This document shows positions 1 through 64,000 of a stretch of DNA of 64,000 nucleotides, piece after piece. Position numbers and translations under genes: made by a program. Numbering within the stretch: position 1 is the stretch's first letter; the number at the start of each line of letters is the position of its first letter. The DNA lies in contig JAIUPK010000001.1 in assembly GCA_020160915.1 (NCBI GenBank), positions 341,645 through 405,644 on the forward strand. The letters are read 5' to 3'. The notes under the pieces were generated by a model that was given only the letters and a program-made list of their open reading frames with translations, ran no database searches and was not told the origin of the DNA. Origin of the DNA: Actinomycetota bacterium. Its GTDB lineage: Bacteria; Actinomycetota; Actinomycetes; Actinomycetales; Microbacteriaceae.

Positions 1-159
1 ATGCTGGAGGTCGTCGGGGATCACCTCGCCGCGTTCGCCTCGCGTGAGGGTGAGCACTGTCACTGCGGCACCGCGATCGATCAGCGTGGCGATCGTCGCC
101 CCGGTCGAGATGGACTCGTCGTCGGGATGCGCGTGAACAAAGAGCACTCGCTCGGTCAC
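1..159 (-). CDS. PIG-L family deacetylase, 3' part cut by window edge (MshB-like)
   Basis: Only the first 53 codons are inside the window, read leftward from a GTG at 159. The fragment carries the PIG-L/LmbE zinc motif HAHPDDES at residues 9-16, followed by a Rossmann-like alternation of hydrophobic and Gly-rich stretches (TLTRGERGE). In actinobacteria this family includes MshB, the GlcNAc-Ins deacetylase of mycothiol synthesis, and Mca, the mycothiol conjugate amidase. A clear Mca lies at about 52 kb, so MshB or another LmbE-like deacetylase is the likely identity here. That assignment is inference, because the C-terminal half is missing. It is divergent from the iron uptake operon, with about 100 bp between them. 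Confidence 0.85.
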
Positions 160-222
160 CTGACTACCCCTCAATTTCTCGCCGGGTAGACAGGATACGT
201 CCTCCGGGCTAGGGTCGATAGG

Positions 223-241
223 TAAGGTTAGCCTAACCAAC
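223..241. promoter_or_regulatory. DtxR/IdeR-type iron box
   Basis: The 19-bp site TAAGGTTAGCCTAACCAAC matches the DtxR/IdeR consensus TTAGGTTAGCCTAACCTAA at 16 of 19 positions, including the whole central palindrome. It ends 22 bp before the GTG start of efeU. A DtxR-type repressor loaded with Fe(II) would be expected to shut off the efeUOB operon when iron is plentiful. The match is seen directly; regulation is inferred. Confidence 0.85.
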
Positions 242-263
242 CCCAAATCTCACGAAAGCTCAC

Positions 264-1112
264 GTGCTCGCCAACTTCCTGATCGGCCTCCGCGAGGGCC
301 TCGAGGCCGCGCTCGTCGTCGGCATTCTCGTCGCCTACCTGCGCAAGATCGGCCGTGACGATGTGCTCCCCCGCATCTGGCTGGGCGTCGGGCTCGCAGT
401 GGCGCTCTCCCTCGCCATCGGGGCGGCCCTGACCTTCGGCACCTACGGCCTGTCGTTCCAGGCGCAGGAACTCATCGGCGGCATCCTGTCGATCGTCGCC
501 ACGGGCTTCGTCACCTGGATGGTGTTCTGGATGCTCCGCGCGGCCCGCGGACTGTCGCGCGAGTTGCGCAGCGACGTCGATTCGCACCTCGCCGGCGCCG
601 GCTGGGGACTCGTGCTCGTGGCATTCCTCGCCGTCGGCCGGGAGGGCATTGAGACCGCCCTGTTCATCTGGGCCGCCGTGCAGGCCAGCGGCTCAACCGC
701 CCTGCCCCTGGCGGGTGCCGCTCTGGGAATCGTCGTCGCTGTCGTGCTGGGGTATCTGATCTACCGCGGCGTGCTGTCCATCAACCTCAGCAAGTTCTTC
801 ACCTACACGGGTGCGATCCTCATCGTGGTCGCCGCGGGGGTGATCGCCTACGGCGTGCATGACCTGCAGGAGGCGGGAGTGCTCCCGGGCATCAACTCGC
901 TGGCGTTCGACGTGACAGCGGCCGTGCCGCCCGACAGCTGGTACGGCACCCTGCTCAAGGGCACGCTCAACTTCTCCCCCGCGACCACCTGGCTGGAGGC
1001 GATCGTGTGGGTCGCCTATGTCGTGCCGGTCATGACGATCTTCCTCCTCAAGTCCCGCCAGCGCCCCGCGGCGCCGGTCGCACCCACCCCCGAAACCGCT
1101 GGAGCCCGATGA
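264..1112 (+). CDS. efeU: EfeU, FTR1-type iron permease
   Basis: Encodes a 282-residue integral membrane protein of the FTR1/EfeU oxidase-dependent iron permease family, with about seven hydrophobic segments. The two family signature motifs are present: REGLE at residues 10-14 and REGIE at 126-130, whose glutamates bind iron during translocation. The GTG start directly follows an iron box, and the protein begins with its first membrane helix as in homologues. It is the first gene of an efeUOB operon; its TGA overlaps the ATG of efeO by 4 bp, so translation is probably coupled. The predicted role is moving iron across the cytoplasmic membrane after handling by EfeO and EfeB. Confidence 0.95.
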
Positions 1113-2287
1113 TCCCCCGTTCCGCCCCCACCACTGTGAGCCTCAGCGCTTTGGGTCTTGCCGCGCTGGTCGCGCTCACCGGATGCGTGCCGAACGCGAC
1201 ATCCGCCGCGGGGTCGACCCAGCTGACGGTCGACTCGAGTGCAGACGCGTGCACCGTGTCGGCGGCCGAGGCTCCGAGCGGCACGATCTCGTTCGTTGTG
1301 ACCAACTCGGGCGATCAGGTGACCGAGTTCTACCTGCTCGCCGGCGATGGCCTGCGCATCGTGGGTGAGGCCGAGAACATCGGTCCGGGCATCTCCCGCA
1401 CCCTCGTGGTGCAGGTGAGCCCCGGGGACTATTTCACCGTCTGCAAGCCGGGCATGGCTGGCGCGGGCGTCGGCAAAGCGGCCTTCACAGTGATCGACTC
1501 CGGAAACCCTCTCGCGCTCGGCGACGACCTCACCGCCCAGATCGACACCGCCAACGCCAACTACAAGTCGTACGTCAAGGATCAGGTCGAGAACCTCGTC
1601 ACGGGCACCGAGGCGTTCGCCGCCGCCTACATCGCCGGCGATGATGACGCTGCACGCGCCCTGTACGCGCCGACCCGGGTCTTCTGGGAGCGCATCGAGA
1701 CCGTGGCCGAATCGTTCGGCGACCTCGACCCCCGCATGGACCTGCGCGAGGCCGACCTCGAAGAAGGTCAGGACTGGACCGGCTGGCACGCCATCGAGAA
1801 GGATCTGTGGCCCGCCGAGGCCGAACCCGGCTTCCAGCCCTACGACCAGACCAAGCGCGAGGCACTGGCCACCCAGCTCGTCGATGACACCCACACCCTG
1901 TACGCCGACGTGCAGCAACTCGAGTTCACACTCGCGCAGCAGACCAACGGCGCGATCGGGCTGCTCGACGAGGTCGCCAGCGGCAAGGTCACAGGCGAGG
2001 AGGAGTTCTGGTCGCACACCGACCTCTGGGACTTCCAGGCCAACATCGACGGCGCGAGGGTGCTGTACGAGGGCGTGCGCGACATCCTGATGGTGAAGGA
2101 TGCCGCACTCGCCGACCGCCTCGACGCCGAGTTCTCCGCGCTGCAGGTACTCCTCGACGAGCAGCGCGTCGGTGCTGGATTCCGCCTCTACACCGAACTC
2201 GAGGCAGCGCAGGTACGCGCCCTCTCCGACCAGGTCAACGCTCTGGCCGAGCCGCTGTCGAAGCTGACCGCCGCCCTCGTGCTCTGA
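1109..2287 (+). CDS. efeO: EfeO, iron-binding lipoprotein (cupredoxin plus M75 domain)
   Basis: A 392-residue lipoprotein. The ATG at 1109 is chosen because it gives a clean lipoprotein signal peptide with lipobox LTGC at residues 23-26; longer reading frames lack this. Residues about 35-125 resemble the EfeO cupredoxin domain. The rest is the M75 (imelysin-like) domain with its HxxE metal motif (HAIE, residues 227-230). Lipid anchoring to the outer face of the membrane suits a protein that captures iron and passes it to EfeU. It overlaps efeU by 4 bp and efeB by 1 bp. Confidence 0.95.
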
Positions 2288-3576
2288 TGAGTGACACGGA
2301 CGACCCGCAGCCGGGGCTCTCCCGCCGCGGGCTGCTCGGATTCCTCGGCGCCGGTGCGGTGGGAGTCGGTGCGGTGGCGGCGGGTGCTGCCGCCACCACC
2401 ACTCGCTCCCCCTCCTTCGCTGCACCGGCGGGTCAGTCGACGTCGGCGGCTCAATCCGGTGCCGCCGCCATCTACCCGTTCCACGGCGAGCACCAGTCCG
2501 GCATCGTCACGCCCGCGCAGGACAGGCTGCACTTCGCCGCGTTCGACGTGAGCGACGTGACGCGAGCCGAGCTGCAGGAGCTGCTGCAGGACTGGAGCTA
2601 CGCGGCATCCCGCATGATGGCTGGCCTCTCGGCGGGCGACCTCGGCGCTGTCGGTGGCGCCTACGACGCCCCGCCGGATGACACCGGCGAGGCACTCGAC
2701 CTTCCGCCCGCGGGACTCACCATCACTTTCGGCTTCGGACCGAGCCTGTTCGACGAGCGCTTCGGTCTGGCCTCGCGCCGCCCGGCAGCCCTCGTCGACC
2801 TGCCGCACTTCCCAGGTGATGCCCTCGTCGAGAACCTGACCGGCGGCGACCTCTGCATTCAGGCGTGCTCGGATGACCCGCAGGTGGCCGTGCACGCGAT
2901 CAGGAACCTGTCGCGCATCGCGTTCGGGCGGGCATCCCTGCGATGGTCGCAGCTCGGCTTCGGGCGCACGTCGTCGACGACTCGTGCCCAGGTCACCCCG
3001 CGCAACCTGTTCGGCTTCAAGGACGGCACCGCCAATCTCCGCGCCGAGGACACCGCGCTCGTCGACACCCACGTCTGGGCAGACGGCGACGACTGGATGA
3101 CCGGCGGCTCGTACCTCGTCGCGCGCAAGATCCGCATGACCATCGAAACCTGGGACCGCACGTCACTGCGCGAGCAGGAGACCGTGGTCGGACGCACGAA
3201 GGGCGACGGCGCGCCTCTCAGTGGCGGCGGCGAGTTCACCGAGCCCGACTTTAGTGCCACCGGGCGGGATGACGCCCCGCTCATCGCCGAGACGTCGCAC
3301 GTGCGCCTCGCGCACCCGTCGATGAACAACGGCGCGACGCTGCTGCGGCGCGGCTACAACTTCGTCGACGGCAACGACGAGCTCGGCCGCCTCAACGCCG
3401 GCCTGTTCTTCATCTGCTTCCAGGCCGACCCGCGCACGCAGTTCGTGCCCGTGCAGCTCTCGCTGGCTCGACACGACGCGATGAACGAGTACCTGCGCCA
3501 CGTCGGCTCAGGCATCTTCGCGGTGCCACCCGGCGCCACGCAGGACTCCTACGTGGGCGCCGGGCTGTTCGCCTGA
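2287..3576 (+). CDS. efeB: EfeB, Tat-exported DyP-type heme peroxidase
   Basis: A 429-residue dye-decolorizing peroxidase. The N-terminus has a Tat signal (SRRGLLGF, twin arginines at 13-14, then an Ala/Gly-rich hydrophobic stretch). The DyP signature GFKDG lies at 243-247 with the catalytic Asp at 246, and the likely heme-ligand His is at about 343. EfeB proteins are exported folded with heme and work with EfeO and EfeU, either by oxidising ferrous iron or by extracting iron from heme. The start codon overlaps the efeO stop (TGATG), consistent with coupled translation. It is convergent with the following lipoprotein gene, with a 1-bp gap. Confidence 0.95.
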   Translation: MSDTDDPQPGLSRRGLLGFLGAGAVGVGAVAAGAAATTTRSPSFAAPAGQSTSAAQSGAAAIYPFHGEHQSGIVTPAQDRLHFAAFDVSDVTRAELQELLQDWSYAASRMMAGLSAGDLGAVGGAYDAPPDDTGEALDLPPAGLTITFGFGPSLFDERFGLASRRPAALVDLPHFPGDALVENLTGGDLCIQACSDDPQVAVHAIRNLSRIAFGRASLRWSQLGFGRTSSTTRAQVTPRNLFGFKDGTANLRAEDTALVDTHVWADGDDWMTGGSYLVARKIRMTIETWDRTSLREQETVVGRTKGDGAPLSGGGEFTEPDFSATGRDDAPLIAETSHVRLAHPSMNNGATLLRRGYNFVDGNDELGRLNAGLFFICFQADPRTQFVPVQLSLARHDAMNEYLRHVGSGIFAVPPGATQDSYVGAGLFA

Positions 3577-3577
3577 G

Positions 3578-4045
3578 CTACTGCGCGGCGTCCGCCGACG
3601 TGACGGTGTAGTTGGCCACGAAGCCGTTCTCGCCGTCCTTGGACACGACCACGAGAACGCCCCAGGCATCGGTCTGGCCGATGTAGGTGCCTCCATCAGC
3701 GGTCGATCCGCCGAAGCCTGCCTCGCTCGTGAACCCGGCGGCTTCCAGCTGGGCCTTGATCTTGTCGAGAGCGCCAGCGTCAGCGACCTTGACCGTCACG
3801 TTGTAGACCTTGCCCTGATCGTTGCCGATCGACCCGCCGAAGAGGATCTGACCGTCGATGACGGGAACCTCGCTGCTCGGGTAGCCGTCGGGCAGGCTGG
3901 TGCCGCCGAGGTCGACATCGCCGCCGGTCGCCCCCTCGATGAGGCTCTCGATCGGGTTGCCGAAACAGCCGGACAGTGCCGGTGTGATGACCAGTGCGAG
4001 GGCTATCGCGATGGGGACTGTGACACGGTTACGCAGTGTGCTCAT
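3578..4045 (-). CDS. Small lipoprotein, paralogue of its upstream neighbour
   Basis: A 155-residue predicted lipoprotein of unknown function. It has a signal peptide ending in lipobox LSGC (residues 24-27) and then a single small alpha/beta domain. The motif LPDGYPSSEVPVIDG in the middle matches LPAGFPTDEIPLIAG in the next gene upstream (4084-4605), and the rest aligns along the length, so the two are tandem paralogues. Both lie on the minus strand 38 bp apart and probably form a short operon. The gene converges on efeB with almost no gap, so some read-through from the iron operon is possible. I recognise no enzymatic motif. Confidence 0.8.
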   Translation of the reverse strand: MSTLRNRVTVPIAIALALVITPALSGCFGNPIESLIEGATGGDVDLGGTSLPDGYPSSEVPVIDGQILFGGSIGNDQGKVYNVTVKVADAGALDKIKAQLEAAGFTSEAGFGGSTADGGTYIGQTDAWGVLVVVSKDGENGFVANYTVTSADAAQ

Positions 4046-4083
4046 GGGGTTACTCCTCTGTCTCGATGGGGGTGAAGCGGGAT

Positions 4084-4605
4084 CTAGCCGCGGAGCACGG
4101 CCACATAGGTGGCCGCGAGTCCGAAGTCGTTGGTGTCTGCGATGGTCAGCTGCACCTGGTATTTGTCGTTCTGGAAGACCCCGAACGATCCCTCCGGCTG
4201 GGTCTGCTCGGCGAGGCTCTCGTACCCGGCGCCGGTGAGCCGCGCGCTGGCGTCGGCGAACGCCGAGGCTCCGTCGGCTACGGGGATGACCACGGTCCAG
4301 CCGGTACCCAGATCGACGCCGAATGCCACGTCACCGGCAATGAGCGGGATCTCGTCGGTCGGGAATCCGGCGGGCAGACCCTCGAAGCCTTCGGTGCCGG
4401 TCGAGGATCCGGAACTCGACGACTCGTCGACCTGGCTGCCATCGCTCTGGCCGGACTGGCCGGCGCCGCCGGTGCCCCCACCGGTGATGGTGGGTGCGGC
4501 GAAGCATCCGGTCAGCGACAGGGATGCCGCGAGCCCAAGCCCCACGAGCCCGACCACAATTGCTGGCCGGCGCCGTGGACGCTGAAGCATCTCGTGTGCT
4601 GTCAC
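4084..4605 (-). CDS. Small lipoprotein, first of a tandem paralogous pair
   Basis: A predicted lipoprotein of about 173 residues. The GTG at 4605 is chosen (ATG at 4590 is an alternative) because it places a basic n-region and hydrophobic core before lipobox LTGC at residues 31-34. A low-complexity Gly/Ser linker of about 40 residues follows. The C-terminal domain shares the LPxGxPxxExPxIxG motif and overall pattern of the downstream paralogue at 3578-4045. Function is unknown. The linker suggests a globular domain held away from the membrane or cell wall. Confidence 0.75.
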   Translation of the reverse strand: MTAHEMLQRPRRRPAIVVGLVGLGLAASLSLTGCFAAPTITGGGTGGAGQSGQSDGSQVDESSSSGSSTGTEGFEGLPAGFPTDEIPLIAGDVAFGVDLGTGWTVVIPVADGASAFADASARLTGAGYESLAEQTQPEGSFGVFQNDKYQVQLTIADTNDFGLAATYVAVLRG

Positions 4606-4695
4606 GCGCCCAGCGTAACCGGTGAGCGGACTGTCGCGCAGTGGGGGTTTCGTCATGTCTCTACGACGCGCGGACCCCCGCTGCGGGTTGACAGG

Positions 4696-6603
4696 CTAGG
4701 CGTTCTGCTTCTTGCGCTGCGAGGCGGCGCGGGCACGCGCGTTGGCGTCGAGCTCGACCTTGCGAATGCGGATGACCTCGGGGGTCACCTCGACACACTC
4801 GTCCTCGCGGGCGAACTCGAGGCACTCCTCGAGGGTCAGCTTGCGTGACGGGGTCATGCGCTCGAACACGTCGGAGGTCGACTGACGCATGTTGGTCAGC
4901 TGCTTCTCCTTCGTGATGTTGACGTCCATGTCGTCGGCGCGCGAGTTCTCGCCCACGACCATGCCCTCGTAGACCTCCTGCGTCGGCTCGACGAAGAAGG
5001 TCATGCGCTCCTGCAGGGCAGTCATGGCGAACGGGGTCGCCACGCCGGCGCGGTCGGCCACGATGGAACCGTTGGTGCGGGTCTCGATCGCGCCCGCCCA
5101 CGGCTCGTAGCCGTGCGAGATCGCGTTGGCGATTCCGGTGCCGCGGGTGATCGTGAGGAACTCGGTGCGGAAGCCGATCAGGCCACGCGAGGGAACGATG
5201 AACTCCATGCGCACCCAGCCGGTGCCGTGGTTCGTCATGGTCTCCATGCGGCCCTTGCGCGACGCCATCAGCTGCGTGATCGCGCCGAGGTGCTCCTCCG
5301 GCGAATCCACCGTGAGGTGCTCGAACGGTTCGTGGAGCTTGCCATCGATGTACTTGGTGACCACCTGCGGCTTGCCGACGGTGAGCTCGTAGCCCTCGCG
5401 ACGCATCTGCTCGACGAGGATGGCGAGCGCCAGCTCACCGCGGCCCTGCACCTCCCAGGCATCCGGGCGGCCGATGTCGAGCAGCTTGATGGAGATGTTT
5501 CCCACCAGCTCGCGATCGAGGCGGTCCTTGACCATGCGGGCGGTCAGCTTGTGGCCCTTGATCTTGCCGATGAGCGGGCTCGTGTTGGTGCCAATGGTCA
5601 TCGAGATCGCCGGGTCGTCGACCGTGATGGTCGGAAGCGGCCGCACATCCTCGGGGTCGGCGAGAGTCTCACCGATGGTGATGTCCTCGAAGCCTGCGAC
5701 GGCGACGATGTCACCGGGGCCTGCCGAATCGGTCGGGAAGCGGTCGAGTGCCTTGGTGATGAGCAGCTCGGTCACGCGCACGTTGTGCACGCTGCCGTCG
5801 CTCTTGACCCAGGCCACGGTCTGGCCCTTCTTGATCGTGCCGTTGAAGACGCGCAGCAGGGCGAGACGGCCGAGGAAGGGACTCGCGTCGAGGTTGGTGA
5901 CGTGGGCCTGCAGGGGGTGCTCGTCGTCGTAGGTCGGAGCGGGGATGTGCTTGATGATCGCGTCGAACAGCGGCTCGAGATCGTCGTTGTCGGGCAGGGT
6001 GCCGTTCTCCGGCTTGTTCCAGCTTGCGGCGCCGTTGCGGCCCGAGGCGTAGACCACGGGAACGTCGAGCACGGCGTCGAGGTCGAGATCGGGGAAGTCG
6101 TCGTGCATGTCGCTGGCGAGACCGAGCAGCAGGTCCTGGCTCTCGGTCACGACCTCGTCGATGCGGGCATCCGGTCGGTCGGTCTTGTTGACCAGCAGCA
6201 CGACGGGAAGCTTCGCCTCGAGGGCCTTGCGCAGCACGAAGCGAGTCTGCGGCAGAGGCCCCTCGCTCGCGTCGACCAGCAGCACGACGCCGTCGACCAT
6301 CGACAGGCCGCGCTCGACCTCGCCACCGAAGTCGGCGTGGCCGGGGGTGTCGATCACGTTGATCGTCACGGGACCGTCGGTCGCGTGCTTGCCCTTGTAC
6401 GAGATCGCCGTGTTCTTGGCGAGGATCGTGATGCCCTTCTCGCGCTCGAGGTCGTTCGAGTCCATCGCCCGCTCCTCGAGGTGGGCGTGCTCGGCGAACG
6501 AGTTGGTCTGGCGCAACATGGCGTCGACCAGGGTCGTCTTTCCGTGGTCGACGTGAGCGACAATCGCCACGTTGCGCAGGTCGGAGCGTGTGGCGATTGC
6601 CAT
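4696..6603 (-). CDS. typA: TypA/BipA ribosome-associated translational GTPase
   Basis: A 635-residue translation-factor GTPase. The G1 motif AHVDHGKTT is at residues 16-24, with DTPGH (G3) and NKTD (G4) following. EF-G-like domains II, III and V and the BipA-specific C-terminal domain make up the remainder, and the length matches the family (about 610-640). TypA/BipA binds 70S ribosomes and helps 50S assembly and stress or cold adaptation. The ATG has a good ribosome site (AAAGGA) just upstream. It lies 12 bp downstream of the ABC ATPase gene on the same strand and could be co-transcribed with it. Confidence 0.97.
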   Translation of the reverse strand: MAIATRSDLRNVAIVAHVDHGKTTLVDAMLRQTNSFAEHAHLEERAMDSNDLEREKGITILAKNTAISYKGKHATDGPVTINVIDTPGHADFGGEVERGLSMVDGVVLLVDASEGPLPQTRFVLRKALEAKLPVVLLVNKTDRPDARIDEVVTESQDLLLGLASDMHDDFPDLDLDAVLDVPVVYASGRNGAASWNKPENGTLPDNDDLEPLFDAIIKHIPAPTYDDEHPLQAHVTNLDASPFLGRLALLRVFNGTIKKGQTVAWVKSDGSVHNVRVTELLITKALDRFPTDSAGPGDIVAVAGFEDITIGETLADPEDVRPLPTITVDDPAISMTIGTNTSPLIGKIKGHKLTARMVKDRLDRELVGNISIKLLDIGRPDAWEVQGRGELALAILVEQMRREGYELTVGKPQVVTKYIDGKLHEPFEHLTVDSPEEHLGAITQLMASRKGRMETMTNHGTGWVRMEFIVPSRGLIGFRTEFLTITRGTGIANAISHGYEPWAGAIETRTNGSIVADRAGVATPFAMTALQERMTFFVEPTQEVYEGMVVGENSRADDMDVNITKEKQLTNMRQSTSDVFERMTPSRKLTLEECLEFAREDECVEVTPEVIRIRKVELDANARARAASQRKKQNA

Positions 6604-6615
6604 GGCAGAGTTCCT

Positions 6616-8310
6616 TTAGCTGGTGCGGCCCTTCTGGGCCTTGGATGCGACGCGGTTCTCCCGCCGCTCGCGCTGCGCAATCGGATCGGGCAGCGGCACG
6701 GCAGCGATGAGTCGCTGGGTGTAGGGGTCTTGGGGGTTGCGCAGGATCTCGTCTCTGGTCCCTTGCTCCACCAGTCTACCGCGATGCATGACCGCAATCC
6801 TGTGCGCGAGGATATCGACGACCGCGAGGTCGTGGCTGACGAACAGGCAGGCGAACTGCAAGCGCTCCTGCAGCTCCTGCAGCAGGTCGAGGAAGCGGGC
6901 CTGCACCGACACGTCCAGAGCGCTCGTGGGCTCGTCAGCGACCAGCAGTTCGGGCGTCAGTGCGAGTGCGCGAGCGATGCCGACGCGCTGACGCTGGCCA
7001 CCGCTGAGCTCGTGCGGGTAGCGGTTGCGGTAGCTGGTGGGAAGCTCCACCTGGCTGAGCAGCTCCTGCACCCGCTTGTCAAGGTCCTTGCCCTTCGCCT
7101 CACCTGCCAGCAGCAGCGGTTCGCCGATGGACTGGCCGATCGGCATGCGCGGGTTGAGGCTCGAGCCCGGGTCCTGGAAGACGATGCCGGTCTTGCGGCG
7201 CAGCGGACGCAGGTCCTTGTTGTTGGCGTGCGAGATGTCGTGACCCACGACGGTCAGGGTTCCCTCGGCGATCGGCAGCAGCCCGACGGATGCGCGACCC
7301 AACGTCGTCTTGCCCGACCCGGACTCCCCCACCAGGCCGAGAATCTCGCCGGGGTAGATCTCGAGGTTGATGTGCTCGGCGGCCCGGAACGCGGGAACCC
7401 GCCCGCGCTTGGGGTAGTCGATCGCGACATCCGCGAACTTCAGTACCGGGGTGCGTCGCTCCTCGGCGTTCGCGGGCGCCTGCTCGTTGACCTGCGCACT
7501 GGCGGTGCCGAGGTGCGGCACGGCCGCCAGAAGAGACTTCGTGTACGGATGCTGCGGCTTCGTGAACACGTCGATGACGGTGCCCGACTCGACGGCCAGG
7601 CCATCCTTCATGACGAGGATGTTGTCGGCCAGGTCGGCGACGACCCCCATGTCGTGAGTGATCAGGATGATGGCGCTGTCGAGGCGTTCCCGCAGGCTGC
7701 GCAGGAGATCGATGATCTCCGCCTGCACCGTGACGTCGAGCGCGGTTGTCGGCTCGTCGGCGATGAGCAGCACCGGGTCGCAGGAGATCGACTGTGCGAT
7801 CATCGCGCGCTGGCGCTGGCCACCCGACAGCTGGTGGGGGTACTTGTAGAACGCGGTCGCGGGATCCGGCATCTCGACCTTGGTGAGCAGCTCGATCGCG
7901 CGCTCCTTGGCCTGGGTGGGGTTCAGGTCGAAGTGCGAGCGCAGCGCCTCCATGATCTGGAAGCCGATCGTGTACACCGGGTTCAGGGCCGTCATCGGCT
8001 CCTGGAAGATCACGGCGATCTGGTTACCGCGCACCGAGCGAAGCTCCGCCTGCGGGATGCCACGAAGCTCGCGCCCGAGCAGCTTGACCGAACCGCTGAC
8101 CTTGGCATTCGCGGGAAGCAGCCCCAGCAGTGCCATGGAGCTCGAACTCTTGCCCGAGCCGGACTCGCCGACGATCGCCAGCACCTCGCCGCGCTTGACG
8201 ACGTAGTTGAGGTCGATGGCAGCGGGGTAGAAGGTTCCATCGACCCAGAAGTCGACGCCAAGGTCGGTGACCTCGAGAACGGTCTCTGCTGCGGTTGTTG
8301 TGGGGGTCAC
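6616..8310 (-). CDS. Fused double ABC ATPase of a peptide/nickel-type importer (DppD-DppF)
   Basis: A 564-residue protein with two complete ABC ATPase domains in one chain. Each has a Walker A (GESGSGKSS near 48-56 and GESGSGKTT near 327-335), a signature LSGGQRQR and a Walker B followed by ADEPT. Both halves end in the oligopeptide-transporter C-terminal extension. Separate DppD and DppF subunits are the norm in proteobacteria; fused versions are common in actinobacteria. The start is a GTG at 8310. It belongs with the permeases and binding protein at 8957-13451 but is separated from them by an antisense gene, so it probably has its own promoter. Substrate is unknown; peptides are the default guess. 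Confidence 0.92.
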
Positions 8311-8348
8311 TGGGGTACCTCTCCGGTGCGGTCTGCGAAGCTAGGGGA

Positions 8349-8951
8349 ATGCGCTTCGCCCCGACGAGTTTCCGTCCGGCCTTCGGCCGGGTACTGAGTG
8401 TGGTCGTTGTAGTTATGGCCGTCGCTGGCCTCGCCAGCTTCGTGGTCACCGGCGACTGGCTGGGACTCGTGCGCTACGGCTGGGCCCTGGCCCTGCTGGG
8501 CGCGGGCGCCCTCGCGGTGTTCTGGTTTCCCCGCCTCGACATCGCCGAACACGAGGTGACGGTGCGCAACGTCTTCAGCACCGTGCACGTACCGTGGCCC
8601 GCGATCGAGCGAGTCGACACCAAGTGGGCTCTCACCCTGCACACCGCCGAGGGAACCGTGACCGCCTGGGCGAGCCCAGCTCCGACCCGCTACGCCAGCG
8701 CTTCGGCGAGCCGACGTGACGCCAGCCTGTCGGGAGACCAGCAGGGCTTCGCGCCGAGGCCCGGAGACCTGCCGACCACCGAGAGCGGAGCGGCGGCCTA
8801 CGTGATCCGTCAGCACTGGGAGGACCTGCGCGCCGACGGCCTGCTGGCCGCGGGTGCCGAGCCGGGGAGCGTGCGCCGTGACATCCACTGGGCGACCATT
8901 GCGGTGCTCGGTGGACTGCTGGTGGCGAGCGTTGCGGGCATTCTGCTCTAG
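8349..8951 (+). CDS. PH-domain membrane protein
   Basis: A 200-residue protein with two hydrophobic helices near the N-terminus, a cytoplasmic domain that fits the bacterial PH-type fold (around residues 60-100, with the patterns VRNVFSTVHVPW and IERVDTKWALTL), and a C-terminal membrane helix. Actinobacterial PH-domain proteins of this kind are widespread and mostly uncharacterised. The ATG at 8349 is preceded by AGGGGA. The gene sits antisense inside an ABC transporter locus: it is divergent from the ATPase gene (38 bp) and convergent with the permease gene (5 bp). No functional link to the transporter is evident. Confidence 0.75.
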   Translation: MRFAPTSFRPAFGRVLSVVVVVMAVAGLASFVVTGDWLGLVRYGWALALLGAGALAVFWFPRLDIAEHEVTVRNVFSTVHVPWPAIERVDTKWALTLHTAEGTVTAWASPAPTRYASASASRRDASLSGDQQGFAPRPGDLPTTESGAAAYVIRQHWEDLRADGLLAAGAEPGSVRRDIHWATIAVLGGLLVASVAGILL

Positions 8952-8956
8952 CCGCA

Positions 8957-10003
8957 TCACGCGCTCTTCTCGGTGACGAACGTCGCTCGCGAGAGCGCCT
9001 TGTCGGTGGGCATCCGCCGCTGGCGCGGGTCGAAGGCATCCCGAAGACCGTCACCGATGAAGTTGATGCACAAGGCGATAGCGATGATGAACAGGCCCGG
9101 CCACCAGAACAGCCACGGCCTCGTGGAGAAGGCCACCTGGTTCTCGCTGATGATCTTGCCGAGCGAGGTGTCGGGCGCCTGCACGCCGTACCCGAGGAAG
9201 CTCAAGCCGGTCTCGATGAGGATCGCCGCGGCCATGAGCAGCGTCGAGTTGACGATGATCACGCCGATGGCGTTGGGCAGGATGTGCCGGAAGATGATGC
9301 GACGGTCCCTCGCGCCCGCGACGCGTGCGGCATCGACGAACTCCCGCTCACGCAGGCTGAGGAACTCGCCACGCACCAGTCGTGCGAGACCGGTCCAGAG
9401 CACGAGGCCGAGGATGATCGCAAGAACCGGGGCTCCCGAGATTCCGAAGCGACGACCGAGCACGGCGCCGATCACGATCACCGGGATGGTGATGATGATG
9501 TCGGTGAAGCGCATGAGCACCGAGTCGGTCCAGCCGCGGTAGTACCCGGAGATCGCGCCGATGACCGTGCCGATGAAGGTGGCGATCGCACCGACGATGA
9601 CCATGATCATGAGCGACTGCTGGGTGCCCCGCATGACGACGGCGAAGATGTCGCGACCGATCTCGTCCTGACCAAAGGGGTGGTTGCCGATCGAGAAGGG
9701 GAACAGGCTGAGTGTCGGACGACCACCGTTCTCGATCGCGACAGCGATGTTCCAGGTGTACGGCCACCAACCGCCGGACTTCCAGCTGCCGAAGGCGACG
9801 CCCACCGATGTGAACGCGAGCACGATGATGAAGGCGAGCACGACCATCGAGATCAGCGCGCCGCGGTGACGGAAGAACCGCTTGCGCACGATCTGGCCCT
9901 GGCTGAGGCCGGCGATCTCCTTGAGCTCGATCGAGTTCTCGGCGTCGGTGACGCCACCCTCGTGATGTCCCGGCTGTTCGACGGGAGGGGGAATGGTGCT
10001 CAT
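8957..10003 (-). CDS. Peptide/nickel-type ABC permease (DppC-like)
   Basis: A 348-residue inner-membrane permease with an N-terminal cytoplasmic segment, a first helix at about residues 50-72, and the BPD_transp_1 core. The EAA-loop pattern (EFVDAARVAGARDRRIIFRHILPN) marks contact with the ATPase. Length and domain order match DppC/OppC. The start codon overlaps the stop of the upstream DppB-like gene (TGATG), so the two are translationally coupled. It partners with the fused ATPase at 6616-8310 although an antisense gene lies between. Confidence 0.93.
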   Translation of the reverse strand: MSTIPPPVEQPGHHEGGVTDAENSIELKEIAGLSQGQIVRKRFFRHRGALISMVVLAFIIVLAFTSVGVAFGSWKSGGWWPYTWNIAVAIENGGRPTLSLFPFSIGNHPFGQDEIGRDIFAVVMRGTQQSLMIMVIVGAIATFIGTVIGAISGYYRGWTDSVLMRFTDIIITIPVIVIGAVLGRRFGISGAPVLAIILGLVLWTGLARLVRGEFLSLREREFVDAARVAGARDRRIIFRHILPNAIGVIIVNSTLLMAAAILIETGLSFLGYGVQAPDTSLGKIISENQVAFSTRPWLFWWPGLFIIAIALCINFIGDGLRDAFDPRQRRMPTDKALSRATFVTEKSA

Positions 10004-11532
10004 CAGCTCACCCGGATTCTCGGGTCAAGACCTGCGTAAACGAGGTCGGCGATCAGGTTGAAGAGGATGGCCAGCGATCCCGTGACGAGGAAGAAGGCCA
10101 TCACAGGGTTCGGGTCGACGTGATCGAGTCCGTTCTGGAAGAGGGCGCCCATGCCGGTCCAGCCGAACACTCGCTCGGTGATGACCGCACCACCGATGAT
10201 GCCGCCGATGTCGAACGCGACGATCGTGGCGATCGGGATGAGGGCATTGCGGAAGGCGTGACGTACGACGACGGTGCGCTCGGTCAGGCCCTTCGCACGA
10301 GCGGTGCGAATGTAGTCCTGGTTCATGACCTCGAGCAGGCTCGCGCGGGAGTAGCGGGTGTAGGTCGCGAACGAGATGAGGATGAGCGCGAGGGTCGGCA
10401 GCAGGAGGTGGGTGAAGAGATCCACTCCGTGCACCCACAGCGAGCCCTCGAGCCCCGGCGTGCCCGACCCGATCGTGGCGATCGGTCGACCCTTGATGCG
10501 GCCGGAGTTGGCGTAGTCATCCCAGACCTGCATGAAGCGGTCGAGGGAGAGCACAGAGAACGCGATGAATCCCACGATCGCGGCAGTGCGTGCGACCGGT
10601 CGCCGATCATCTCCGCCCATGAACCAGCCCACGCCGAGCGCCACCAGCACGGTGGCCACACCGATGCCGATCCAGCCCCAGAACGGCAGGCCGGTCGTGA
10701 AGTAGATGAACGGATACCAGGCGGCGACTCCGATTCCGGCAACAACCAGAGACGCGTACAACGCTCGCCGATTCTTGAGTCCGGTGGAGATCGTGGTCAC
10801 GCCGAACGCCGCACCGACGAGGGTGAGCGCGACTCCGACGATGCCGATGTGCGGGTAGCTGAACCAGTCGGACAGATCCATGTAGATGATCACGGCGGCG
10901 GAGGCGAGGGCGGCGGCGGCAAACGTGATGAGTTTGCGGCGCCCCTTGCCCGGCAGGATCGACATCCAGATCAGGCCGGATATCACCGCCAGTATCGGGA
11001 TGATCCACGGGGCTATCTGGGGATCTGACAGGAAGTCGTTGAAGCCGATGGCCACGAACTGCTTGAGCAGCACGGCGACCCAGAAGATCGGCAGCGAGAA
11101 GAACAGGAACGAGAGGAAGGTCACTCCGTAGTCGTAGCCGCTGTACTGGCGAAGCGCGGTGGTGATACCGACGACCAGTCCGAGGATGATGGCGATGACC
11201 GAGGCGATCGTCACGAGCTGGAGCGTCGATCCGGCGGCCTGGGCCAGAAGCACAGTTACGGGCTGGTTCTGCACGGTGACGCCGAGGTCGCACTGGCCGA
11301 TGAAGCACTTGCCGACGCCAGCGATCCAGATGAAGTAGCGCAGGTAGGGCGGCACATCGAGGTGCAGCAGGGCCGTGCGGGCTTCGATGAGCTGCTGCTT
11401 GTTGGGGGCAGTACTGGTGCGCAGATCCTCAAGAGGGTCACCTGACAACGCCGTCAGGATGTACATGAGGTACGTGGCTGCAAGAAAGATGAAGATCGAG
11501 GCGATCAAGCGCCTCACGATGAATGTTGCCAC
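10003..11532 (-). CDS. Enlarged peptide/nickel-type ABC permease (DppB-like)
   Basis: A 509-residue permease. The N-terminal signature (VRRLIASIFIFLAATYLMYIL) and the C-terminal half with EAA loop (NQDYIRTARAKGL) identify it as DppB/OppB. Typical members are 305-340 residues. The extra length is a block of roughly 150-170 residues between the family's middle helices, around residues 185-350, rich in further hydrophobic segments and containing a short charged loop (GGDDRRP). Start is GTG at 11532. It is downstream of the binding-protein gene by 107 bp and coupled to the DppC-like gene. The insertion is seen directly; its effect is unknown. Confidence 0.9.
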   Translation of the reverse strand: MATFIVRRLIASIFIFLAATYLMYILTALSGDPLEDLRTSTAPNKQQLIEARTALLHLDVPPYLRYFIWIAGVGKCFIGQCDLGVTVQNQPVTVLLAQAAGSTLQLVTIASVIAIILGLVVGITTALRQYSGYDYGVTFLSFLFFSLPIFWVAVLLKQFVAIGFNDFLSDPQIAPWIIPILAVISGLIWMSILPGKGRRKLITFAAAALASAAVIIYMDLSDWFSYPHIGIVGVALTLVGAAFGVTTISTGLKNRRALYASLVVAGIGVAAWYPFIYFTTGLPFWGWIGIGVATVLVALGVGWFMGGDDRRPVARTAAIVGFIAFSVLSLDRFMQVWDDYANSGRIKGRPIATIGSGTPGLEGSLWVHGVDLFTHLLLPTLALILISFATYTRYSRASLLEVMNQDYIRTARAKGLTERTVVVRHAFRNALIPIATIVAFDIGGIIGGAVITERVFGWTGMGALFQNGLDHVDPNPVMAFFLVTGSLAILFNLIADLVYAGLDPRIRVS

Positions 11533-11639
11533 TGACGGGCACCTACCTAACGGGCTTCCAAGGGTGGGCGCTGGGGCCTGTTACGGCCCCAGCGCCCTGG
11601 GTTGTACCTGGCTACTGCCAAGTCATGAGCGTGAGCTCA

Positions 11640-13451
11640 TTACTCGGTGGCAGCGGTGACAGGCTCCCAATCCCAGATGTTCCAGAAGATGGTCGGCGCG
11701 AGCGTCGAGGGCGCAATGCCCTTGATCGCGTTCGGGTCGAACGCCGTCACCGACGGGAACTGGAAGATCGTGACTCCATAGAAGTCACTCCACAGCAGCT
11801 TGTCGATCTCCTTCTGGATTTCGATCTGCTTGGCCGGGTCGAACTCCACACTGAGGGCAGCGGTGAGCTTGTCCATCTCAGGGTTGCTGTAGAAGTTCAG
11901 GTTGTTGATGCCACCCGTGGTGAACGTGGGGGGCGGGCCGTTGGTGACGCCGAGGCTCGTCGACTGCCATCCGAAGAGGGACGCGTCGTACGCACCCGGG
12001 GTACCGAGCAGGCCACCCCAGTCAGGGCTGGAGCAGTCGGTGACGTTGAAGCCAGCGAGAGCACCGGACTGCTGGATCAGCAGGAACTCGTTCGCGCGAC
12101 GGGGGTTCGTCGACGAGAAGAGCATGCAGACCTCGGGGTTGGTGACGCCGGCCTCAGCCAGCAGCGCCTTGGCACCCTCGATGTCGACATCGGCGTAAGC
12201 GGCCGAGCCGTTGTTCGCGACCGAGTCGTCGTAGCCCTCGGCACCCGGCAGGAAGACCTGCGAGTTGCGGATCTCGGCGTCGGGCTGCAGCGGCTTGATC
12301 AGCTTGTCGACGATCTCCTGGCGCGGGATGACCTTCATGAACGCCTCACGGATGAGGGGGTTGTTGAAGTTGCCGCTCTTGGACTGGTCGAACTGGAGGT
12401 CGATGTGCTCGTAGGTGCCCTCGTAGCCACCGATGACGGTGACGTCGAGTGCGGCGAGCGCGTCAGCCACGTCAACAGTCGCCTGGGGCGAGATGACCTG
12501 GACTTCACCGTTCTGCAGGGCCTGAACAGCGGCCAGCGGGTCGGTGATGAAGCGCACGGTGATCTCTTCGACCTTGGCCTGGTTGGCACCCGTGTACTGC
12601 TTGTTCGCGGTGAGGGTCACGTACTGGTCAGCGACGAAGTCGGTGATCACGTACGGGCCGCTCGAGAGAACGAGGTCGGGGTTCGACGGCATCTCGGTGA
12701 AGTTGAAACCGGAGTTCCAGAAGCTCGAGATGGAGGCAAGGGCGGTCTTGTCATCGTTCTCGATGGCGTCGAAGATCGCGTCCTTGGCCTTCTGGTTGTC
12801 GTCGATGCCCAGCGCGTTCTTCGCCACGACGTGCGCGGGAAGCGGAGCGCTGAAGACGAGCTCCCAGTCGACGAACGGTGCGTCGTAGGTCAGAGTGATC
12901 GACTTCTTGTCGTCGCTCACCTCGGGCAGCGTGCTCACGAGGCCCATACCGGTCGTCGGGTCGGCTCCGGAGTCGAAGTACACGACGTCGGTCGGGAAGT
13001 CGGAGGTGAACTCGCCGGTGTCGGGGTCGGTGTACTCGGCGGCGTCGAAGTCCGGCGTGTCGAGGGCGCGCGAGAGTGCGGCCCACTGCAGGAGGAGGTC
13101 GGACGCGTCGACGGCGGTGCCATCGGACCACTTGACGCCATCAGCGATCGTGTACTTGACCACCAGCGGGTCGTCCGAGATCTTCTCGTACGTTCCGAAC
13201 GAGGTGTCCTTCACGAGGGCCGGGGTGTTGTCGTAGTAGTTGAAGCTACTCAGGGTGGCGTACGTGATGTTGTTGTTCGCCGTAGCGTTACCGAACGAGG
13301 TAAGGCCGTTGTACGAGTAGAACGGCTGGTTCCACGCCACCGCCAGCGATGAACCCTCAACGATCTCCGACTGCGGCGCTGCGCAGCCCGAGAGGATGAG
13401 AGCACCGGCGGCGACTGTAGCGGCAGCTGCCGCGAGTCGTCTGATTCTCAA
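11640..13451 (-). CDS. Peptide-type ABC substrate-binding lipoprotein (SBP family 5)
   Basis: A binding protein of about 603 residues in the DppA/OppA family 5. I place the start at a TTG (13449-13451) because it is preceded by a strong AGGAGG and gives a canonical lipoprotein signal ending in LSGC; the longer frame adds a cysteine-rich, non-signal-like N-terminus. The mature part shows family features such as the SDGTAVDASDLLLQW segment and a large two-lobed body. As a lipoprotein it would capture substrate outside the membrane for the DppB/DppC permeases. It is the first gene of the operon, with a 253-bp upstream region shared with a divergent gene. Confidence 0.92.
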   Translation of the reverse strand: MRIRRLAAAAATVAAGALILSGCAAPQSEIVEGSSLAVAWNQPFYSYNGLTSFGNATANNNITYATLSSFNYYDNTPALVKDTSFGTYEKISDDPLVVKYTIADGVKWSDGTAVDASDLLLQWAALSRALDTPDFDAAEYTDPDTGEFTSDFPTDVVYFDSGADPTTGMGLVSTLPEVSDDKKSITLTYDAPFVDWELVFSAPLPAHVVAKNALGIDDNQKAKDAIFDAIENDDKTALASISSFWNSGFNFTEMPSNPDLVLSSGPYVITDFVADQYVTLTANKQYTGANQAKVEEITVRFITDPLAAVQALQNGEVQVISPQATVDVADALAALDVTVIGGYEGTYEHIDLQFDQSKSGNFNNPLIREAFMKVIPRQEIVDKLIKPLQPDAEIRNSQVFLPGAEGYDDSVANNGSAAYADVDIEGAKALLAEAGVTNPEVCMLFSSTNPRRANEFLLIQQSGALAGFNVTDCSSPDWGGLLGTPGAYDASLFGWQSTSLGVTNGPPPTFTTGGINNLNFYSNPEMDKLTAALSVEFDPAKQIEIQKEIDKLLWSDFYGVTIFQFPSVTAFDPNAIKGIAPSTLAPTIFWNIWDWEPVTAATE

Positions 13452-13519
13452 TTTTCCTCCTGTGCAAGATGAGCAAACGGCACGACAATTCCTAGGCCGC
13501 ACCGCGCTTGGTAGTTCAC

Positions 13520-13547
13520 ACCCTAAACGGGGGTATAACACTGGCAA
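13520..13547 (-). promoter_or_regulatory. Candidate housekeeping promoter of the peptide ABC operon
   Basis: On the minus strand, TTGCCA (13547-13542) and TAGGGT (13525-13520) are separated by 16 bp and lie about 70 bp before the TTG start of the binding-protein gene. They resemble the -35 and -10 hexamers of a principal sigma-factor promoter. This is a visual match only. Confidence 0.35.
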
Positions 13548-13704
13548 AACTGTAGGGGGAAACGTTACACAGTGGTAACGCTCTTTGGACTTCCTTGCGC
13601 TTCTCGGGGGAATTGTGCGCGAATCTGTCGCTAAACGCAGTTATCTTGCAGATCGCCCGGTGGGACGATCTGAATGAGCGTGATTCACGGCGTAGCATCG
13701 AACG

Positions 13705-14106
13705 GTGACCGAAGCGGGATTGTCGAAACCATCCAAGGGGCCACTACTGGTCTTCGACGGCGACTGCGCCTTCTGCACGTCGGCCGTGAACCGACTGAAA
13801 GCCATCCTTCCCGTGTTCCCACCCACCTCGCCCTGGCAGTGGCTGGACCTCGATGAGTACGGGCTCACGACCGACGACGTGACGCGCTACGCGTGGGTCG
13901 TGACATCCCGGCACCAGTACGCCGGCCACCTCGCCGGTTCGGCCCTTCTGCGTATGCAACCGACCTTCGGATGGCGCTTCCTCGGTCACCTCATCGCTAC
14001 TCCCCCGGTCTCGTGGGTCGCCTCCCTCGTCTACGACTGGGTCGCCGCCAACCGCCATCGCCTGCCGGGGGGCACCCCCGCCTGCGCGATGCCGCGAGCC
14101 GAGTGA
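13705..14106 (+). CDS. DCC-family thiol-disulfide oxidoreductase (DUF393)
   Basis: A 133-residue protein with the DCC signature: LVFDGDCAFC near residues 13-22 (DxxCxxC pattern beginning at Asp-Gly-Asp-Cys) and a thioredoxin-like body. Members of DUF393 are putative thiol-disulfide oxidoreductases, mostly untested. The GTG start at 13705 is the only start before the motif. Its stop overlaps the likely GTG of the CPBP protease gene (GTGA), so the two are probably translated together. It is divergent from the peptide ABC operon. Confidence 0.85.
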   Translation: MTEAGLSKPSKGPLLVFDGDCAFCTSAVNRLKAILPVFPPTSPWQWLDLDEYGLTTDDVTRYAWVVTSRHQYAGHLAGSALLRMQPTFGWRFLGHLIATPPVSWVASLVYDWVAANRHRLPGGTPACAMPRAE

Positions 14107-14909
14107 GGCTCGCGGCAGGTCCCTACCCCGCCGCCGGGATGGACCCGCTACCAAGCCGGGGTCGGCTCACCACAGAGGTACTGATCGTCCTCGGGCTCTC
14201 GCTCGGAGCATCCGCCGCCTATTCGGTCGTCTCGATCGTCAACCGGATGACGCGCACCGAAGCCCTCGGAGACCAGAGCACCTCGATCAACAACCCGTTG
14301 AGCGAGCGCCCCACATTCGACCTCATCTACCAGTTGATGGGAATCTTCTTCGATCTGGTACCGGTCGCCCTGTGTGCGTTCCTGCTCTGGCAGGTCACCC
14401 GCCCGCACCTGGGGCGGCTCGGTATCGATGCAACCCGCCCGGGCTCGGACTTCGTGCGCGGGCTGGTGCTCGCCCTGCTCATCGGCATCCCCGGCATCGG
14501 TGTCTACCTCGGTGGGCGCGCGCTGGGCATCACCGTCACTGTCGTGCCGAACGCGCTCGACAGCTACTGGTGGACGGTGCCCGTGCTCATCCTCTCGGCA
14601 CTGCGCGCGGGCGTCACCGAGGAGGTCATCGTCATCGGCTACCTGTACGCCCGGCTTACCGACCTGGGCTGGGGCAAGTGGTCGATCATCCTGGGCTCGG
14701 CGACCCTGCGCGGCACCTACCACCTCTACCAGGGCTTCGGCTCGTTCATCGGCAACTTCGCGATGGGCGTGCTGTTCGGCTGGCTGTACACGAGGTGGGG
14801 TCGCGTGCTTCCGCTGGTGATCGCCCACACGCTCATCGACACGGCGATCTTCGTCGGCTACCCCTGGGCGGCCGCGACCTTCCCTGCCCTGTTCGGCCTG
14901 CCGGGCTGA
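14103..14909 (+). CDS. CPBP (CAAX/ABI) family intramembrane metalloprotease
   Basis: A 268-residue membrane protein. The three conserved CPBP motifs are visible: the glutamate pair in AGVTEEVIVIGYL, the histidine in RGTYHLYQG, and the last-helix histidine in VIAHTLIDTA. About seven hydrophobic segments surround them. Bacterial members act in prenylated-protein-like proteolysis or bacteriocin self-immunity, but most have no known substrate. I prefer the GTG at 14103 because it overlaps the stop of the upstream gene by 4 bp; ATG at 14139 in the same frame is the alternative. A strong hairpin follows the stop codon. Confidence 0.85.
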   Translation: MRLAAGPYPAAGMDPLPSRGRLTTEVLIVLGLSLGASAAYSVVSIVNRMTRTEALGDQSTSINNPLSERPTFDLIYQLMGIFFDLVPVALCAFLLWQVTRPHLGRLGIDATRPGSDFVRGLVLALLIGIPGIGVYLGGRALGITVTVVPNALDSYWWTVPVLILSALRAGVTEEVIVIGYLYARLTDLGWGKWSIILGSATLRGTYHLYQGFGSFIGNFAMGVLFGWLYTRWGRVLPLVIAHTLIDTAIFVGYPWAAATFPALFGLPG

Positions 14910-14911
14910 CC

Positions 14912-14951
14912 GGTGATCGAGCGAAGTCGACATCCGACACGCTCGATCACC
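14912..14951. terminator. Bidirectional terminator-like hairpin between convergent genes
   Basis: A perfect 12-bp inverted repeat (GGTGATCGAGCG at 14912-14923 with its complement at 14940-14951) and a 16-nt loop lie between the CPBP protease stop and the gcvP stop. There is no clear U-tract, so it may act as a hairpin terminator or mRNA stabiliser for both strands. Confidence 0.6.
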
Positions 14952-14957
14952 GCTGCA

Positions 14958-17854
<2,897 letters not shown>

Positions 17855-17855
<1 letters not shown>

Positions 17856-18226
17856 TACTCCCCCGTCAGCTTCGAGTACTCGTCGAAGGAGAGCAGGGCG
17901 GGCAGCTCGGCGTACTCCACCTTGATGAGCCAGCCCTCGCCGAACGGGTCGCTGTTGACCAGCTCGGGGCTGGCGACCACGGCGTCATTGGCCTCGACGA
18001 CGGTGCCGTTGACCGGAGCGAACAGCTCACCGACCGACTTGGTCGACTCGATCTCGCCCACGACCTTGCCCTCGGCAACGCTCGAGCCGGCCTTCGGGAG
18101 GTCGACGAACACGATGTCGCCCAGCTTCTCGGCCGCGTAGGCGGTGATGCCCACAGTCGCGACGGCACCGTCGACGAGCACCCACTCGTGCTCGGCCGTG
18201 TACTGGAGGGTCTTCGGATCAGCCAT
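17855..18226 (-). CDS. gcvH: Glycine cleavage H-protein
   Basis: A 123-residue lipoyl carrier protein. The lipoylated lysine is Lys63 in ESTKSVGEL, and the HEWV motif near the N-terminus is typical. The ATG at 18226 is chosen: it gives the normal family length and a canonical N-terminus ([15 protein letters not shown]), while the open frame upstream is noise. It overlaps the gcvT stop by 8 bp and its own stop overlaps the gcvP start by 1 bp. GcvH shuttles the aminomethyl group from GcvP to GcvT. Confidence 0.97.
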
Positions 18227-19337
18227 GGTTCTCTTCCTTCTTGTAGAACGGCAGTGGGACAACGGATGCCGCGACGCGGCTTCCGCGGACGTCGATCTCG
18301 AGCGTGGTGCCGGCCGCGGAGCTTGCGACATCCACATACGCCATCGCGATCGGGTAGCCGAGGGTCGGGGACAGCGCCCCGCTCGTGATGTTGCCGACCT
18401 CGTCGTCACCATCGAAGACGAGGTAGTCGGCGCGACCGGCGCGTTTGCCCTCGCCGACGAGACCGACGAGCACGCGAGCATCTGCCGGCGGGCCCGCCTC
18501 GATGGCGGCGCGGCCGACGAAGTCGCCCTCCTTGGTCAGCGCGACGACGCGACCGAGTCCGGCCTGCACCGGGAACGTGTCCAGATTCAGCTCGTGTCCA
18601 TAGAGCGGCATGCCCGCCTCGAGCCGCAGGGTGTCGCGACTGGCGAGGCCGGCCGGCACGAGGCCGAAGGGTGCGCCGGCCGAGATGAGGGCCTCCCAGA
18701 GGGATGCCGCGGCATCCGCCTGCACATACAGCTCGTAGCCGTCTTCGCCGGTGTAACCGGTGCGACCGATGATGAGCGGCAGGTCGCCGAACTTCGCGTC
18801 GGTGCTCCAGTAGTACTTGAGCTCGTCGAGAGGCGTCGCCAGCTGGGCGATGCCGGCGGTCGCCTCGAGGATGCCGCGCGAGAGAGGCCCCTGCACCGCG
18901 ATCAGCGAGATGTCGTCGCTCTGGTCCTCGATGGTGACGTCGAAGTCGCCAGCGCGCTCGGTGAGTGCGGCGACGACCGGGAAGCGATTGCCTGCGTTGG
19001 CCACGACGAGGAACGCGTCATCCGCCCGTCGGTAGACGACGAGGTCGTCGATGATGCCGCCGGACTCAGCGAGCAGCAGGGAGTACTTCGCCTGGCCGAG
19101 ACCGATCGCCGAGAGCTTGCCCGCGAGCGCGTAGTCGAGGAAGGCCGGCGCGTCCGGGCCCGACACCAGGATCTCGGCCATGTGCGAGATGTCGAAGATG
19201 CCGGCGGCGGTGCGCACCGCGTGGTGCTCGGCGAGGTCGGAGCTGTAGCGCACCGGCATCTGCCAGCCGGCGAAGTCGGTGAAGCTTGCCCCAGCGTCGA
19301 CGTGCAACTGGTGAAGGGGGGACGATCGATCGCTCAC
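18219..19337 (-). CDS. gcvT: Aminomethyltransferase, T-protein of glycine cleavage
   Basis: A 372-residue GcvT that transfers the methylene group from the H-protein to tetrahydrofolate and releases ammonia. Family features include [11 protein letters not shown] near the N-terminus, [14 protein letters not shown] in the middle and a C-terminal beta-barrel domain. The GTG at 19337 has a GGAG 5 nt upstream and gives the expected N-terminus. It is the first gene of gcvTHP and lies directly behind the glycine riboswitch, so the whole operon is predicted to be switched by glycine. Confidence 0.97.
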
Positions 19338-19373
19338 GGAGTTCTCCTGAATGCACGGCTGCTGGGTAGAACT

Positions 19374-19626
19374 CCCCCTCTGTAATGGGCCTGAGAGTTT
19401 CGCGACCGTGCCATTGGCACGGGTCACTTTCACCGTCGGCGGCTCTCGCGTGCGTGGTGCGGGTTTCGATACGCGGCTGCGCCGCTACTCGACCTGCTTC
19501 GCGCTTCGCGAGAAGCACTTTCCAGAGTGGCCAGTTCGATGCGGTACATGAACCTGAGAGATTGGCGGGGAGGCTTGCTCCTTCGGTGCTGGGGCCATGG
19601 TGCCCGAGCTCTCCCGCATCGTGTTG
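19374..19626 (-). promoter_or_regulatory. Tandem glycine riboswitch in the gcvT leader
   Basis: On the minus strand two glycine aptamers lie in series. Aptamer I (about 19626-19528) shows GGGAGAG, the CACCGAAGGAGCAA core and AATCTCTCAGG. Aptamer II (about 19527-19374) begins CTCTGGAAAG, contains CCGACGGTGAAAG and AAACTCTCAGG, and ends ACAGAGGGGG, which pairs with CTCTGG as P1. The gcvT GTG follows 37 nt after the second P1. The family's usual action is to allow gcv expression when glycine binds. Aptamer II is enlarged by a REP-like palindrome at 19462-19494, where the variable P3a hairpin normally lies. Confidence 0.92.
19462..19494. repeat. REP-like palindromic unit C, inside glycine riboswitch aptamer II
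   Basis: Family layout with head GGTTTCGATACG, stem-loop CGGCTGCGCCG and tail CTACTCGACC. It lies between the 5' strand of P1/P2 and the conserved core of the second glycine aptamer, so it is transcribed as part of the riboswitch. Confidence 0.85.
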
Positions 19627-19816
19627 CGGCCCGGTATTCAGTTGTGGGGTCAGCCTAGCAACCGCAGGGGCAGACCGGGGATCCGACGACCCTCGAAGGC
19701 GTGTCCCCACTAGACGGGACTGGCGGCCAGATGTTTTGAGGAGTAAACCATTATGCGGGGAAGGTGCATTCGCGATCTGGCGCTGTCGGATCGCACTCCT
19801 TGGGGGAGGAGCAGCC
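19627..19816. other. Divergent intergenic region between gcv leader and glycosyltransferase
   Basis: Together with the riboswitch this is a 479-bp stretch without a gene. This part should hold the promoters of the gcv operon (minus) and the glycosyltransferase gene (plus). I see no convincing -35/-10 pair or operator. A strong ribosome site (GGGGGAGGAG) ends 6 nt before the ATG at 19817. Confidence 0.5.
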
Positions 19817-21649
19817 ATGGACGTAATCGAATCGGAGCCGGTCACACCGCTCGTCGTGACACTGCCGGGGCGTCCGGCCGAGTTGCACGCGGGCATCATC
19901 GCCGCATTCGCTCTGGGTCGTTCGACACCGCAGGAGCGGCATCCGCACCCCAGCACGACACTCCTGAAGTCTGGGCTCGACCGGCTCGCACTGCGACTCG
20001 GCGACGGTGAGAGCGTCTACGTCGACCGCACCGACCACCTCATCGTTCAGATGGCGACCCACCGCCCCCTCGCGGCCCGACGCCGCATGCAGTCCCTCAT
20101 CGGCGGGCTGGTTCGCTCGCCGCTCCTTGACGAAGACGGCCCAACCCACGTGGATGTCGGCTCCGCCTGGACTCGCCTGAGCGGCGAGATCTTCACCGAC
20201 GCCTCCCGCATGCGCGAGGTCTCCGACCAGGCCGACCAGTCACTGCGCAACCGGGACCTCGTACTGCGTTCGGGCGAGCGCGCGAAGGCCAGACGCAAGC
20301 CGGCCAAGGCGTTCATACCACTGCTCACAGTGCTCTCGATCGCACTGACCTTCGTTCTGCCGCTGGTGATCATGATGACCACCTATCTTGCTGGCGTGGA
20401 TATCTCGGGCTTCGTGTATCTCGGGCTCGTTGCCGTACTGCTGCTCATGTCGGCGACTCAACTCGCCGAGGGGTTCAGCGCCCTGATGAAGAATCCCCTG
20501 CCACCGCTCAGTGCAACGCCCGCGCCGCCAGCGACGGCCATCGTTGCCGCCTATCTGCCGAACGAGGCGGCCACGATCCTGGAGACCCTGCGCTCCGTGC
20601 TGTCGCAGAAGTATGATGGCGGCCTTCAGGTGATTCTCGCCTACAACTCGCCCGTAAGCCTTCCCGTGGAGGACGAACTCCGAGCCCTCGCGGCACAGGA
20701 ACCGCGACTCGAACTGCTGCGGGTCGCGTACAGCCGATCGAAGGCCGACAACGTCAACGCGGCGCTGGCCATCGTCACCGGCGAGTTCGTGGGTATCTTC
20801 GACGCCGACCACCACCCGATGGTCGGATCCTTCGAGCGAGCATGGCGCTGGTTCGCCGACGGCGCCGACGTCGTGCAGGGGCACTGCGTCGTGCGTAACG
20901 GCGACGAGTCTGGTATCGCCCGCCTTGTCGCGGTTGAGTTCGAGCAGATCTACGCCGTCAGCCACCCGGGGCGCCAGCGACTGCACCACTTCGGCATCTT
21001 CGGCGGCTCGAACGGCTACTGGCGCACCCAGCTTCTTCGCGAAACCCGCCTTCGCTCGCAGTTCCTCACCGAGGACATCGACTCGTCCATCCGCGCGGTG
21101 CGGATGGGGGCACGCATCGTCAACGACCCGGGCCTGATCAGTCGCGAGCTCGCGCCGGTGAACTTCCGCGCGCTGTGGAAGCAGCGGATGCGATGGGCCC
21201 AGGGATGGTTCGAGGTGAGCCTGCGCCACGGCCACTCCGCCATCTCGCCCAGCGGCCTGAGCCTGCGCCAGCGCTACGGCCTGTGGATGCTGCTGGGCTG
21301 GCGCGAACTCTTCCCCTGGATCGCCTCGCTGATGTGGCCGACCCTCGCGTTCTTCATCTGGCGCGACAACGGAATCGATCTGGCCAATGCTCCGCAGGTG
21401 TTCTGGCTCACGACGGCGTTCACGCTGACGACAGGCCCGATCCTGATCGCCTTCGCCTACAAGCTCGGCGCTCCGGAGATCCGCGAGCACACGTCATGGT
21501 GGTGGCAGTACGTCTTGGTCTCGGTGATCGCCTACTCGGAGTTGAAGAACATCATCGTGCGCGTGGCGCAGATCCGGCACATCCTCCGCCAGGACGAGTG
21601 GGTCGTGACCCCCCGGGGTCACGTGGATCGAACGTCGACCCGCGCCTAA
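19817..21649 (+). CDS. Membrane glycosyltransferase family 2 with unusual N-terminal domain
   Basis: A 610-residue cellulose-synthase-like GT2. Two membrane helices at about 166-225 precede the catalytic domain. Its motifs are DNVNAAL, DADHH at 329-333 (UDP-sugar/metal site), the catalytic TED near 418-420 and QRMRW at 456-460. Three further hydrophobic segments close the protein. The first 150 residues form a separate cytoplasmic domain whose pattern (LGDGESVYVDRTDHLIV, then SRMREVSDQADQSLRNRD) loosely recalls a degenerate GGDEF domain; that is a tentative reading. The product is unknown, perhaps a beta-glycan. The ATG follows a strong ribosome site. It converges on the SOUL gene with a 4-bp overlap. 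Confidence 0.85.
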   Translation: MDVIESEPVTPLVVTLPGRPAELHAGIIAAFALGRSTPQERHPHPSTTLLKSGLDRLALRLGDGESVYVDRTDHLIVQMATHRPLAARRRMQSLIGGLVRSPLLDEDGPTHVDVGSAWTRLSGEIFTDASRMREVSDQADQSLRNRDLVLRSGERAKARRKPAKAFIPLLTVLSIALTFVLPLVIMMTTYLAGVDISGFVYLGLVAVLLLMSATQLAEGFSALMKNPLPPLSATPAPPATAIVAAYLPNEAATILETLRSVLSQKYDGGLQVILAYNSPVSLPVEDELRALAAQEPRLELLRVAYSRSKADNVNAALAIVTGEFVGIFDADHHPMVGSFERAWRWFADGADVVQGHCVVRNGDESGIARLVAVEFEQIYAVSHPGRQRLHHFGIFGGSNGYWRTQLLRETRLRSQFLTEDIDSSIRAVRMGARIVNDPGLISRELAPVNFRALWKQRMRWAQGWFEVSLRHGHSAISPSGLSLRQRYGLWMLLGWRELFPWIASLMWPTLAFFIWRDNGIDLANAPQVFWLTTAFTLTTGPILIAFAYKLGAPEIREHTSWWWQYVLVSVIAYSELKNIIVRVAQIRHILRQDEWVVTPRGHVDRTSTRA

Positions 21650-22158
21650 TCGGCCAACCTGACGAGCGCCTCGTTGCGCTTGAGGAAGCCCGGCTTCCAC
21701 GGCGGATCGTAGCGCGCGAAGTACACGTCGCCGTCGGGCGTGAGGCCCTCGCGAGCGAGCGCCGCGAGGAGGTCAGCCGCATTGTCCTCGTAGCGCGGCG
21801 TCGACGAGCCGCCGCTGAACCTGCGCGCCGCGACGAGACCGCCCGCCACGGTGCGTGAGCGCACGGCGGAGTTCGTCGGGGTGGGTACTGAGGCGGCATC
21901 CATCGTCTCGGGCATGACGAAGCTGACCGTCTGACCGCCCGCGGGCCGCGGGCTCTGGATGACCGGGGCCGTCATGGCGATCTGCTGGCGGGCCGCATTG
22001 TTGCCGCTGATGAACCCGATGAGGGGCCGGAAGCCCCGGTTGCCGGCCTCGAAGAATGAGCCATCGACGTCGACCTCGACGAGTTGGTGGTCGGGATAGC
22101 GACGAACCTCGAAGCCGTCGTAGCTGCGCTCGACGGTGTACGGCTGCACTTCGGTCAT
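21646..22158 (-). CDS. SOUL-family heme-binding protein
   Basis: A 170-residue protein of the SOUL/HBP family, recognised from the N-terminal pattern EVRRYPDHQLVEV, the central FRPLIGFISGNN and the family hallmark IAMTAPVI, followed by the C-terminal PPWKPGFLKRNE typical of bacterial members. These proteins bind heme or tetrapyrroles in vitro; bacterial roles are unsettled. The ATG at 22158 gives the usual N-terminus. The stop overlaps that of the convergent glycosyltransferase gene by 4 bp. It lies 17 bp downstream of a Lon-N domain gene on the same strand. Confidence 0.9.
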   Translation of the reverse strand: MTEVQPYTVERSYDGFEVRRYPDHQLVEVDVDGSFFEAGNRGFRPLIGFISGNNAARQQIAMTAPVIQSPRPAGGQTVSFVMPETMDAASVPTPTNSAVRSRTVAGGLVAARRFSGGSSTPRYEDNAADLLAALAREGLTPDGDVYFARYDPPWKPGFLKRNEALVRLAD

Positions 22159-22175
22159 GGCCGCAGTGTACGTCG

Positions 22176-22808
22176 TCAGCCCGGGAATTCCTCGTCGTCG
22201 GCCCACGGTGCTCGCAGGGTGAGCTCCACCTCCACCGCGAACTCGATGATGTTCTCCAGAAGCTGCTGGAGGCTGCCCGATCTGAGCAGCGTCACCTGGT
22301 CCAAGGGTCCGAAGGGCGCGATTGCTGCGAGCTGCCAGGCGGCCGCGACGGGATCGTCGGCGAGCGTTATGTCGGCCGGCCAGGTCTGGTCGGCGAACTC
22401 GCTGGCCAGCGCGATGATGCGGCGCACCGACTCCTCGGCACGATCCCGCAGCGGTTGGAGGTCGTCAGTCCAGACGAGCTCGGGCATCTCGGTGACCGAT
22501 GCTCGCGGGTAGGGGTCGTCGTCGAGCCACTGGTCGACCTCCACCCGACGCCCGCCCTCCGCAACCAGCACGACGAAGCCCTCGGTCGCATCCATCTGGG
22601 TGATCTTGGCGACCGTGGCGACGGGGAAGCGCTGCTCGCCGCCGCCGACCTCCTGGCCGCGCTCGATGAGTGCAACCCCGAATTCGGATGGCTCGTCCTG
22701 CAGAATCTGCGACAGCATGATGAGGTAGCGGTCCTCGAAGACCTTCAGCAGCAGCGGCATGTGCGGGAACAGCACCGAACCGAGCGGGAACATCGCGATG
22801 TCGGTCAC
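22176..22808 (-). CDS. Lon N-terminal-type substrate-binding domain protein
   Basis: A protein of about 210 residues consisting of a stand-alone Lon N-terminal (PUA-like) domain: MFPLGSVLFPHMPLLLKVFEDRY, then a conserved GVALIERGQEVGGGE block, and a helical tail. No ATPase or protease domain follows. Such proteins are common in actinobacteria and are thought to bind unfolded substrates; their role is not established. GTG at 22808 is preferred, with ATG at 22793 possible. It is divergent from a small secreted-protein gene. Confidence 0.85.
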   Translation of the reverse strand: MTDIAMFPLGSVLFPHMPLLLKVFEDRYLIMLSQILQDEPSEFGVALIERGQEVGGGEQRFPVATVAKITQMDATEGFVVLVAEGGRRVEVDQWLDDDPYPRASVTEMPELVWTDDLQPLRDRAEESVRRIIALASEFADQTWPADITLADDPVAAAWQLAAIAPFGPLDQVTLLRSGSLQQLLENIIEFAVEVELTLRAPWADDEEFPG

Positions 22809-22853
22809 GGTGTCCAGTATTGTCGCAGGGTGGGCAGGAGACGAGGCAGGCAC

Positions 22854-23201
22854 GTGGCGACACGGGCCAAGTCCCGCAGATGGCTTCCGATCGCGGGGAT
22901 CGCCGCCGCATCCCTGATCGTCGTAGGCGCTTTTGCCGGCCCGTCACTGTTCGCCTCCGCAGGTCAGACACCCGCCGCCGAGGTGACCCGCAGCGCGCCG
23001 CAGTTCGCCAAGGGCTCCGCGCAGGCGCCTGCGAAACAGCCGGCGAGCGCGGCGACATCGGGCACGGTCACCCCCGAGACTCCGGCTGGTGGCTCCAGCT
23101 CGGTCTTCGTGCCGCTGCCGTGTCCTGACGGCTCGACCCCGGTCGATTCGGCCGACGCGGCGCTGCCGTGCGAGACGCCCTCGGGATATCCCGGCGGCTG
23201 A
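22854..23201 (+). CDS. Small exported or membrane-anchored protein, unknown function
   Basis: A 115-residue protein starting at GTG 22854 after a purine-rich AGGAGACGAGG. A basic N-terminus (ATRAKSRRW) leads into one hydrophobic segment at about residues 10-30, then a low-complexity Ala/Pro/Ser/Thr-rich tail with two cysteines near the C-terminus (LPCPDG and LPCETPSG). This looks like a signal anchor with an extended extracellular tail. I do not recognise a family. Confidence 0.65.
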   Translation: MATRAKSRRWLPIAGIAAASLIVVGAFAGPSLFASAGQTPAAEVTRSAPQFAKGSAQAPAKQPASAATSGTVTPETPAGGSSSVFVPLPCPDGSTPVDSADAALPCETPSGYPGG

Positions 23202-23269
23202 TCCCGTCCCCGCGTCACGAGAGCCCGCCAGCGTCGATATGCTCGTGGCAACAAGTCTTGGAGGGCATC

Positions 23270-24040
23270 ATGGCGAAGAGTGACAAGAAGGTCGTGCGGG
23301 TCGAATCCACGCCGGCGAGCAAGGCCGAAGAGGCGCGCGAGTCGAACTGGAAGCCGACCCCCGAAGCAAAGAGCAAGGCGATCGGATTCCGCGTGATCGC
23401 CGGCGTGCTCTGGCTGCTCGCGATCGGCACCGAGGCTTTCGCCATCTTCTGGGTGCTGCGCCAGAATCCGGTCAACCTGATTCTGCTGATCGTGCTTCTC
23501 GTCGTGATCGGCGCTCTGGCAGTCGGTGGCTCCCTGCTGTGGAAGCAGGCCAACCGCCTCGACCCCGCCTCGCGCAACGACAAGGTGCGATTCTTCGTTC
23601 AGAACCAGCTCGGCGCGATCATCACGATCATCGCCTTCCTGCCGCTGATCATCATGATCTTCCTCAACAAGGACATGGACGGAAAGCAGAAGGGCATCGC
23701 CGGCGCGATCGGAATCGTGCTCCTTCTCGTCGCCGGATACTTCGGAACCTCGATCAACCCGCCGTCGACCGAGCAGTACACCGCTGAGACCCAGCAGGTC
23801 GTCGAGATCACCGGACAGAACCTCGTGTTCTGGACCAAGTCGGGCAACGTGTTCCACCTCTGCCAGGATGCCTCGGCCGTCAACCTCGACTCCGCTGACA
23901 ACACCATCTACTCCGGAACAGTCGCCGAGGCCCACGCCGCGGGCAAGCCGCGCCTCACGCTGCAGGTCGAGCAGGAGAAGAAGCAGTGCGGTTTCGACAC
24001 CGCCGCTGAAGTGACGCCGGAGCCGACCCCCACGCCCTAG
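23270..24040 (+). CDS. Four-helix actinobacterial membrane protein, unknown function
   Basis: A 256-residue protein with a charged N-terminus of about 40 residues, four hydrophobic segments (roughly 42-65, 68-92, 118-142 and 145-165) and a soluble C-terminal domain of about 85 residues that holds two cysteines (HLCQDASA, KQCGFDT). The segment FRVIAGVLWLLAIGTEAFAI and the block around NDKVRFFVQNQLGAI are conserved in Microbacteriaceae homologues as I remember them, without an assigned function. The ATG at 23270 has TTGGAGGG upstream. Confidence 0.75.
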   Translation: MAKSDKKVVRVESTPASKAEEARESNWKPTPEAKSKAIGFRVIAGVLWLLAIGTEAFAIFWVLRQNPVNLILLIVLLVVIGALAVGGSLLWKQANRLDPASRNDKVRFFVQNQLGAIITIIAFLPLIIMIFLNKDMDGKQKGIAGAIGIVLLLVAGYFGTSINPPSTEQYTAETQQVVEITGQNLVFWTKSGNVFHLCQDASAVNLDSADNTIYSGTVAEAHAAGKPRLTLQVEQEKKQCGFDTAAEVTPEPTPTP

Positions 24041-24059
24041 CGCTTGGTGAGTCGCGCGA

Positions 24060-24485
24060 TCAGCCGAACGCGCCGAGGATCAGCCCAGCGACGGTGAGCG
24101 ACACCACGTCGCCGCCGACCTCGATGATCCACACCCGCAGTCCCTGTCCGCCGAAGAGCCGGTGTGAGAGCGAGCTCGCTGCGGCAATGCCGACGCCCAG
24201 CAGCAAGCCGGTGAGCGCACCGCCGAGCGGTCCGACCGGCCCGGCCGCCGCGCTCACGAAGTGGATCACAATGGCCGTTGCAATGACCTGAACGAGTGCG
24301 CCAACGGCCGTGAGGCCGAAGGTCAGAGCCATGCCGTGCGCGTTGGGTGACTTCTGCGGATCGCTGCCCATCGCCTTCACCCACAGCGGGTAGAAGGTCT
24401 TCGGTGCGAACCAGATCGCTCCGATCACGAAGAACGCCACGAAGGCGACGAGGATGGCCAGCCAATTCAGTTCAGAGAGGATCAT
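24060..24485 (-). CDS. DUF1761 membrane protein
   Basis: A 141-residue protein with four predicted membrane helices. The N-terminal pattern NWLAILVAFVAFFVIGAIWF followed by a short loop with FYPLW matches DUF1761, a family of small membrane proteins of unknown function. It is convergent with the preceding membrane-protein gene. No operon partner is clear; the downstream cupin gene is on the same strand with a 53-bp gap. Confidence 0.8.
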   Translation of the reverse strand: MILSELNWLAILVAFVAFFVIGAIWFAPKTFYPLWVKAMGSDPQKSPNAHGMALTFGLTAVGALVQVIATAIVIHFVSAAAGPVGPLGGALTGLLLGVGIAAASSLSHRLFGGQGLRVWIIEVGGDVVSLTVAGLILGAFG

Positions 24486-24538
24486 GCCGGTGAGCCTAGT
24501 GAACTACCGCGCGCGAGCGCACCCCACGGCGCGGGCTG

Positions 24539-24967
24539 CTACCAGGGCGACGGGCGGTCGAAGTCGGGGGACGCGTCATCCGGGATCGCCTGCACCGGCT
24601 CACCGCCCGCGCGGATGCACAGCCACCGCAACCCCTCGGCGCTCTCCGGCAGGCAGCGCCAGGTGCGCCAGACGCCCTGACCGACACGGATGACCGTGCC
24701 CGGCCCGACATCGACGATGTCGTCGTCGAGGCCCATCTGTCCGCGCCCCTCGAGGAACACGTAGAGCTCCTCGATGCGGGAGTGGGCGTGCCAGTACCCG
24801 GCCTGCTCCCCCGGTTCGTAGGAGTTCGCGGTCATGCCGATGAACTGGGTCTGCAACTCGTGGTCGACGACGCGGCGTCCGTCACGCGAGGTGCGGGGGC
24901 GGAAGCCGCCGAAGTGCGCGCGCCAGTCGTCGAGCGCGCCTATCTCGAGAATCTCGTAGTCGCTCAT
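24539..24967 (-). CDS. Single-domain cupin protein
   Basis: A 142-residue cupin. The first cupin motif is seen around YWHAHSRIEELYVFLEGRG and the second around VGPGTVIRVGQGVWRTWR. The metal-ligand pattern is HxHxxxxE (His, His, Glu) in motif 1; the usual histidine in motif 2 is replaced, so metal binding may be altered. Small cupins include isomerases, dioxygenases and sugar-binding sensors, so the activity is open. Confidence 0.8.
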   Translation of the reverse strand: MSDYEILEIGALDDWRAHFGGFRPRTSRDGRRVVDHELQTQFIGMTANSYEPGEQAGYWHAHSRIEELYVFLEGRGQMGLDDDIVDVGPGTVIRVGQGVWRTWRCLPESAEGLRWLCIRAGGEPVQAIPDDASPDFDRPSPW

Positions 24968-25000
24968 GCGGCCAGACTAGCGAGCCGTGACGGCGCACCG

Positions 25001-25369
25001 TCAGCGGCACCAGCCCTGGAGTCGTGCGGCCGACTCGCGATAGTCCATCGCCCCGGTGGACACCGCGATGACGAGGTCGTACGCGGCATCGTCGGGAGCC
25101 TCGAGCTGGATGCCGTTGAGCGCGTAGAAGACGTAGGTTGCGAGCCAGCCCAGACGCTTGTTGCCGTCGATGAGCGCATGGTTGCGGGTGAGGGACTCGA
25201 GGAGAACAGCCGCCTTCTCGTGGATGCCGGGGTACGCGTCGCGCCCGTACAGACTGGTCTGGGGGCGCTTCGCCGCGGCATCCAGGAGGCCCAGATCTCG
25301 TAGCGCCGGAACGCCGAGATCAGCGGTGAGCGCCAGGAGGTCTTCGAGAGTGAGGAACTCCACCGTCAC
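25001..25369 (-). CDS. doc: Doc-type toxin (Fic/Doc fold)
   Basis: A 122-residue protein whose Fic-type motif HALIDGNKR (residues 64-72) matches the Doc consensus HxFxDGNKR with Leu for Phe. Doc toxins phosphorylate EF-Tu and stop translation. Length and the C-terminal helix fit the Doc subfamily, not the larger Fic AMP-transferases. It overlaps the upstream antitoxin gene by 4 bp, the classic coupled layout of a type II toxin-antitoxin pair. Confidence 0.9.
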   Translation of the reverse strand: MTVEFLTLEDLLALTADLGVPALRDLGLLDAAAKRPQTSLYGRDAYPGIHEKAAVLLESLTRNHALIDGNKRLGWLATYVFYALNGIQLEAPDDAAYDLVIAVSTGAMDYRESAARLQGWCR

Positions 25370-25569
25370 TGTGCGAGACGGTCGAGCAGTGCCGCGTAGC
25401 GCTCACGGCCGAGGGCGGACAACTCGGACACGCGCTCGGTGCGCACGTGCCGGGCGGCGGCCTCCGTGATCGCGCGAGTGGTCGCCTCCTGCTTGCTGAT
25501 TCCCTGAGCCTCGGCGAGGAGAGCGAGGGCGCGTTCCTGCTCCTCGGTCAGTCTCAGAGTCATTGCCAT
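25366..25569 (-). CDS. Ribbon-helix-helix antitoxin paired with Doc toxin
   Basis: A 67-residue protein with an N-terminal ribbon-helix-helix (MTLRLTEEQERALALLAE, then SKQEATTRAITEAAARH) and a charged tail that would neutralise Doc. Antitoxins of this type (CopG/RHH-like) repress their own promoter. The direct repeat TGGTATCA at 25578-25596, just upstream of the ATG, is a plausible operator. Confidence 0.85.
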   Translation of the reverse strand: MAMTLRLTEEQERALALLAEAQGISKQEATTRAITEAAARHVRTERVSELSALGRERYAALLDRLAQ

Positions 25570-25577
25570 GAAGGCGA

Positions 25578-25596
25578 TGGTATCACTGTGGTATCA
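25578..25596. promoter_or_regulatory. Candidate operator of the RHH/Doc module
   Basis: Two copies of TGGTATCA start at 25578 and 25589, 11 bp apart (one helical turn), 9 bp before the antitoxin start. Ribbon-helix-helix antitoxins usually bind short repeats with this kind of spacing. Binding is inferred. Confidence 0.5.
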
Positions 25597-25700
25597 GTTG
25601 TTCGACGGAACTCGACCACGTCGTCGCCCACATCTTCTGGAGGCCACCATGTGAGGCCGCCGCAGAGCACGGCGGGCATGAGTCTGGGTTCGGCCCTGAA
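25594..25700 (-). pseudogene. Decayed 3' fragment of a DUF6188-like gene
   Basis: About 90 bp closely resemble the 3' end of the intact gene at 26791-27234. The translated core GLTWWPPEDVGDDVVEFR parallels GLTWWLPEGVDGDVVEFR there. A 1-bp deletion near the end shifts the frame, and nothing of the N-terminal two thirds is recognisable. The similarity begins exactly where the toxin-antitoxin operator ends, suggesting a recombination junction. Confidence 0.65.
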
Positions 25701-25715
25701 GAAATCGAGGGCGGG

Positions 25716-26594
25716 TCAGGGCGTTCCGGCTTGAAGGCGACCCAAACGCTTCGCCATGAACTCGGCATAGGTCGCCACTTGTTCCTCAACAGTGCGCCCG
25801 TCGGTGAGCACTCGCACCTGAACGACGAGATTGCCGCGCTGCAGCTCCCAGACGTACGCGCGCCAGCGAGGCCCGGGATCTCCCTCGCGCACCCACCCCA
25901 CCGCAGTAACCTCTCCGGGTACGTCGATCGCAGCCTGCGCCGTGATCTGCAACAGGCTCGTGTCGAGGCCGCCCGCTGCGGGTACATTCAGGTCCTGCCA
26001 CGGGCACGCGGCAACTCGCTGGTGGATGTCACTCATGAACGCACTAGCGGCGTCCGTTGTCGCGAAGACACGGGCCGAGATGTCAGTCATCTCGCCCCCT
26101 GTCTCCCACGTCTGAACCCAGCTGATCGGATCTTCAGATGAACTGTCTGGGCCCACGGGGATGTAGGGCGCATTCACCGGTACGAACGAACATTCCTCGT
26201 CGCCGTCCACTGAGAGCCACTGTTCCCCTACGCGCGGTGCCACCTCAGATACGGTGCTCGGGCCGATCTCCCCCACGGCGTACAGCTCGTCTTTGATCGA
26301 CAGCGGGGACACGTCGTCTGCCGAGACCGCCATGAGCTTCGCCGCGTCAATGGTGAAGCATGCTTCAGGGCATGCCAGTGGCGTCTCGGCCGCTGGCTGT
26401 TGCAGAGGGCCGCTGATGAACGGTTGGTCCGGACTCGTCTCGCTCACGCTATGCCGCGCGTACGCGAAGAATCCCACAACCGTCATGACCGGGATGATGA
26501 GGATGACGACCACCCCGAGCGCGATCAACGTCCACGCCCACCACGGCAAGCCACGTCGTTTGGTTGGCGAGGGAGTCGAGCTTGCCTCAGTCAT
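25716..26594 (-). CDS. Single-pass membrane protein with extracellular domain, unknown function
   Basis: A 292-residue protein. The ATG at 26594 is chosen because it directly precedes a short Lys/Arg-rich cytoplasmic start (TEASSTPSPTKRR) and one membrane helix at about 18-42; the longer open frame is noise. The extracellular part of about 240 residues contains four cysteines and a pattern (AASAFMSDIHQRVAACPW near the middle) reminiscent of PknH-like sensor domains. It lies in an accessory patch between a decayed and an intact DUF6188-like gene. Function is unknown. Confidence 0.65.
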   Translation of the reverse strand: MTEASSTPSPTKRRGLPWWAWTLIALGVVVILIIPVMTVVGFFAYARHSVSETSPDQPFISGPLQQPAAETPLACPEACFTIDAAKLMAVSADDVSPLSIKDELYAVGEIGPSTVSEVAPRVGEQWLSVDGDEECSFVPVNAPYIPVGPDSSSEDPISWVQTWETGGEMTDISARVFATTDAASAFMSDIHQRVAACPWQDLNVPAAGGLDTSLLQITAQAAIDVPGEVTAVGWVREGDPGPRWRAYVWELQRGNLVVQVRVLTDGRTVEEQVATYAEFMAKRLGRLQAGTP

Positions 26595-26790
26595 GTCACT
26601 ATCTTGCTTCACTGCAAGCGGGCCTGGGCGGCTCACCAATAACGATGTCGTAAAGGGTCGGACCGCGTCTCTAGCCGCCCACTCGGGTCGTAGTCGCCAA
26701 CGAGAAGGCAAAGGGCGTGGTCGCGGACAGACTGCGCCCGGAGTCGGAGGGTACTTCCTGGAAACCACCCATGGGCGCAGGTATGGCGAT

Positions 26791-27234
26791 TCAGTTGTTG
26801 AAGCGGAACTCCACCACGTCGCCGTCCACACCTTCTGGAAGCCACCATGTGAGGCCGCCGCCGGGCATGGAGACGAACTTCCACCCGCCGTCGACATCCA
26901 AGGTAAACGCCTCCCAAGGATCATCAGACGAGGCAACCGAAAGCGTCGCGCCACCTGAGAAGTTCACCCTCAGTGCACCCGACGGCCGGATGGTTGCCGA
27001 TACTAGTGCGAGTTGGTGAAGCGCCACGACCTCTGACGCGTTGCTCGGCGAGCCCGGCTCAATCGGAACCGCTCGATCGCTGATAGTGACCTCAAATGAC
27101 TTTTCGACACGAAGAACGATGTGCTCCGTGATGATGGACACTCCGTAATCGAATGACGTCTGCCAGACCGCCTCATCCGAGAACTGAAGCGACCAGCCGT
27201 CGCTGTCGTGCTTGACACTCATTGACGCGATCAT
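26791..27234 (-). CDS. DUF6188-like protein ending in a copy of the YchF C-terminus
   Basis: A 147-residue soluble protein. The middle (LRVEKSF, a GALRVNFSGGATLSV strand pair, then DPWEAFTLDVDGGWKFVSMPGGGLTWW) fits my memory of DUF6188, a family often met near immunity-like genes. Its last ten residues, GDVVEFRFNN, are identical to the last ten of YchF, and the DNA is identical over 35 bp at 26793-26827 and 27622-27656. The ATG overlaps the stop of the gene upstream by 4 bp, so both are probably translated together. Confidence 0.7.
   Translation of the reverse strand: MIASMSVKHDSDGWSLQFSDEAVWQTSFDYGVSIITEHIVLRVEKSFEVTISDRAVPIEPGSPSNASEVVALHQLALVSATIRPSGALRVNFSGGATLSVASSDDPWEAFTLDVDGGWKFVSMPGGGLTWWLPEGVDGDVVEFRFNN
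26793..26827. repeat. Copy of the ychF 3' end, 35-bp direct repeat
   Basis: Identical base for base to 27622-27656. Together with the diverged copy at 25596-25630 it makes three ychF 3'-end-like sequences in 2 kb. Confidence 0.9.
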
Positions 27235-27581
27235 GGCTTTTCGAATCGGAACTCAAGGCCCAGAGGCTCCTCGCCCCACCATGGCTCCGTCACGACGACC
27301 TCGACTCGACCGGCAAGGGCTGCCCGAGTCTCGGCAAGTAGCCGTACGCCGTGAGCCAACCACTCGGGGTCACCATCGGAATCCACGCGTGGAATTCTCG
27401 CCTCTTCGTATAGGGCGCTCCACGACGTGAGTTCTACGACAAGCGAGTCAGGCAGATTCAGTGACGCAAGGTCAACAGCGACCCCACCACCGCCCGTGCG
27501 CAACCAGAGAGGCCCTTGCCCATAGTCCGGCCACCACTCAAAGACGTCTCGGTTTCGTCCCACCTGCGCAAGATACCGCAT
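27231..27581 (-). CDS. Small acidic protein in DUF6188 cassette, unknown function
   Basis: A 116-residue soluble protein, rich in Trp and Glu (VFEWWPDYGQGPLWLRTGGG near the N-terminus; TEPWWGEEPLGLEFRFE at the C-terminus). It is flanked by the two perfect 35-bp repeats and coupled to the DUF6188-like gene by a 4-bp overlap. Its size, acidity and setting resemble immunity-type proteins, but I recognise no family and no toxin gene is nearby. Confidence 0.6.
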   Translation of the reverse strand: MRYLAQVGRNRDVFEWWPDYGQGPLWLRTGGGGVAVDLASLNLPDSLVVELTSWSALYEEARIPRVDSDGDPEWLAHGVRLLAETRAALAGRVEVVVTEPWWGEEPLGLEFRFEKP

Positions 27582-27619
27582 CGCCGAACGCGCGGTGAAA
27601 GCGCCCGCTTTTGAGATCT

Positions 27620-28693
27620 CTAGTTGTTGAAGCGGAACTCCACCACGTCGCCGTCCTGCATGACGTAGTCCTTGCCCTCGATGCGAGCCTTGCCCTTGGC
27701 GCGGGCCTCGGCGATCGAGCCGGTCTCGACGAGGTCGTCGAATCCGATGACCTCCGCCTTGATGAAGCCCTTCTCGAAGTCGGTGTGGATGACGCCCGCC
27801 GCCTGCGGCGCCTTCCAGCCCTTGCCGATCGTCCAGGCGCGCGACTCCTTGGGGCCTGCGGTGAGGTAGGTCTGCAGGCCGAGGGTGTCGAAGCCGATGC
27901 GGGCGAGCTGGTCAAGACCGCTCTCCTCCTGGCCGGTGGAGGCGAGTAGCTCCGCCGCGTCCGCCTCGTCGAGATCGATGAGCTCGGACTCGAGCTTGGC
28001 GTCGAGGAACACGGCGTGAGCTGGCGCGACAAGGGCTGCGAGCGCGGCCTTCTTGGCGGCATCCGTCAGTATCGCCTCGTCGACGTTGAAGACGTAGATG
28101 AACGGCTTCGCGGTGAGCAGCCCGAGCTCGCGAATCGGGTCGAGGTCGAGACCGGATGCGCTCAGCGGCTTGCCCGAGTCCAGAACCTTCTGCGCGGCGA
28201 GGGCGGTCTCCAGCACGACCGGTTCGGCGCGCTTGGTCTTGACCTCCTTCTCGTAGCGCTCGATCGCCTTCGTGAGCGTCTGCAGGTCGGCGAGGATCAG
28301 CTCAGTGTTGATGGTCTCCATGTCGGATGCCGCATCCACTCGCCCGTCGACATGCACGACATCGGCGTCGGTGAAGCCGCGGATGACCTGCGCAATCGCG
28401 TCGGCCTCGCGGATGTTGGCGAGGAACTTGTTGCCCAACCCCTCGCCGATGCTCGCACCCTTGACGATGCCCGCGATGTCGACGAACGACACCGGCGCGG
28501 GCAGGATGCGCTCGCTGCCGAAGATTCCCGCGAGCACCTTCAGGCGCGGGTCGGGCAGGTTCACCACCCCGACGTTGGGCTCGATGGTCGCGAACGGGTA
28601 GTTCGCCGCCAGCACCGAATTCTTGGTCAGCGCATTGAACAGGGTGGACTTGCCGACATTGGGCAGTCCGACGATCGCGATAGTGAGAGCCAC
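27620..28693 (-). CDS. ychF: YchF/Ola1-family P-loop NTPase
   Basis: A 357-residue YchF. The P-loop GLPNVGKS lies at residues 9-16, the conserved GIVKGASIGEGLGNKFL follows, and the atypical NVDE replaces the guanine-specific NKxD, as expected for a family that prefers ATP. The C-terminal TGS domain ends in GDVVEFRFNN. The GTG at 28693 gives the normal length; the upstream open frame is noise. YchF associates with ribosomes and affects oxidative-stress responses. Its 3' end is duplicated downstream. Confidence 0.97.
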   Translation of the reverse strand: MALTIAIVGLPNVGKSTLFNALTKNSVLAANYPFATIEPNVGVVNLPDPRLKVLAGIFGSERILPAPVSFVDIAGIVKGASIGEGLGNKFLANIREADAIAQVIRGFTDADVVHVDGRVDAASDMETINTELILADLQTLTKAIERYEKEVKTKRAEPVVLETALAAQKVLDSGKPLSASGLDLDPIRELGLLTAKPFIYVFNVDEAILTDAAKKAALAALVAPAHAVFLDAKLESELIDLDEADAAELLASTGQEESGLDQLARIGFDTLGLQTYLTAGPKESRAWTIGKGWKAPQAAGVIHTDFEKGFIKAEVIGFDDLVETGSIAEARAKGKARIEGKDYVMQDGDVVEFRFNN

Positions 28694-28781
28694 GATCAAC
28701 AAGGTTAGCGGCGCGGAGCTGGGGCTCGGGTCGCTGACGGGATACAGTCGGCACGGAGGCCGCCATCCGGGGCGCGATGCG

Positions 28782-29873
28782 ATGAGAAGGTTCGGTGCCA
28801 CAGCGGTGCTCGCAGTCGTGGGCGTGCTCGCCCTGCCCACAGCGGCACAGGCCTCGACGATCACCGTCGACCCACCCATCCCGCTGGTCGGCAACCCCTA
28901 CGCCGCCGCAATTGACCCGACAAGCTCGACCGCGCTGGTCGTGATCCCGGACGCCAACCTGCTGGTCTCCTACGACCTCACCACAGCGACCGCGACCAGT
29001 GTCCCGGTGGGAAGCGTGCCGGTCGCCGTCGCGATCTCGCCGGACGGCAGCGTGGCGTTCGTCTCCAACGGGTCGTCGAACACGGTGACACGTCTCGCAC
29101 TGCCCGCGCTGACGTCGCTGGGGGATGTCGCGGTCGCCTCCCCGAACGGCATCGCCTTCACCCCGGACGGAGCAACCGCCTACGTCGTGAGCGTGACGAC
29201 GAACTCGGTCGCCGTGATCGATGTCGCCACCGGGGCACTCGGCTCTCCGATTCCGGTAGGCGATCAGCCTGTGGGTGTGGCGCTGACCCCCGACGGCGCG
29301 CTCGGCTACGTCACCAACAGCGCGGCCGACACCGTGACCGTCTTCGAGGTGGCCACCGGACTGGTCATCGGGACGACCGTCGTGGGCGCGACGCCGTGGA
29401 GCATCCAGGTCTCGCCGAACGGATCCGAGGTGTACGTCACGAACGTGCACAGCGACTCGGTGTCAGTGATCAGCGTCGCCACCGGCACGGTGGTCGCCAC
29501 TATCGCGGTCGGCGTCGGACCGAACGGGCTCGCCTTCAGCCCGGACGGGTCACTCGCGCTGGTGACCTCCTCAGCAGGCGACTCCGCATGGCCGATCGAT
29601 GTCGCCTCGCGGACCACAGGCGCCCCGATCGGGGTCGGCGAGTACCCGCTGTTCGTGACGTTCGCTCCCAACGGCGCGACCGCCTACACCTCCGACACCG
29701 AGGGATCACAGCTCTCGGTGTTACGGTTCGATCCCCCGCTCGGCCGGCCCGCACCGGGACTCGCCGCGACCGGCCTCGAACTCGGTCTCGCTCCCGCGAG
29801 CGGGGTGATCGGCCTGCTCACCGGATTGACTCTTGTCACGGTGGAGCGCCGCCGTCGGATCCGGCACACCTAG
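28782..29873 (+). CDS. Secreted YVTN-type beta-propeller protein with LAxTG-like anchor
   Basis: A 363-residue surface protein. A signal peptide ends around AQASTITV. The body is about seven repeats of the YVTN type, recognised by recurring VAISPDGS, YVTNSAADTVTV and IAVGVGPNGLAFSPDGS. The C-terminus reads LAATG, a hydrophobic segment, then ERRRR, the layout of a sortase substrate with the LAxTG motif of class E sortases. The role is probably structural or binding at the cell surface. No sortase is in the window. It is divergent from ychF, with 88 bp between them. Confidence 0.85.
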   Translation: MRRFGATAVLAVVGVLALPTAAQASTITVDPPIPLVGNPYAAAIDPTSSTALVVIPDANLLVSYDLTTATATSVPVGSVPVAVAISPDGSVAFVSNGSSNTVTRLALPALTSLGDVAVASPNGIAFTPDGATAYVVSVTTNSVAVIDVATGALGSPIPVGDQPVGVALTPDGALGYVTNSAADTVTVFEVATGLVIGTTVVGATPWSIQVSPNGSEVYVTNVHSDSVSVISVATGTVVATIAVGVGPNGLAFSPDGSLALVTSSAGDSAWPIDVASRTTGAPIGVGEYPLFVTFAPNGATAYTSDTEGSQLSVLRFDPPLGRPAPGLAATGLELGLAPASGVIGLLTGLTLVTVERRRRIRHT

Positions 29874-29918
29874 CGAGTCCTACCCGCCTAAGTCGGGGGC
29901 CGGTGCGACGATCGACTT

Positions 29919-30512
29919 GTGCCGCTGGACTTCACCGCAATCGACTTCGAGACCGCCAACAACTCCCCTGCGAGCGCCTGCTCGGTCGGTCTGGTGAAGG
30001 TTCGCGACGGCCGCGTGGTTGACTCGGCCTACTGGCTGATCAGGCCGCCGTTCGGCCACGATGCGTTCCTCGAGTGGAACGTGCGCATCCACGGCATCAT
30101 GGCTGCGGATGTCACGGACGCCCTGCTCTGGAGCGAGCAGCTTCACGACCTGCAGTCGTTCGCCGAGAACGACGTACTGGTCGCCCACAACGCGGGATTC
30201 GACATGGGCGTCATCGCCGCGGCGAGCGCCGCCTCCTTCGTACCCACTCCGACGTACGACTACCTCTGCAGCCTGCAGGTGGCGCGTCGCACCTACCACC
30301 TCGACTCCTACAAGCTGCCGTCTGCCGCGATGGCCGCCGGCTTCGAGGACTTCACCCACCACAACGCACTGGCCGACGCCGAGGCGTGCGCCGCGATCAT
30401 CGTGCACGCGGCCGACCGGCACGGGGCATCCGATGTCGCCGAACTGGCCACCGCGGTCGGGGCACAGCTCAAGCGCGTCGGCGCGCCCCTTCAGCCGGTG
30501 CCGGTCGAGTAG
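29919..30512 (+). CDS. DEDDh 3'-5' exonuclease (DnaQ-like)
   Basis: A 197-residue exonuclease-fold protein. Exo I is IDFET (Asp9 and Glu11), Exo II lies around LVAHNAGFDM, and Exo III is HNALADAEA with the DEDDh histidine. It resembles the epsilon-like stand-alone exonucleases of actinobacteria, which trim DNA or RNA ends; the substrate is not known. The GTG at 29919 is the only start before Exo I. The final codons and TAG stop are supplied by the REP-like element that begins at 30503. Confidence 0.9.
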   Translation: MPLDFTAIDFETANNSPASACSVGLVKVRDGRVVDSAYWLIRPPFGHDAFLEWNVRIHGIMAADVTDALLWSEQLHDLQSFAENDVLVAHNAGFDMGVIAAASAASFVPTPTYDYLCSLQVARRTYHLDSYKLPSAAMAAGFEDFTHHNALADAEACAAIIVHAADRHGASDVAELATAVGAQLKRVGAPLQPVPVE

Positions 30513-30577
30513 GCCGAAGGCCGTATCGAGACCTCCGCGGGTTTCGATACGGCGCTGCGCGCCCACTCAACCAGCGG
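30503..30577. repeat. REP-like inverted pair D, between exonuclease and mmsA 3' ends
   Basis: Two opposed units at 30503-30533 and 30540-30577. The left unit contains the last codons and stop of the exonuclease gene, and the right unit ends exactly at the mmsA stop. It probably works as a bidirectional hairpin between convergent genes. Confidence 0.85.
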
Positions 30578-32071
30578 CTACCCGTTCTGCGGGAAGCCCA
30601 GGTTGATGCCGCCGTGGCTCGGGTCCAACCACCGCGAGGTGACCGCCTTCTGGCGCGTGAAGAAGTGGATGGCGTCGGGCCCGTAGGCCTTCGTGTCACC
30701 GAACAGCGAGTCCTTCCAGCCACCGAAGGAGAAGTAGCCCACCGGCACCGGGATCGGCACGTTGATGCCGACCATGCCCACGGTCACCTCGCGCTGGAAG
30801 CGGCGGGCCGCTCCCCCGTCGTTGGTGAAGATGGCGGTGCCGTTGCCGTACTGGCTGGAGTTGATGAGCGCGAGACCCTCGTCGTAGGTCGCGACGCGCA
30901 CGATCGACAGCACCGGTCCGAAGATCTCGTGCTTGTAGACGTCGGAGTCGGTGGAGACATTGTCGATGAGCGTCGGGCCGAGCCAGAAGCCATCCTTGCC
31001 ACCATCCGCCTGGATGCCACGGCCGTCGACCACGACGGTCGCTCCATCCTTCGTGGCGATGTCGATGTAGCTCGCGACCTTGTCGCGGTGCTCCTTCGTG
31101 ATGAGGGGACCCATGTCGCAGCCGCGGGTTCCGTCGCCGACCTTCAGGCCTGACATGCGCTCCTGGATCTTGGCGATCAGCTCGTCGGCCACCGGCTCGA
31201 CGGCCACCACGACGGAGATCGCCATGCAACGCTCGCCGGCCGAGCCGAAGCCCGCGTTGACGGCGGAGTCAGCGACGAGGTCGAGGTCGGCGTCGGGCAG
31301 CACGAGCATGTGGTTCTTCGCGCCACCGAGGGCCTGCACCCGCTTGCCATGGTGAGAGGCCGTCTCGTAGATGTACTTGGCGATGGGAGTGGACCCTACG
31401 AACGAGATCGCCTGCACATCGGGGTGCTCGAGCAGGGCATCCACCGACTCCTTGTCGCCGTGCACGACGTTGAACACGCCGTCGGGCAGGCCAGCCTCCT
31501 TGAGCAGCTTCGCCATCCAGATGGCGGCCGACGGGTCCTTCTCGCTCGGCTTCAGCACGACGGTGTTGCCCGCGGCGATCGCGATGGGGAAGAACCAGAG
31601 CGGCACCATGGCCGGGAAGTTGAACGGGCTGATGATGCCCACGACCCCGAGCGGCTGGTGCAGCGAGTAGACGTCGACACCGGTCGACACGTTCTCGGAG
31701 TACTCGCCCTTCATGAGGTGCGGGATGGATGTCGCGAACTCGACGACCTCGAGCCCGCGGGCCACCTCGCCCAGCGCGTCACTCGTGACCTTGCCGTGCT
31801 CGTTGGTGAGGATCGCGGCGACCTCGGACTTGCGTGCGTTGAGCAGCTCGCGGAAGGCGAAGAGCACGGTCTGGCGCTTGGCCAGCGAGGAGTCGGCCCA
31901 GGCGGGGAAGGCGGCCTTCGCGGCCTGCACGGCGACGTCGACATCGGCGACGGTCGCCAGGCGCACCTCGCGCGAGACGGTGCCCTCGGCGGGGTTGTAC
32001 ACGGGCGCCGTGCGGGTCGAGGCGCCGGCCGCGGCCGCTCCGTTGATCCAGTGGTCGAGGACTTCAGTCAT
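30578..32071 (-). CDS. mmsA: CoA-acylating methylmalonate-semialdehyde dehydrogenase
   Basis: A 497-residue aldehyde dehydrogenase of the MmsA/IolA type, which oxidises (methyl)malonate semialdehyde to propionyl- or acetyl-CoA in valine or inositol breakdown. The catalytic cysteine is in GERCMAIS at about residue 282. SLFGDTKAYGPDAIHFFT near the C-terminus is characteristic of this subfamily. The ATG at 32071 gives a normal N-terminus. The LysR regulator gene upstream on the same strand is a possible controller. No other valine or inositol genes are adjacent. Confidence 0.93.
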   Translation of the reverse strand: MTEVLDHWINGAAAAGASTRTAPVYNPAEGTVSREVRLATVADVDVAVQAAKAAFPAWADSSLAKRQTVLFAFRELLNARKSEVAAILTNEHGKVTSDALGEVARGLEVVEFATSIPHLMKGEYSENVSTGVDVYSLHQPLGVVGIISPFNFPAMVPLWFFPIAIAAGNTVVLKPSEKDPSAAIWMAKLLKEAGLPDGVFNVVHGDKESVDALLEHPDVQAISFVGSTPIAKYIYETASHHGKRVQALGGAKNHMLVLPDADLDLVADSAVNAGFGSAGERCMAISVVVAVEPVADELIAKIQERMSGLKVGDGTRGCDMGPLITKEHRDKVASYIDIATKDGATVVVDGRGIQADGGKDGFWLGPTLIDNVSTDSDVYKHEIFGPVLSIVRVATYDEGLALINSSQYGNGTAIFTNDGGAARRFQREVTVGMVGINVPIPVPVGYFSFGGWKDSLFGDTKAYGPDAIHFFTRQKAVTSRWLDPSHGGINLGFPQNG

Positions 32072-32167
32072 GGCACGCTCTCTTCGTCGCGGTTCGTGTT
32101 GGTGTGGTCCCAGTCTGGAGCCCGGGTGATCTGCATTCAAGAGCTATTCATGCACAGGCAATGTGCA

Positions 32168-33088
32168 CTATCGCACAGGCAGCAACTCGGCCGCGCGCTG
32201 CCTGACCTCGGCAAAGAACGCATCGCGCACCACCCGCACCGCTTCGACTCCGAGGCTGTCCTTGCGCACCGACAGCGAGAACATCAGACGGAAGTCGACC
32301 TCGTCGGGCAGCACGGGCGCCAACCGCGGGTCCGACTCGGCCATGAACGCGTGCAGCAGTCCGATGCCCGCCCCGCTGCGGGTCGCCTCCAGCTGGGCGA
32401 ACACGTTGGTTGAGCCGAAACCCACGTGCATGCCGTTGAGCACGGGAGCGAGGTCGAGTTCGCGCACCGTGAGCAGGGCATCCACATAGAAGACGAGCGG
32501 ATGCCGCTCCAGGTCGCCGAGCGACACGATCGGTGGGTGCGCGGCGAGGTAGTCGCGCGAGGCGTACAGCCTCAAGGCGTAGGGCGCGAGGGCCTCGGCC
32601 GTCAGCCGCGAACTCGTCGCGGACCCGACGGTGACCGCGATGTCGAAGCCGGAGCCGCGCAGGCTCAGCGGGCTCGTCGAGGTGACCAGTTCGACAGTGA
32701 TGCCGGGATGCTCGGCCTGAACCCGCACCAGACAGGGGGCGACGAAGACGGTTCCGAACCCCTCGGGCGCGACGATGCGCACGGTGCCGCGGGGGCCGTC
32801 GGCTCCCCCTGATGCCGCGTCGACGACCTGCTCGACGACGTGCTCGAGCCCTGCGGCTCGCGCCGCGACATCCCGACCGATCACCGTCAACTCCCAGCCG
32901 TCGGCACCGCGGTCGAGCAGTCGCACGCCCAGTGCCGACTCCAACCGGTCGATGCGTCTGCGCACCGTGGTGTGATCGACACCGAGCAGTGTGGCGGCGG
33001 AGACAAGCCTGCCCGACCGTGCCACGGCGAGCAGATAGCGCAGGTCGTCGGTGCTCACATCGAGCGGATGCGGAACCGACGCGGTCAT
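32168..33088 (-). CDS. LysR-family transcriptional regulator
   Basis: A 306-residue LysR-type regulator. The winged helix-turn-helix lies at about residues 14-75 (DLRYLLAVARSGRLVSAATLLG, then VRRRIDRLESALGVRLLDR), followed by a periplasmic-binding-like effector domain. It lies 96 bp upstream of mmsA and in the same orientation, so it may regulate mmsA, although LysR genes are more often divergent from their targets. It is divergent from rmuC with 84 bp between. Confidence 0.92.
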   Translation of the reverse strand: MTASVPHPLDVSTDDLRYLLAVARSGRLVSAATLLGVDHTTVRRRIDRLESALGVRLLDRGADGWELTVIGRDVAARAAGLEHVVEQVVDAASGGADGPRGTVRIVAPEGFGTVFVAPCLVRVQAEHPGITVELVTSTSPLSLRGSGFDIAVTVGSATSSRLTAEALAPYALRLYASRDYLAAHPPIVSLGDLERHPLVFYVDALLTVRELDLAPVLNGMHVGFGSTNVFAQLEATRSGAGIGLLHAFMAESDPRLAPVLPDEVDFRLMFSLSVRKDSLGVEAVRVVRDAFFAEVRQRAAELLPVR

Positions 33089-33172
33089 GCCACCACCCTA
33101 CGACCGACCCGGCTTGCACTGCCTCGCGGTTCGAAGCCGGGTAATGTCCGACGCCCGGGTGATACTGGGCCC

Positions 33173-34534
33173 ATGGACCCCATCCTCGCCCTCATCGTGG
33201 GACTCGCCGCCGGCGCCGTGCTCGGCGCTGCCATCGGTCTGCTCGCCGGGCGCCTGCGCGGCGCTGGGGCGGATCCCGCCGTGATCGAGGCACGGCACGC
33301 GACCGCGCTCGCACAACTGCAGGCCGACGAACAGGAGCGGCGGGCCGAGCTCGGTTCGCAGCTCGCTGCAGCGCAGGCCAGCCTCGCAGGACTCCGCGAG
33401 CAACTGCACATGGCGCAGCAGCAGTACGGTGAGGCCGTCGAGCGTGCCCAGGCTGAGGCGCAGGAGCGCGCGGCCGAGGGGAAGGTTCTTCAGGCGCTGT
33501 CTCCGGTGCAGGAGACGCTACGCACCATGCAGCAGAAGGTGCTCGACATGGAGCAGCAGCGCAGCCGCCAGCACGGCGAGCTGTCCGAGCAGTTGCGCAC
33601 CGCGACCGAGTCGGAAGAGCGACTGCGTGCGACCGCGGAATCGCTCGCATCCGCCCTGCGCAACAATGCGACCCGTGGCGTCTGGGGCGAGACCCAGTTG
33701 CGCAACCTGGTCGAATCGGCCGGCCTGCTCAACCGCGTCGACTTCACCGTGCAGACCAGCATCAGCTCCGAGTCCGGCGCGCGTCGCCCCGACATGGTGC
33801 TGCGGCTTCCCGGCGGCAAGTCGATCGCGGTCGACGCGAAGGTTCCCTACAACTCCTACATCGACGCGAGCGCCATCCCCGCGACTGCCACCGGAGAGCA
33901 GGAGGCGCGGCGCCAGAGCCTACTCGCGCAGCACGCGAAGCAGGTGCGCTCGCACGTCGACGCGCTGTCGGCCAAGAGCTACTGGACCGGCCTCGACTCG
34001 AGCCCCGAGTTCACCATGGCCTTCATTCCCAACGAGTCGCTCCTGTCGGTGGCTCTGGATCAGGATCCCGGCCTGCTCGACTACGCCTTCAGCAAGCGGG
34101 TGCTACTCGCCTCCCCCGTGAGCTTCTGGGCGACTCTGAAGACCGTCGCGTTCACCTGGCAGCAGGAGGTGCTCACCGAGGATGCCAAGCGGCTGTTCGA
34201 CCTCGGCAAGGAGCTCTTCGGTCGCATAGCCACCCTCGGAGAGCACGCCGAGAAGCTGCGTCGCTCCCTCGACTCGACCGTGGCCAACTACAACCAGTTC
34301 GCAAGCTCCCTGGAGTCCCGCGTACTGGTGACCGCCCGCAAGCTCGACCAGCTCGACGAATCCAAGATCATTCCCGCCCCCGGCGTAGTGGAAGAACGCC
34401 CCAAGCCCCTCAGCGCCATCGAGTTCGAGCTAGCCTCCCTCGATGAGCTCGAGGGAGTCGCCCGCCCCGAGCTGGAGCTTCCCGGCATGGAGCTGCCGGC
34501 CGTGCCCGCCAAGGGCAGCAAGAAGACGGCCTAG
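33173..34534 (+). CDS. rmuC: RmuC-family DNA recombination protein
   Basis: A 453-residue RmuC. It has an N-terminal membrane helix (about residues 4-25), a long coiled coil (about 40-165) and the RmuC nuclease-like domain (GVWGETQLRNLVES, RRPDMVLRLPGGKSIAVDAKVPY, then SYWTGLDSSPEFTMAFIPNE). RmuC limits inversions at short inverted repeats in E. coli. That is of interest in a genome with many REP-like palindromes. The ATG at 33173 places the membrane helix at the N-terminus. A hairpin follows the stop. Confidence 0.93.
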   Translation: MDPILALIVGLAAGAVLGAAIGLLAGRLRGAGADPAVIEARHATALAQLQADEQERRAELGSQLAAAQASLAGLREQLHMAQQQYGEAVERAQAEAQERAAEGKVLQALSPVQETLRTMQQKVLDMEQQRSRQHGELSEQLRTATESEERLRATAESLASALRNNATRGVWGETQLRNLVESAGLLNRVDFTVQTSISSESGARRPDMVLRLPGGKSIAVDAKVPYNSYIDASAIPATATGEQEARRQSLLAQHAKQVRSHVDALSAKSYWTGLDSSPEFTMAFIPNESLLSVALDQDPGLLDYAFSKRVLLASPVSFWATLKTVAFTWQQEVLTEDAKRLFDLGKELFGRIATLGEHAEKLRRSLDSTVANYNQFASSLESRVLVTARKLDQLDESKIIPAPGVVEERPKPLSAIEFELASLDELEGVARPELELPGMELPAVPAKGSKKTA

Positions 34535-34594
34535 TCGAGGTAGCCACAATGCTGGGTGCCAGCCGCTTCGCATCCAGCTTCTCGGCTACCTCGA
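34535..34594. terminator. Long hairpin between convergent rmuC and glpX
   Basis: An 11-bp perfect inverted repeat (TCGAGGTAGCC at 34535-34545, complement at 34584-34594) with a nested GCTGG/CCAGC stem. It starts right after the rmuC stop. It lacks a U-tract, so it could be a terminator-like structure or a small palindromic repeat of another family. Confidence 0.5.
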
Positions 34595-34626
34595 TGTCAC
34601 TGACGAGGGCAGACAGGTGAGACCCG

Positions 34627-35619
34627 CTAGTCGTCCAACCACTTCGCGGCGAGGTGGTCGGCCTCGACGCGGCGGATCGTGCCTGAATGAGACCGCAGCA
34701 CGATGCTTTCGGTGCGGATGATCGGCCCCAGCCGACGCACACCTCGTACGAGCCCACCATCGGTGACGCCCGTCGCAACGAAGAACGTGTTGTCACTGCG
34801 CACCAGGCTGTCAGCGTCGTAGACGTGATCGAAGAGCAGGCCCGCCGCTTCGCCCCGCGCGCGCTCCTCGTCGTCCTTCGGGGCGAGGATCGTCTGGATG
34901 ACGCCGCCCAGGGCCTTGATCGCGCACGCCGTCGCCACGCCCTCGGGGCTGCCGCCGATACCCGCGCACATGTCGATGCGCGTGCCGTAGAGGGCCGCGT
35001 TGATTCCGCCGGCCACATCGCCGTCGAGCATCAGTCGGGTGCCCGCCCCGGTGGCGCGAATCTCCTCAATGAGTCCCTCGTGCCGGGGACGGTCCAGCAC
35101 GGCGACGACGATCTCGCTCACCGGCTTGCCCTTCGCCTTCGCGAACTCGCGAATGTTCTCGCCGATGGGCTGCCGGATGTCAATGACCCCCCGGCCTTCG
35201 GCGCCGGTGACGATCTTGTTCATGTAGAACACGCTCGACGCGTCAAGCATGGTGCCCCGGTCGGATACGGCGATCATCGAGATCGCGTTCTGACGTCCGG
35301 CAGCTGTCAGCGAGGTTCCGTCGATCGGGTCGACAGCGATATCGCACGCCGGGCCCCGTCCGGTGCCCACATGCTCGCCGTTGAACAGCATCGGCGCGTT
35401 GTCCTTCTCGCCCTCGCCGATCACCACGAGCCCGTCGAAGTCGACCGTGCCGAGGAACTTGCGCATGGCATCCACGGCCGCACCGTCGGCGCCGAGCTTG
35501 TCGCCCTTGCCGATGAACGGCACGGCACGGATGGCCGCGGCTTCAGTCGCTCGCACCAACTCGAGTGCGAGGTTGCGATCGGGGTGGAGGAACAGCGTTC
35601 CGGTTTCAGAGGTCGACAT
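34627..35619 (-). CDS. glpX: Class II fructose-1,6-bisphosphatase
   Basis: A protein of about 330 residues. GlpX hydrolyses fructose 1,6-bisphosphate in gluconeogenesis. Metal-site motifs are visible: GEGEKDNAPM and DPIDGTSLT, the latter shared with the inositol monophosphatase-like fold. I prefer the ATG at 35619, which has GGGA 8 nt upstream; an ATG three codons earlier at 35628 is possible. It is divergent from the aldolase gene fba, so the reverse and forward hexose-bisphosphate enzymes sit back to back with about 130 bp between. Confidence 0.95.
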   Translation of the reverse strand: MSTSETGTLFLHPDRNLALELVRATEAAAIRAVPFIGKGDKLGADGAAVDAMRKFLGTVDFDGLVVIGEGEKDNAPMLFNGEHVGTGRGPACDIAVDPIDGTSLTAAGRQNAISMIAVSDRGTMLDASSVFYMNKIVTGAEGRGVIDIRQPIGENIREFAKAKGKPVSEIVVAVLDRPRHEGLIEEIRATGAGTRLMLDGDVAGGINAALYGTRIDMCAGIGGSPEGVATACAIKALGGVIQTILAPKDDEERARGEAAGLLFDHVYDADSLVRSDNTFFVATGVTDGGLVRGVRRLGPIIRTESIVLRSHSGTIRRVEADHLAAKWLDD

Positions 35620-35749
35620 GGAAAACATCCCGTGAAAGAGCCGAACGCTGTGGTGGAGTTCAATCGGCGAACCAACGCCCGTCCAGCCTAGCGTTCGCCC
35701 TCGCTAGACTTTTGTTTCGGACACCACCCGCATTCCAAGGAGACCATCG

Positions 35750-36774
<1,025 letters not shown>

Positions 36775-36778
<4 letters not shown>

Positions 36779-37917
36779 GGCGCGTCGCGGGGGGCGATCC
36801 GGAACGAGATTCCGTGTCGCCCCACCTCGAGATCATCCACGGCCGTCTTCAGCGTGAGGTAGTACGGCGCCAAGTGCATGATGCGCCTGCCCTCGGGCAG
36901 CGCCATGTCGAGGCTCACCGCGACGGCCGTCGCTCCATCGGGCGCTTTGCGCAACTCGACCATCAGTGACCCGGTGTCGGTACCGGGGGCGGCAAGTACT
37001 GCCTCCAGAAGCCCACGCAGTGCGGTGCGCTGCGGACTGTTCATGCGGCGCGCAAGGCGCTCCGGGTCGACGACGACGAGCCGGGACCCTTGTGCTATCG
37101 AATCGAGCCAGCTCACCGACCCCTGAGTCACCAGGTCATCGCGCAGCCGCCGCGCGATCTGCCCGGCAAGAGCGCGGCTCTCGGGGGTCACCCGGCCCGT
37201 GTCAGCGAGGGACTCCAGGAAGGGCACCGCGCGAGCGGTCAGCTGCGCCAGGGTCACCCGCTCGATCTGCTCGGCCGCCTCGTCGCGCACCTCGCGCCCG
37301 GCGACCATCAGCCGTGAGGGGCTCTGCAGCAGCGGGAGCATCGTACTGACAACCCCGTAGGAGAAGGTCACCATCGACGCGAGGGAGAGCACCGCCGGCG
37401 CTGAGACGATCACGGCCGATCCGACCGGCCCCCACGCACCGGATGTGGGATACACGACGAGGAGCGCAATGGTGGTGACCACAATCGTCGCAGTTCCACC
37501 GACAGCGATCAGTACCCGGCCGGGCAGGTACGGCCCGAGGCTGACGATGGCAAGGGCTAAGGAGCTCGGCGCCCACCACAGTTCTATGGTGAAGTCGCTG
37601 CTCGCGTAGCCGAGGGCCGAGACAATGACTCCGGTCGCCGACAGCGCGAGCGCGACCGAGGCGATACCCCATCCGATCGGTCGACGAATCGGCCGGGTGG
37701 CCAGATGAACCAACAGCGGGGATGCCACGCACGAGAGCAGCGCGACGATCTGGAGCACCGGCATGCTCGACAGCCCCCACGTCAGCACGATCGCGGGAGT
37801 GGCAGCGACCACCATGATGCCCGCCACTGCGAGCGGCACCAGCGGCCCAGTGAACCAGCTCAGCGGATCCACCTGTTGCGCGGAGAGCGCGAAGTACCGT
37901 CGGTCAGCTCTCGCCAT
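36775..37917 (-). CDS. Membrane protein with degenerate histidine-kinase-like C-terminus
   Basis: A 380-residue protein with about seven hydrophobic segments (residues 25-200), a helical linker (EVRDEAAEQIERVTLAQLTA) and a C-terminal domain whose pattern (NSPQRTALRGLLEAVLAA, later MHLAPYYLTLKTAVDDL) recalls a sensor-kinase catalytic domain without recognisable N or G boxes. The ATG at 37917 is chosen for its GAGGAG 7 nt upstream. It overlaps the end of the true kinase gene by 14 bp, so the two are co-expressed. It may be a pseudokinase partner; that is inference. Confidence 0.65.
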
Positions 37918-39130
37918 GGGTGGACTCCTCATGGTGTCGCACGACCTCGAGCACGGGCATCCGCATGACTATCGACGTGCCCGAATCAGGGGACGACCAC
38001 ACGCGCGCCGACCCGCCAACGGCCTCGACGCGGTCGACGACGGAGTGACGGATGCCCAGCCGGTCGGCGGGGACCCCGTGCGGGTCGAATCCGACTCCCT
38101 CATCGGTGACGATGACTGTCACCTCATCGTCGGAATAGGCCAAGTCGACCTCCGCGACGGTCGTCTGTGAGTGCCGCAGCACGTTCTCCAGGCACGCCCG
38201 GACCGCATCCAGCAGCGCGGCCGCGACATCAGGGGCGAGGCGATAGATTCCGGTTCCGCTGCCCGTGATCTGCACGGTGAGTCCCCGCCACTGGAGGTCG
38301 CTCATGATCATCATGAGCTGGTTACGCAGCTCGGAATCCTGGTCGTCACGGATCACCTCGGACGACTCGTGCAACCACTCGGCACTCGTGAGCGTATGCA
38401 GATCCGCGCGAAGGCGATCGATGACCCGCTGGTCGAGTTGGTCGGGTGAGTTCATGATGATCGAGAGATCGTTCAGGAGCGTGTCGTGCACGGCAGCTGT
38501 CACCCGAGCCCGGAGGTTCTCCTGCACCTGGAGCCGACGCGTCTCCTGTTCGAGTAGTTCGAAGTTGGGCACCCGGCTGCGCGCCCGGGCCTGAATGGCC
38601 GCGAGGGTGACGAACACGAAGACGTACATGAGGAAGACCAGGACGGGCCCCCACCCGGGCCGAAGCGGCATCCCGGTGACCACGGCTACCGCCACGCTCA
38701 CCAGCAAGGAGACCAGAAAGCCGCAGAAGATCCAGGCCAGGGCGATGAACCAGCTGGTCGCCCCGACCGCCACCAGTACGAGGGAGACCGCCGGCCGGTT
38801 CAGCAGGAACACGGCGTCGCTTTCGATGGTCGGAACCGCTGAGATGAGTGCGAGCTGGTAGGCGAATGCGCCGATGGCGCCAGCCACGAGAAACGTCACG
38901 ACTACCCAGACCTTCGGCCTGAGGTACGCCACCACCGCGAGCCCGAGCATGACGACGACGATCGCGAGGGGCGCCCACAGCGCCGCCGTCAGATCCCGGC
39001 TCACGAGGAACTCGACGAGCACGGGGATAGTCAGCGCCAGGTTGGCGGCGTTGACCGCCCAGGCGCTTCTCGCCGTGGCCCCGGTGATGACCCGGGCCGC
39101 GTCATCCCGAGGAAGGACGGCTAGTCGCAC
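37904..39130 (-). CDS. NarL-class sensor histidine kinase, no adjacent regulator
   Basis: A 408-residue kinase with about six membrane helices (residues 20-185), a coiled linker, an H-box with His215 in AAVHDTLLNDL, and a catalytic domain with an N-box-like ACLENVLRHS and a G-box DEGVGFDPHG. The short H-box matches the HisKA_3 (NarL/DesK-type) class. No response-regulator gene is next to it; the following gene encodes a degenerate kinase-like membrane protein. The start is a GTG at 39130. The signal is unknown. Confidence 0.85.
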   Translation of the reverse strand: MRLAVLPRDDAARVITGATARSAWAVNAANLALTIPVLVEFLVSRDLTAALWAPLAIVVVMLGLAVVAYLRPKVWVVVTFLVAGAIGAFAYQLALISAVPTIESDAVFLLNRPAVSLVLVAVGATSWFIALAWIFCGFLVSLLVSVAVAVVTGMPLRPGWGPVLVFLMYVFVFVTLAAIQARARSRVPNFELLEQETRRLQVQENLRARVTAAVHDTLLNDLSIIMNSPDQLDQRVIDRLRADLHTLTSAEWLHESSEVIRDDQDSELRNQLMMIMSDLQWRGLTVQITGSGTGIYRLAPDVAAALLDAVRACLENVLRHSQTTVAEVDLAYSDDEVTVIVTDEGVGFDPHGVPADRLGIRHSVVDRVEAVGGSARVWSSPDSGTSIVMRMPVLEVVRHHEESTHGES

Positions 39131-39142
39131 CAGCTGCCCGCG

Positions 39143-39634
39143 CTATCCGGTCAGGGTGTTCAGGTAGGTGGCGAGCGCGGGATCGATGAGCATCAGGGCG
39201 AGGATGCCCACGAGTAGCACCAGTGCGGCAGCACCGCCTGCCGCGAGCGGCACCCAGAAGGCGCGCTGGTGCTGGCGGATACGCCGAGCAGACCACACGA
39301 TCGCGATCAGGATGAGCAGAACGCGCACGACGTTCTGTGCGACTCCCATGGAGTTCGCCAGAGCGTCCGAGGTGAACTCGCCGTAACCGAGCTGGATGTA
39401 CGACTCGCGCATCACGCTCGCAAAGTTCGCGAACGAGCTGAACTGCCTGATGACGTCGACGAGTCCGATCCCGAGCAGGAGCACTGTGAGAACGACATCG
39501 GAGGTCGGCGCGGGCGGGCGCTGCGCCGCGACGGTGGGCGGCGGAAGCGTTTCGGGCGCGGCCACGACCGGCGGGGCGTCAGAGTACTGGCCCCAGCGCG
39601 GTTCGGGGCGAGGATCGGGCGTCGGTTCAGTCAT
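39143..39634 (-). CDS. DUF6264-like membrane protein
   Basis: A 163-residue protein with a Pro-rich cytoplasmic N-terminus of about 45 residues and three predicted membrane helices (about 47-66, 95-117 and 128-150). It fits my recollection of DUF6264 in Microbacteriaceae; no function is known. The ATG at 39634 overlaps the ispH stop by 8 bp, so it is probably translated with ispH. Confidence 0.7.
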
Positions 39635-40724
39635 TGCCGCGCTGCCAGTCCAGCTGGCGGATGCGCCCGCCGAGTCCGCGCTCATCGGGATTGCCCGCGG
39701 CGTCGGTGCGCAGTTCCTTCGGCAGGGAGAACATGAGGTCCTCCTCGGCGGTGACCACCTGGCTCACGTCGGTGTAACCCGCGTCGGCGAGGTCGTCGAG
39801 TACCTCCTGCACGAGAACCTCCGGCACGGATGCCCCGCTCGTGACGCCGACCGTCGCGACGCCGTCGAGCCACTCCTGCCTGATCTCGCTCGCGTAGTCG
39901 ACGCGGTAGGCGGCCTTCGCGCCGCTCTCGAGCGCGACATCCACGAGCCGGACCGTGTTGGAGCTGTTGGCGCTACCGACGACAATCACGAGATCAGCGG
40001 TGGCCGCGACCTTCTTGATCGCGACCTGGCGGTTCTGGGTGGCGTAGCAGATGTCGTCGCTCGGCGGGTCCTGCAGGTTCGGGAAGCGCTCGCGCAGCAG
40101 CCGCACGGTCTCCATGGTCTCGTCGACGCTCAGGGTCGTCTGCGAGAGCCAGACCAGGTGGTCGGGGTTCTTCACGACAATGTTCGGCACGTCGGCGGGG
40201 CTGTTGACGAGGGTCGTGCGCTCGGGTGCGTGACCCATGGTGCCCTCGACCTCCTCGTGACCGTGGTGGCCGATGAGAAGGATCTCGTAGTCGTCGCGGG
40301 CGAACCTGGTGGCCTCGCGGTGCACCTTGGTGACGAGCGGACAGGTCGCGTCGATCGCCTGGAGGTTGCGGTCGGCAGCACCCTGCACCACGGCGGGCGA
40401 GACGCCGTGAGCACTGAAGACGACGTGAGCGCCCTCGGGCACCTCCTCCACCTCATCGACGAAGATCGCGCCCTGCTTCTCCAGCGTGGTCACCACGTGG
40501 ATGTTGTGCACGATCTGCTTGCGCACGTACACCGGGGCACCGTAACGCTCGAGCGCCTTCTCCACAGCGATCACGGCACGATCCACACCCGCGCAGTATC
40601 CCCGGGGCGCAGCGAGGAGCACCCGCTTGGTTCCGGCGACAGGGGTATCCTTTAGCCTGTTCCGTTGGGCGGGCATGCGCGGCGTTTCGAGGGCCGTGAC
40701 GCTCCCGTTCGAGATGGTGCTCAC
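39627..40724 (-). CDS. ispH: 4-hydroxy-3-methylbut-2-enyl diphosphate reductase
   Basis: IspH (LytB) makes IPP and DMAPP in the last step of the MEP pathway using a 4Fe-4S cluster. Cluster cysteines are in [21 protein letters not shown] and the later [11 protein letters not shown]; the catalytic glutamate region and [12 protein letters not shown] are present. GTG at 40724 gives 365 residues with a slightly long N-terminus; ATG at 40676 is an alternative. It is divergent from xseA with a 72-bp spacer, an arrangement common in actinobacteria. Confidence 0.96.
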
Positions 40725-40796
40725 ACTGCCAATTCTAGGCGGCGGGCCGAACAGTACGGGCCGAACCATGCTGACCAGCGATTCGGGAGGGCGACG

Positions 40797-42005
40797 ATGA
40801 CGACGGATGATGCGCCATCCACCGTTGACGCACCGTGGCCGGTAGGCCTGCTCTCCACCAAGATCAAGGGCTGGATCGAGCGCCTGGGCACGGCCTGGGT
40901 CGAGGGCGAGATCACCCAGTGGGGGGTCTCCGGCGGCAACGTCTACGGCAAGTTGAAAGACCTCGAGGCGGATGCCACGGTCTCGTTCACGGTGTGGTCG
41001 TCGACCCGCGCGAAACTGCCCGCCGACCTCAAGCAGGGCGACCGCGTGGTCGCGCTCGTCAAGCCGAACTACTGGGTCAAGGGTGGCACGCTCACGATGC
41101 AGGTCTTCGAGATGCGCCATGTCGGGCTCGGTGACCTGCTCGAACGCCTCGAGCGCCTTCGCCAGAAGCTCAAGGCCGAGGGCCTGTTCGACCACAAGAA
41201 GCCCCTGCCGTTCCTGCCCGGGTGCATCGGACTCGTGACCGGTAAGGACAGCGACGCGGAGAAGGATGTACTGCGCAACGCGCAACTGCGCTGGCCCGCG
41301 GTGAAGTTCCGGGTCGTTCACGCCGCGGTGCAGGGTGACCGGGCGGCCGCCGAGGTGACCGCGGCGATCCAAGTGCTCGACGCCGATCCCGAGGTCGAGG
41401 TCATCATCGTCGCCCGCGGCGGCGGCGACTTCCAGAACCTCCTCGTGTTCAGCGACGAAGCACTCGTGCGGGCGGCTGCCGCCTGCGTGACTCCCCTGGT
41501 GTCCGCGATCGGGCATGAGGCCGATCGACCGCTGCTCGACGAGGTCGCCGACCTGCGGGCATCCACCCCCACGGATGCGGCGAAACGGGTGGTGCCGGAC
41601 GTGGCGGAGGAGCTCGCCCGCGTGCAGCAGGCGCTCGGATCCCTGCGCCTGCGGATAACCCAGCGGCTGTCGGCGGAGGTGGATCGACTCGAGACGCTGC
41701 GATCTCGTCCGGTGCTCGCGTCATCCAGCTGGATCGTGGATGTGCGCGCCGACGATCTGTCGCGCTACGTGCAGCGCAGCCGGGACCTCGTCGAGCGGGT
41801 GCTCGAGCGCAGCCACACCCGGGTGTCGGAACTGACCGCGCAGCTGCGGGCGCTGTCGCCGCAGCGCACCCTCGCCCGCGGATACGCGATCGCCCAGCTG
41901 CCCGACGGCCGAGCCGTGCGGTCGGTATCGGAGGCGCCAGCGGGAACCGAGCTTCGACTCACAGTCGCCGACGGCCGCATCTCGGCGACAGTGGACGACG
42001 GATAG
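40797..42005 (+). CDS. xseA: Exonuclease VII large subunit
   Basis: A 402-residue XseA. An N-terminal OB-fold (about residues 15-110; [19 protein letters not shown]) is followed by the catalytic domain with [14 protein letters not shown] and [13 protein letters not shown], and a C-terminal coiled coil that binds the small subunit. Exonuclease VII degrades single-stranded DNA from both ends. The ATG at 40797 has GGGAGGG upstream. xseB follows after 4 bp. Confidence 0.96.
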
Positions 42006-42009
42006 AATC

Positions 42010-42231
42010 GTGACCGTGGGCAACGAGAAGATCGACGTGAGCGACCTCAGCTACGAGCAGGCGCGCGACGAGCTCATGCAGGTCGTTGCAGAGCTCGAAC
42101 AGGGATCATCGAGCCTCGAGGAGTCGCTGACTCTCTGGGAGCGCGGGGAGGCTCTCGCGGCCCGGTGCGAGGAGTGGCTCAAGGGTGCCAAGGCCCGTCT
42201 CGACGCGGCACGAGCCGCAGCGACCGACTGA
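42010..42231 (+). CDS. xseB: Exonuclease VII small subunit
   Basis: A 73-residue all-helical XseB with the conserved pattern [19 protein letters not shown], then [15 protein letters not shown]. Several XseB chains wrap the coiled coil of XseA. The start is GTG at 42010 (GTG at 42016 is possible). It sits between xseA and the DUF4245 gene with gaps of 4 and 2 bp, so it is certainly in an operon. Confidence 0.95.
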
Positions 42232-42233
42232 CC

Positions 42234-42863
42234 GTGGCAGGCAAGCAGCCCGCGATCGTCGCTGAGCTCGGACGACCGGAGACCCCCGAGGAGACGGCGG
42301 CTCGCAAGGCGGAGAACTCGCGCAAGCGGCGCGCCAACCAGACCGCGTTCAACCTGATCGTCGCCACGATCGCGTCCCTCGGAATCGTGCTGTTCCTGGT
42401 GGTCGTCGTGGTGCGGCCGAACCCCGAGCCAGCGCCCGGCATCGAATACGTCACGATCGCCGCCCAGTCACAGCCCGAGGCATCGGCCGAGCTCATCGTT
42501 CCGGTGCTCCCCGACACGTGGAGCGCGAACGCCGCCAACTTCGGCGCTCGCAACGAGGTGCCCACCTGGTATGTCGGCTTCATCACCCCGAGCGTGCAGT
42601 TCATCGCCTTCAACCAGGGCATCGGCGCGAACCCGACCTGGCAGGCCACGACGCTCGACAACGCCGCCGAGACGGGCACCGTCACCATCGACGGCCTCAC
42701 CTGGACCGTGTACGACCAGCGCGACAAGTCCGACACCGGCAACTTCGCGTACTCCATGGCGACCGTGGTCGGCGAGAGCACGATACTTCTGCACGGCACG
42801 GCTCCCGTGGGCGAGTTCGAGTTGCTGGCGTCATCCATCGCTTCGGAGGTACCTGCACAGTGA
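42234..42863 (+). CDS. DUF4245 membrane-anchored protein
   Basis: A 209-residue protein with a basic cytoplasmic start, one membrane helix at about residues 37-57 and an extracellular domain (ANFGARNEVPTWYVGFITP, then TVTIDGLTWTVYDQRD). This fits DUF4245, an actinobacterial family usually found beside xseAB, fumC and glpX, with unknown function. The GTG at 42234 lies 2 bp after xseB; the stop overlaps the carbonic anhydrase GTG by 4 bp. Confidence 0.85.
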   Translation: MAGKQPAIVAELGRPETPEETAARKAENSRKRRANQTAFNLIVATIASLGIVLFLVVVVVRPNPEPAPGIEYVTIAAQSQPEASAELIVPVLPDTWSANAANFGARNEVPTWYVGFITPSVQFIAFNQGIGANPTWQATTLDNAAETGTVTIDGLTWTVYDQRDKSDTGNFAYSMATVVGESTILLHGTAPVGEFELLASSIASEVPAQ

Positions 42864-43495
42864 CGACCAATCGAACCCCAGCGGATGTCTGGCGCGAGAT
42901 GCTGCGCGGCAACGAGCGCTTCGTCGCCGGCACCCCCGAGCACCCCCGTCAGGACGTCGAGCGTCGTCAGGAACTCGCGTTCACCCAGGAGCCGCACGCC
43001 GCTCTTTTCGGATGCAGCGACTCGCGTCTGGCCGCCGAGATTATCTTCGACAAGGGCATCGGCGACCTGTTCGTCGTGCGCAACGCCGGCCAGATCATCT
43101 CGGATTCCGTCATCGGTTCGCTCGAGTACGCGGTCGGCGTGCTCGGTGTGCCGCTGATCGTCGTGCTCGGTCACGACAGCTGCGGAGCGGTGCTCGCCGC
43201 GATCGCCGCCGAGGGTGAGGATGCGCCGGTGCTGCCGCCGCACATCGCGGGCCTCATCTCGAAGATCACTCCGGCGGTGCATCGAGTCATCAAGGCTTCC
43301 GGCACCGCCGAGCACGCCGAGATCGACTCGCAGGAGGTCGGCCGCGAGCACCTGCGCGACACGATCGCCGAGCTGCTCGAATCATCCGAACTCATCAGCG
43401 ACGCGGTTGCCGCGGGTACGCTGGCTGTGGTGGGCGCGAACTATCGCCTGCTTGAAGGCCGCGCGGTTCCCGACGTGATCGTGGGCGCGGTCTGA
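42860..43495 (+). CDS. Beta-class carbonic anhydrase
   Basis: A 211-residue enzyme interconverting CO2 and bicarbonate. Zinc ligands and catalytic pair are visible: Cys52, Asp54 and Arg56 in GCSDSR, and His105 and Cys108 in GHDSCG. VRNAGQ follows the first motif as expected. The GTG start overlaps the stop of the DUF4245 gene (GTGA). It is followed 47 bp later by fumC, probably in the same transcript. Confidence 0.95.
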
Positions 43496-43542
43496 CTCCA
43501 CCACTTTCTCTCCCCGCAGGCACACAGAAGGACGACACTGGC

Positions 43543-44937
43543 GTGAGCACCCCCGAATACCGTATCGAGCACGACACGATGGGCGAGGTGCGGGTTCCCG
43601 CCAACGCCCTCTACGGCGCACAGACGCAGCGCGCGGTGGAGAACTTCCCCATCTCGGGTGCGGGCCTTGAGCGCGCGCAGATCATCGCTCTGGCGCGCAT
43701 CAAGCGCGCAGCGGCCATCGTCAACGGCGAGATGGGCGTGATCGACCAGGGCATCTCGGATGCGATCGCATCCGCCGCCGAGAAGCTGATCGCCGGCGAG
43801 CACCACGAGCATTTCCCCGTCGACACGTACCAGACCGGCAGTGGCACGTCGTCGAACATGAACATGAATGAGGTGCTCGCCCACGTGGCCACCGAGATTC
43901 TTGGCTCGCCGGTGCACCCCAACGACCACGTGAACGCCTCGCAGTCATCGAACGACGTCTTCCCCACCAGCGTGCACATCGCTGTCACCGGCGCGCTGCT
44001 GCACGACCTCATTCCCGCCCTCGATCACCTCGCGATTGCCCTCGAGAAGAAGGCCGTGCTCTGGAAGGACGCGGTCAAGTCGGGCCGCACCCATCTGATG
44101 GATGCCACGCCCGTGACCCTCGGCCAGGAGTTCGCGGGCTACGCGCGCCAGGTGCGACTCGGCATCGAGCGGGTGCAGTCGGCGATCCCGCGGGTCGCCG
44201 AGGTGCCACTGGGCGGCACGGCCACCGGCACCGGCATCAACACGCCGCTGGGCTTTCCGCAGCGGGTCATCGCCGTGCTCGCCACCGACTCGGGTCTGCC
44301 GATCACTGAAGCACTCGACCACTTCGAGGCGCAGGGTGCGCGCGATGGGCTGGTCGAGGCATCCGGCGCCCTGCGGGTCATCGCTGTGAGCCTCACGAAG
44401 ATCTGCAACGACCTGCGCTGGATGGGCTCTGGCCCCAACACCGGAATCGGCGAGCTGCACATCCCCGACCTGCAGCCCGGCTCCTCGATCATGCCCGGCA
44501 AGGTGAACCCCGTGATTCCCGAGGCGGTGCTGATGGTTGCCGCCCGTGTCATCGGCAACGATGCGACGATCGCGTGGGCTGGTGCGTCGGGCAACTTCGA
44601 GCTCAACGTGGCCATCCCCGTCATGGGCACGGCGCTGCTCGAGTCGATTCGACTGCTGTCGAACTCGTCGATCGCCCTCGCCGACAAGACCGTCGACGGC
44701 CTCGAGGCGAACCTGGTTCGCGCCCGTGCCCTCGCCGAGTCGTCCCCGTCGATCGTGACGCCGCTCAACAAGTTCATCGGTTACGAGTCGGCGGCGAAGA
44801 TCGCCAAGCACTCGGTGGCCCAGGGCATCACCGTGCGTGAGGCGGTCATCGACCTCGGCTTCGTCGAGCGCGGCGAGATCAGCCTGGAGCAGCTCGACAC
44901 GGCGCTCGACGTCATGTCGATGACCCACCCGGGCTGA
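43543..44937 (+). CDS. fumC: Class II fumarate hydratase
   Basis: A 464-residue FumC of the fumarase/aspartase superfamily; it interconverts fumarate and malate in the TCA cycle. The flexible signature loop [11 protein letters not shown] starts at about residue 313, and [17 protein letters not shown] and [13 protein letters not shown] are also present. Being class II it has no iron-sulfur cluster. The start is GTG at 43543 after AGAAGGACG. A tandem array of 34-bp repeats begins 8 bp after its stop. Confidence 0.97.
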
Positions 44938-44944
44938 GCGCGGC

Positions 44945-45086
44945 GCCGAGAGCGGCGCCACTCCTCCCATGCTGCGGCGTCGAGATCGGCGCACATCCTC
45001 CGGTGCCGCTGCGTCGAGATCGGCGCCAATCCTCCCACGCCGCTGCGCCGAGATCGGCGCACATCCTGCCGCACCGCGGCGCCGAC
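44945..45086. repeat. Tandem array of 34-bp units, four copies plus a stub
   Basis: Units begin at 44945, 44979, 45013, 45047 and (partial) 45081, exactly 34 bp apart. Each starts with G(T/C)CGAGATCGGCGC and continues through CATCCTCC to a GC-rich end; the first copy is the most diverged. The junction GCGCCGAGATCGGCGC is nearly palindromic, so each unit could hold a dimeric protein site or fold as a hairpin. The array lies between fumC and the end of the DUF222/HNH gene. Confidence 0.85.
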
Positions 45087-45135
45087 CAGCTGAGCTACGT
45101 CAGCGGCTGCTGGCCGTCGCAGCCGGCGTTCGCGG

Positions 45136-46548
45136 TCACGTGCTCAGTAGTCGTGTGAGTGCGGGGCTTTTGGTTCGTGCGCGGATGGGTTTCTGGTGGG
45201 GGTCGATGTCGGGTGGGGGGATGAAGTGGGTGGTCCCGTGGGTGCGGGTGATTTCCCAGCCGTTGTTGTGTACGAGCATGTGGTGGTGTCGGCAGAGCAG
45301 GATTCCCCGGTTTGTGTTCGTCGAGCCGTGGTCTCTGGTCCAGTGGTCGATGTGGTGGATTTCGCACCAGCTGGGTGGTCGGTCGCAGTCGCCGAGTTGG
45401 CAGCCTCCGTCGCGGGCGGCGATGCCGATGCCTTGTCGGCTGCTGAAGAGTCGATGTTCCCGGCCGAGGTTGAGGATCTCGCCCTCGGTGTCGAACTTGA
45501 TGGGGATGACCCCGGTGGTGCAGGTGTGTCGTTCGATGGTGGCGATGGACACCGGTTCGGTGTGACCTTCGATGAACCCGACCCCGCGGCGTTGACGCAG
45601 GTCCTTGTCGGTGACGAGGAGTTTGATTCCGGGACGTTTGGCACCGAGGACCACGTTGGTGTCGGCGGCGGTGCCGATGCGGATCAGTTCGACGAACGCA
45701 TCCAGCACTAACTGTTCGGTGGTGCGCTCGTCGGTGGCGATCTGTTCGGCGCGGGCGGCGAGGGTGGGGTCGACGAAGCGGGGTCCGCCGCGGCGTGGTG
45801 AGGTGACGGCGTCGAAGGTGGCGGTGACGATCGCTGCGGACTCCGGATCCAGCAGCCCTGTCAGGCGGGTCATGCCGTCGGGTTGCAGGAACAGGTGCAG
45901 GTATCGTTTGGAGCGCAGGAACTGTTCACGTTCGGCGACCCGGTCCAGATCCAACCCGACCCTGAGGTCGCGGGCGCGAGCGGCGAGCTTCTCGACCGTG
46001 AGGGTCGTGGCCTCAGCCAGCAGGGTTGCCGCAGCGTGAGCCAGAGACTCGACCGACACGGTGTCGTCAGGCACCCCCAACCCGATGCGGATCGCCTCCG
46101 CAGCCTCCAACGACAGGTGCCCGCTCGCGACAGCGACGCCGACCTCCTGCAGCCAGGGGTGGGGGTCGGGCTCGGCTGCGGGATCCGAGCCCGACGTCAA
46201 GGACCCGGGCAGCATCCCGCCGACACGCACCATCGTGGATGCCTCCCGCGATGTCGCCCCGGTCAGCTGTTGCACCAACCGTTCCGGGGTGCGGGCGCCC
46301 AACCGTTGGGCTAGACCGGCATGCCCGAGTTCGCGGCGGGAGCGGTGCTCGATCTCCGCAGCCAGGGCGGCAGCCGTGGCATCCACCCGCCGGCGAATCT
46401 GCGCCACCGACCGCTGCGCCGACAGCAACGCCGCGTCATCCAGTGCGGAGGTAGATGGTGGTGCGAACGGCAACGACAAATCCGACAGGTGCGAAAACGA
46501 CACCTCAGACACGACCGCCAGCGCGGGCATCGTGTCGGTGAGGGTCAT
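45136..46548 (-). CDS. DUF222/HNH endonuclease, 13E12 repeat family
   Basis: A 470-residue protein. The N-terminal two thirds is DUF222 (about residues 35-350, helical), and the C-terminus is an HNH nuclease with CEIHHIDHW, then NRGILLCRHHHMLVHNN. This is the family called 13E12 in M. tuberculosis, present in many copies in actinobacteria and tied to mobile DNA. The ATG at 46548 is chosen from the family N-terminus. A perfect LexA-type box lies 20 bp upstream, so expression is probably induced by DNA damage. The gene interrupts an otherwise conserved neighbourhood and is flanked by a tandem repeat array. Confidence 0.92.
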   Translation of the reverse strand: MTLTDTMPALAVVSEVSFSHLSDLSLPFAPPSTSALDDAALLSAQRSVAQIRRRVDATAAALAAEIEHRSRRELGHAGLAQRLGARTPERLVQQLTGATSREASTMVRVGGMLPGSLTSGSDPAAEPDPHPWLQEVGVAVASGHLSLEAAEAIRIGLGVPDDTVSVESLAHAAATLLAEATTLTVEKLAARARDLRVGLDLDRVAEREQFLRSKRYLHLFLQPDGMTRLTGLLDPESAAIVTATFDAVTSPRRGGPRFVDPTLAARAEQIATDERTTEQLVLDAFVELIRIGTAADTNVVLGAKRPGIKLLVTDKDLRQRRGVGFIEGHTEPVSIATIERHTCTTGVIPIKFDTEGEILNLGREHRLFSSRQGIGIAARDGGCQLGDCDRPPSWCEIHHIDHWTRDHGSTNTNRGILLCRHHHMLVHNNGWEITRTHGTTHFIPPPDIDPHQKPIRARTKSPALTRLLST

Positions 46549-46567
46549 GCCCCCATTCTCCCAGAGA

Positions 46568-46583
46568 TCGAACACATGTTCGA
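46568..46583. promoter_or_regulatory. LexA (SOS) box
   Basis: TCGAACACATGTTCGA is a perfect match to the actinobacterial LexA consensus TCGAAC-N4-GTTCGA. It lies 20 bp upstream of the DUF222/HNH gene start. Control by LexA is inferred from the match. Confidence 0.88.
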
Positions 46584-46649
46584 GTAGAAGATCTTTCCGC
46601 AGAACCACCTGTGGAGGAGAAGAGGGCGGAGGACAGGAGTGCCGACCCG

Positions 46650-47183
46650 CTACCCCACCACGACGGCAACCCAGAAGCCGGCCAGCAGGAACGGCCCGAA
46701 CGGGATGCTCGCGCCGCGTCCACCCCGCAACGCACCGATCGCGGCGATGCCTCCGAGCACGAACGCGACGAGGGGCGACACGACCGCGGCGGCGGCTGAG
46801 ACCAGCCCTGCCGAGAGTCCGAGCACGCCGGCGAGCTTGACGTCGCCCAGGCCCATGCCGCCCACCACCGCGAAGGCGAGCATGACGACGAAGTAGATGG
46901 CGCCCGAGGCCAGCGCGACGAGCACGGGTTCTCCCGAGACGATCCAGTGCGCGACGATCCCCGCCGCCGCGACGAGGTAGCCCGGAAGCACCAGCGAGTT
47001 CGGCAGCCGCCGCTCCAGGGCGTCGACGGCGCACAGGGTCGGGGTGACGGCTGCCAGATACACCAGGGGCAGCGCCCGGGGGTCCGGCCCGACGGTGACG
47101 AGGGCGATCGCAGCGAGCACTGCGGCGGCAGGCAGACGCCACCAGCGGGTAGCCAGGGGGCGGGATGACGCGGCGCTAGACAT
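46650..47183 (-). CDS. Prepilin peptidase-like protein (A24 family, short form)
   Basis: A 177-residue membrane protein with about six helices. The two catalytic aspartates of the A24 family are in place: Asp54 in CAVDALERRLPN and Asp114 in GMGLGDVKL. It lacks the N-terminal methylase domain of PilD, like TadV/FlaK-type peptidases. The likely role is cleavage of type IV or Flp prepilins, but no pilus genes lie nearby. The ATG at 47183 was chosen; the preceding frame is noise. Confidence 0.87.
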   Translation of the reverse strand: MSSAASSRPLATRWWRLPAAAVLAAIALVTVGPDPRALPLVYLAAVTPTLCAVDALERRLPNSLVLPGYLVAAAGIVAHWIVSGEPVLVALASGAIYFVVMLAFAVVGGMGLGDVKLAGVLGLSAGLVSAAAAVVSPLVAFVLGGIAAIGALRGGRGASIPFGPFLLAGFWVAVVVG

Positions 47184-47234
47184 GCCGCCGAGGGTATCCG
47201 TCAGGCCGCTCGCGCCGTCGCAGTAGTGCACACC

Positions 47235-47999
47235 CTACGTGCTGGGAACCGTGACCTCACGGATCGGATCCTCGGCGAGGGTCTCGACGGTTCGATCGCC
47301 GATGGGGGCGGCGAGTCGCAGCGGGATGAGCACCGACCCTGTCACTGGCGCATCCGCAGGGCAGCTCACGGTGTTGTCGACGGGCACGTCGGCCGCGCCA
47401 TCCGGCAGACCGTAGTACACGGCGAACTGCACGGTGTCGGCGGTCTCGATGACGACGACCGCACGAGGAATGCACAACAGCGGCCCACGCACCTGCACGA
47501 CGACGTCAGCGAAGTCGAGCGCGCCGTTGCCCACGTCGGGCAGCGAACCGACGTAGCCCGGGGCGTCACCGTTGCCCAGAAGGGTGAAGTTGTGAAGTCG
47601 GTCAAAGTAGTCGGGCAGGTCGTCGCTGACATCCTCGTAGGCGAGCACCGGCATCTCGACGAGTCCGCTGGGCGGCCCGCTCAGGGGCACGATCATCCGG
47701 TTCACCACCGATGGGTCGGGCCGGCCCCACAACTGCGAGACGAGCGACGGGCGTGGCGACTCCGAGGGAAGACCGGCAACAGCCGACGCCGAGGTCACGC
47801 CGACGATCCCGAGCAACGTGAGCGCGCCGATCCCGCTCAGCAGGCGACGCAGGCCGTAGGACGCCCCACCGGGCTCGTGGAGGTGGGGGTCGCTCACGCT
47901 CCACCCGGCGAGAATTCGCCACTGACTTCGGGGCGCGAAGACACCCCACAGAAGAATGAGCCCCAACGTGACCGCCAGGGCCCCAAATACCCAGCTCAC
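47235..47999 (-). CDS. Membrane protein with DUF6199-like N-terminus
   Basis: A 254-residue protein. A first helix (residues 4-22) is followed by WRILAGWSVSDPHLHEP, then a second helix, a pattern that recalls DUF6199. The remaining 160 residues are extracellular, with two cysteines, and of unknown fold. The start is GTG at 47999, without an obvious ribosome site. An inverted repeat (GTAGACC/GGTCTAC) lies 4-24 bp upstream and may be an operator. Confidence 0.65.
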   Translation of the reverse strand: MSWVFGALAVTLGLILLWGVFAPRSQWRILAGWSVSDPHLHEPGGASYGLRRLLSGIGALTLLGIVGVTSASAVAGLPSESPRPSLVSQLWGRPDPSVVNRMIVPLSGPPSGLVEMPVLAYEDVSDDLPDYFDRLHNFTLLGNGDAPGYVGSLPDVGNGALDFADVVVQVRGPLLCIPRAVVVIETADTVQFAVYYGLPDGAADVPVDNTVSCPADAPVTGSVLIPLRLAAPIGDRTVETLAEDPIREVTVPST

Positions 48000-48003
48000 G
48001 GTA

Positions 48004-48023
48004 GTAGACCCTACGTGGTCTAC
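48004..48023. promoter_or_regulatory. Inverted repeat next to a GTG start, possible operator
   Basis: GTAGACC and GGTCTAC form a perfect 7-bp inverted repeat around 6 bp, with the first base 4 bp from the GTG start at 47999. The position would block either promoter or ribosome access. The binding factor is unknown. Confidence 0.4.
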
Positions 48024-48068
48024 CCCCTCTCAGGGGCAGCGCACACCCGCTTCCCAGTAACAATCTGA

Positions 48069-48093
48069 CAAAAAATCATCAGATCGGATGATT
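48069..48093 (-). terminator. Intrinsic terminator of phoH2
   Basis: On the minus strand AATCATC and GATGATT form a 7-bp stem with a 6-nt loop, followed by a run of T. It begins 7 bp after the phoH2 stop, a standard Rho-independent terminator. Confidence 0.8.
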
Positions 48094-48099
48094 CTGGGG

Positions 48100-49473
48100 C
48101 TAAGCGAGCTCGTTCGACTCCAGCATCTCGGTCACGAGCGCCGCAATCGCCGAGCGCTCCGACCGGGTCAGCGTGATGTGCCCGAACAGTGCATGACCCT
48201 TCAGAGTCTCGATGACGGATGCCACGCCGTCGTGCCGCCCGACCCTCAGGTTGTCGCGCTGAGCCACATCGTGCGTGAGCACCACGCGCGAGTTCTGTCC
48301 GATACGGGACAGCACGGTGAGCAGCACATTGCGCTCCAGGGACTGCGCCTCGTCGACGATCACGAACGCGTCGTGCAGCGAGCGTCCACGGATGTGGGTG
48401 AGCGGCAGCACCTCGAGCAGCCCGCGTTCCAGCACTTCGTCGAGCACGTTCTGCGACACGACCGAGCCGAGGGTGTCGAACACCGCCTGGGCCCACGGGT
48501 TCATCTTCTCCGCGGCATCCCCGGGCAGGAAGCCGAGCTCCTGGCCGCCCACCGCGTACAGCGGACGGAACACCATGATCTTGCGGTGCTGCTGCTTCTC
48601 GAGCACCGCCTCGAGCCCCGCGCACAGGGCGAGTGCTGACTTGCCGGTGCCTGCCCGGCCGCCGAGTGACACGATGCCGATCTCCGGATCGAGCAGCAGG
48701 TCGATGGCGAGCCGCTGCTCTGCGCTGCGGCCGTGCAGGCCGAAGATGTCGCGGTCGCCGCGCACCAGCTTCATCTCGCCGCGACCCGAGACGCGACCGA
48801 GCGCCGACCCCCGGTCGGAGTGGATGATGAGTCCCGTGTTGACGGGAAGGTCCTCGACGAGTCGGGAGTGCAGCTGCTCGTTGTCGTAGAGCTGAGCCAT
48901 CTGCTCGCTGCTGAGGTCGATGTCCTTCTGGCCGGTCCAGCCGGAGTCGACGGCCAGCTCAGCGCGGTACTCCTCCGCCGCCAGACCGATGGATGCCGCC
49001 TTCACCCGCAGCGGCAGGTCCTTGGACACCACGGTGACCGCGAGCCCCTCGTTGGCGAGGTTGAGCGCGACCGCGAGAATGCGCGAGTCGTTGTCGCCGA
49101 GCTGGAGTCCGGACGGCAGCACCGACATATTGGAGTGGTTGAGTTCGACGCGCAGCGAACCACCGTCCCCGACGGCGATCGGGAAGTCGAGGCGCTCGTG
49201 CTGCACCCGCAGCTCGTCGAGGTTGCGCAACGCCTGACGGGCGAAGTACCCGATCTCGGGATCGTTGCGCTTGGCCTCGAGCTCGGTGATGACGATGACC
49301 GGAAGCACGACGTGGTGCTCGGCGAAGCGGAACGCGGCCTTCGGATCAGACAGGAGAACCGAGGTGTCGAGCACGTAGGTGCGCTCGGCCTGCGCGGCGG
49401 ACGACTCAGACCTGGCCGACCTCCCCGTCTGCGATCCGTTCAGCTTCTGGTTCGGGCGGGTCATCTCGGCCAC
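48100..49473 (-). CDS. phoH2: PhoH2-type PIN-PhoH ATPase/RNase
   Basis: A protein of about 457 residues. An N-terminal PIN nuclease domain ([12 protein letters not shown] near residue 25, later GDNDSRIL) is joined to a PhoH ATPase with Walker [12 protein letters not shown] and Walker [11 protein letters not shown]. The mycobacterial PhoH2 homologue unwinds and cuts RNA, using ATP. GTG at 49473 has a GGAG 5 nt upstream; ATG at 49464 is the alternative. It is the second gene downstream of uppS-like on the minus strand, with 202 bp between, and ends in an intrinsic terminator. Confidence 0.93.
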
Positions 49474-49571
49474 GTGCACTCCATCCCCGGCAGTCAAGCT
49501 CCCGGATCCAGTCTGCGAAGACGGCCATGTGGTGTTAGCACATCGCGAGACGAACTTACGTGGCCGTCTCG

Positions 49572-49624
49572 ATCAGGCGCCGTGCCTGATATCTCGACGC
49601 TAGGCGTTTCGCGTTGCACGAAAC
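49572..49624. other. Two hairpins between uppS-like gene and phoH2
   Basis: ATCAGGC/GCCTGAT (49572-49590, 5-nt loop) and GTTTCG/CGAAAC (49606-49624, 7-nt loop) lie in the 202-bp gap. They could end uppS-like transcripts or belong to the phoH2 leader. No U-tract is present. Confidence 0.4.
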
Positions 49625-49675
49625 GACCGACACACCGCGCGTCGTGTATCCGGCAGGTTAATTGATGGGCAACGG

Positions 49676-50461
49676 CTACTGGCCGAATCGGCGCTGCCTG
49701 CGGGCGAAGTCGCGCAACGCCCGCAGGAAGTCCACCTCGCGCAGATCGGGCCCGAGGGCCTCCATGAAATAGAACTCGCTGTGAGCGCTCTGCCAGAGCA
49801 TGAAGTCGCTGATGCGCTGCTCTCCCGAGGTGCGGATGACCAGATCCGGGTCGGGCTGTCCACCCGTGTACAGGTGCTCGCCGATCAGTTCCGGGGTGAG
49901 GAGTTCGGCCAGTGCGTCAAGCGACCCACCGTCGGACTCGTGGGTGCGCACGATGCTGCGCATCGCATCCGCTATCTCGCGACGACCGCCGTAGCCGATG
50001 GCGAGGTTGATGTGCAGGCCGGTGTTGCCCGCGGTTCGCGTCTGCGCGTCCTGAAGCTTCGACACCAGTGCAGCCGGAAGCCCATCCGTCGAGCCCACGT
50101 GCTGCACCTTCCAGTCGCGGAAGTGCGAGAGGTCCTCCGCGAGGTCGCCGATGATCTCGAAGAGCCCCTCGAGTTCATCCTTCGACCGGCCGGTCAGGTT
50201 GTCGGTGGAGAGCAGGTAGAGGGTCGCGACACGGATGCCGAGGCCGTCGCACCACTCGAGGAACTCGTGCATCTTCTCGGCGCCGGCGCGATGGCCGTGG
50301 GCGGCCGTCTCGAGCTCTCGCAGGCGGGCCCAGCGGCGGTTGCCGTCGATGATCATGGCGACGTGGTGCGGCAGCTCCTCGGGCACCAGTGAGCGTCGGA
50401 GGCGATTCTGGTAGAGACCGTAGAGCAGGCCGCGCCCGAGGGGTTCCTGGCGCTTACTCAC
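49676..50461 (-). CDS. cis-Prenyl transferase (UppS family, probably short-chain)
   Basis: A 261-residue cis-prenyl transferase. The catalytic motif MIIDGNRRWAR is at residues 36-46 (Asp39), and DLVIRTSGEQRISDFMLWQ is the usual C-terminal IPP-binding motif. Its position next to hemolysin III and mca matches that of Rv1086 in M. tuberculosis, a Z-farnesyl diphosphate synthase, as I remember. The product may thus be short-chain Z-FPP and not the undecaprenyl carrier. Sequence alone does not settle chain length. Confidence 0.9.
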   Translation of the reverse strand: MSKRQEPLGRGLLYGLYQNRLRRSLVPEELPHHVAMIIDGNRRWARLRELETAAHGHRAGAEKMHEFLEWCDGLGIRVATLYLLSTDNLTGRSKDELEGLFEIIGDLAEDLSHFRDWKVQHVGSTDGLPAALVSKLQDAQTRTAGNTGLHINLAIGYGGRREIADAMRSIVRTHESDGGSLDALAELLTPELIGEHLYTGGQPDPDLVIRTSGEQRISDFMLWQSAHSEFYFMEALGPDLREVDFLRALRDFARRQRRFGQ

Positions 50462-50525
50462 ACGCCTACGCTAGCCCACCCGGTGCTGCCAGCTTGCTGA
50501 GATATCTCCCGCGTACACTGGCGAT

Positions 50526-51287
50526 ATGACCGCGCACGATACGGGAACGGCACCCGACACGACCCCCGAACCGGCGCCCGACGACACCGCAGCCGAGCTG
50601 CCCAACATCCCGCTCCTCGAGGATTCCATCGAGTATGAGGCGCTCGACGTGAAGCCGACGTGGCGCGGCTGGATCCACGCGGGAACGTTCCCCCTCGCGA
50701 TCGCGCTGGGCGTCATCCTCATCGTGTTCGCTGACGGTGTCCCGGCCAAGGTGAGCTCCGCGATCTTCGTGGCCTCGTCCCTGCTGCTGTTCGGCATCTC
50801 GGCCCTGTACCACCGCTTCACCTGGAGCGAGCGCGCCCGCGTGCTGCTCAAGCGGTTCGATCACTCGAACATCTTCCTGCTGATCGCGGGCTCGTACACC
50901 CCCATCACCGTGCTCTGCCTCCCCACCCCCAAGGCCATCCTGCTGCTCTCGCTGGTGTGGGGTGGAGCGCTCATCGGAATCGGCTTCCGCATCTTCTGGA
51001 TCGGCGCACCGCGCTGGCTGTACGTGCCGATCTACGTTCTGCTGGGCTGGGCGGCGATGATGTTCATCGTCGACTTCTTCCAGGCCAACTGGATCATGAT
51101 GACGCTCATCATCGTGGGTGGCCTCTGCTACACCGCTGGTGCCGTCATCTACGGGCTCAAGCGTCCCAACCCGTTCCCGGGCAAGTTCGGCTTCCACGAG
51201 ATCTTCCACACGCTGACCCTGCTGGCGTTCCTCTGCCACTGGACCGGCATATTCATCGTGGCGATCAATCCTCCGGTGCTGGCTTAG
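50526..51287 (+). CDS. Hemolysin III / TrhA family (PAQR-like) membrane protein
   Basis: A 253-residue protein with a 40-residue acidic cytoplasmic start and seven predicted membrane helices. The family's metal-site residues are in ALYHRFTW, FDHSNIFLLIAGSYTP and HEIFHTLTLLAFLCHW. The PAQR-like family affects membrane lipid balance in bacteria. The 3' end overlaps the convergent small membrane-protein gene by 23 bp. It is divergent from the prenyl transferase gene. Confidence 0.93.
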   Translation: MTAHDTGTAPDTTPEPAPDDTAAELPNIPLLEDSIEYEALDVKPTWRGWIHAGTFPLAIALGVILIVFADGVPAKVSSAIFVASSLLLFGISALYHRFTWSERARVLLKRFDHSNIFLLIAGSYTPITVLCLPTPKAILLLSLVWGGALIGIGFRIFWIGAPRWLYVPIYVLLGWAAMMFIVDFFQANWIMMTLIIVGGLCYTAGAVIYGLKRPNPFPGKFGFHEIFHTLTLLAFLCHWTGIFIVAINPPVLA

Positions 51288-51543
51288 CCTTTCCGTTCTT
51301 GCCCGCCTTGCCGCCTTCTGCTGCCTCGCGCTCCTCGGCCTCGAGCTGCTCCTGAACCTCGGCGCGGTAGCGCACGCGGCGGATGCGACGCGTCATGTCG
51401 ATCACGAGCAGCACCGTGGCCACCGCGATGAAGAACGTCACAACGAACCCGACGATGCCGGGTGTGACCAGGTCTTCGTTGAGAGCGGGTGATGGACTCG
51501 GCGTCGGGGTGACGTCGGCGAGCCAGGCGAGCAGGGTGATCAT
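51265..51543 (-). CDS. Small membrane protein downstream of mca
   Basis: A 92-residue protein with a short Thr/Pro/Ser-rich N-terminus, one membrane helix at about residues 30-52 and a Lys/Glu/Arg-rich coiled tail. The ATG overlaps the mca stop (ATGA), so it is translated with mca. A small membrane protein in this spot is conserved in actinobacteria (compare Rv1083, from memory). Function is unknown. Confidence 0.75.
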   Translation of the reverse strand: MITLLAWLADVTPTPSPSPALNEDLVTPGIVGFVVTFFIAVATVLLVIDMTRRIRRVRYRAEVQEQLEAEEREAAEGGKAGKNGKAKPAPED

Positions 51544-52451
51544 CGGGTGTCCTCGGTGTCGGTGGAGATCGCGGTAGCGGCGGTGATCGGGGCATCGGTG
51601 ATGCCCGCGAAGAGGTCGTCTTCGGGAAGGGTCGTGTCGACTGACGACTCCACGAGCTCGAAGTCCTCGTAGGGCCACGCCTCGCGCTGCAGGTCGTTGG
51701 GCCAGAAGAAGAACCGGTCGTCGGGAGCGACCTGGCTCGCGTGGGCCCGCAAGGCGGTGTCGCGGTGCTCGAGGAAGTCGCCGACCGGCACGTGAGTGGT
51801 CGCCGTGAAGGGGCGCCCGCTCATCCAGCCGCGCAGCTCCTCGAGGTCGGCACGACGCGGGTGGTCGCTGTCCACCATCGCCTCGTAGACGCGCTCGAGA
51901 CGGTGGGAGTTGAAGATGCGGTCGTAGTAGACCTTCGGAACGCGCCAGGCCGGCCCCTGCTGCGGGTACTGCCGGGCATCCGCCGCCGCACGCCAGGCGA
52001 ACATCGACAGCTCGTGAGTGCGGATGTGGTCGGGGTGCGGGTACCCACCCTGCTCGTCGTAGGTGATCAGCACGTGCGGCCTGAACTCGCGGATGATGCC
52101 CACCAGCGGCTCCGCGCTGACCTCGAGCGGGATGCGCGCAAAGCAGTTCGCCGGCAGCGGCTCGTCACCCTCCGGCAGCCCCGAATCCTCGTAGCCGAGC
52201 CAGCGGTGTGCGATGTCGATCGCTGCCGCCGCACGGCTCATCTCGATGCGACGGAGCCCCGCCATGTCGCGCTCGGCCATCGCCAGCTCGTGCGCAGGCA
52301 GACCCTGGTTCTGCACGTCGCCGCGCTCGCCGCCGGTGCAGCTGACCACGAGAACCTCATCGCCCAGGCTGCGGTAGTGCGCGTACGTGGCCGCGCCCTT
52401 GCTCGACTCGTCGTCGGGATGGGCGTGCACTGCTAGCAAGCGCCGTGCCAC
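51540..52451 (-). CDS. mca: Mycothiol S-conjugate amidase
   Basis: A 303-residue zinc amidase of the LmbE/PIG-L family. The zinc motif is [11 protein letters not shown] at residues 9-19, followed by CTGGERGDVQNQG, which is typical of Mca as opposed to MshB, and HPDHIRTHE. Mca cleaves mycothiol conjugates of electrophiles and antibiotics so that the mercapturate is exported. Start is GTG at 52451. Its presence says the organism makes mycothiol. Confidence 0.95.
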   Translation of the reverse strand: MARRLLAVHAHPDDESSKGAATYAHYRSLGDEVLVVSCTGGERGDVQNQGLPAHELAMAERDMAGLRRIEMSRAAAAIDIAHRWLGYEDSGLPEGDEPLPANCFARIPLEVSAEPLVGIIREFRPHVLITYDEQGGYPHPDHIRTHELSMFAWRAAADARQYPQQGPAWRVPKVYYDRIFNSHRLERVYEAMVDSDHPRRADLEELRGWMSGRPFTATTHVPVGDFLEHRDTALRAHASQVAPDDRFFFWPNDLQREAWPYEDFELVESSVDTTLPEDDLFAGITDAPITAATAISTDTEDTR

Positions 52452-52506
52452 CGTGCTCCTTGGGTGAAAGAATGGTCCTGAACTACCGAGCCTAACGGAG
52501 CCATGC

Positions 52507-52932
52507 GTGTCGCACCCTGAGTCCCCACTCGCCCCCGAGTCGGCGGAGCTTGCGGCGCGCTACGGGCACACGCCGAGCGCGAAGCGACGCACACGGTGGG
52601 CGGTCGTGGCATCCGCTCTCGCCTTCGTTGCCGTGTTCACGGCGTGGGTCGTGTGGGGCGGGCTGCTGAGTCCGGCGGCGCAGCTGGAGACCGACGACAT
52701 CGGCCACACGATTCTCAGCGACAGCGAGGTGTCGGTCAGCTGGACCGTCAATGTCGAGCCGGGAACGGCCACGAAGTGTGCCGTGCAGGCGCTCAACTCG
52801 ACATTCGCGATCGTCGGCTGGGTGATCGTGGATGTGGCGGCCTCGACCGAGCGCACGCGTACGTTCACGAAGACGGTGCGCACGACAGAGCTCGCCGTAA
52901 CCGGGTTGATCTACCGTTGCTGGCTCACCTAG
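52507..52932 (+). CDS. DUF4307 membrane-anchored protein
   Basis: A 141-residue protein with a 28-residue cytoplasmic start (AARYGHTPSAKRRTR), one membrane helix at about 30-52 and an extracellular beta-rich domain of about 85 residues with two cysteines. This is DUF4307, a family of unknown function that sits between mca and greA in many actinobacteria. The GTG at 52507 lies 55 bp from the divergent mca start. Confidence 0.88.
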   Translation: MSHPESPLAPESAELAARYGHTPSAKRRTRWAVVASALAFVAVFTAWVVWGGLLSPAAQLETDDIGHTILSDSEVSVSWTVNVEPGTATKCAVQALNSTFAIVGWVIVDVAASTERTRTFTKTVRTTELAVTGLIYRCWLT

Positions 52933-52995
52933 GCTTGACGGACTCGCACCCGCCCGCCTGAACAGAAGTGTTGCTCAGTGCGGCGGGATCATCCG

Positions 52996-53019
52996 GAACC
53001 GGCCCGCAACGGCCGGTTC
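52996..53019 (+). terminator. Hairpin in the greA leader
   Basis: A perfect 9-bp inverted repeat (GAACCGGCC and its complement, loop CGCAAC) followed by ATTTCGTT, ending 18 bp before the greA GTG. It may end DUF4307 transcripts or act as an attenuator in the greA leader. Confidence 0.5.
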
Positions 53020-53037
53020 ATTTCGTTAGGAGACACT

Positions 53038-53526
53038 GTGGCTACAGACAGCTCGGTCACGTGGCTGACCCAGGAAGCGTTCGATCGACTGACAGCGGAG
53101 CTCGACCAGCTCGCCGGTGAGGGCCGCACGGAGATTGCGAAGAAGATCGAGGCCGCTCGCGAGGAGGGCGACCTCAAGGAGAACGGCGGCTACCACGCGG
53201 CCAAGGAGGAGCAGGGCAAGATCGAGGCGCGCATCCGCGTGCTGACCGAGCTGCTGCGTCACTCCGTGGTGGGTGAGGCCCCCGAATCGACCGGTGTGGT
53301 CGCGCCGGGAACGCTCATCACCGCGGCAATCCTCGGCACCGAGCGCACGTTCCTCATCGGCTCGCGCGAGATCGTGGGTGACAGCGACATCGAGGTCTAC
53401 AGCGAGGGCAGCCCGCTCGGCACGGCGATCATCGGCATGAAGGTCGGCGACGAGACGAGCTACACCGCGCCCAACGGTAAGTCGATCGACGTGAAGATCA
53501 TCAAGGTCGAGACGTACGTTCCCTGA
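53038..53526 (+). CDS. greA: Transcription elongation factor GreA
   Basis: A 162-residue GreA that rescues backtracked RNA polymerase by stimulating transcript cleavage. The N-terminal coiled coil carries the acidic tip AREEGDLKENGGYHAAKEEQ, and the C-terminal FKBP-like domain ends in APNGKSIDVKIIKVE. The GTG at 53038 has TTAGGAGA 6 nt upstream. A REP-like pair follows the stop and separates it from convergent ilvA. Confidence 0.97.
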   Translation: MATDSSVTWLTQEAFDRLTAELDQLAGEGRTEIAKKIEAAREEGDLKENGGYHAAKEEQGKIEARIRVLTELLRHSVVGEAPESTGVVAPGTLITAAILGTERTFLIGSREIVGDSDIEVYSEGSPLGTAIIGMKVGDETSYTAPNGKSIDVKIIKVETYVP

Positions 53527-53535
53527 GCTGCTGCC

Positions 53536-53616
53536 GGTTGAGTAGCCGCGAAGCGGCATATCGAAACCTCTGCGTCGGCGTGGTTTCGATACGCACCTTC
53601 GGCGCTACTCAACCAG
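53536..53616. repeat. REP-like inverted pair E, between greA and ilvA 3' ends
   Basis: Two opposed units, 53536-53568 and 53582-53616, fill the gap between the convergent greA and ilvA stops. The right unit ends 1 bp from the ilvA stop. A long hairpin usable by both strands can form. Confidence 0.85.
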
Positions 53617-53617
53617 C

Positions 53618-54856
53618 CTAGAAGTCGATGCGCGGCTCGAAGCCCTCGTCGCGCAGGCGCTCCAGCACGAGCTCGGCGTGCTCGGGACCGCGCGTCTCGA
53701 TGTGCAGTTCGAGCTCGACCTGACTGATCAGCAGCCCGCCACCGTGCCGCGTGTGCAGCACCTCGACGACGTTGGCGCTGCACTCGGCGACGAGCGCCGA
53801 CACACGCGCCAACTGGCCGGGGCGATCGGGCAACGGGATGCGCAGCTTGAGGTAGCGCTCCGAGGCGGCCAGACCGTGGCTGATCACCCTCTCCATGATC
53901 ATGGGATCGATGTTGCCGCCACTCAGGATGACGACCGTCGTGCCGCTCGCGCTCACCTGCCCAGCAAGGATGGCCGCAACCCCCACAGCGCCGGCCGGCT
54001 CGACGACGAGCTTCGCGCGCTCCAGCAGCACGAGCAGCGCCTGTGCCATGTCGTCCTCGCTGACGGTGACGACCTCGTCGACGACTCGACGCACGATCTC
54101 GAAATTCAGCTCACCCGGCTTGGACACGGCGATGCCGTCGGCGATCGTCGGCAGGATCGTGATCTGGGTCGGGGCACCCTTCTCGAGTGAGACCGGATAG
54201 GGCGACGCGTTGGCCGCCTGCACGCCGATGACCCGCACGGTGCGACCGTCGATGGCAGCGCGTTGCTTGATCGCGCTCGCGACACCCGAGATGAGCCCGC
54301 CACCACCGATCGGAACGACGACCGTGTCGACGTCGGGCTGCTGTTCGTAGATCTCGAGGCCCAGGGTGCCCTGGCCGGCGATGATGTCCTCGTGGTCGAA
54401 GGGGTGGATGAACACGGCGCCCGTGGTGCGGGCGAACTCGGCGGCGGCACGCAGGGGCTCGTCGACGGTGTGACCTCGGAGCACGACATCCGCACCGTAG
54501 TCCTTGGTGGCCTGCAGCTTGGGCAGGGGAACGCCGACCGGCATGAAGATGGTGGCCTTGATGCCGAGCTCGCGGGCCGCGTAGGCGACGCCCTGAGCGT
54601 GGTTGCCGGCCGAGGCGGCGACCACGCCGCGCGCCTTCTCCTCGTCGGTGAGCAGGGAGAGCCGGTTGTAGGCACCGCGGATCTTGTATGAGCCGGTGCG
54701 CTGGAGGTTCTCGCACTTGAGCAGCACCGGCGAACCGAGGATGTCGCTCAGGTAGCGGCTGCTGTCCATGAGGGTGACCTGCACGACACCGGTCACGCGA
54801 TCACGTGCTTCTTCGAAGCCGCCCAGGGTGGGGCCAACCACTGCGGTCTCAGGCAT
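53618..54856 (-). CDS. ilvA: Threonine ammonia-lyase with ACT-like domain
   Basis: A 412-residue PLP enzyme converting threonine to 2-oxobutyrate, the first step of isoleucine synthesis or threonine breakdown. The PLP lysine is Lys58 in GSYKIRGAYNR; SAGNHAQGVA and the phosphate-binding GGGGLISG are present. The last 80 residues form one ACT-like regulatory domain (KLRIPLPDRPGQLARVSAL). The single ACT domain matches the shorter, actinobacterial type. It overlaps the upstream AI-2E-type gene by 8 bp. Confidence 0.95.
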   Translation of the reverse strand: MPETAVVGPTLGGFEEARDRVTGVVQVTLMDSSRYLSDILGSPVLLKCENLQRTGSYKIRGAYNRLSLLTDEEKARGVVAASAGNHAQGVAYAARELGIKATIFMPVGVPLPKLQATKDYGADVVLRGHTVDEPLRAAAEFARTTGAVFIHPFDHEDIIAGQGTLGLEIYEQQPDVDTVVVPIGGGGLISGVASAIKQRAAIDGRTVRVIGVQAANASPYPVSLEKGAPTQITILPTIADGIAVSKPGELNFEIVRRVVDEVVTVSEDDMAQALLVLLERAKLVVEPAGAVGVAAILAGQVSASGTTVVILSGGNIDPMIMERVISHGLAASERYLKLRIPLPDRPGQLARVSALVAECSANVVEVLHTRHGGGLLISQVELELHIETRGPEHAELVLERLRDEGFEPRIDF

Positions 54857-55991
54857 CGCCCAGGAGATCCTTTACTGTCGGATGCGGGTGGGTGCGCCAC
54901 TCCCCCGCGGCGATGTACTTGACGACCACGTTGAGCACGGCGATCACCGGCACGGCGAAGAGCGCCCCGGGGATTCCCGCGATGAAGCCACCGGCTGCGA
55001 CCGCGAATACCACGGCGAGCGGGTGCACCTTGACGGCGGTACCCATCACCAGGGGCTGCAGGATGTGCCCCTCGACCTGCTGCACGAGCAACACGATTCC
55101 GAGCATGATGACGGCGGGAATCGGGCCGAGATACACGAGCGCGACGAAGACGGCGAGCGCTCCCGAGATGAGCGCCCCGACCACGGGGATGAACGATCCG
55201 AGGAACACCGCGACGGCGATCGGGATGACCAGCGGGAACCCACCGAAGAACAGCCCGAGAATCCAGGCCCCGGCGCCGATGCCGATCGCGTCCACGGCGG
55301 CCACGAAGATCTGCACCTTGACGAAGGTCGTGAGGGTGATCCACCCGGCCTGGCCAGCGCCGTCCACTGCGGGGCGCGACCGACGGGGGAAGAGGCCGAC
55401 GATCCAGCGCCAGACTCCCTTGCCATCGATGAGGAAGAAGAGCGTCGCGAAGAGGGTGAGCAGGAACCCTGCCAGCACGTGACCGGCTGTGGTTCCCACC
55501 GACATGATGCTGGAGACCAGGGCCGAGCTGTCACGCTGGATGGCTTCCCACGCCTGCCCGAGGTAGGCGGAGATGTCGGCGTCGGTGAGCTGAAGTGGCG
55601 ACGCCAGCAGCCACGCCTTGAGGTTGTCGTACGCCTCGAGCGACTGCGCCTGCAGGTCGGGGTAGCCGGCGCGCACCTGAAGCACGACGAGCACGATCAA
55701 ACCGGTGATCACTGCCAGTGTGCCGACCATCGCGACGACGATCGCGAGCCACCGGGGCCAGCCCTTCCGCACCAGGAAGTTCATGAACGGAACCAGCAGT
55801 GCGGCCAGCAGCACCGCCACGAAGAACGGCACCACGATGTCGCGGAACTGCATGATCACGAAGACGAGAACGGCGATCACACCGACGATCACGAGGATGC
55901 GCCACGAGTACGCCGCAGCCACCTTCAGCGCGGGGGGAACCGCCTCATCCGCGGGCGGTGCCGCGACCGTCTTCCGTCGTCCAAGTGCCAC
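54849..55991 (-). CDS. AI-2E (TqsA/PerM-like) family transporter
   Basis: A 380-residue membrane protein of the AI-2 exporter family. It has about seven to eight hydrophobic segments, a soluble-looking stretch near residues 95-150 and the family pattern VVPFFVAVLLAALLVPFMNFLV near residue 50, then LPLV-type GHILQPLVMGTAVKVHPLAV toward the end. Members export varied substrates, including Na+; quorum-signal export should not be assumed. It is translationally coupled with ilvA. Confidence 0.9.
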   Translation of the reverse strand: MALGRRKTVAAPPADEAVPPALKVAAAYSWRILVIVGVIAVLVFVIMQFRDIVVPFFVAVLLAALLVPFMNFLVRKGWPRWLAIVVAMVGTLAVITGLIVLVVLQVRAGYPDLQAQSLEAYDNLKAWLLASPLQLTDADISAYLGQAWEAIQRDSSALVSSIMSVGTTAGHVLAGFLLTLFATLFFLIDGKGVWRWIVGLFPRRSRPAVDGAGQAGWITLTTFVKVQIFVAAVDAIGIGAGAWILGLFFGGFPLVIPIAVAVFLGSFIPVVGALISGALAVFVALVYLGPIPAVIMLGIVLLVQQVEGHILQPLVMGTAVKVHPLAVVFAVAAGGFIAGIPGALFAVPVIAVLNVVVKYIAAGEWRTHPHPTVKDLLGDA

Positions 55992-56020
55992 GCGGACAGT
56001 CTAGATCGCCGCGCGAGGCA

Positions 56021-57103
56021 CTAGCTGCGGACGACGGCGCTGACGGGAACTCCCCGCAACTTGAGGTGCACGAGCTCCCCGGGTTGCGGCCGGGTTTCGA
56101 CCTCGTGCTGGATCGAGAGGAGGGTGTCATCCGCGAGCCGCACCTGGGTGCGACGCAACGATCCGAGGAAGCTCGACGACACCACGGTCGCCGCGATCCC
56201 GCGTGCCGCGAACGTGATGTCCTCGGGGCGCACGTAGGCGGTGACAGGCCCGTCGGGCAACGGATCGCCGAGCAGCTCGAGGCGCGCGCCCTGCACCGTC
56301 ACGGTGCCCTTCGAGTGCTCCCCCGCCAGACGGTTGCTGAGGCCGACGAAGTTGGCGACGAAGGGGGTACGCGGGGTCGTGTACAACTCCTCGGGCGTTC
56401 CGATCTGCTCGATCACCCCGTCGCGCATGACGGCGACCCGGTCGGCGACGGCGAGCGCCTCCTCCTGGTCGTGGGTGACGAACACCGTGGTGATTCCGAG
56501 CTCGGTCTGGATGCGCCGGATCTCGTCGCGCAGCTGCACTCGCACCTTGGCGTCGAGGGCGCTCAGCGGCTCATCCAGCAGAAGCACCCGAGGGCGCGTG
56601 ACTAGGGCGCGCGCGAGCGCAACCCGCTGCTGCTGGCCTCCGGAGAGCTGGTGTGCGAAGCGCTCGGCGAAGGTCGTGAGCCCGACCATCTCGAGTGCCT
56701 CGAGCGCGCGAGTGCGGCGCTCGGCGGTGGCGACCTTGCGCATCCGCAGCCCGAACTCGACGTTCTCGATCGCGGTCATGTGCGGGAACAGCGAGTACGA
56801 CTGGAAGACCATGCCCATGTCACGCTTGTTCGTCGGCACGCTCGCCACGTCGACGCCGTCGATGAGGATGCGCCCGCCATCGATCAGCTCGAGGCCCGAC
56901 AGTGCCCGCAGCGCGGTCGTCTTCCCGCAGCCGGACGGCCCGAGCAGCGCGACGAACTCGCCGGGCGCGATCCGCAGGTCGATCTCGTTGAGCGCGCGGT
57001 GCGCGCCGAAGTTCTTCACGACGCCGACGAGCTCGACGGTGGCACCGGAGTCCGGCGCGATGGTCGGGGCGATGGTCGGTGCGACGGGGATGCTGCTGGT
57101 CAC
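56021..57103 (-). CDS. ABC ATPase of an iron/polyamine/phosphonate-type importer
   Basis: A 360-residue ATPase of the PotA/FbpC class. Walker A GPSGCGKTT at about 57-65, signature LSGGQQQRVALARAL, Walker B LLLDEPLSALDAK and a C-terminal TOBE domain (about 280-360). GTG at 57103 follows GGAG and overlaps the upstream permease stop by 4 bp. A short repeat VAPTIAPTIAP near the N-terminus is low complexity. It energises the permease pair 57100-58826. Confidence 0.93.
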   Translation of the reverse strand: MTSSIPVAPTIAPTIAPDSGATVELVGVVKNFGAHRALNEIDLRIAPGEFVALLGPSGCGKTTALRALSGLELIDGGRILIDGVDVASVPTNKRDMGMVFQSYSLFPHMTAIENVEFGLRMRKVATAERRTRALEALEMVGLTTFAERFAHQLSGGQQQRVALARALVTRPRVLLLDEPLSALDAKVRVQLRDEIRRIQTELGITTVFVTHDQEEALAVADRVAVMRDGVIEQIGTPEELYTTPRTPFVANFVGLSNRLAGEHSKGTVTVQGARLELLGDPLPDGPVTAYVRPEDITFAARGIAATVVSSSFLGSLRRTQVRLADDTLLSIQHEVETRPQPGELVHLKLRGVPVSAVVRS

Positions 57104-57918
57104 GGGGTGGTCTCCTTGCCTCGGCCGAGCGAGCCCAGCCTGCCGATCAGTAGAAGCAGAACGAATGCGAACAGCAGCGAGAGCAGCGCCAGGATCACGG
57201 CGACCCACGGGTCGGACTGCGATACCTGCAGCAGAGCGGTCTGAAGGTTGCGGCGGTTGAGCAGCGAGGCGATCGTGAACTCACCGAGCACGACCGCGAC
57301 CGAGATGAAGGCGGCGGCGAGCACGCCACGCCGCAGATTCGGCAGCAGCACCCGGCCGAGCACCGACAGCCAGCCCGCACCGAGCGAACGGGCGGCCTCG
57401 CTGAGAGTGACGACCGGTACGGCATCCAGATTCGCCTGGATCGAGCGGTAAGCGTAGGGAAGCACGGTGATGCCGTAAGCGAAGGCGAGCGTCCAGATCG
57501 ACCCGCCGAACACCTTCACGACCACCGAGTAAACCGGCGCGAGGCCGACCACCAGCACGATCGCGGGCACCGTGATGGGCACGATGCAGATGAACTCGAG
57601 CACACGTCGCAGCCGCGGAAACTGCAGGTGCACGAGGATCATCGTCGGCAGCAGTACGACGAGCACGATCGCGACAGTGACGGCCGCGAGGATGAACGAG
57701 TTGCCGATCGACTGGAACAGGTCGCGGTAGTTGCGCGCGTTCGCCGGGTCGAAGAGGGCGGTCCAGTGATCGACGGTGTAACCGCCAGCCGGACCCACCC
57801 GGAAGGTGAACTCGATCATCGAGATGATCGGGATGGCGAAGACCAGACCGACGATGACCAGGATGATCCAGCGGGCCGTCTTGCTCGGCTCGGTGCCGAT
57901 GCGGGTCGCGTTGCTCAT
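57100..57918 (-). CDS. ABC permease, second subunit (PotC/PhnV-like)
   Basis: A 272-residue permease with six membrane helices and the EAA loop VTLSEAARSLGAGWLSVLGRVLLP that docks on the ATPase. The ATG at 57918 overlaps the stop of the first permease gene by 4 bp; the much longer open frame upstream is noise. It pairs with the permease at 57915-58826. Confidence 0.92.
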   Translation of the reverse strand: MSNATRIGTEPSKTARWIILVIVGLVFAIPIISMIEFTFRVGPAGGYTVDHWTALFDPANARNYRDLFQSIGNSFILAAVTVAIVLVVLLPTMILVHLQFPRLRRVLEFICIVPITVPAIVLVVGLAPVYSVVVKVFGGSIWTLAFAYGITVLPYAYRSIQANLDAVPVVTLSEAARSLGAGWLSVLGRVLLPNLRRGVLAAAFISVAVVLGEFTIASLLNRRNLQTALLQVSQSDPWVAVILALLSLLFAFVLLLLIGRLGSLGRGKETTP

Positions 57919-58826
57919 CTCTGCCACCTCGATGCGCGGGTCTGCAGAGCCGAGTAGCCGGTCATGACAACGACCATGACCACGATCATGCCGAGGGCCA
58001 GCGCACCGGCCATGTTCTCGCGACCGAGCACGGTCTCGCTCACGAGCGCGCCGCGGATCTGGAGGGGAACGATCTGCGAGCCCTGGCTGATGAGAGCTGC
58101 GGCAGTGGCGTACGAGGAGAAGGCGTTCGCGAACAGCAGCAGCAGGCTGCCGAGGAACGACGGTGCGAGCACCGGGATGGCGATGCGACGCCAGTAGATG
58201 AGGCGGGTGCCGCCGAGGGTCGCGTTGGCCTCCGCCCACTGCGGCTTGAGGCCCTCGAGCGCCGGCATGAAGGTGATGACCATGAGCGGCACCTGGAAGT
58301 AGACATAGGGCAACAGGAGCCCGGGCACCTGGTAGAACCACAGTCCGTTCGCGAAGATGTCGACGCCGAACTGGTTCTTGAGAATCGTGGTGACGAGGCC
58401 CTGAACGCCGATCGTCGCGATGAAGGCGAAGGCGAGCATGACGCCACCGAACTGGGCGAGCACGCTCGATGCGGAGTTGACCATCGTGCGCAGTGCACCC
58501 TCGGCGCGCGTGCCGAGCATGGCGTAGCAGACGAGGGCACCGATGACGGCGCCGATCACGGCCGTGATGGCGGACACCCAGAAGGATGCTCCGAACGCGG
58601 CGAGCACGTTGGGCTGGAACAGGCCCAGCACGTTGTCCCAGGTGAACTGACCGTCCTCCGTGACGAACCCGGTGAGCACGGCGAGTGTTGTGGGGATCGC
58701 GAGGAAGATCAGAACGTAGGCGGCGAACGGCGTGAGCCCGAGATATTTGACCAGACCCAGGGGGCGACGCCGGGAGGGTGTCCCGGCGTCGCCCGTGGTG
58801 AGTACTGGCGCGGTGGCGACAGTCAT
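57915..58826 (-). CDS. ABC permease, first subunit (PotB/PhnU-like)
   Basis: A 303-residue permease. A 28-residue cytoplasmic start is followed by six membrane helices and an EAA-type loop (PQWAEANATLGGTRLIYWRRIAIP). It lies 15 bp downstream of the binding-protein gene and overlaps the second permease by 4 bp, so the four genes form one operon. Confidence 0.92.
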   Translation of the reverse strand: MTVATAPVLTTGDAGTPSRRRPLGLVKYLGLTPFAAYVLIFLAIPTTLAVLTGFVTEDGQFTWDNVLGLFQPNVLAAFGASFWVSAITAVIGAVIGALVCYAMLGTRAEGALRTMVNSASSVLAQFGGVMLAFAFIATIGVQGLVTTILKNQFGVDIFANGLWFYQVPGLLLPYVYFQVPLMVITFMPALEGLKPQWAEANATLGGTRLIYWRRIAIPVLAPSFLGSLLLLFANAFSSYATAAALISQGSQIVPLQIRGALVSETVLGRENMAGALALGMIVVMVVVMTGYSALQTRASRWQR

Positions 58827-58841
58827 CAGTGAGAGGTGCTG

Positions 58842-59954
58842 CTAGCTGATCGCAGCAGCCCACTTCTCGGCGAGGATCGCGGCGTTCGCCGTGGCCTGGT
58901 CCGCGGTGACGGAGACGAGGTCACCGTCGAGGGCGCCGAGTGCATCGAGCGCAGCCTTGTCGACCGTGCCGGCATCCACCATGGCCTGAAGGGTCACCGG
59001 GTAGGCGCCACCGACGAGGAACAGGTTCTGCGCGGCGGGGCTGTAGAGGAACTCCTGCCAGAGGCGAGCAGCGGCCGGGTGCGGGGCATCCTTGCTGACG
59101 GCCTGGTTGTAGAAGCTCGTGTACACGGCACCCGGGAGGGTGGTCACCTTCCAGCCGTCCACCTGAGCGGCGGCCGCGAAGTTGTTGTAGCTCCAGTCGA
59201 AGACGACCTTGGTCTCACCCGAGGCGATCGTCGCGCCGGTCGCGTTCACCGGGATGAAGTTGCCCGCGTCGTTGAGCTTGCCGAAGAAGTCGATGCCGGG
59301 GGTGAAGTCATCCAGCGTTCCACCGGACTGCACCGTGGCGAGACCGACGGCGGCGAAGGCAGCGCCCGCCTGCGTCGGGTCACCGTTGAGCGCGACAGCG
59401 CCCTTGTACTCGGGCTTGAGCAGGTCGTCGAGGCTCGTGGGCTCGGGAACCGAGTTCGAGTCGTAGCCGATCGACATGCTGCCGGTGTAGTCGTTCACCC
59501 AGAGGCCGGTGGCCTCCTTGTTGGCGTCCGGGATCTCCGACCAGTTCGCGACCTGGTACGGCGCGAAGTAGTCGAGGCTGTCGAGGGTGACGGCCGTGCC
59601 GAGGTCGAAGACGTCGGGTGCGGTGTCCTGGCCCTTGAGGTTGTCGGCGGCGGCGATCTCCTCGGCGCTCGAGATGTCGGGGTCGGCCGAGTTCACGGTG
59701 ATGCCGTAGGTCTCCTCGAAGAGGGCCTTGATCTCGCCGTAGTTGGCCCAGTTGTCGGGCAGGGCGATGACGTTGAGCTGACCCTCCGCCTTGGCTGCGG
59801 CGATGAGGGCGTCGAGGCCACCGAACGCCTCGGCGCTCGTGGCGGTGGCCGCGTCGACGTCACCGGCGGGGGTGCCGGATGCGCTGCACGCGGTGAGGGA
59901 GATCGCGACGGTGGCGGCGAGCGCCGCGCCGACGAGAGTGCGCTTACTGAACAA
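58842..59954 (-). CDS. ABC extracellular solute-binding lipoprotein
   Basis: A binding protein of 370 residues. I place the start at a TTG (59952-59954) preceded by AGAGGAAA, since this gives a lipoprotein signal (FSKRTLVGAALAATVAISL) with lipobox LTAC. The mature part is a type II periplasmic-binding fold (GLDALIAAAKAEGQLNVIALP near the start). The class takes Fe(III), polyamines, thiamine or 2-aminoethylphosphonate; the residues here do not tell me which. First gene of its operon. Confidence 0.88.
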   Translation of the reverse strand: MFSKRTLVGAALAATVAISLTACSASGTPAGDVDAATATSAEAFGGLDALIAAAKAEGQLNVIALPDNWANYGEIKALFEETYGITVNSADPDISSAEEIAAADNLKGQDTAPDVFDLGTAVTLDSLDYFAPYQVANWSEIPDANKEATGLWVNDYTGSMSIGYDSNSVPEPTSLDDLLKPEYKGAVALNGDPTQAGAAFAAVGLATVQSGGTLDDFTPGIDFFGKLNDAGNFIPVNATGATIASGETKVVFDWSYNNFAAAAQVDGWKVTTLPGAVYTSFYNQAVSKDAPHPAAARLWQEFLYSPAAQNLFLVGGAYPVTLQAMVDAGTVDKAALDALGALDGDLVSVTADQATANAAILAEKWAAAIS

Positions 59955-60122
59955 GGGTTTCCTCTTCTTCTGGGCCGTCGGCCGCCCGCGCTGTGAGCGG
60001 GCAAGGGAGCCTGACTGGCCTGAGGCCCACGCTAAGCAGCGAGCCGAAAGGCGGATCAACCCCGCGGTGAACGCAGGGCGAACGACGGATGACCGTCGGT
60101 GCTCGGCGATAGTGTCGAGCCC

Positions 60123-61340
60123 GTGCCCGACTCCCTGACTCCCGCCCAGGCCCGACGAGTCGCCCTCGCGGCTCAGGGCTTCGGCCGGCCCATCGCCCCC
60201 GTGGGCACCCGCCAGCTGAACCTGCTGCTGCAACGGCTCGCAGTGCTCCAGCTCGACTCGGTGAACGTGTTCGAACGCAGTCACTACCTGCCGGTCTTCG
60301 CGCGGCTGGGCGCGTACGACAAGGCTCTGCTCGACCGGCTCACCTTCACCAGGCGAAGCAGCTACACCGAGTACTGGGCTCACCAGGCCGCGGTCATCCC
60401 AATCGAGCAGCGCCCGCTCTGGCACTGGTCGATGGCCGAGTGGCGCAGTGAGCGCAAGGAGCTGGGGCGCTGGGGTGCCGCTCATCCCGAGATGCTCGAC
60501 TTCCTGCGGGCAGAGCTGCGCGAGAAGGGTGCCTTGACCTCCGGGCAGGTAGAGCACGATGCGAACGTGCGCCGCGGGCCGTGGTGGGGGTGGTCAGACG
60601 TGAAGATGGGACTCGAGACCCTGTTCTTCTGGGGCGAGGTCGCGGTCGCCGGTCGCACCCGGTTCGAGCGCACCTACGATCTGGCCGAGCGGGTGGTACC
60701 GGCGGAGCACTTGGGCCGCGACATCCCGAAGCAGGAGGCGATCCGCGAACTCGTCTCGACGGCCTCACGAGCACTCGGAATCGCGACCGTCAGCGACCTC
60801 GCTGACTACTTCCGCCTGCTCCAGGCGCCCGTGCGCACCGCCGTCGGTGAGCTCACCGAGTCCGGCGAGCTGATCCGGGTCGCTGTCGACGGCTGGCGAG
60901 AGCCTGCCTACCTGCAGCGGGATGCCCGGCTCCCCCGTCGCATCGATGCAGCAGCGCTGCTCTCACCCTTCGACCCCGTCGTATGGCACCGGCAGCGGAC
61001 CGAGCGCATGTTCGGGTTCCACTACCGCATCGAGATCTACACGCCCGCCCCGAAGCGCATCTACGGCTACTACACGCTTCCGGTGCTCATCGACGACCAG
61101 CTGGTCGCCCGCATCGACCTCAAGACCGACCGGCAGGCCGGTGTGCTGCGGGTGCAGTCGGCGTGGCACGAGCCCGGGCAGCATGCGGACATCGAGCGCA
61201 TCGCGCAGCTGCTGCGCGAGACGGCAGCGTGGCAGGGCATGGACCGCATCGAGGTCACAGGAGTCGGCGACCTCGCGGCTGCACTTACTTCGCAATTCTC
61301 GTCAACCCGACCGGGTGCCTCGAACGTCGAGAGAGCATGA
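60123..61340 (+). CDS. YcaQ/AlkX-type winged-helix DNA glycosylase
   Basis: A 405-residue HTH_42 (AlkZ-like) protein built of tandem winged helices and a beta-barrel. The QLD at residues 43-45 (LQLDSVNVF) matches the catalytic Q-x-D motif of the YcaQ/AlkX subgroup, which removes alkylated bases and opens interstrand crosslinks. The GTG at 60123 is preferred. Its stop overlaps the next lipoprotein gene by 4 bp. It is divergent from the ABC operon. Confidence 0.9.
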   Translation: MPDSLTPAQARRVALAAQGFGRPIAPVGTRQLNLLLQRLAVLQLDSVNVFERSHYLPVFARLGAYDKALLDRLTFTRRSSYTEYWAHQAAVIPIEQRPLWHWSMAEWRSERKELGRWGAAHPEMLDFLRAELREKGALTSGQVEHDANVRRGPWWGWSDVKMGLETLFFWGEVAVAGRTRFERTYDLAERVVPAEHLGRDIPKQEAIRELVSTASRALGIATVSDLADYFRLLQAPVRTAVGELTESGELIRVAVDGWREPAYLQRDARLPRRIDAAALLSPFDPVVWHRQRTERMFGFHYRIEIYTPAPKRIYGYYTLPVLIDDQLVARIDLKTDRQAGVLRVQSAWHEPGQHADIERIAQLLRETAAWQGMDRIEVTGVGDLAAALTSQFSSTRPGASNVERA

Positions 61341-62449
61341 ACAGCCTCCGCTCCTCTGGCATGCTCCTCGTGCTCACCACTGCTCTGGCGCTCACTGCCT
61401 GCACGCCTCCCGAAGCCGGCCCAACGCCGGCAGCCTCGTCCCCGTCGGCGACACCGACGCCCAGCCCGACCGTTGCAGCGATCTCCGCTCCGGCGCCCGT
61501 CTTCGACGTGGAGTGCGGCGACCTGGCGAGCGAGGCGACGCTGGCCGACGCGCTCGGAGCGAGCGCGATATCCATCGACCCGGCCGAGGCGACGATGGGG
61601 GCCTACCCCGCGATCTCGCCCACCTACGCCGTGCGCAGCCTGGGTGGCATCACCTGCGAGTGGAGCAACGGGGAGCCGCAGAGCGACACCGCTGGCCTAA
61701 ACCCCGCGTACGTGGGCACCCGCGTACTCGTGCTACCCAACGCAACGAGCCAGTGGGAGCGCTACCTCGCCTACTACGGACCTGATGCCGAGGGCGACTA
61801 CTGCGGCGCGTACGAGGGACCACTCCAATGCACGACCGACGTGCTCACGGGCTCGACCTGGGTTCAGTTGACCACGGTAGGCGCGACCTCCGAGGCCGCG
61901 GCTTCGGCGCTCGGTGCCGAGGTTGTCGCGGCAATCTCCGGCGCCGGGCCCGGTGCCGCACCCTGGACCCCACCCGCCGGGACCTCGGCGCTGCCTGCCG
62001 ACTGCCCCGGTGTCATCCCCGACGCCGCCGTGCAGTCAGCGCTCGGTATCGACGCCACGGTGCAGGCGTCGAGCGGTGGCGGCGGCTGGAGCCTCGAGGC
62101 CGGTGCTCGTGAGAACTGGGGCGGGCCGCACTGCTACTGGGCCTTCCTCGACTCGGACGCGGGTGTGGGATCCCTCGCTACTCTTCCTGGTGGAGCGTGG
62201 GCGTGGGATGAGGCCCGCACATTCCTGACTCTTCCATCCGTGCCGGAGGCGGTCACGATCGCCGGTCTGTCGGCCGACGACGAGGCGTGGCTGCGATGCG
62301 CGCCCGGGGATGCCTACTGCCTCATCGACCTCGTCATCGGCGGAAACTGGGTCGAAGCATACGTGTGGCCCGACGACACGGGGTTCTCCATCGACCGCCG
62401 CGCCGGCGCCCTGGCGATCGGCGAGGCCATCGTCGCCAGCCTCGGGTAG
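61337..62449 (+). CDS. Lipoprotein with two similar extracellular halves, unknown function
   Basis: A 370-residue lipoprotein with lipobox LTAC (residues 19-22), a Thr/Pro/Ser-rich linker of about 30 residues and two roughly similar domains, each opening with a Cys (DVECGDLASEATLADALG; PADCPGVIPDAAVQSALG) and holding a WxxxGxPHC-like or CEWSNG segment. This internal duplication suggests a tandem small domain, perhaps of the DUF3558/PknH-like kind. It is translationally coupled to the YcaQ-type gene. Confidence 0.75.
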   Translation: MNSLRSSGMLLVLTTALALTACTPPEAGPTPAASSPSATPTPSPTVAAISAPAPVFDVECGDLASEATLADALGASAISIDPAEATMGAYPAISPTYAVRSLGGITCEWSNGEPQSDTAGLNPAYVGTRVLVLPNATSQWERYLAYYGPDAEGDYCGAYEGPLQCTTDVLTGSTWVQLTTVGATSEAAASALGAEVVAAISGAGPGAAPWTPPAGTSALPADCPGVIPDAAVQSALGIDATVQASSGGGGWSLEAGARENWGGPHCYWAFLDSDAGVGSLATLPGGAWAWDEARTFLTLPSVPEAVTIAGLSADDEAWLRCAPGDAYCLIDLVIGGNWVEAYVWPDDTGFSIDRRAGALAIGEAIVASLG

Positions 62450-62459
62450 GTCGTCGAGC

Positions 62460-62495
62460 GGTTTCGATACGGCCTACGGCCTACTCAACCAGCGG
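62460..62495. repeat. REP-like unit F, between lipoprotein and htpX 3' ends
   Basis: A single unit with head GGTTTCGATACGG, stem-loop CCTACGG and tail CCTACTCAACCAGCGG. It ends 3 bp before the htpX stop, between convergent genes. Confidence 0.85.
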
Positions 62496-62498
62496 TTG

Positions 62499-63380
62499 CT
62501 AGAAGCTGCTGCCGATCTTGCCGAGTCGCGCGATGCGTTCGGCGATCGGCGGGTGCGTCGAGAACAGACGTGCCATCGCGCCCGGCTTCGACGGGTCCGA
62601 GATCCACATGTGGGCCATCGACGAGTTCTGACGCTGCATCGGACGGCCGTACTGCCCGAGCTTCTCGAGGGCGCTGGCAAGGGCATCCGGGTGGCGAGTG
62701 GTGAACGCGCCCGTCGCATCCGCCAGGTACTCGCGCTGGCGGGAGATGGCCGCCTGCACGATCGCCGCGACGAGCGGCGCGACGATGAAGGCCGCGAGAC
62801 CGAAGACCAGCACGATCGGGTTGCCGCCGCCATTGTTGTTGCCGCGGCCTCCGAAGAACGCGATGCGCAGCAGCATGTCGGCGATGAAGCCCACCGCCAC
62901 GACGAGGCCGAAGACGATCATCGAGACCCGGATGTCGTAGTTCTGCACGTGCCCGATCTCGTGGGCCATGACGCCCTCGAGCTCCGAGTCATCCAGCAGC
63001 TCGAGGATGCCCGTGGTCGCCGCCACCGACGCGTGCTGCGGGTCACGCCCGGTCGCGAACGCGTTCGGCGCCGGGTCGTTGATGATGTACACCTTCGGCA
63101 TGGGGATGCCCGTGGTGATCGCCAGATTCTCGACGATGCGGTACAACCGCGGGTTGTCGGCCTTCTGGATCTCGTGGGCGCCACTGAGAGACAGCGCCTG
63201 TCGGCTGGCGGCGAAGTACTGGATCACCGCGTAGCCGGTCGCGATCACGAGGGTGATCACGACGATCGTCCAGTCACGGTAGATGTACGCCGCGAGCGCG
63301 GCGAGCCCACCGATGATCAGGATGAACAACAGGATGATGAACACCGTGTTGCGCTTGTTCTTCGCTATGGCGCGGTACAT
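62499..63380 (-). CDS. htpX: HtpX-type M48 membrane metalloprotease
   Basis: A 293-residue protease. Two N-terminal membrane helices (about 13-33 and 37-56) are followed by the zinc motif HEIGH (His140, Glu141, His144), two more helices and the third ligand region around REYLADATGA. HtpX helps degrade misfolded membrane proteins. It lies 70 bp downstream of lemA on the same strand, a common pairing, with a REP-like unit between. Confidence 0.95.
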   Translation of the reverse strand: MYRAIAKNKRNTVFIILLFILIIGGLAALAAYIYRDWTIVVITLVIATGYAVIQYFAASRQALSLSGAHEIQKADNPRLYRIVENLAITTGIPMPKVYIINDPAPNAFATGRDPQHASVAATTGILELLDDSELEGVMAHEIGHVQNYDIRVSMIVFGLVVAVGFIADMLLRIAFFGGRGNNNGGGNPIVLVFGLAAFIVAPLVAAIVQAAISRQREYLADATGAFTTRHPDALASALEKLGQYGRPMQRQNSSMAHMWISDPSKPGAMARLFSTHPPIAERIARLGKIGSSF

Positions 63381-63403
63381 CTAGCTCCTGGCTCCAAGTA
63401 CTC

Positions 63404-63440
63404 GGTTTCGATACGCGGCTTCGCCGCTACTCAACCAGCG
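63404..63440. repeat. REP-like unit G, between lemA and htpX
   Basis: The best consensus copy: GGTTTCGATACG, stem-loop CGGCTTCGCCG, CTACTCAACCAGCG. It lies inside the presumed lemA-htpX transcript, where it could separate or stabilise the two messages. Confidence 0.88.
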
Positions 63441-63450
63441 ATGGCGGGAA

Positions 63451-64000
63451 TCAGAATTGTACGCGGGGCGGCTCTGCAATAGCTGCGGAGTCGCTGACCT
63501 CGAAGAACTCGCGCTCGGTGAAGCCGAGGCCGCGCACGAAGAGCGTGTTCGGGAACACCTTGATCTTCGTGTTCAGCTCGCGCACGCCACCGTTGTAGAA
63601 GCGACGGCTGGCCTGGATCTTGTCCTCGGTGTCGACCAGCTCACCCTGCAGCTGCAGGTAGTTCTGGTTGGCCTGAAGCTGCGGGTACGCCTCGGCGACC
63701 GCGAAGATCGACTTGAGGGCGGTCTGCATGTGGTTCTCGGCGGCCGCGGCATCCACGGGGCCCTGGGCACTGAGCGTCTCGGCGCGCGCCTTCGTGACGT
63801 TCTCGAAGACGGCCTTCTCGTGGGCCGCGTAGCCCTTGACGGCCTCGATGAGGTTCGGGATGAGGTCCGCGCGGCGCTTGAGCTGCACCGTGATGTCGCT
63901 CCACGCCTCGTCGACGCGCACGTTGAGCGTCACGAGACCGTTGTAGGTCGACCAGAGGTAGATCCCGACAATGACGACGAGCAGGACGATGACGCCGATG
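63451..64000 (-). CDS. lemA: LemA family protein, 5' end cut by window edge
   Basis: The visible 183 codons run from a membrane helix (VIVLLVVIVGIYLWSTYNGL) into the LemA helical domain (VDEAWSDITVQLKRRADLIPN, later RRFYNGGVRELN and FP). The true start lies beyond 64000, probably only a few codons away since LemA begins just before the helix. LemA is a cell-envelope helical protein of unclear function, often next to HtpX or TPM-domain genes. Confidence 0.93.
   Translation of the reverse strand, partial: IGVIVLLVVIVGIYLWSTYNGLVTLNVRVDEAWSDITVQLKRRADLIPNLIEAVKGYAAHEKAVFENVTKARAETLSAQGPVDAAAAENHMQTALKSIFAVAEAYPQLQANQNYLQLQGELVDTEDKIQASRRFYNGGVRELNTKIKVFPNTLFVRGLGFTEREFFEVSDSAAIAEPPRVQF

Follow-up and report, generated by a model that had tools for sequence, protein, structure and literature searches.

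A genomic palindromic repeat as a probable structural arm of P2 in a gcvT glycine riboswitch of Microbacteriaceae

REP and BIME elements and RAYT-linked repeats form a known class of genomic palindromic repeats. The Rickettsia palindromic elements are palindromes inserted in frame within protein genes, and the STRR repeats are tandem heptamers in cyanobacterial RNase P RNA. The locus described here, a palindromic unit in the leader of the glycine gene gcvT, displays individual features of each. As in REP, BIME and RAYT-linked repeats, its family consists of imperfect palindromes of about 33 bases, present in tens to hundreds per genome and sometimes in inverted pairs. The Rickettsia elements are matched by in-frame palindromes within gcvP, although the bacteria and the sequence are others and one unit here lies in a riboswitch helix. 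STRR repeats, too, are genomic repeats located at the periphery of a structured RNA, but the heptamers form no palindrome and that RNA does not sense a ligand.

Riboswitches accept stable stem-loops at certain sites, according to the accessible part of Barrick and Breaker (2007, PMC2258182). Compared with the variable aptamer insertions in that text, the present one belongs to a genome-wide repeat family, keeps a single orientation and recurs in several genera. The gcvT tandem glycine riboswitch of N. gonorrhoeae also carries a long insertion in aptamer 2, a 73-base P3 loop; as far as the available portion of that paper goes (PMC13104608), the insertion lies in the P3 loop rather than in P2 and is not described as a repeat. 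In the open-access literature, with subscription journals mostly outside the search and some articles accessible only in part, we recognised no report of a repeat palindrome within a riboswitch.

The stretch analysed here, called the window, is 64,000 nt long; all coordinates are positions within it and the features of the gcvT leader and the gcv genes are on the minus strand (Table 1). Read on that strand, the segment 19462-19494 is GGTCGAGTAGCGGCGCAGCCGCGTATCGAAACC, one complete unit of a 33-base imperfect palindrome. At up to three mismatches the palindrome has 94 copies in its own genome, 51 forward and 43 reverse, while the reversed-pattern control has none in the same genome, so the family consists, like REP elements, of a short imperfect palindrome in many dispersed copies. 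Some copies lie inside the gcvP coding sequence, so that not all are extragenic, and in this the units differ from REP, BIME and RAYT-linked repeats. A second difference is that a Y1 transposase (PF01797, TnpA-REP) was found in none of 12 repeat-bearing genomes, the own genome included and all but G246, G410 and G086 covered; the control search was positive in 5 of 14 known genomes. For those 12 genomes a Y1-type RAYT mover is thus rejected, and we therefore name the units REP-like and keep them apart from RAYT elements. Elsewhere in the window, two 67-base stretches (25606-25672 and 26804-26870) are 88% alike and lie 1198 bases apart, and a 35-base part of that neighbourhood (26793-26827) is repeated exactly at 27622-27656.

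Both glycine aptamers exceed the RF00504 gathering score of 32 and stand in tandem upstream of gcvT. The covariance alignment places the unit within 65 inserted bases in the loop of the first aptamer II hairpin, which follows the P1 5' strand and precedes the core. The preliminary description had reported a REP-like palindrome forming part of the second aptamer. The copy number bears out the first half of this, and the covariance model, which places the unit inside aptamer II and not outside it, together with its stem in the predicted fold, bears out the second; the position between the P1 5' strand and the core likewise holds, but the helix had been named P3a. The accessible part of PMC13104608 describes a central loop at which P1, P2 and P3 join, with P3a as a short conserved helix at the glycine pocket; by this naming, and by the covariance alignment, the unit-bearing hairpin is P2 and P3a is rejected. 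Folded alone, aptamer II reaches -70.5 kcal/mol (z = -3.7; 0 of 200 shuffles as good), and the predicted fold contains P1, P2 and P3 around the conserved core, with P3a and P3b formed and the unit at the tip of a lengthened P2. When both aptamers are folded together, the minimum-energy fold keeps P2 and P3 of aptamer II and loses its P1, which is present in the centroid. On these predictions, the unit, a genomic palindromic repeat, probably serves as a structural arm of P2.

Table 1. Features of the gcvT leader and neighbouring genes (positions in the 64,000-nt window)
Feature	Position	Strand	Basis or remark
Glycine riboswitch aptamer I	19532..19626	-	RF00504, 62.8 bits, E 1.2e-10, full model
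Glycine riboswitch aptamer II, lengthened P2	19373..19530	-	RF00504, 33.5 bits, barely above gathering score 32; fold z = -3.7
Hairpin A: P2 5' strand a, GAA triloop, a'	19495..19517	-	Adjoins repeat unit; 9/10 pairs Watson-Crick
REP-like palindrome unit, tip of P2	19462..19494	-	Genome-wide copies; inside 65-base model insertion; hairpin in predicted fold
Spacer and P2 3' strand a'' (CGCGAGAGC, 19442-19450)	19442..19461	-	Pairs with a in predicted lengthened P2
Conserved core of aptamer II, CGCCGACGGTGAAAG	19427..19441	-	Similar core in relatives
Hairpin able to hide gcvT ribosome-binding site; overlaps aptamer II P1 3' strand	19338..19375	-	Predicted fold, z just -1.05
gcvT, downstream gene, GTG start at 19337	18219..19337	-	Open reading frame; start inferred from ribosome site; best relatives Microbacteriaceae GcvT
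Repeat unit inside gcvP, in frame	17240..17272	-	Extra residues versus 42 other GcvP rows
Second unit inside gcvP, inverted and shorter, in frame	17203..17231	-	Position; alignment with GcvP rows
Degenerate unit, variable loop of gcvP, in frame	15598..15628	-	Alignment: no clear net insertion
Repeat-bearing aptamer II loci	L088, L086, L087, L066, L174, L175, L176, L202-L207, L179, L048		Rfam scoring

Downstream of the aptamers, the GGGAGTT...GAACTC motif of the hairpin at the gcvT ribosome-binding site is present in 92 of 128 leaders, and this hairpin is the putative expression platform. Because it overlaps P1 of aptamer II, glycine binding should free the gcvT ribosome site, as judged by analogy with the riboswitch family, and control would then be exerted on translation. 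The four units counted earlier as sharing an operon do so provided that gcvT and gcvP form a single operon. In gcvP, the inverted pair (17203-17272) accounts for 11 residues in columns that are gapped in more than 80% of 42 other GcvP rows.

The repeat-bearing P2 mostly contains a strand with two potential partners. In 13 of the 15 genomes that carry the unit, the layout runs from a hairpin (a, short loop, a'), here called hairpin A, through the unit and a spacer to a'', which is a copy more or less like a', so that strand a can pair with either a' or a''. Of the other two, G004 has the bare repeat as its entire P2 and G034 is without hairpin A. When P2 of G323 is compared with the empty P2 of the congeneric G284, the 3' strand AGCGAATC is apparently doubled around the repeat. 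As a standard partner of the repeat, hairpin A was rejected: its motif is rarer than the reversed control in 13 of 13 genomes, and by eye it is absent from the flanks of 29 other copies in the own genome and from those of the copies in 20 stretches of G323.

Which partner is used bears on the architecture of the junction. If the real P2 were the local hairpin A, with the repeat and its tail inserted between P2 and P3, a four-way junction would result. Hairpin A is fully Watson-Crick in 8 of the 13 genomes, related rows show two-sided changes (C-G in G323, U-A in G386), and at equilibrium in the whole aptamer the hairpin is preferred in four genomes (G021, G321, G410 and G086). In the window leader, however, the mean pair probability in the whole aptamer is 0.78 for a:a'' and about zero for hairpin A, the a:a'' duplex is worth -13.8 kcal/mol, and only 1.6% of 500 shuffled tails do as well. 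More generally, a:a'' is chosen over a:a' in 10 genomes against 3 when P2 is folded alone and is likelier in 8 of 13 in the whole aptamer (G118 shows neither), and it outdoes shuffled tails at <0.03 in 7 of 13, the exceptions being G014, G021, G410, G191, G118 and G086. Since hairpin A is also poor in G014 and missing from G004 and G034, we regard a four-way junction as the general architecture as rather unlikely. The predictions are consistent with a lengthened P2 and a canonical junction in the window leader, and with a possible four-way junction or folding-order effect in some genomes.

Such an effect could make P2 a timing device: hairpin A would form first as the leader is transcribed, and its later displacement by a'' would hold back aptamer II and shift the response to glycine. 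Up to the synthesis of a'', hairpin A is predicted with a probability of at least 0.7 in 10 of 13 genomes, while the finished aptamer favours a:a'' in the eight noted above, and both partners are strong (>=0.7 for hairpin A at that stage, <0.03 for a:a'' against shuffled tails) in six of 13 (G321, G323, G386, G129, G287 and G246). The evidence consists entirely of thermodynamic prediction, though, and in the window hairpin A reaches just 0.51 before a'' is made; some genomes, moreover, have no good a' or no good a''. We consider this reading improbable, and give as little credence to its wider form, in which P2 of aptamer II would be a capture hot spot with one orientation selected and the two-partner strand would time the folding of aptamer II and set the glycine response.

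The repeat-bearing P2 recurs among relatives. Among named genomes, the best GcvT matches are in Cryobacterium, Salinibacterium, Leifsonia, Clavibacter and other Microbacteriaceae, and RF00504 matches occur in 48 of 60 genomes, own genome included. Aptamer II is recognisable in 237 of 398 genomes of the family. Its P2 measures 5-35 bases in 200 genomes, judged among the rows listed, so that short cases resembling G004 may have escaped, and 30-90 bases in 55, of which 19 were judged on the first 80 bases and not on whole loci; 18 genomes are common to both lists. Altogether, the unit or a decayed form of it occupies P2 of aptamer II in 15 genomes from nine genera (eight without G086), 12 from the 398-genome sample (G000, G034, G321, G323, G386, G191, G129, G287, G410, G246, G118 and G086) and three more from the 60 relatives (G004, G014 and G021). 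Because 10 of the 15 came from searches aimed at long or repeat-bearing P2, this number is no estimate of frequency. The units of G410 and, strongly, G086 are decayed, and that of G118 resembles the consensus weakly (20 of 1000 shuffles as good). Seven further genomes with a long P2 (G107, G217, G242, G306, G032 and the pair G324/G433) show a doubtful resemblance to the repeat at most and were excluded. By eye, some long P2 (L181, L183, L105) seem to have the same layout of hairpin, second hairpin and partial 3'-strand copy, with a middle hairpin unlike the repeat.

Same-genus relatives can have a short, unrelated P2, as G284 does compared with G323 and G386. Relatives with and without the unit thus both exist, and the unit occupies a stem that elsewhere holds a short unrelated sequence. 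The preliminary description had asked for such a comparison and had suggested that the locus would be a rare case of repeat domestication; the filled state proves instead to be recurrent within the family. Separately, a further tandem glycine riboswitch occurs at another locus in eleven genomes of the genus; its P2 is conserved and of a different kind, and the repeat is absent (L054, L062, L065, L068, L070, L073, L075, L077, L080, L081 and L083).

Recurrence could reflect one ancestral insertion or many captures. Mapped onto a 77-row GcvT tree, the presence of the unit requires 12 changes, and well supported branches force at least 10 of these. When the labels are shuffled the mean is 14.0, and 41 of 500 shuffles get by with as few as 12. 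The tree represents a single gene, and parsimony does not distinguish gain from loss. One supported clade joins G386, G323 and G126, the last of which is without the unit. The repeat subtypes add to this. The P2 units of G021 and G034 are both of the GAKGAG..GTCTCGA kind, which has 71 matches in the first genome and 237 in the second, against 3 and 38 for GAGTAG..GTATCGA, and the P2 stem of G323 and G386, GGCCGCCCGCGGCC, is common to many of their genome copies, among the copies listed. Such counts include chance matches, since G284, which has no GAGTAG copies, still gives 29 to one subtype pattern, and the excess in G021 is for that reason smaller than it appears, although many of the listed G021 matches have a self-complementary stem. 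That the subtype in P2 is frequent in its own genome in several lineages favours repeated capture over one old insertion.

In the alternative, one old insertion was followed by many losses, and gene conversion between repeats produced the match with the host subtype. This would account for the same orientation everywhere and for the layout of hairpin A, repeat and tail shared by 13 of 15 genomes, and three of the tree changes may be one gain and two losses. Against it stand the different subtypes of G021, G034 and G323/G386, each fitting its own genome, the bare repeat of G004, the missing hairpin A of G034 and the changes forced by supported branches. A single ancestral insertion is therefore unlikely in our estimation. 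The sequences point to independent, repeated capture; gene conversion is the main alternative.

Whatever the number of events, position and orientation are constant. A strict repeat-core scan of both strands of 130 leader stretches (some genomes represented twice, part chosen for a long P2) gave 10 matches from nine genomes, all in P2 of aptamer II and all forward, and none in aptamer I, P3b or the flanks; the remaining unit calls are relaxed and were judged by sequence. Against the consensus, 14 units, all except that of G086, score higher forward than reverse. The long-P2 search (55 genomes) was independent of orientation, and within the first 80 bases no reverse unit was seen by eye in 19 long-P2 genomes. 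Assuming ten separate events, a number estimated from the tree, the probability that all share a single direction is 0.002. As RNA, the kept strand is 2.2 kcal/mol more stable on average and the better one in 29 of 30 copies of the own genome, and reversing the unit inside P2 is less favourable by 2.0-5.9 kcal/mol in all eight cases tested. We infer that the orientation is under selection.

These data also bear on the idea that the repeat has the same role here as in any other transcript, for example on RNA stability or as an RNase or protein site, and is merely located in the leader. Its copies are spread all over the genome, and in an Rfam scan of 24 of the 29 other loci in the own genome only one yielded an Rfam match, to a tRNA some 40 bases away from the unit. 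Yet the orientation in P2 is constant where the genome copies divide almost evenly, and the 130 leader stretches hold no strict copy outside P2. An any-transcript role accordingly seems very unlikely to us.

We propose the following account, which draws on the computed position, copy number, recurrence, constant orientation, host-subtype match in several genomes and predicted fold. A genomic palindrome probably entered P2 in the second aptamer of the gcvT glycine riboswitch and has been retained there as structure. P2 points away from the glycine pocket, for which reason its tip would tolerate extra hairpins; the unit would be kept only in the direction that gives the more stable RNA hairpin; and a'', which duplicates the P2 3' strand on the far side of the repeat, would allow P2 to re-close beside P3. 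In the most likely reading, P2 accommodates palindromes structurally as a tolerant site, and tolerance rather than gain would be the reason for their persistence.

With filled and empty sites in relatives, one helix and one orientation, the family provides a naturally replicated experiment on the accommodation of a repeat by a structured RNA, and suggests a possible source for long variable riboswitch stems. It also bears on annotation. Only 5 of 15 genomes have a repeat-bearing aptamer II that attains the Rfam gathering score (the register of L207 is doubtful because its match starts within P2), and tandem switches of this kind can therefore be annotated as single.
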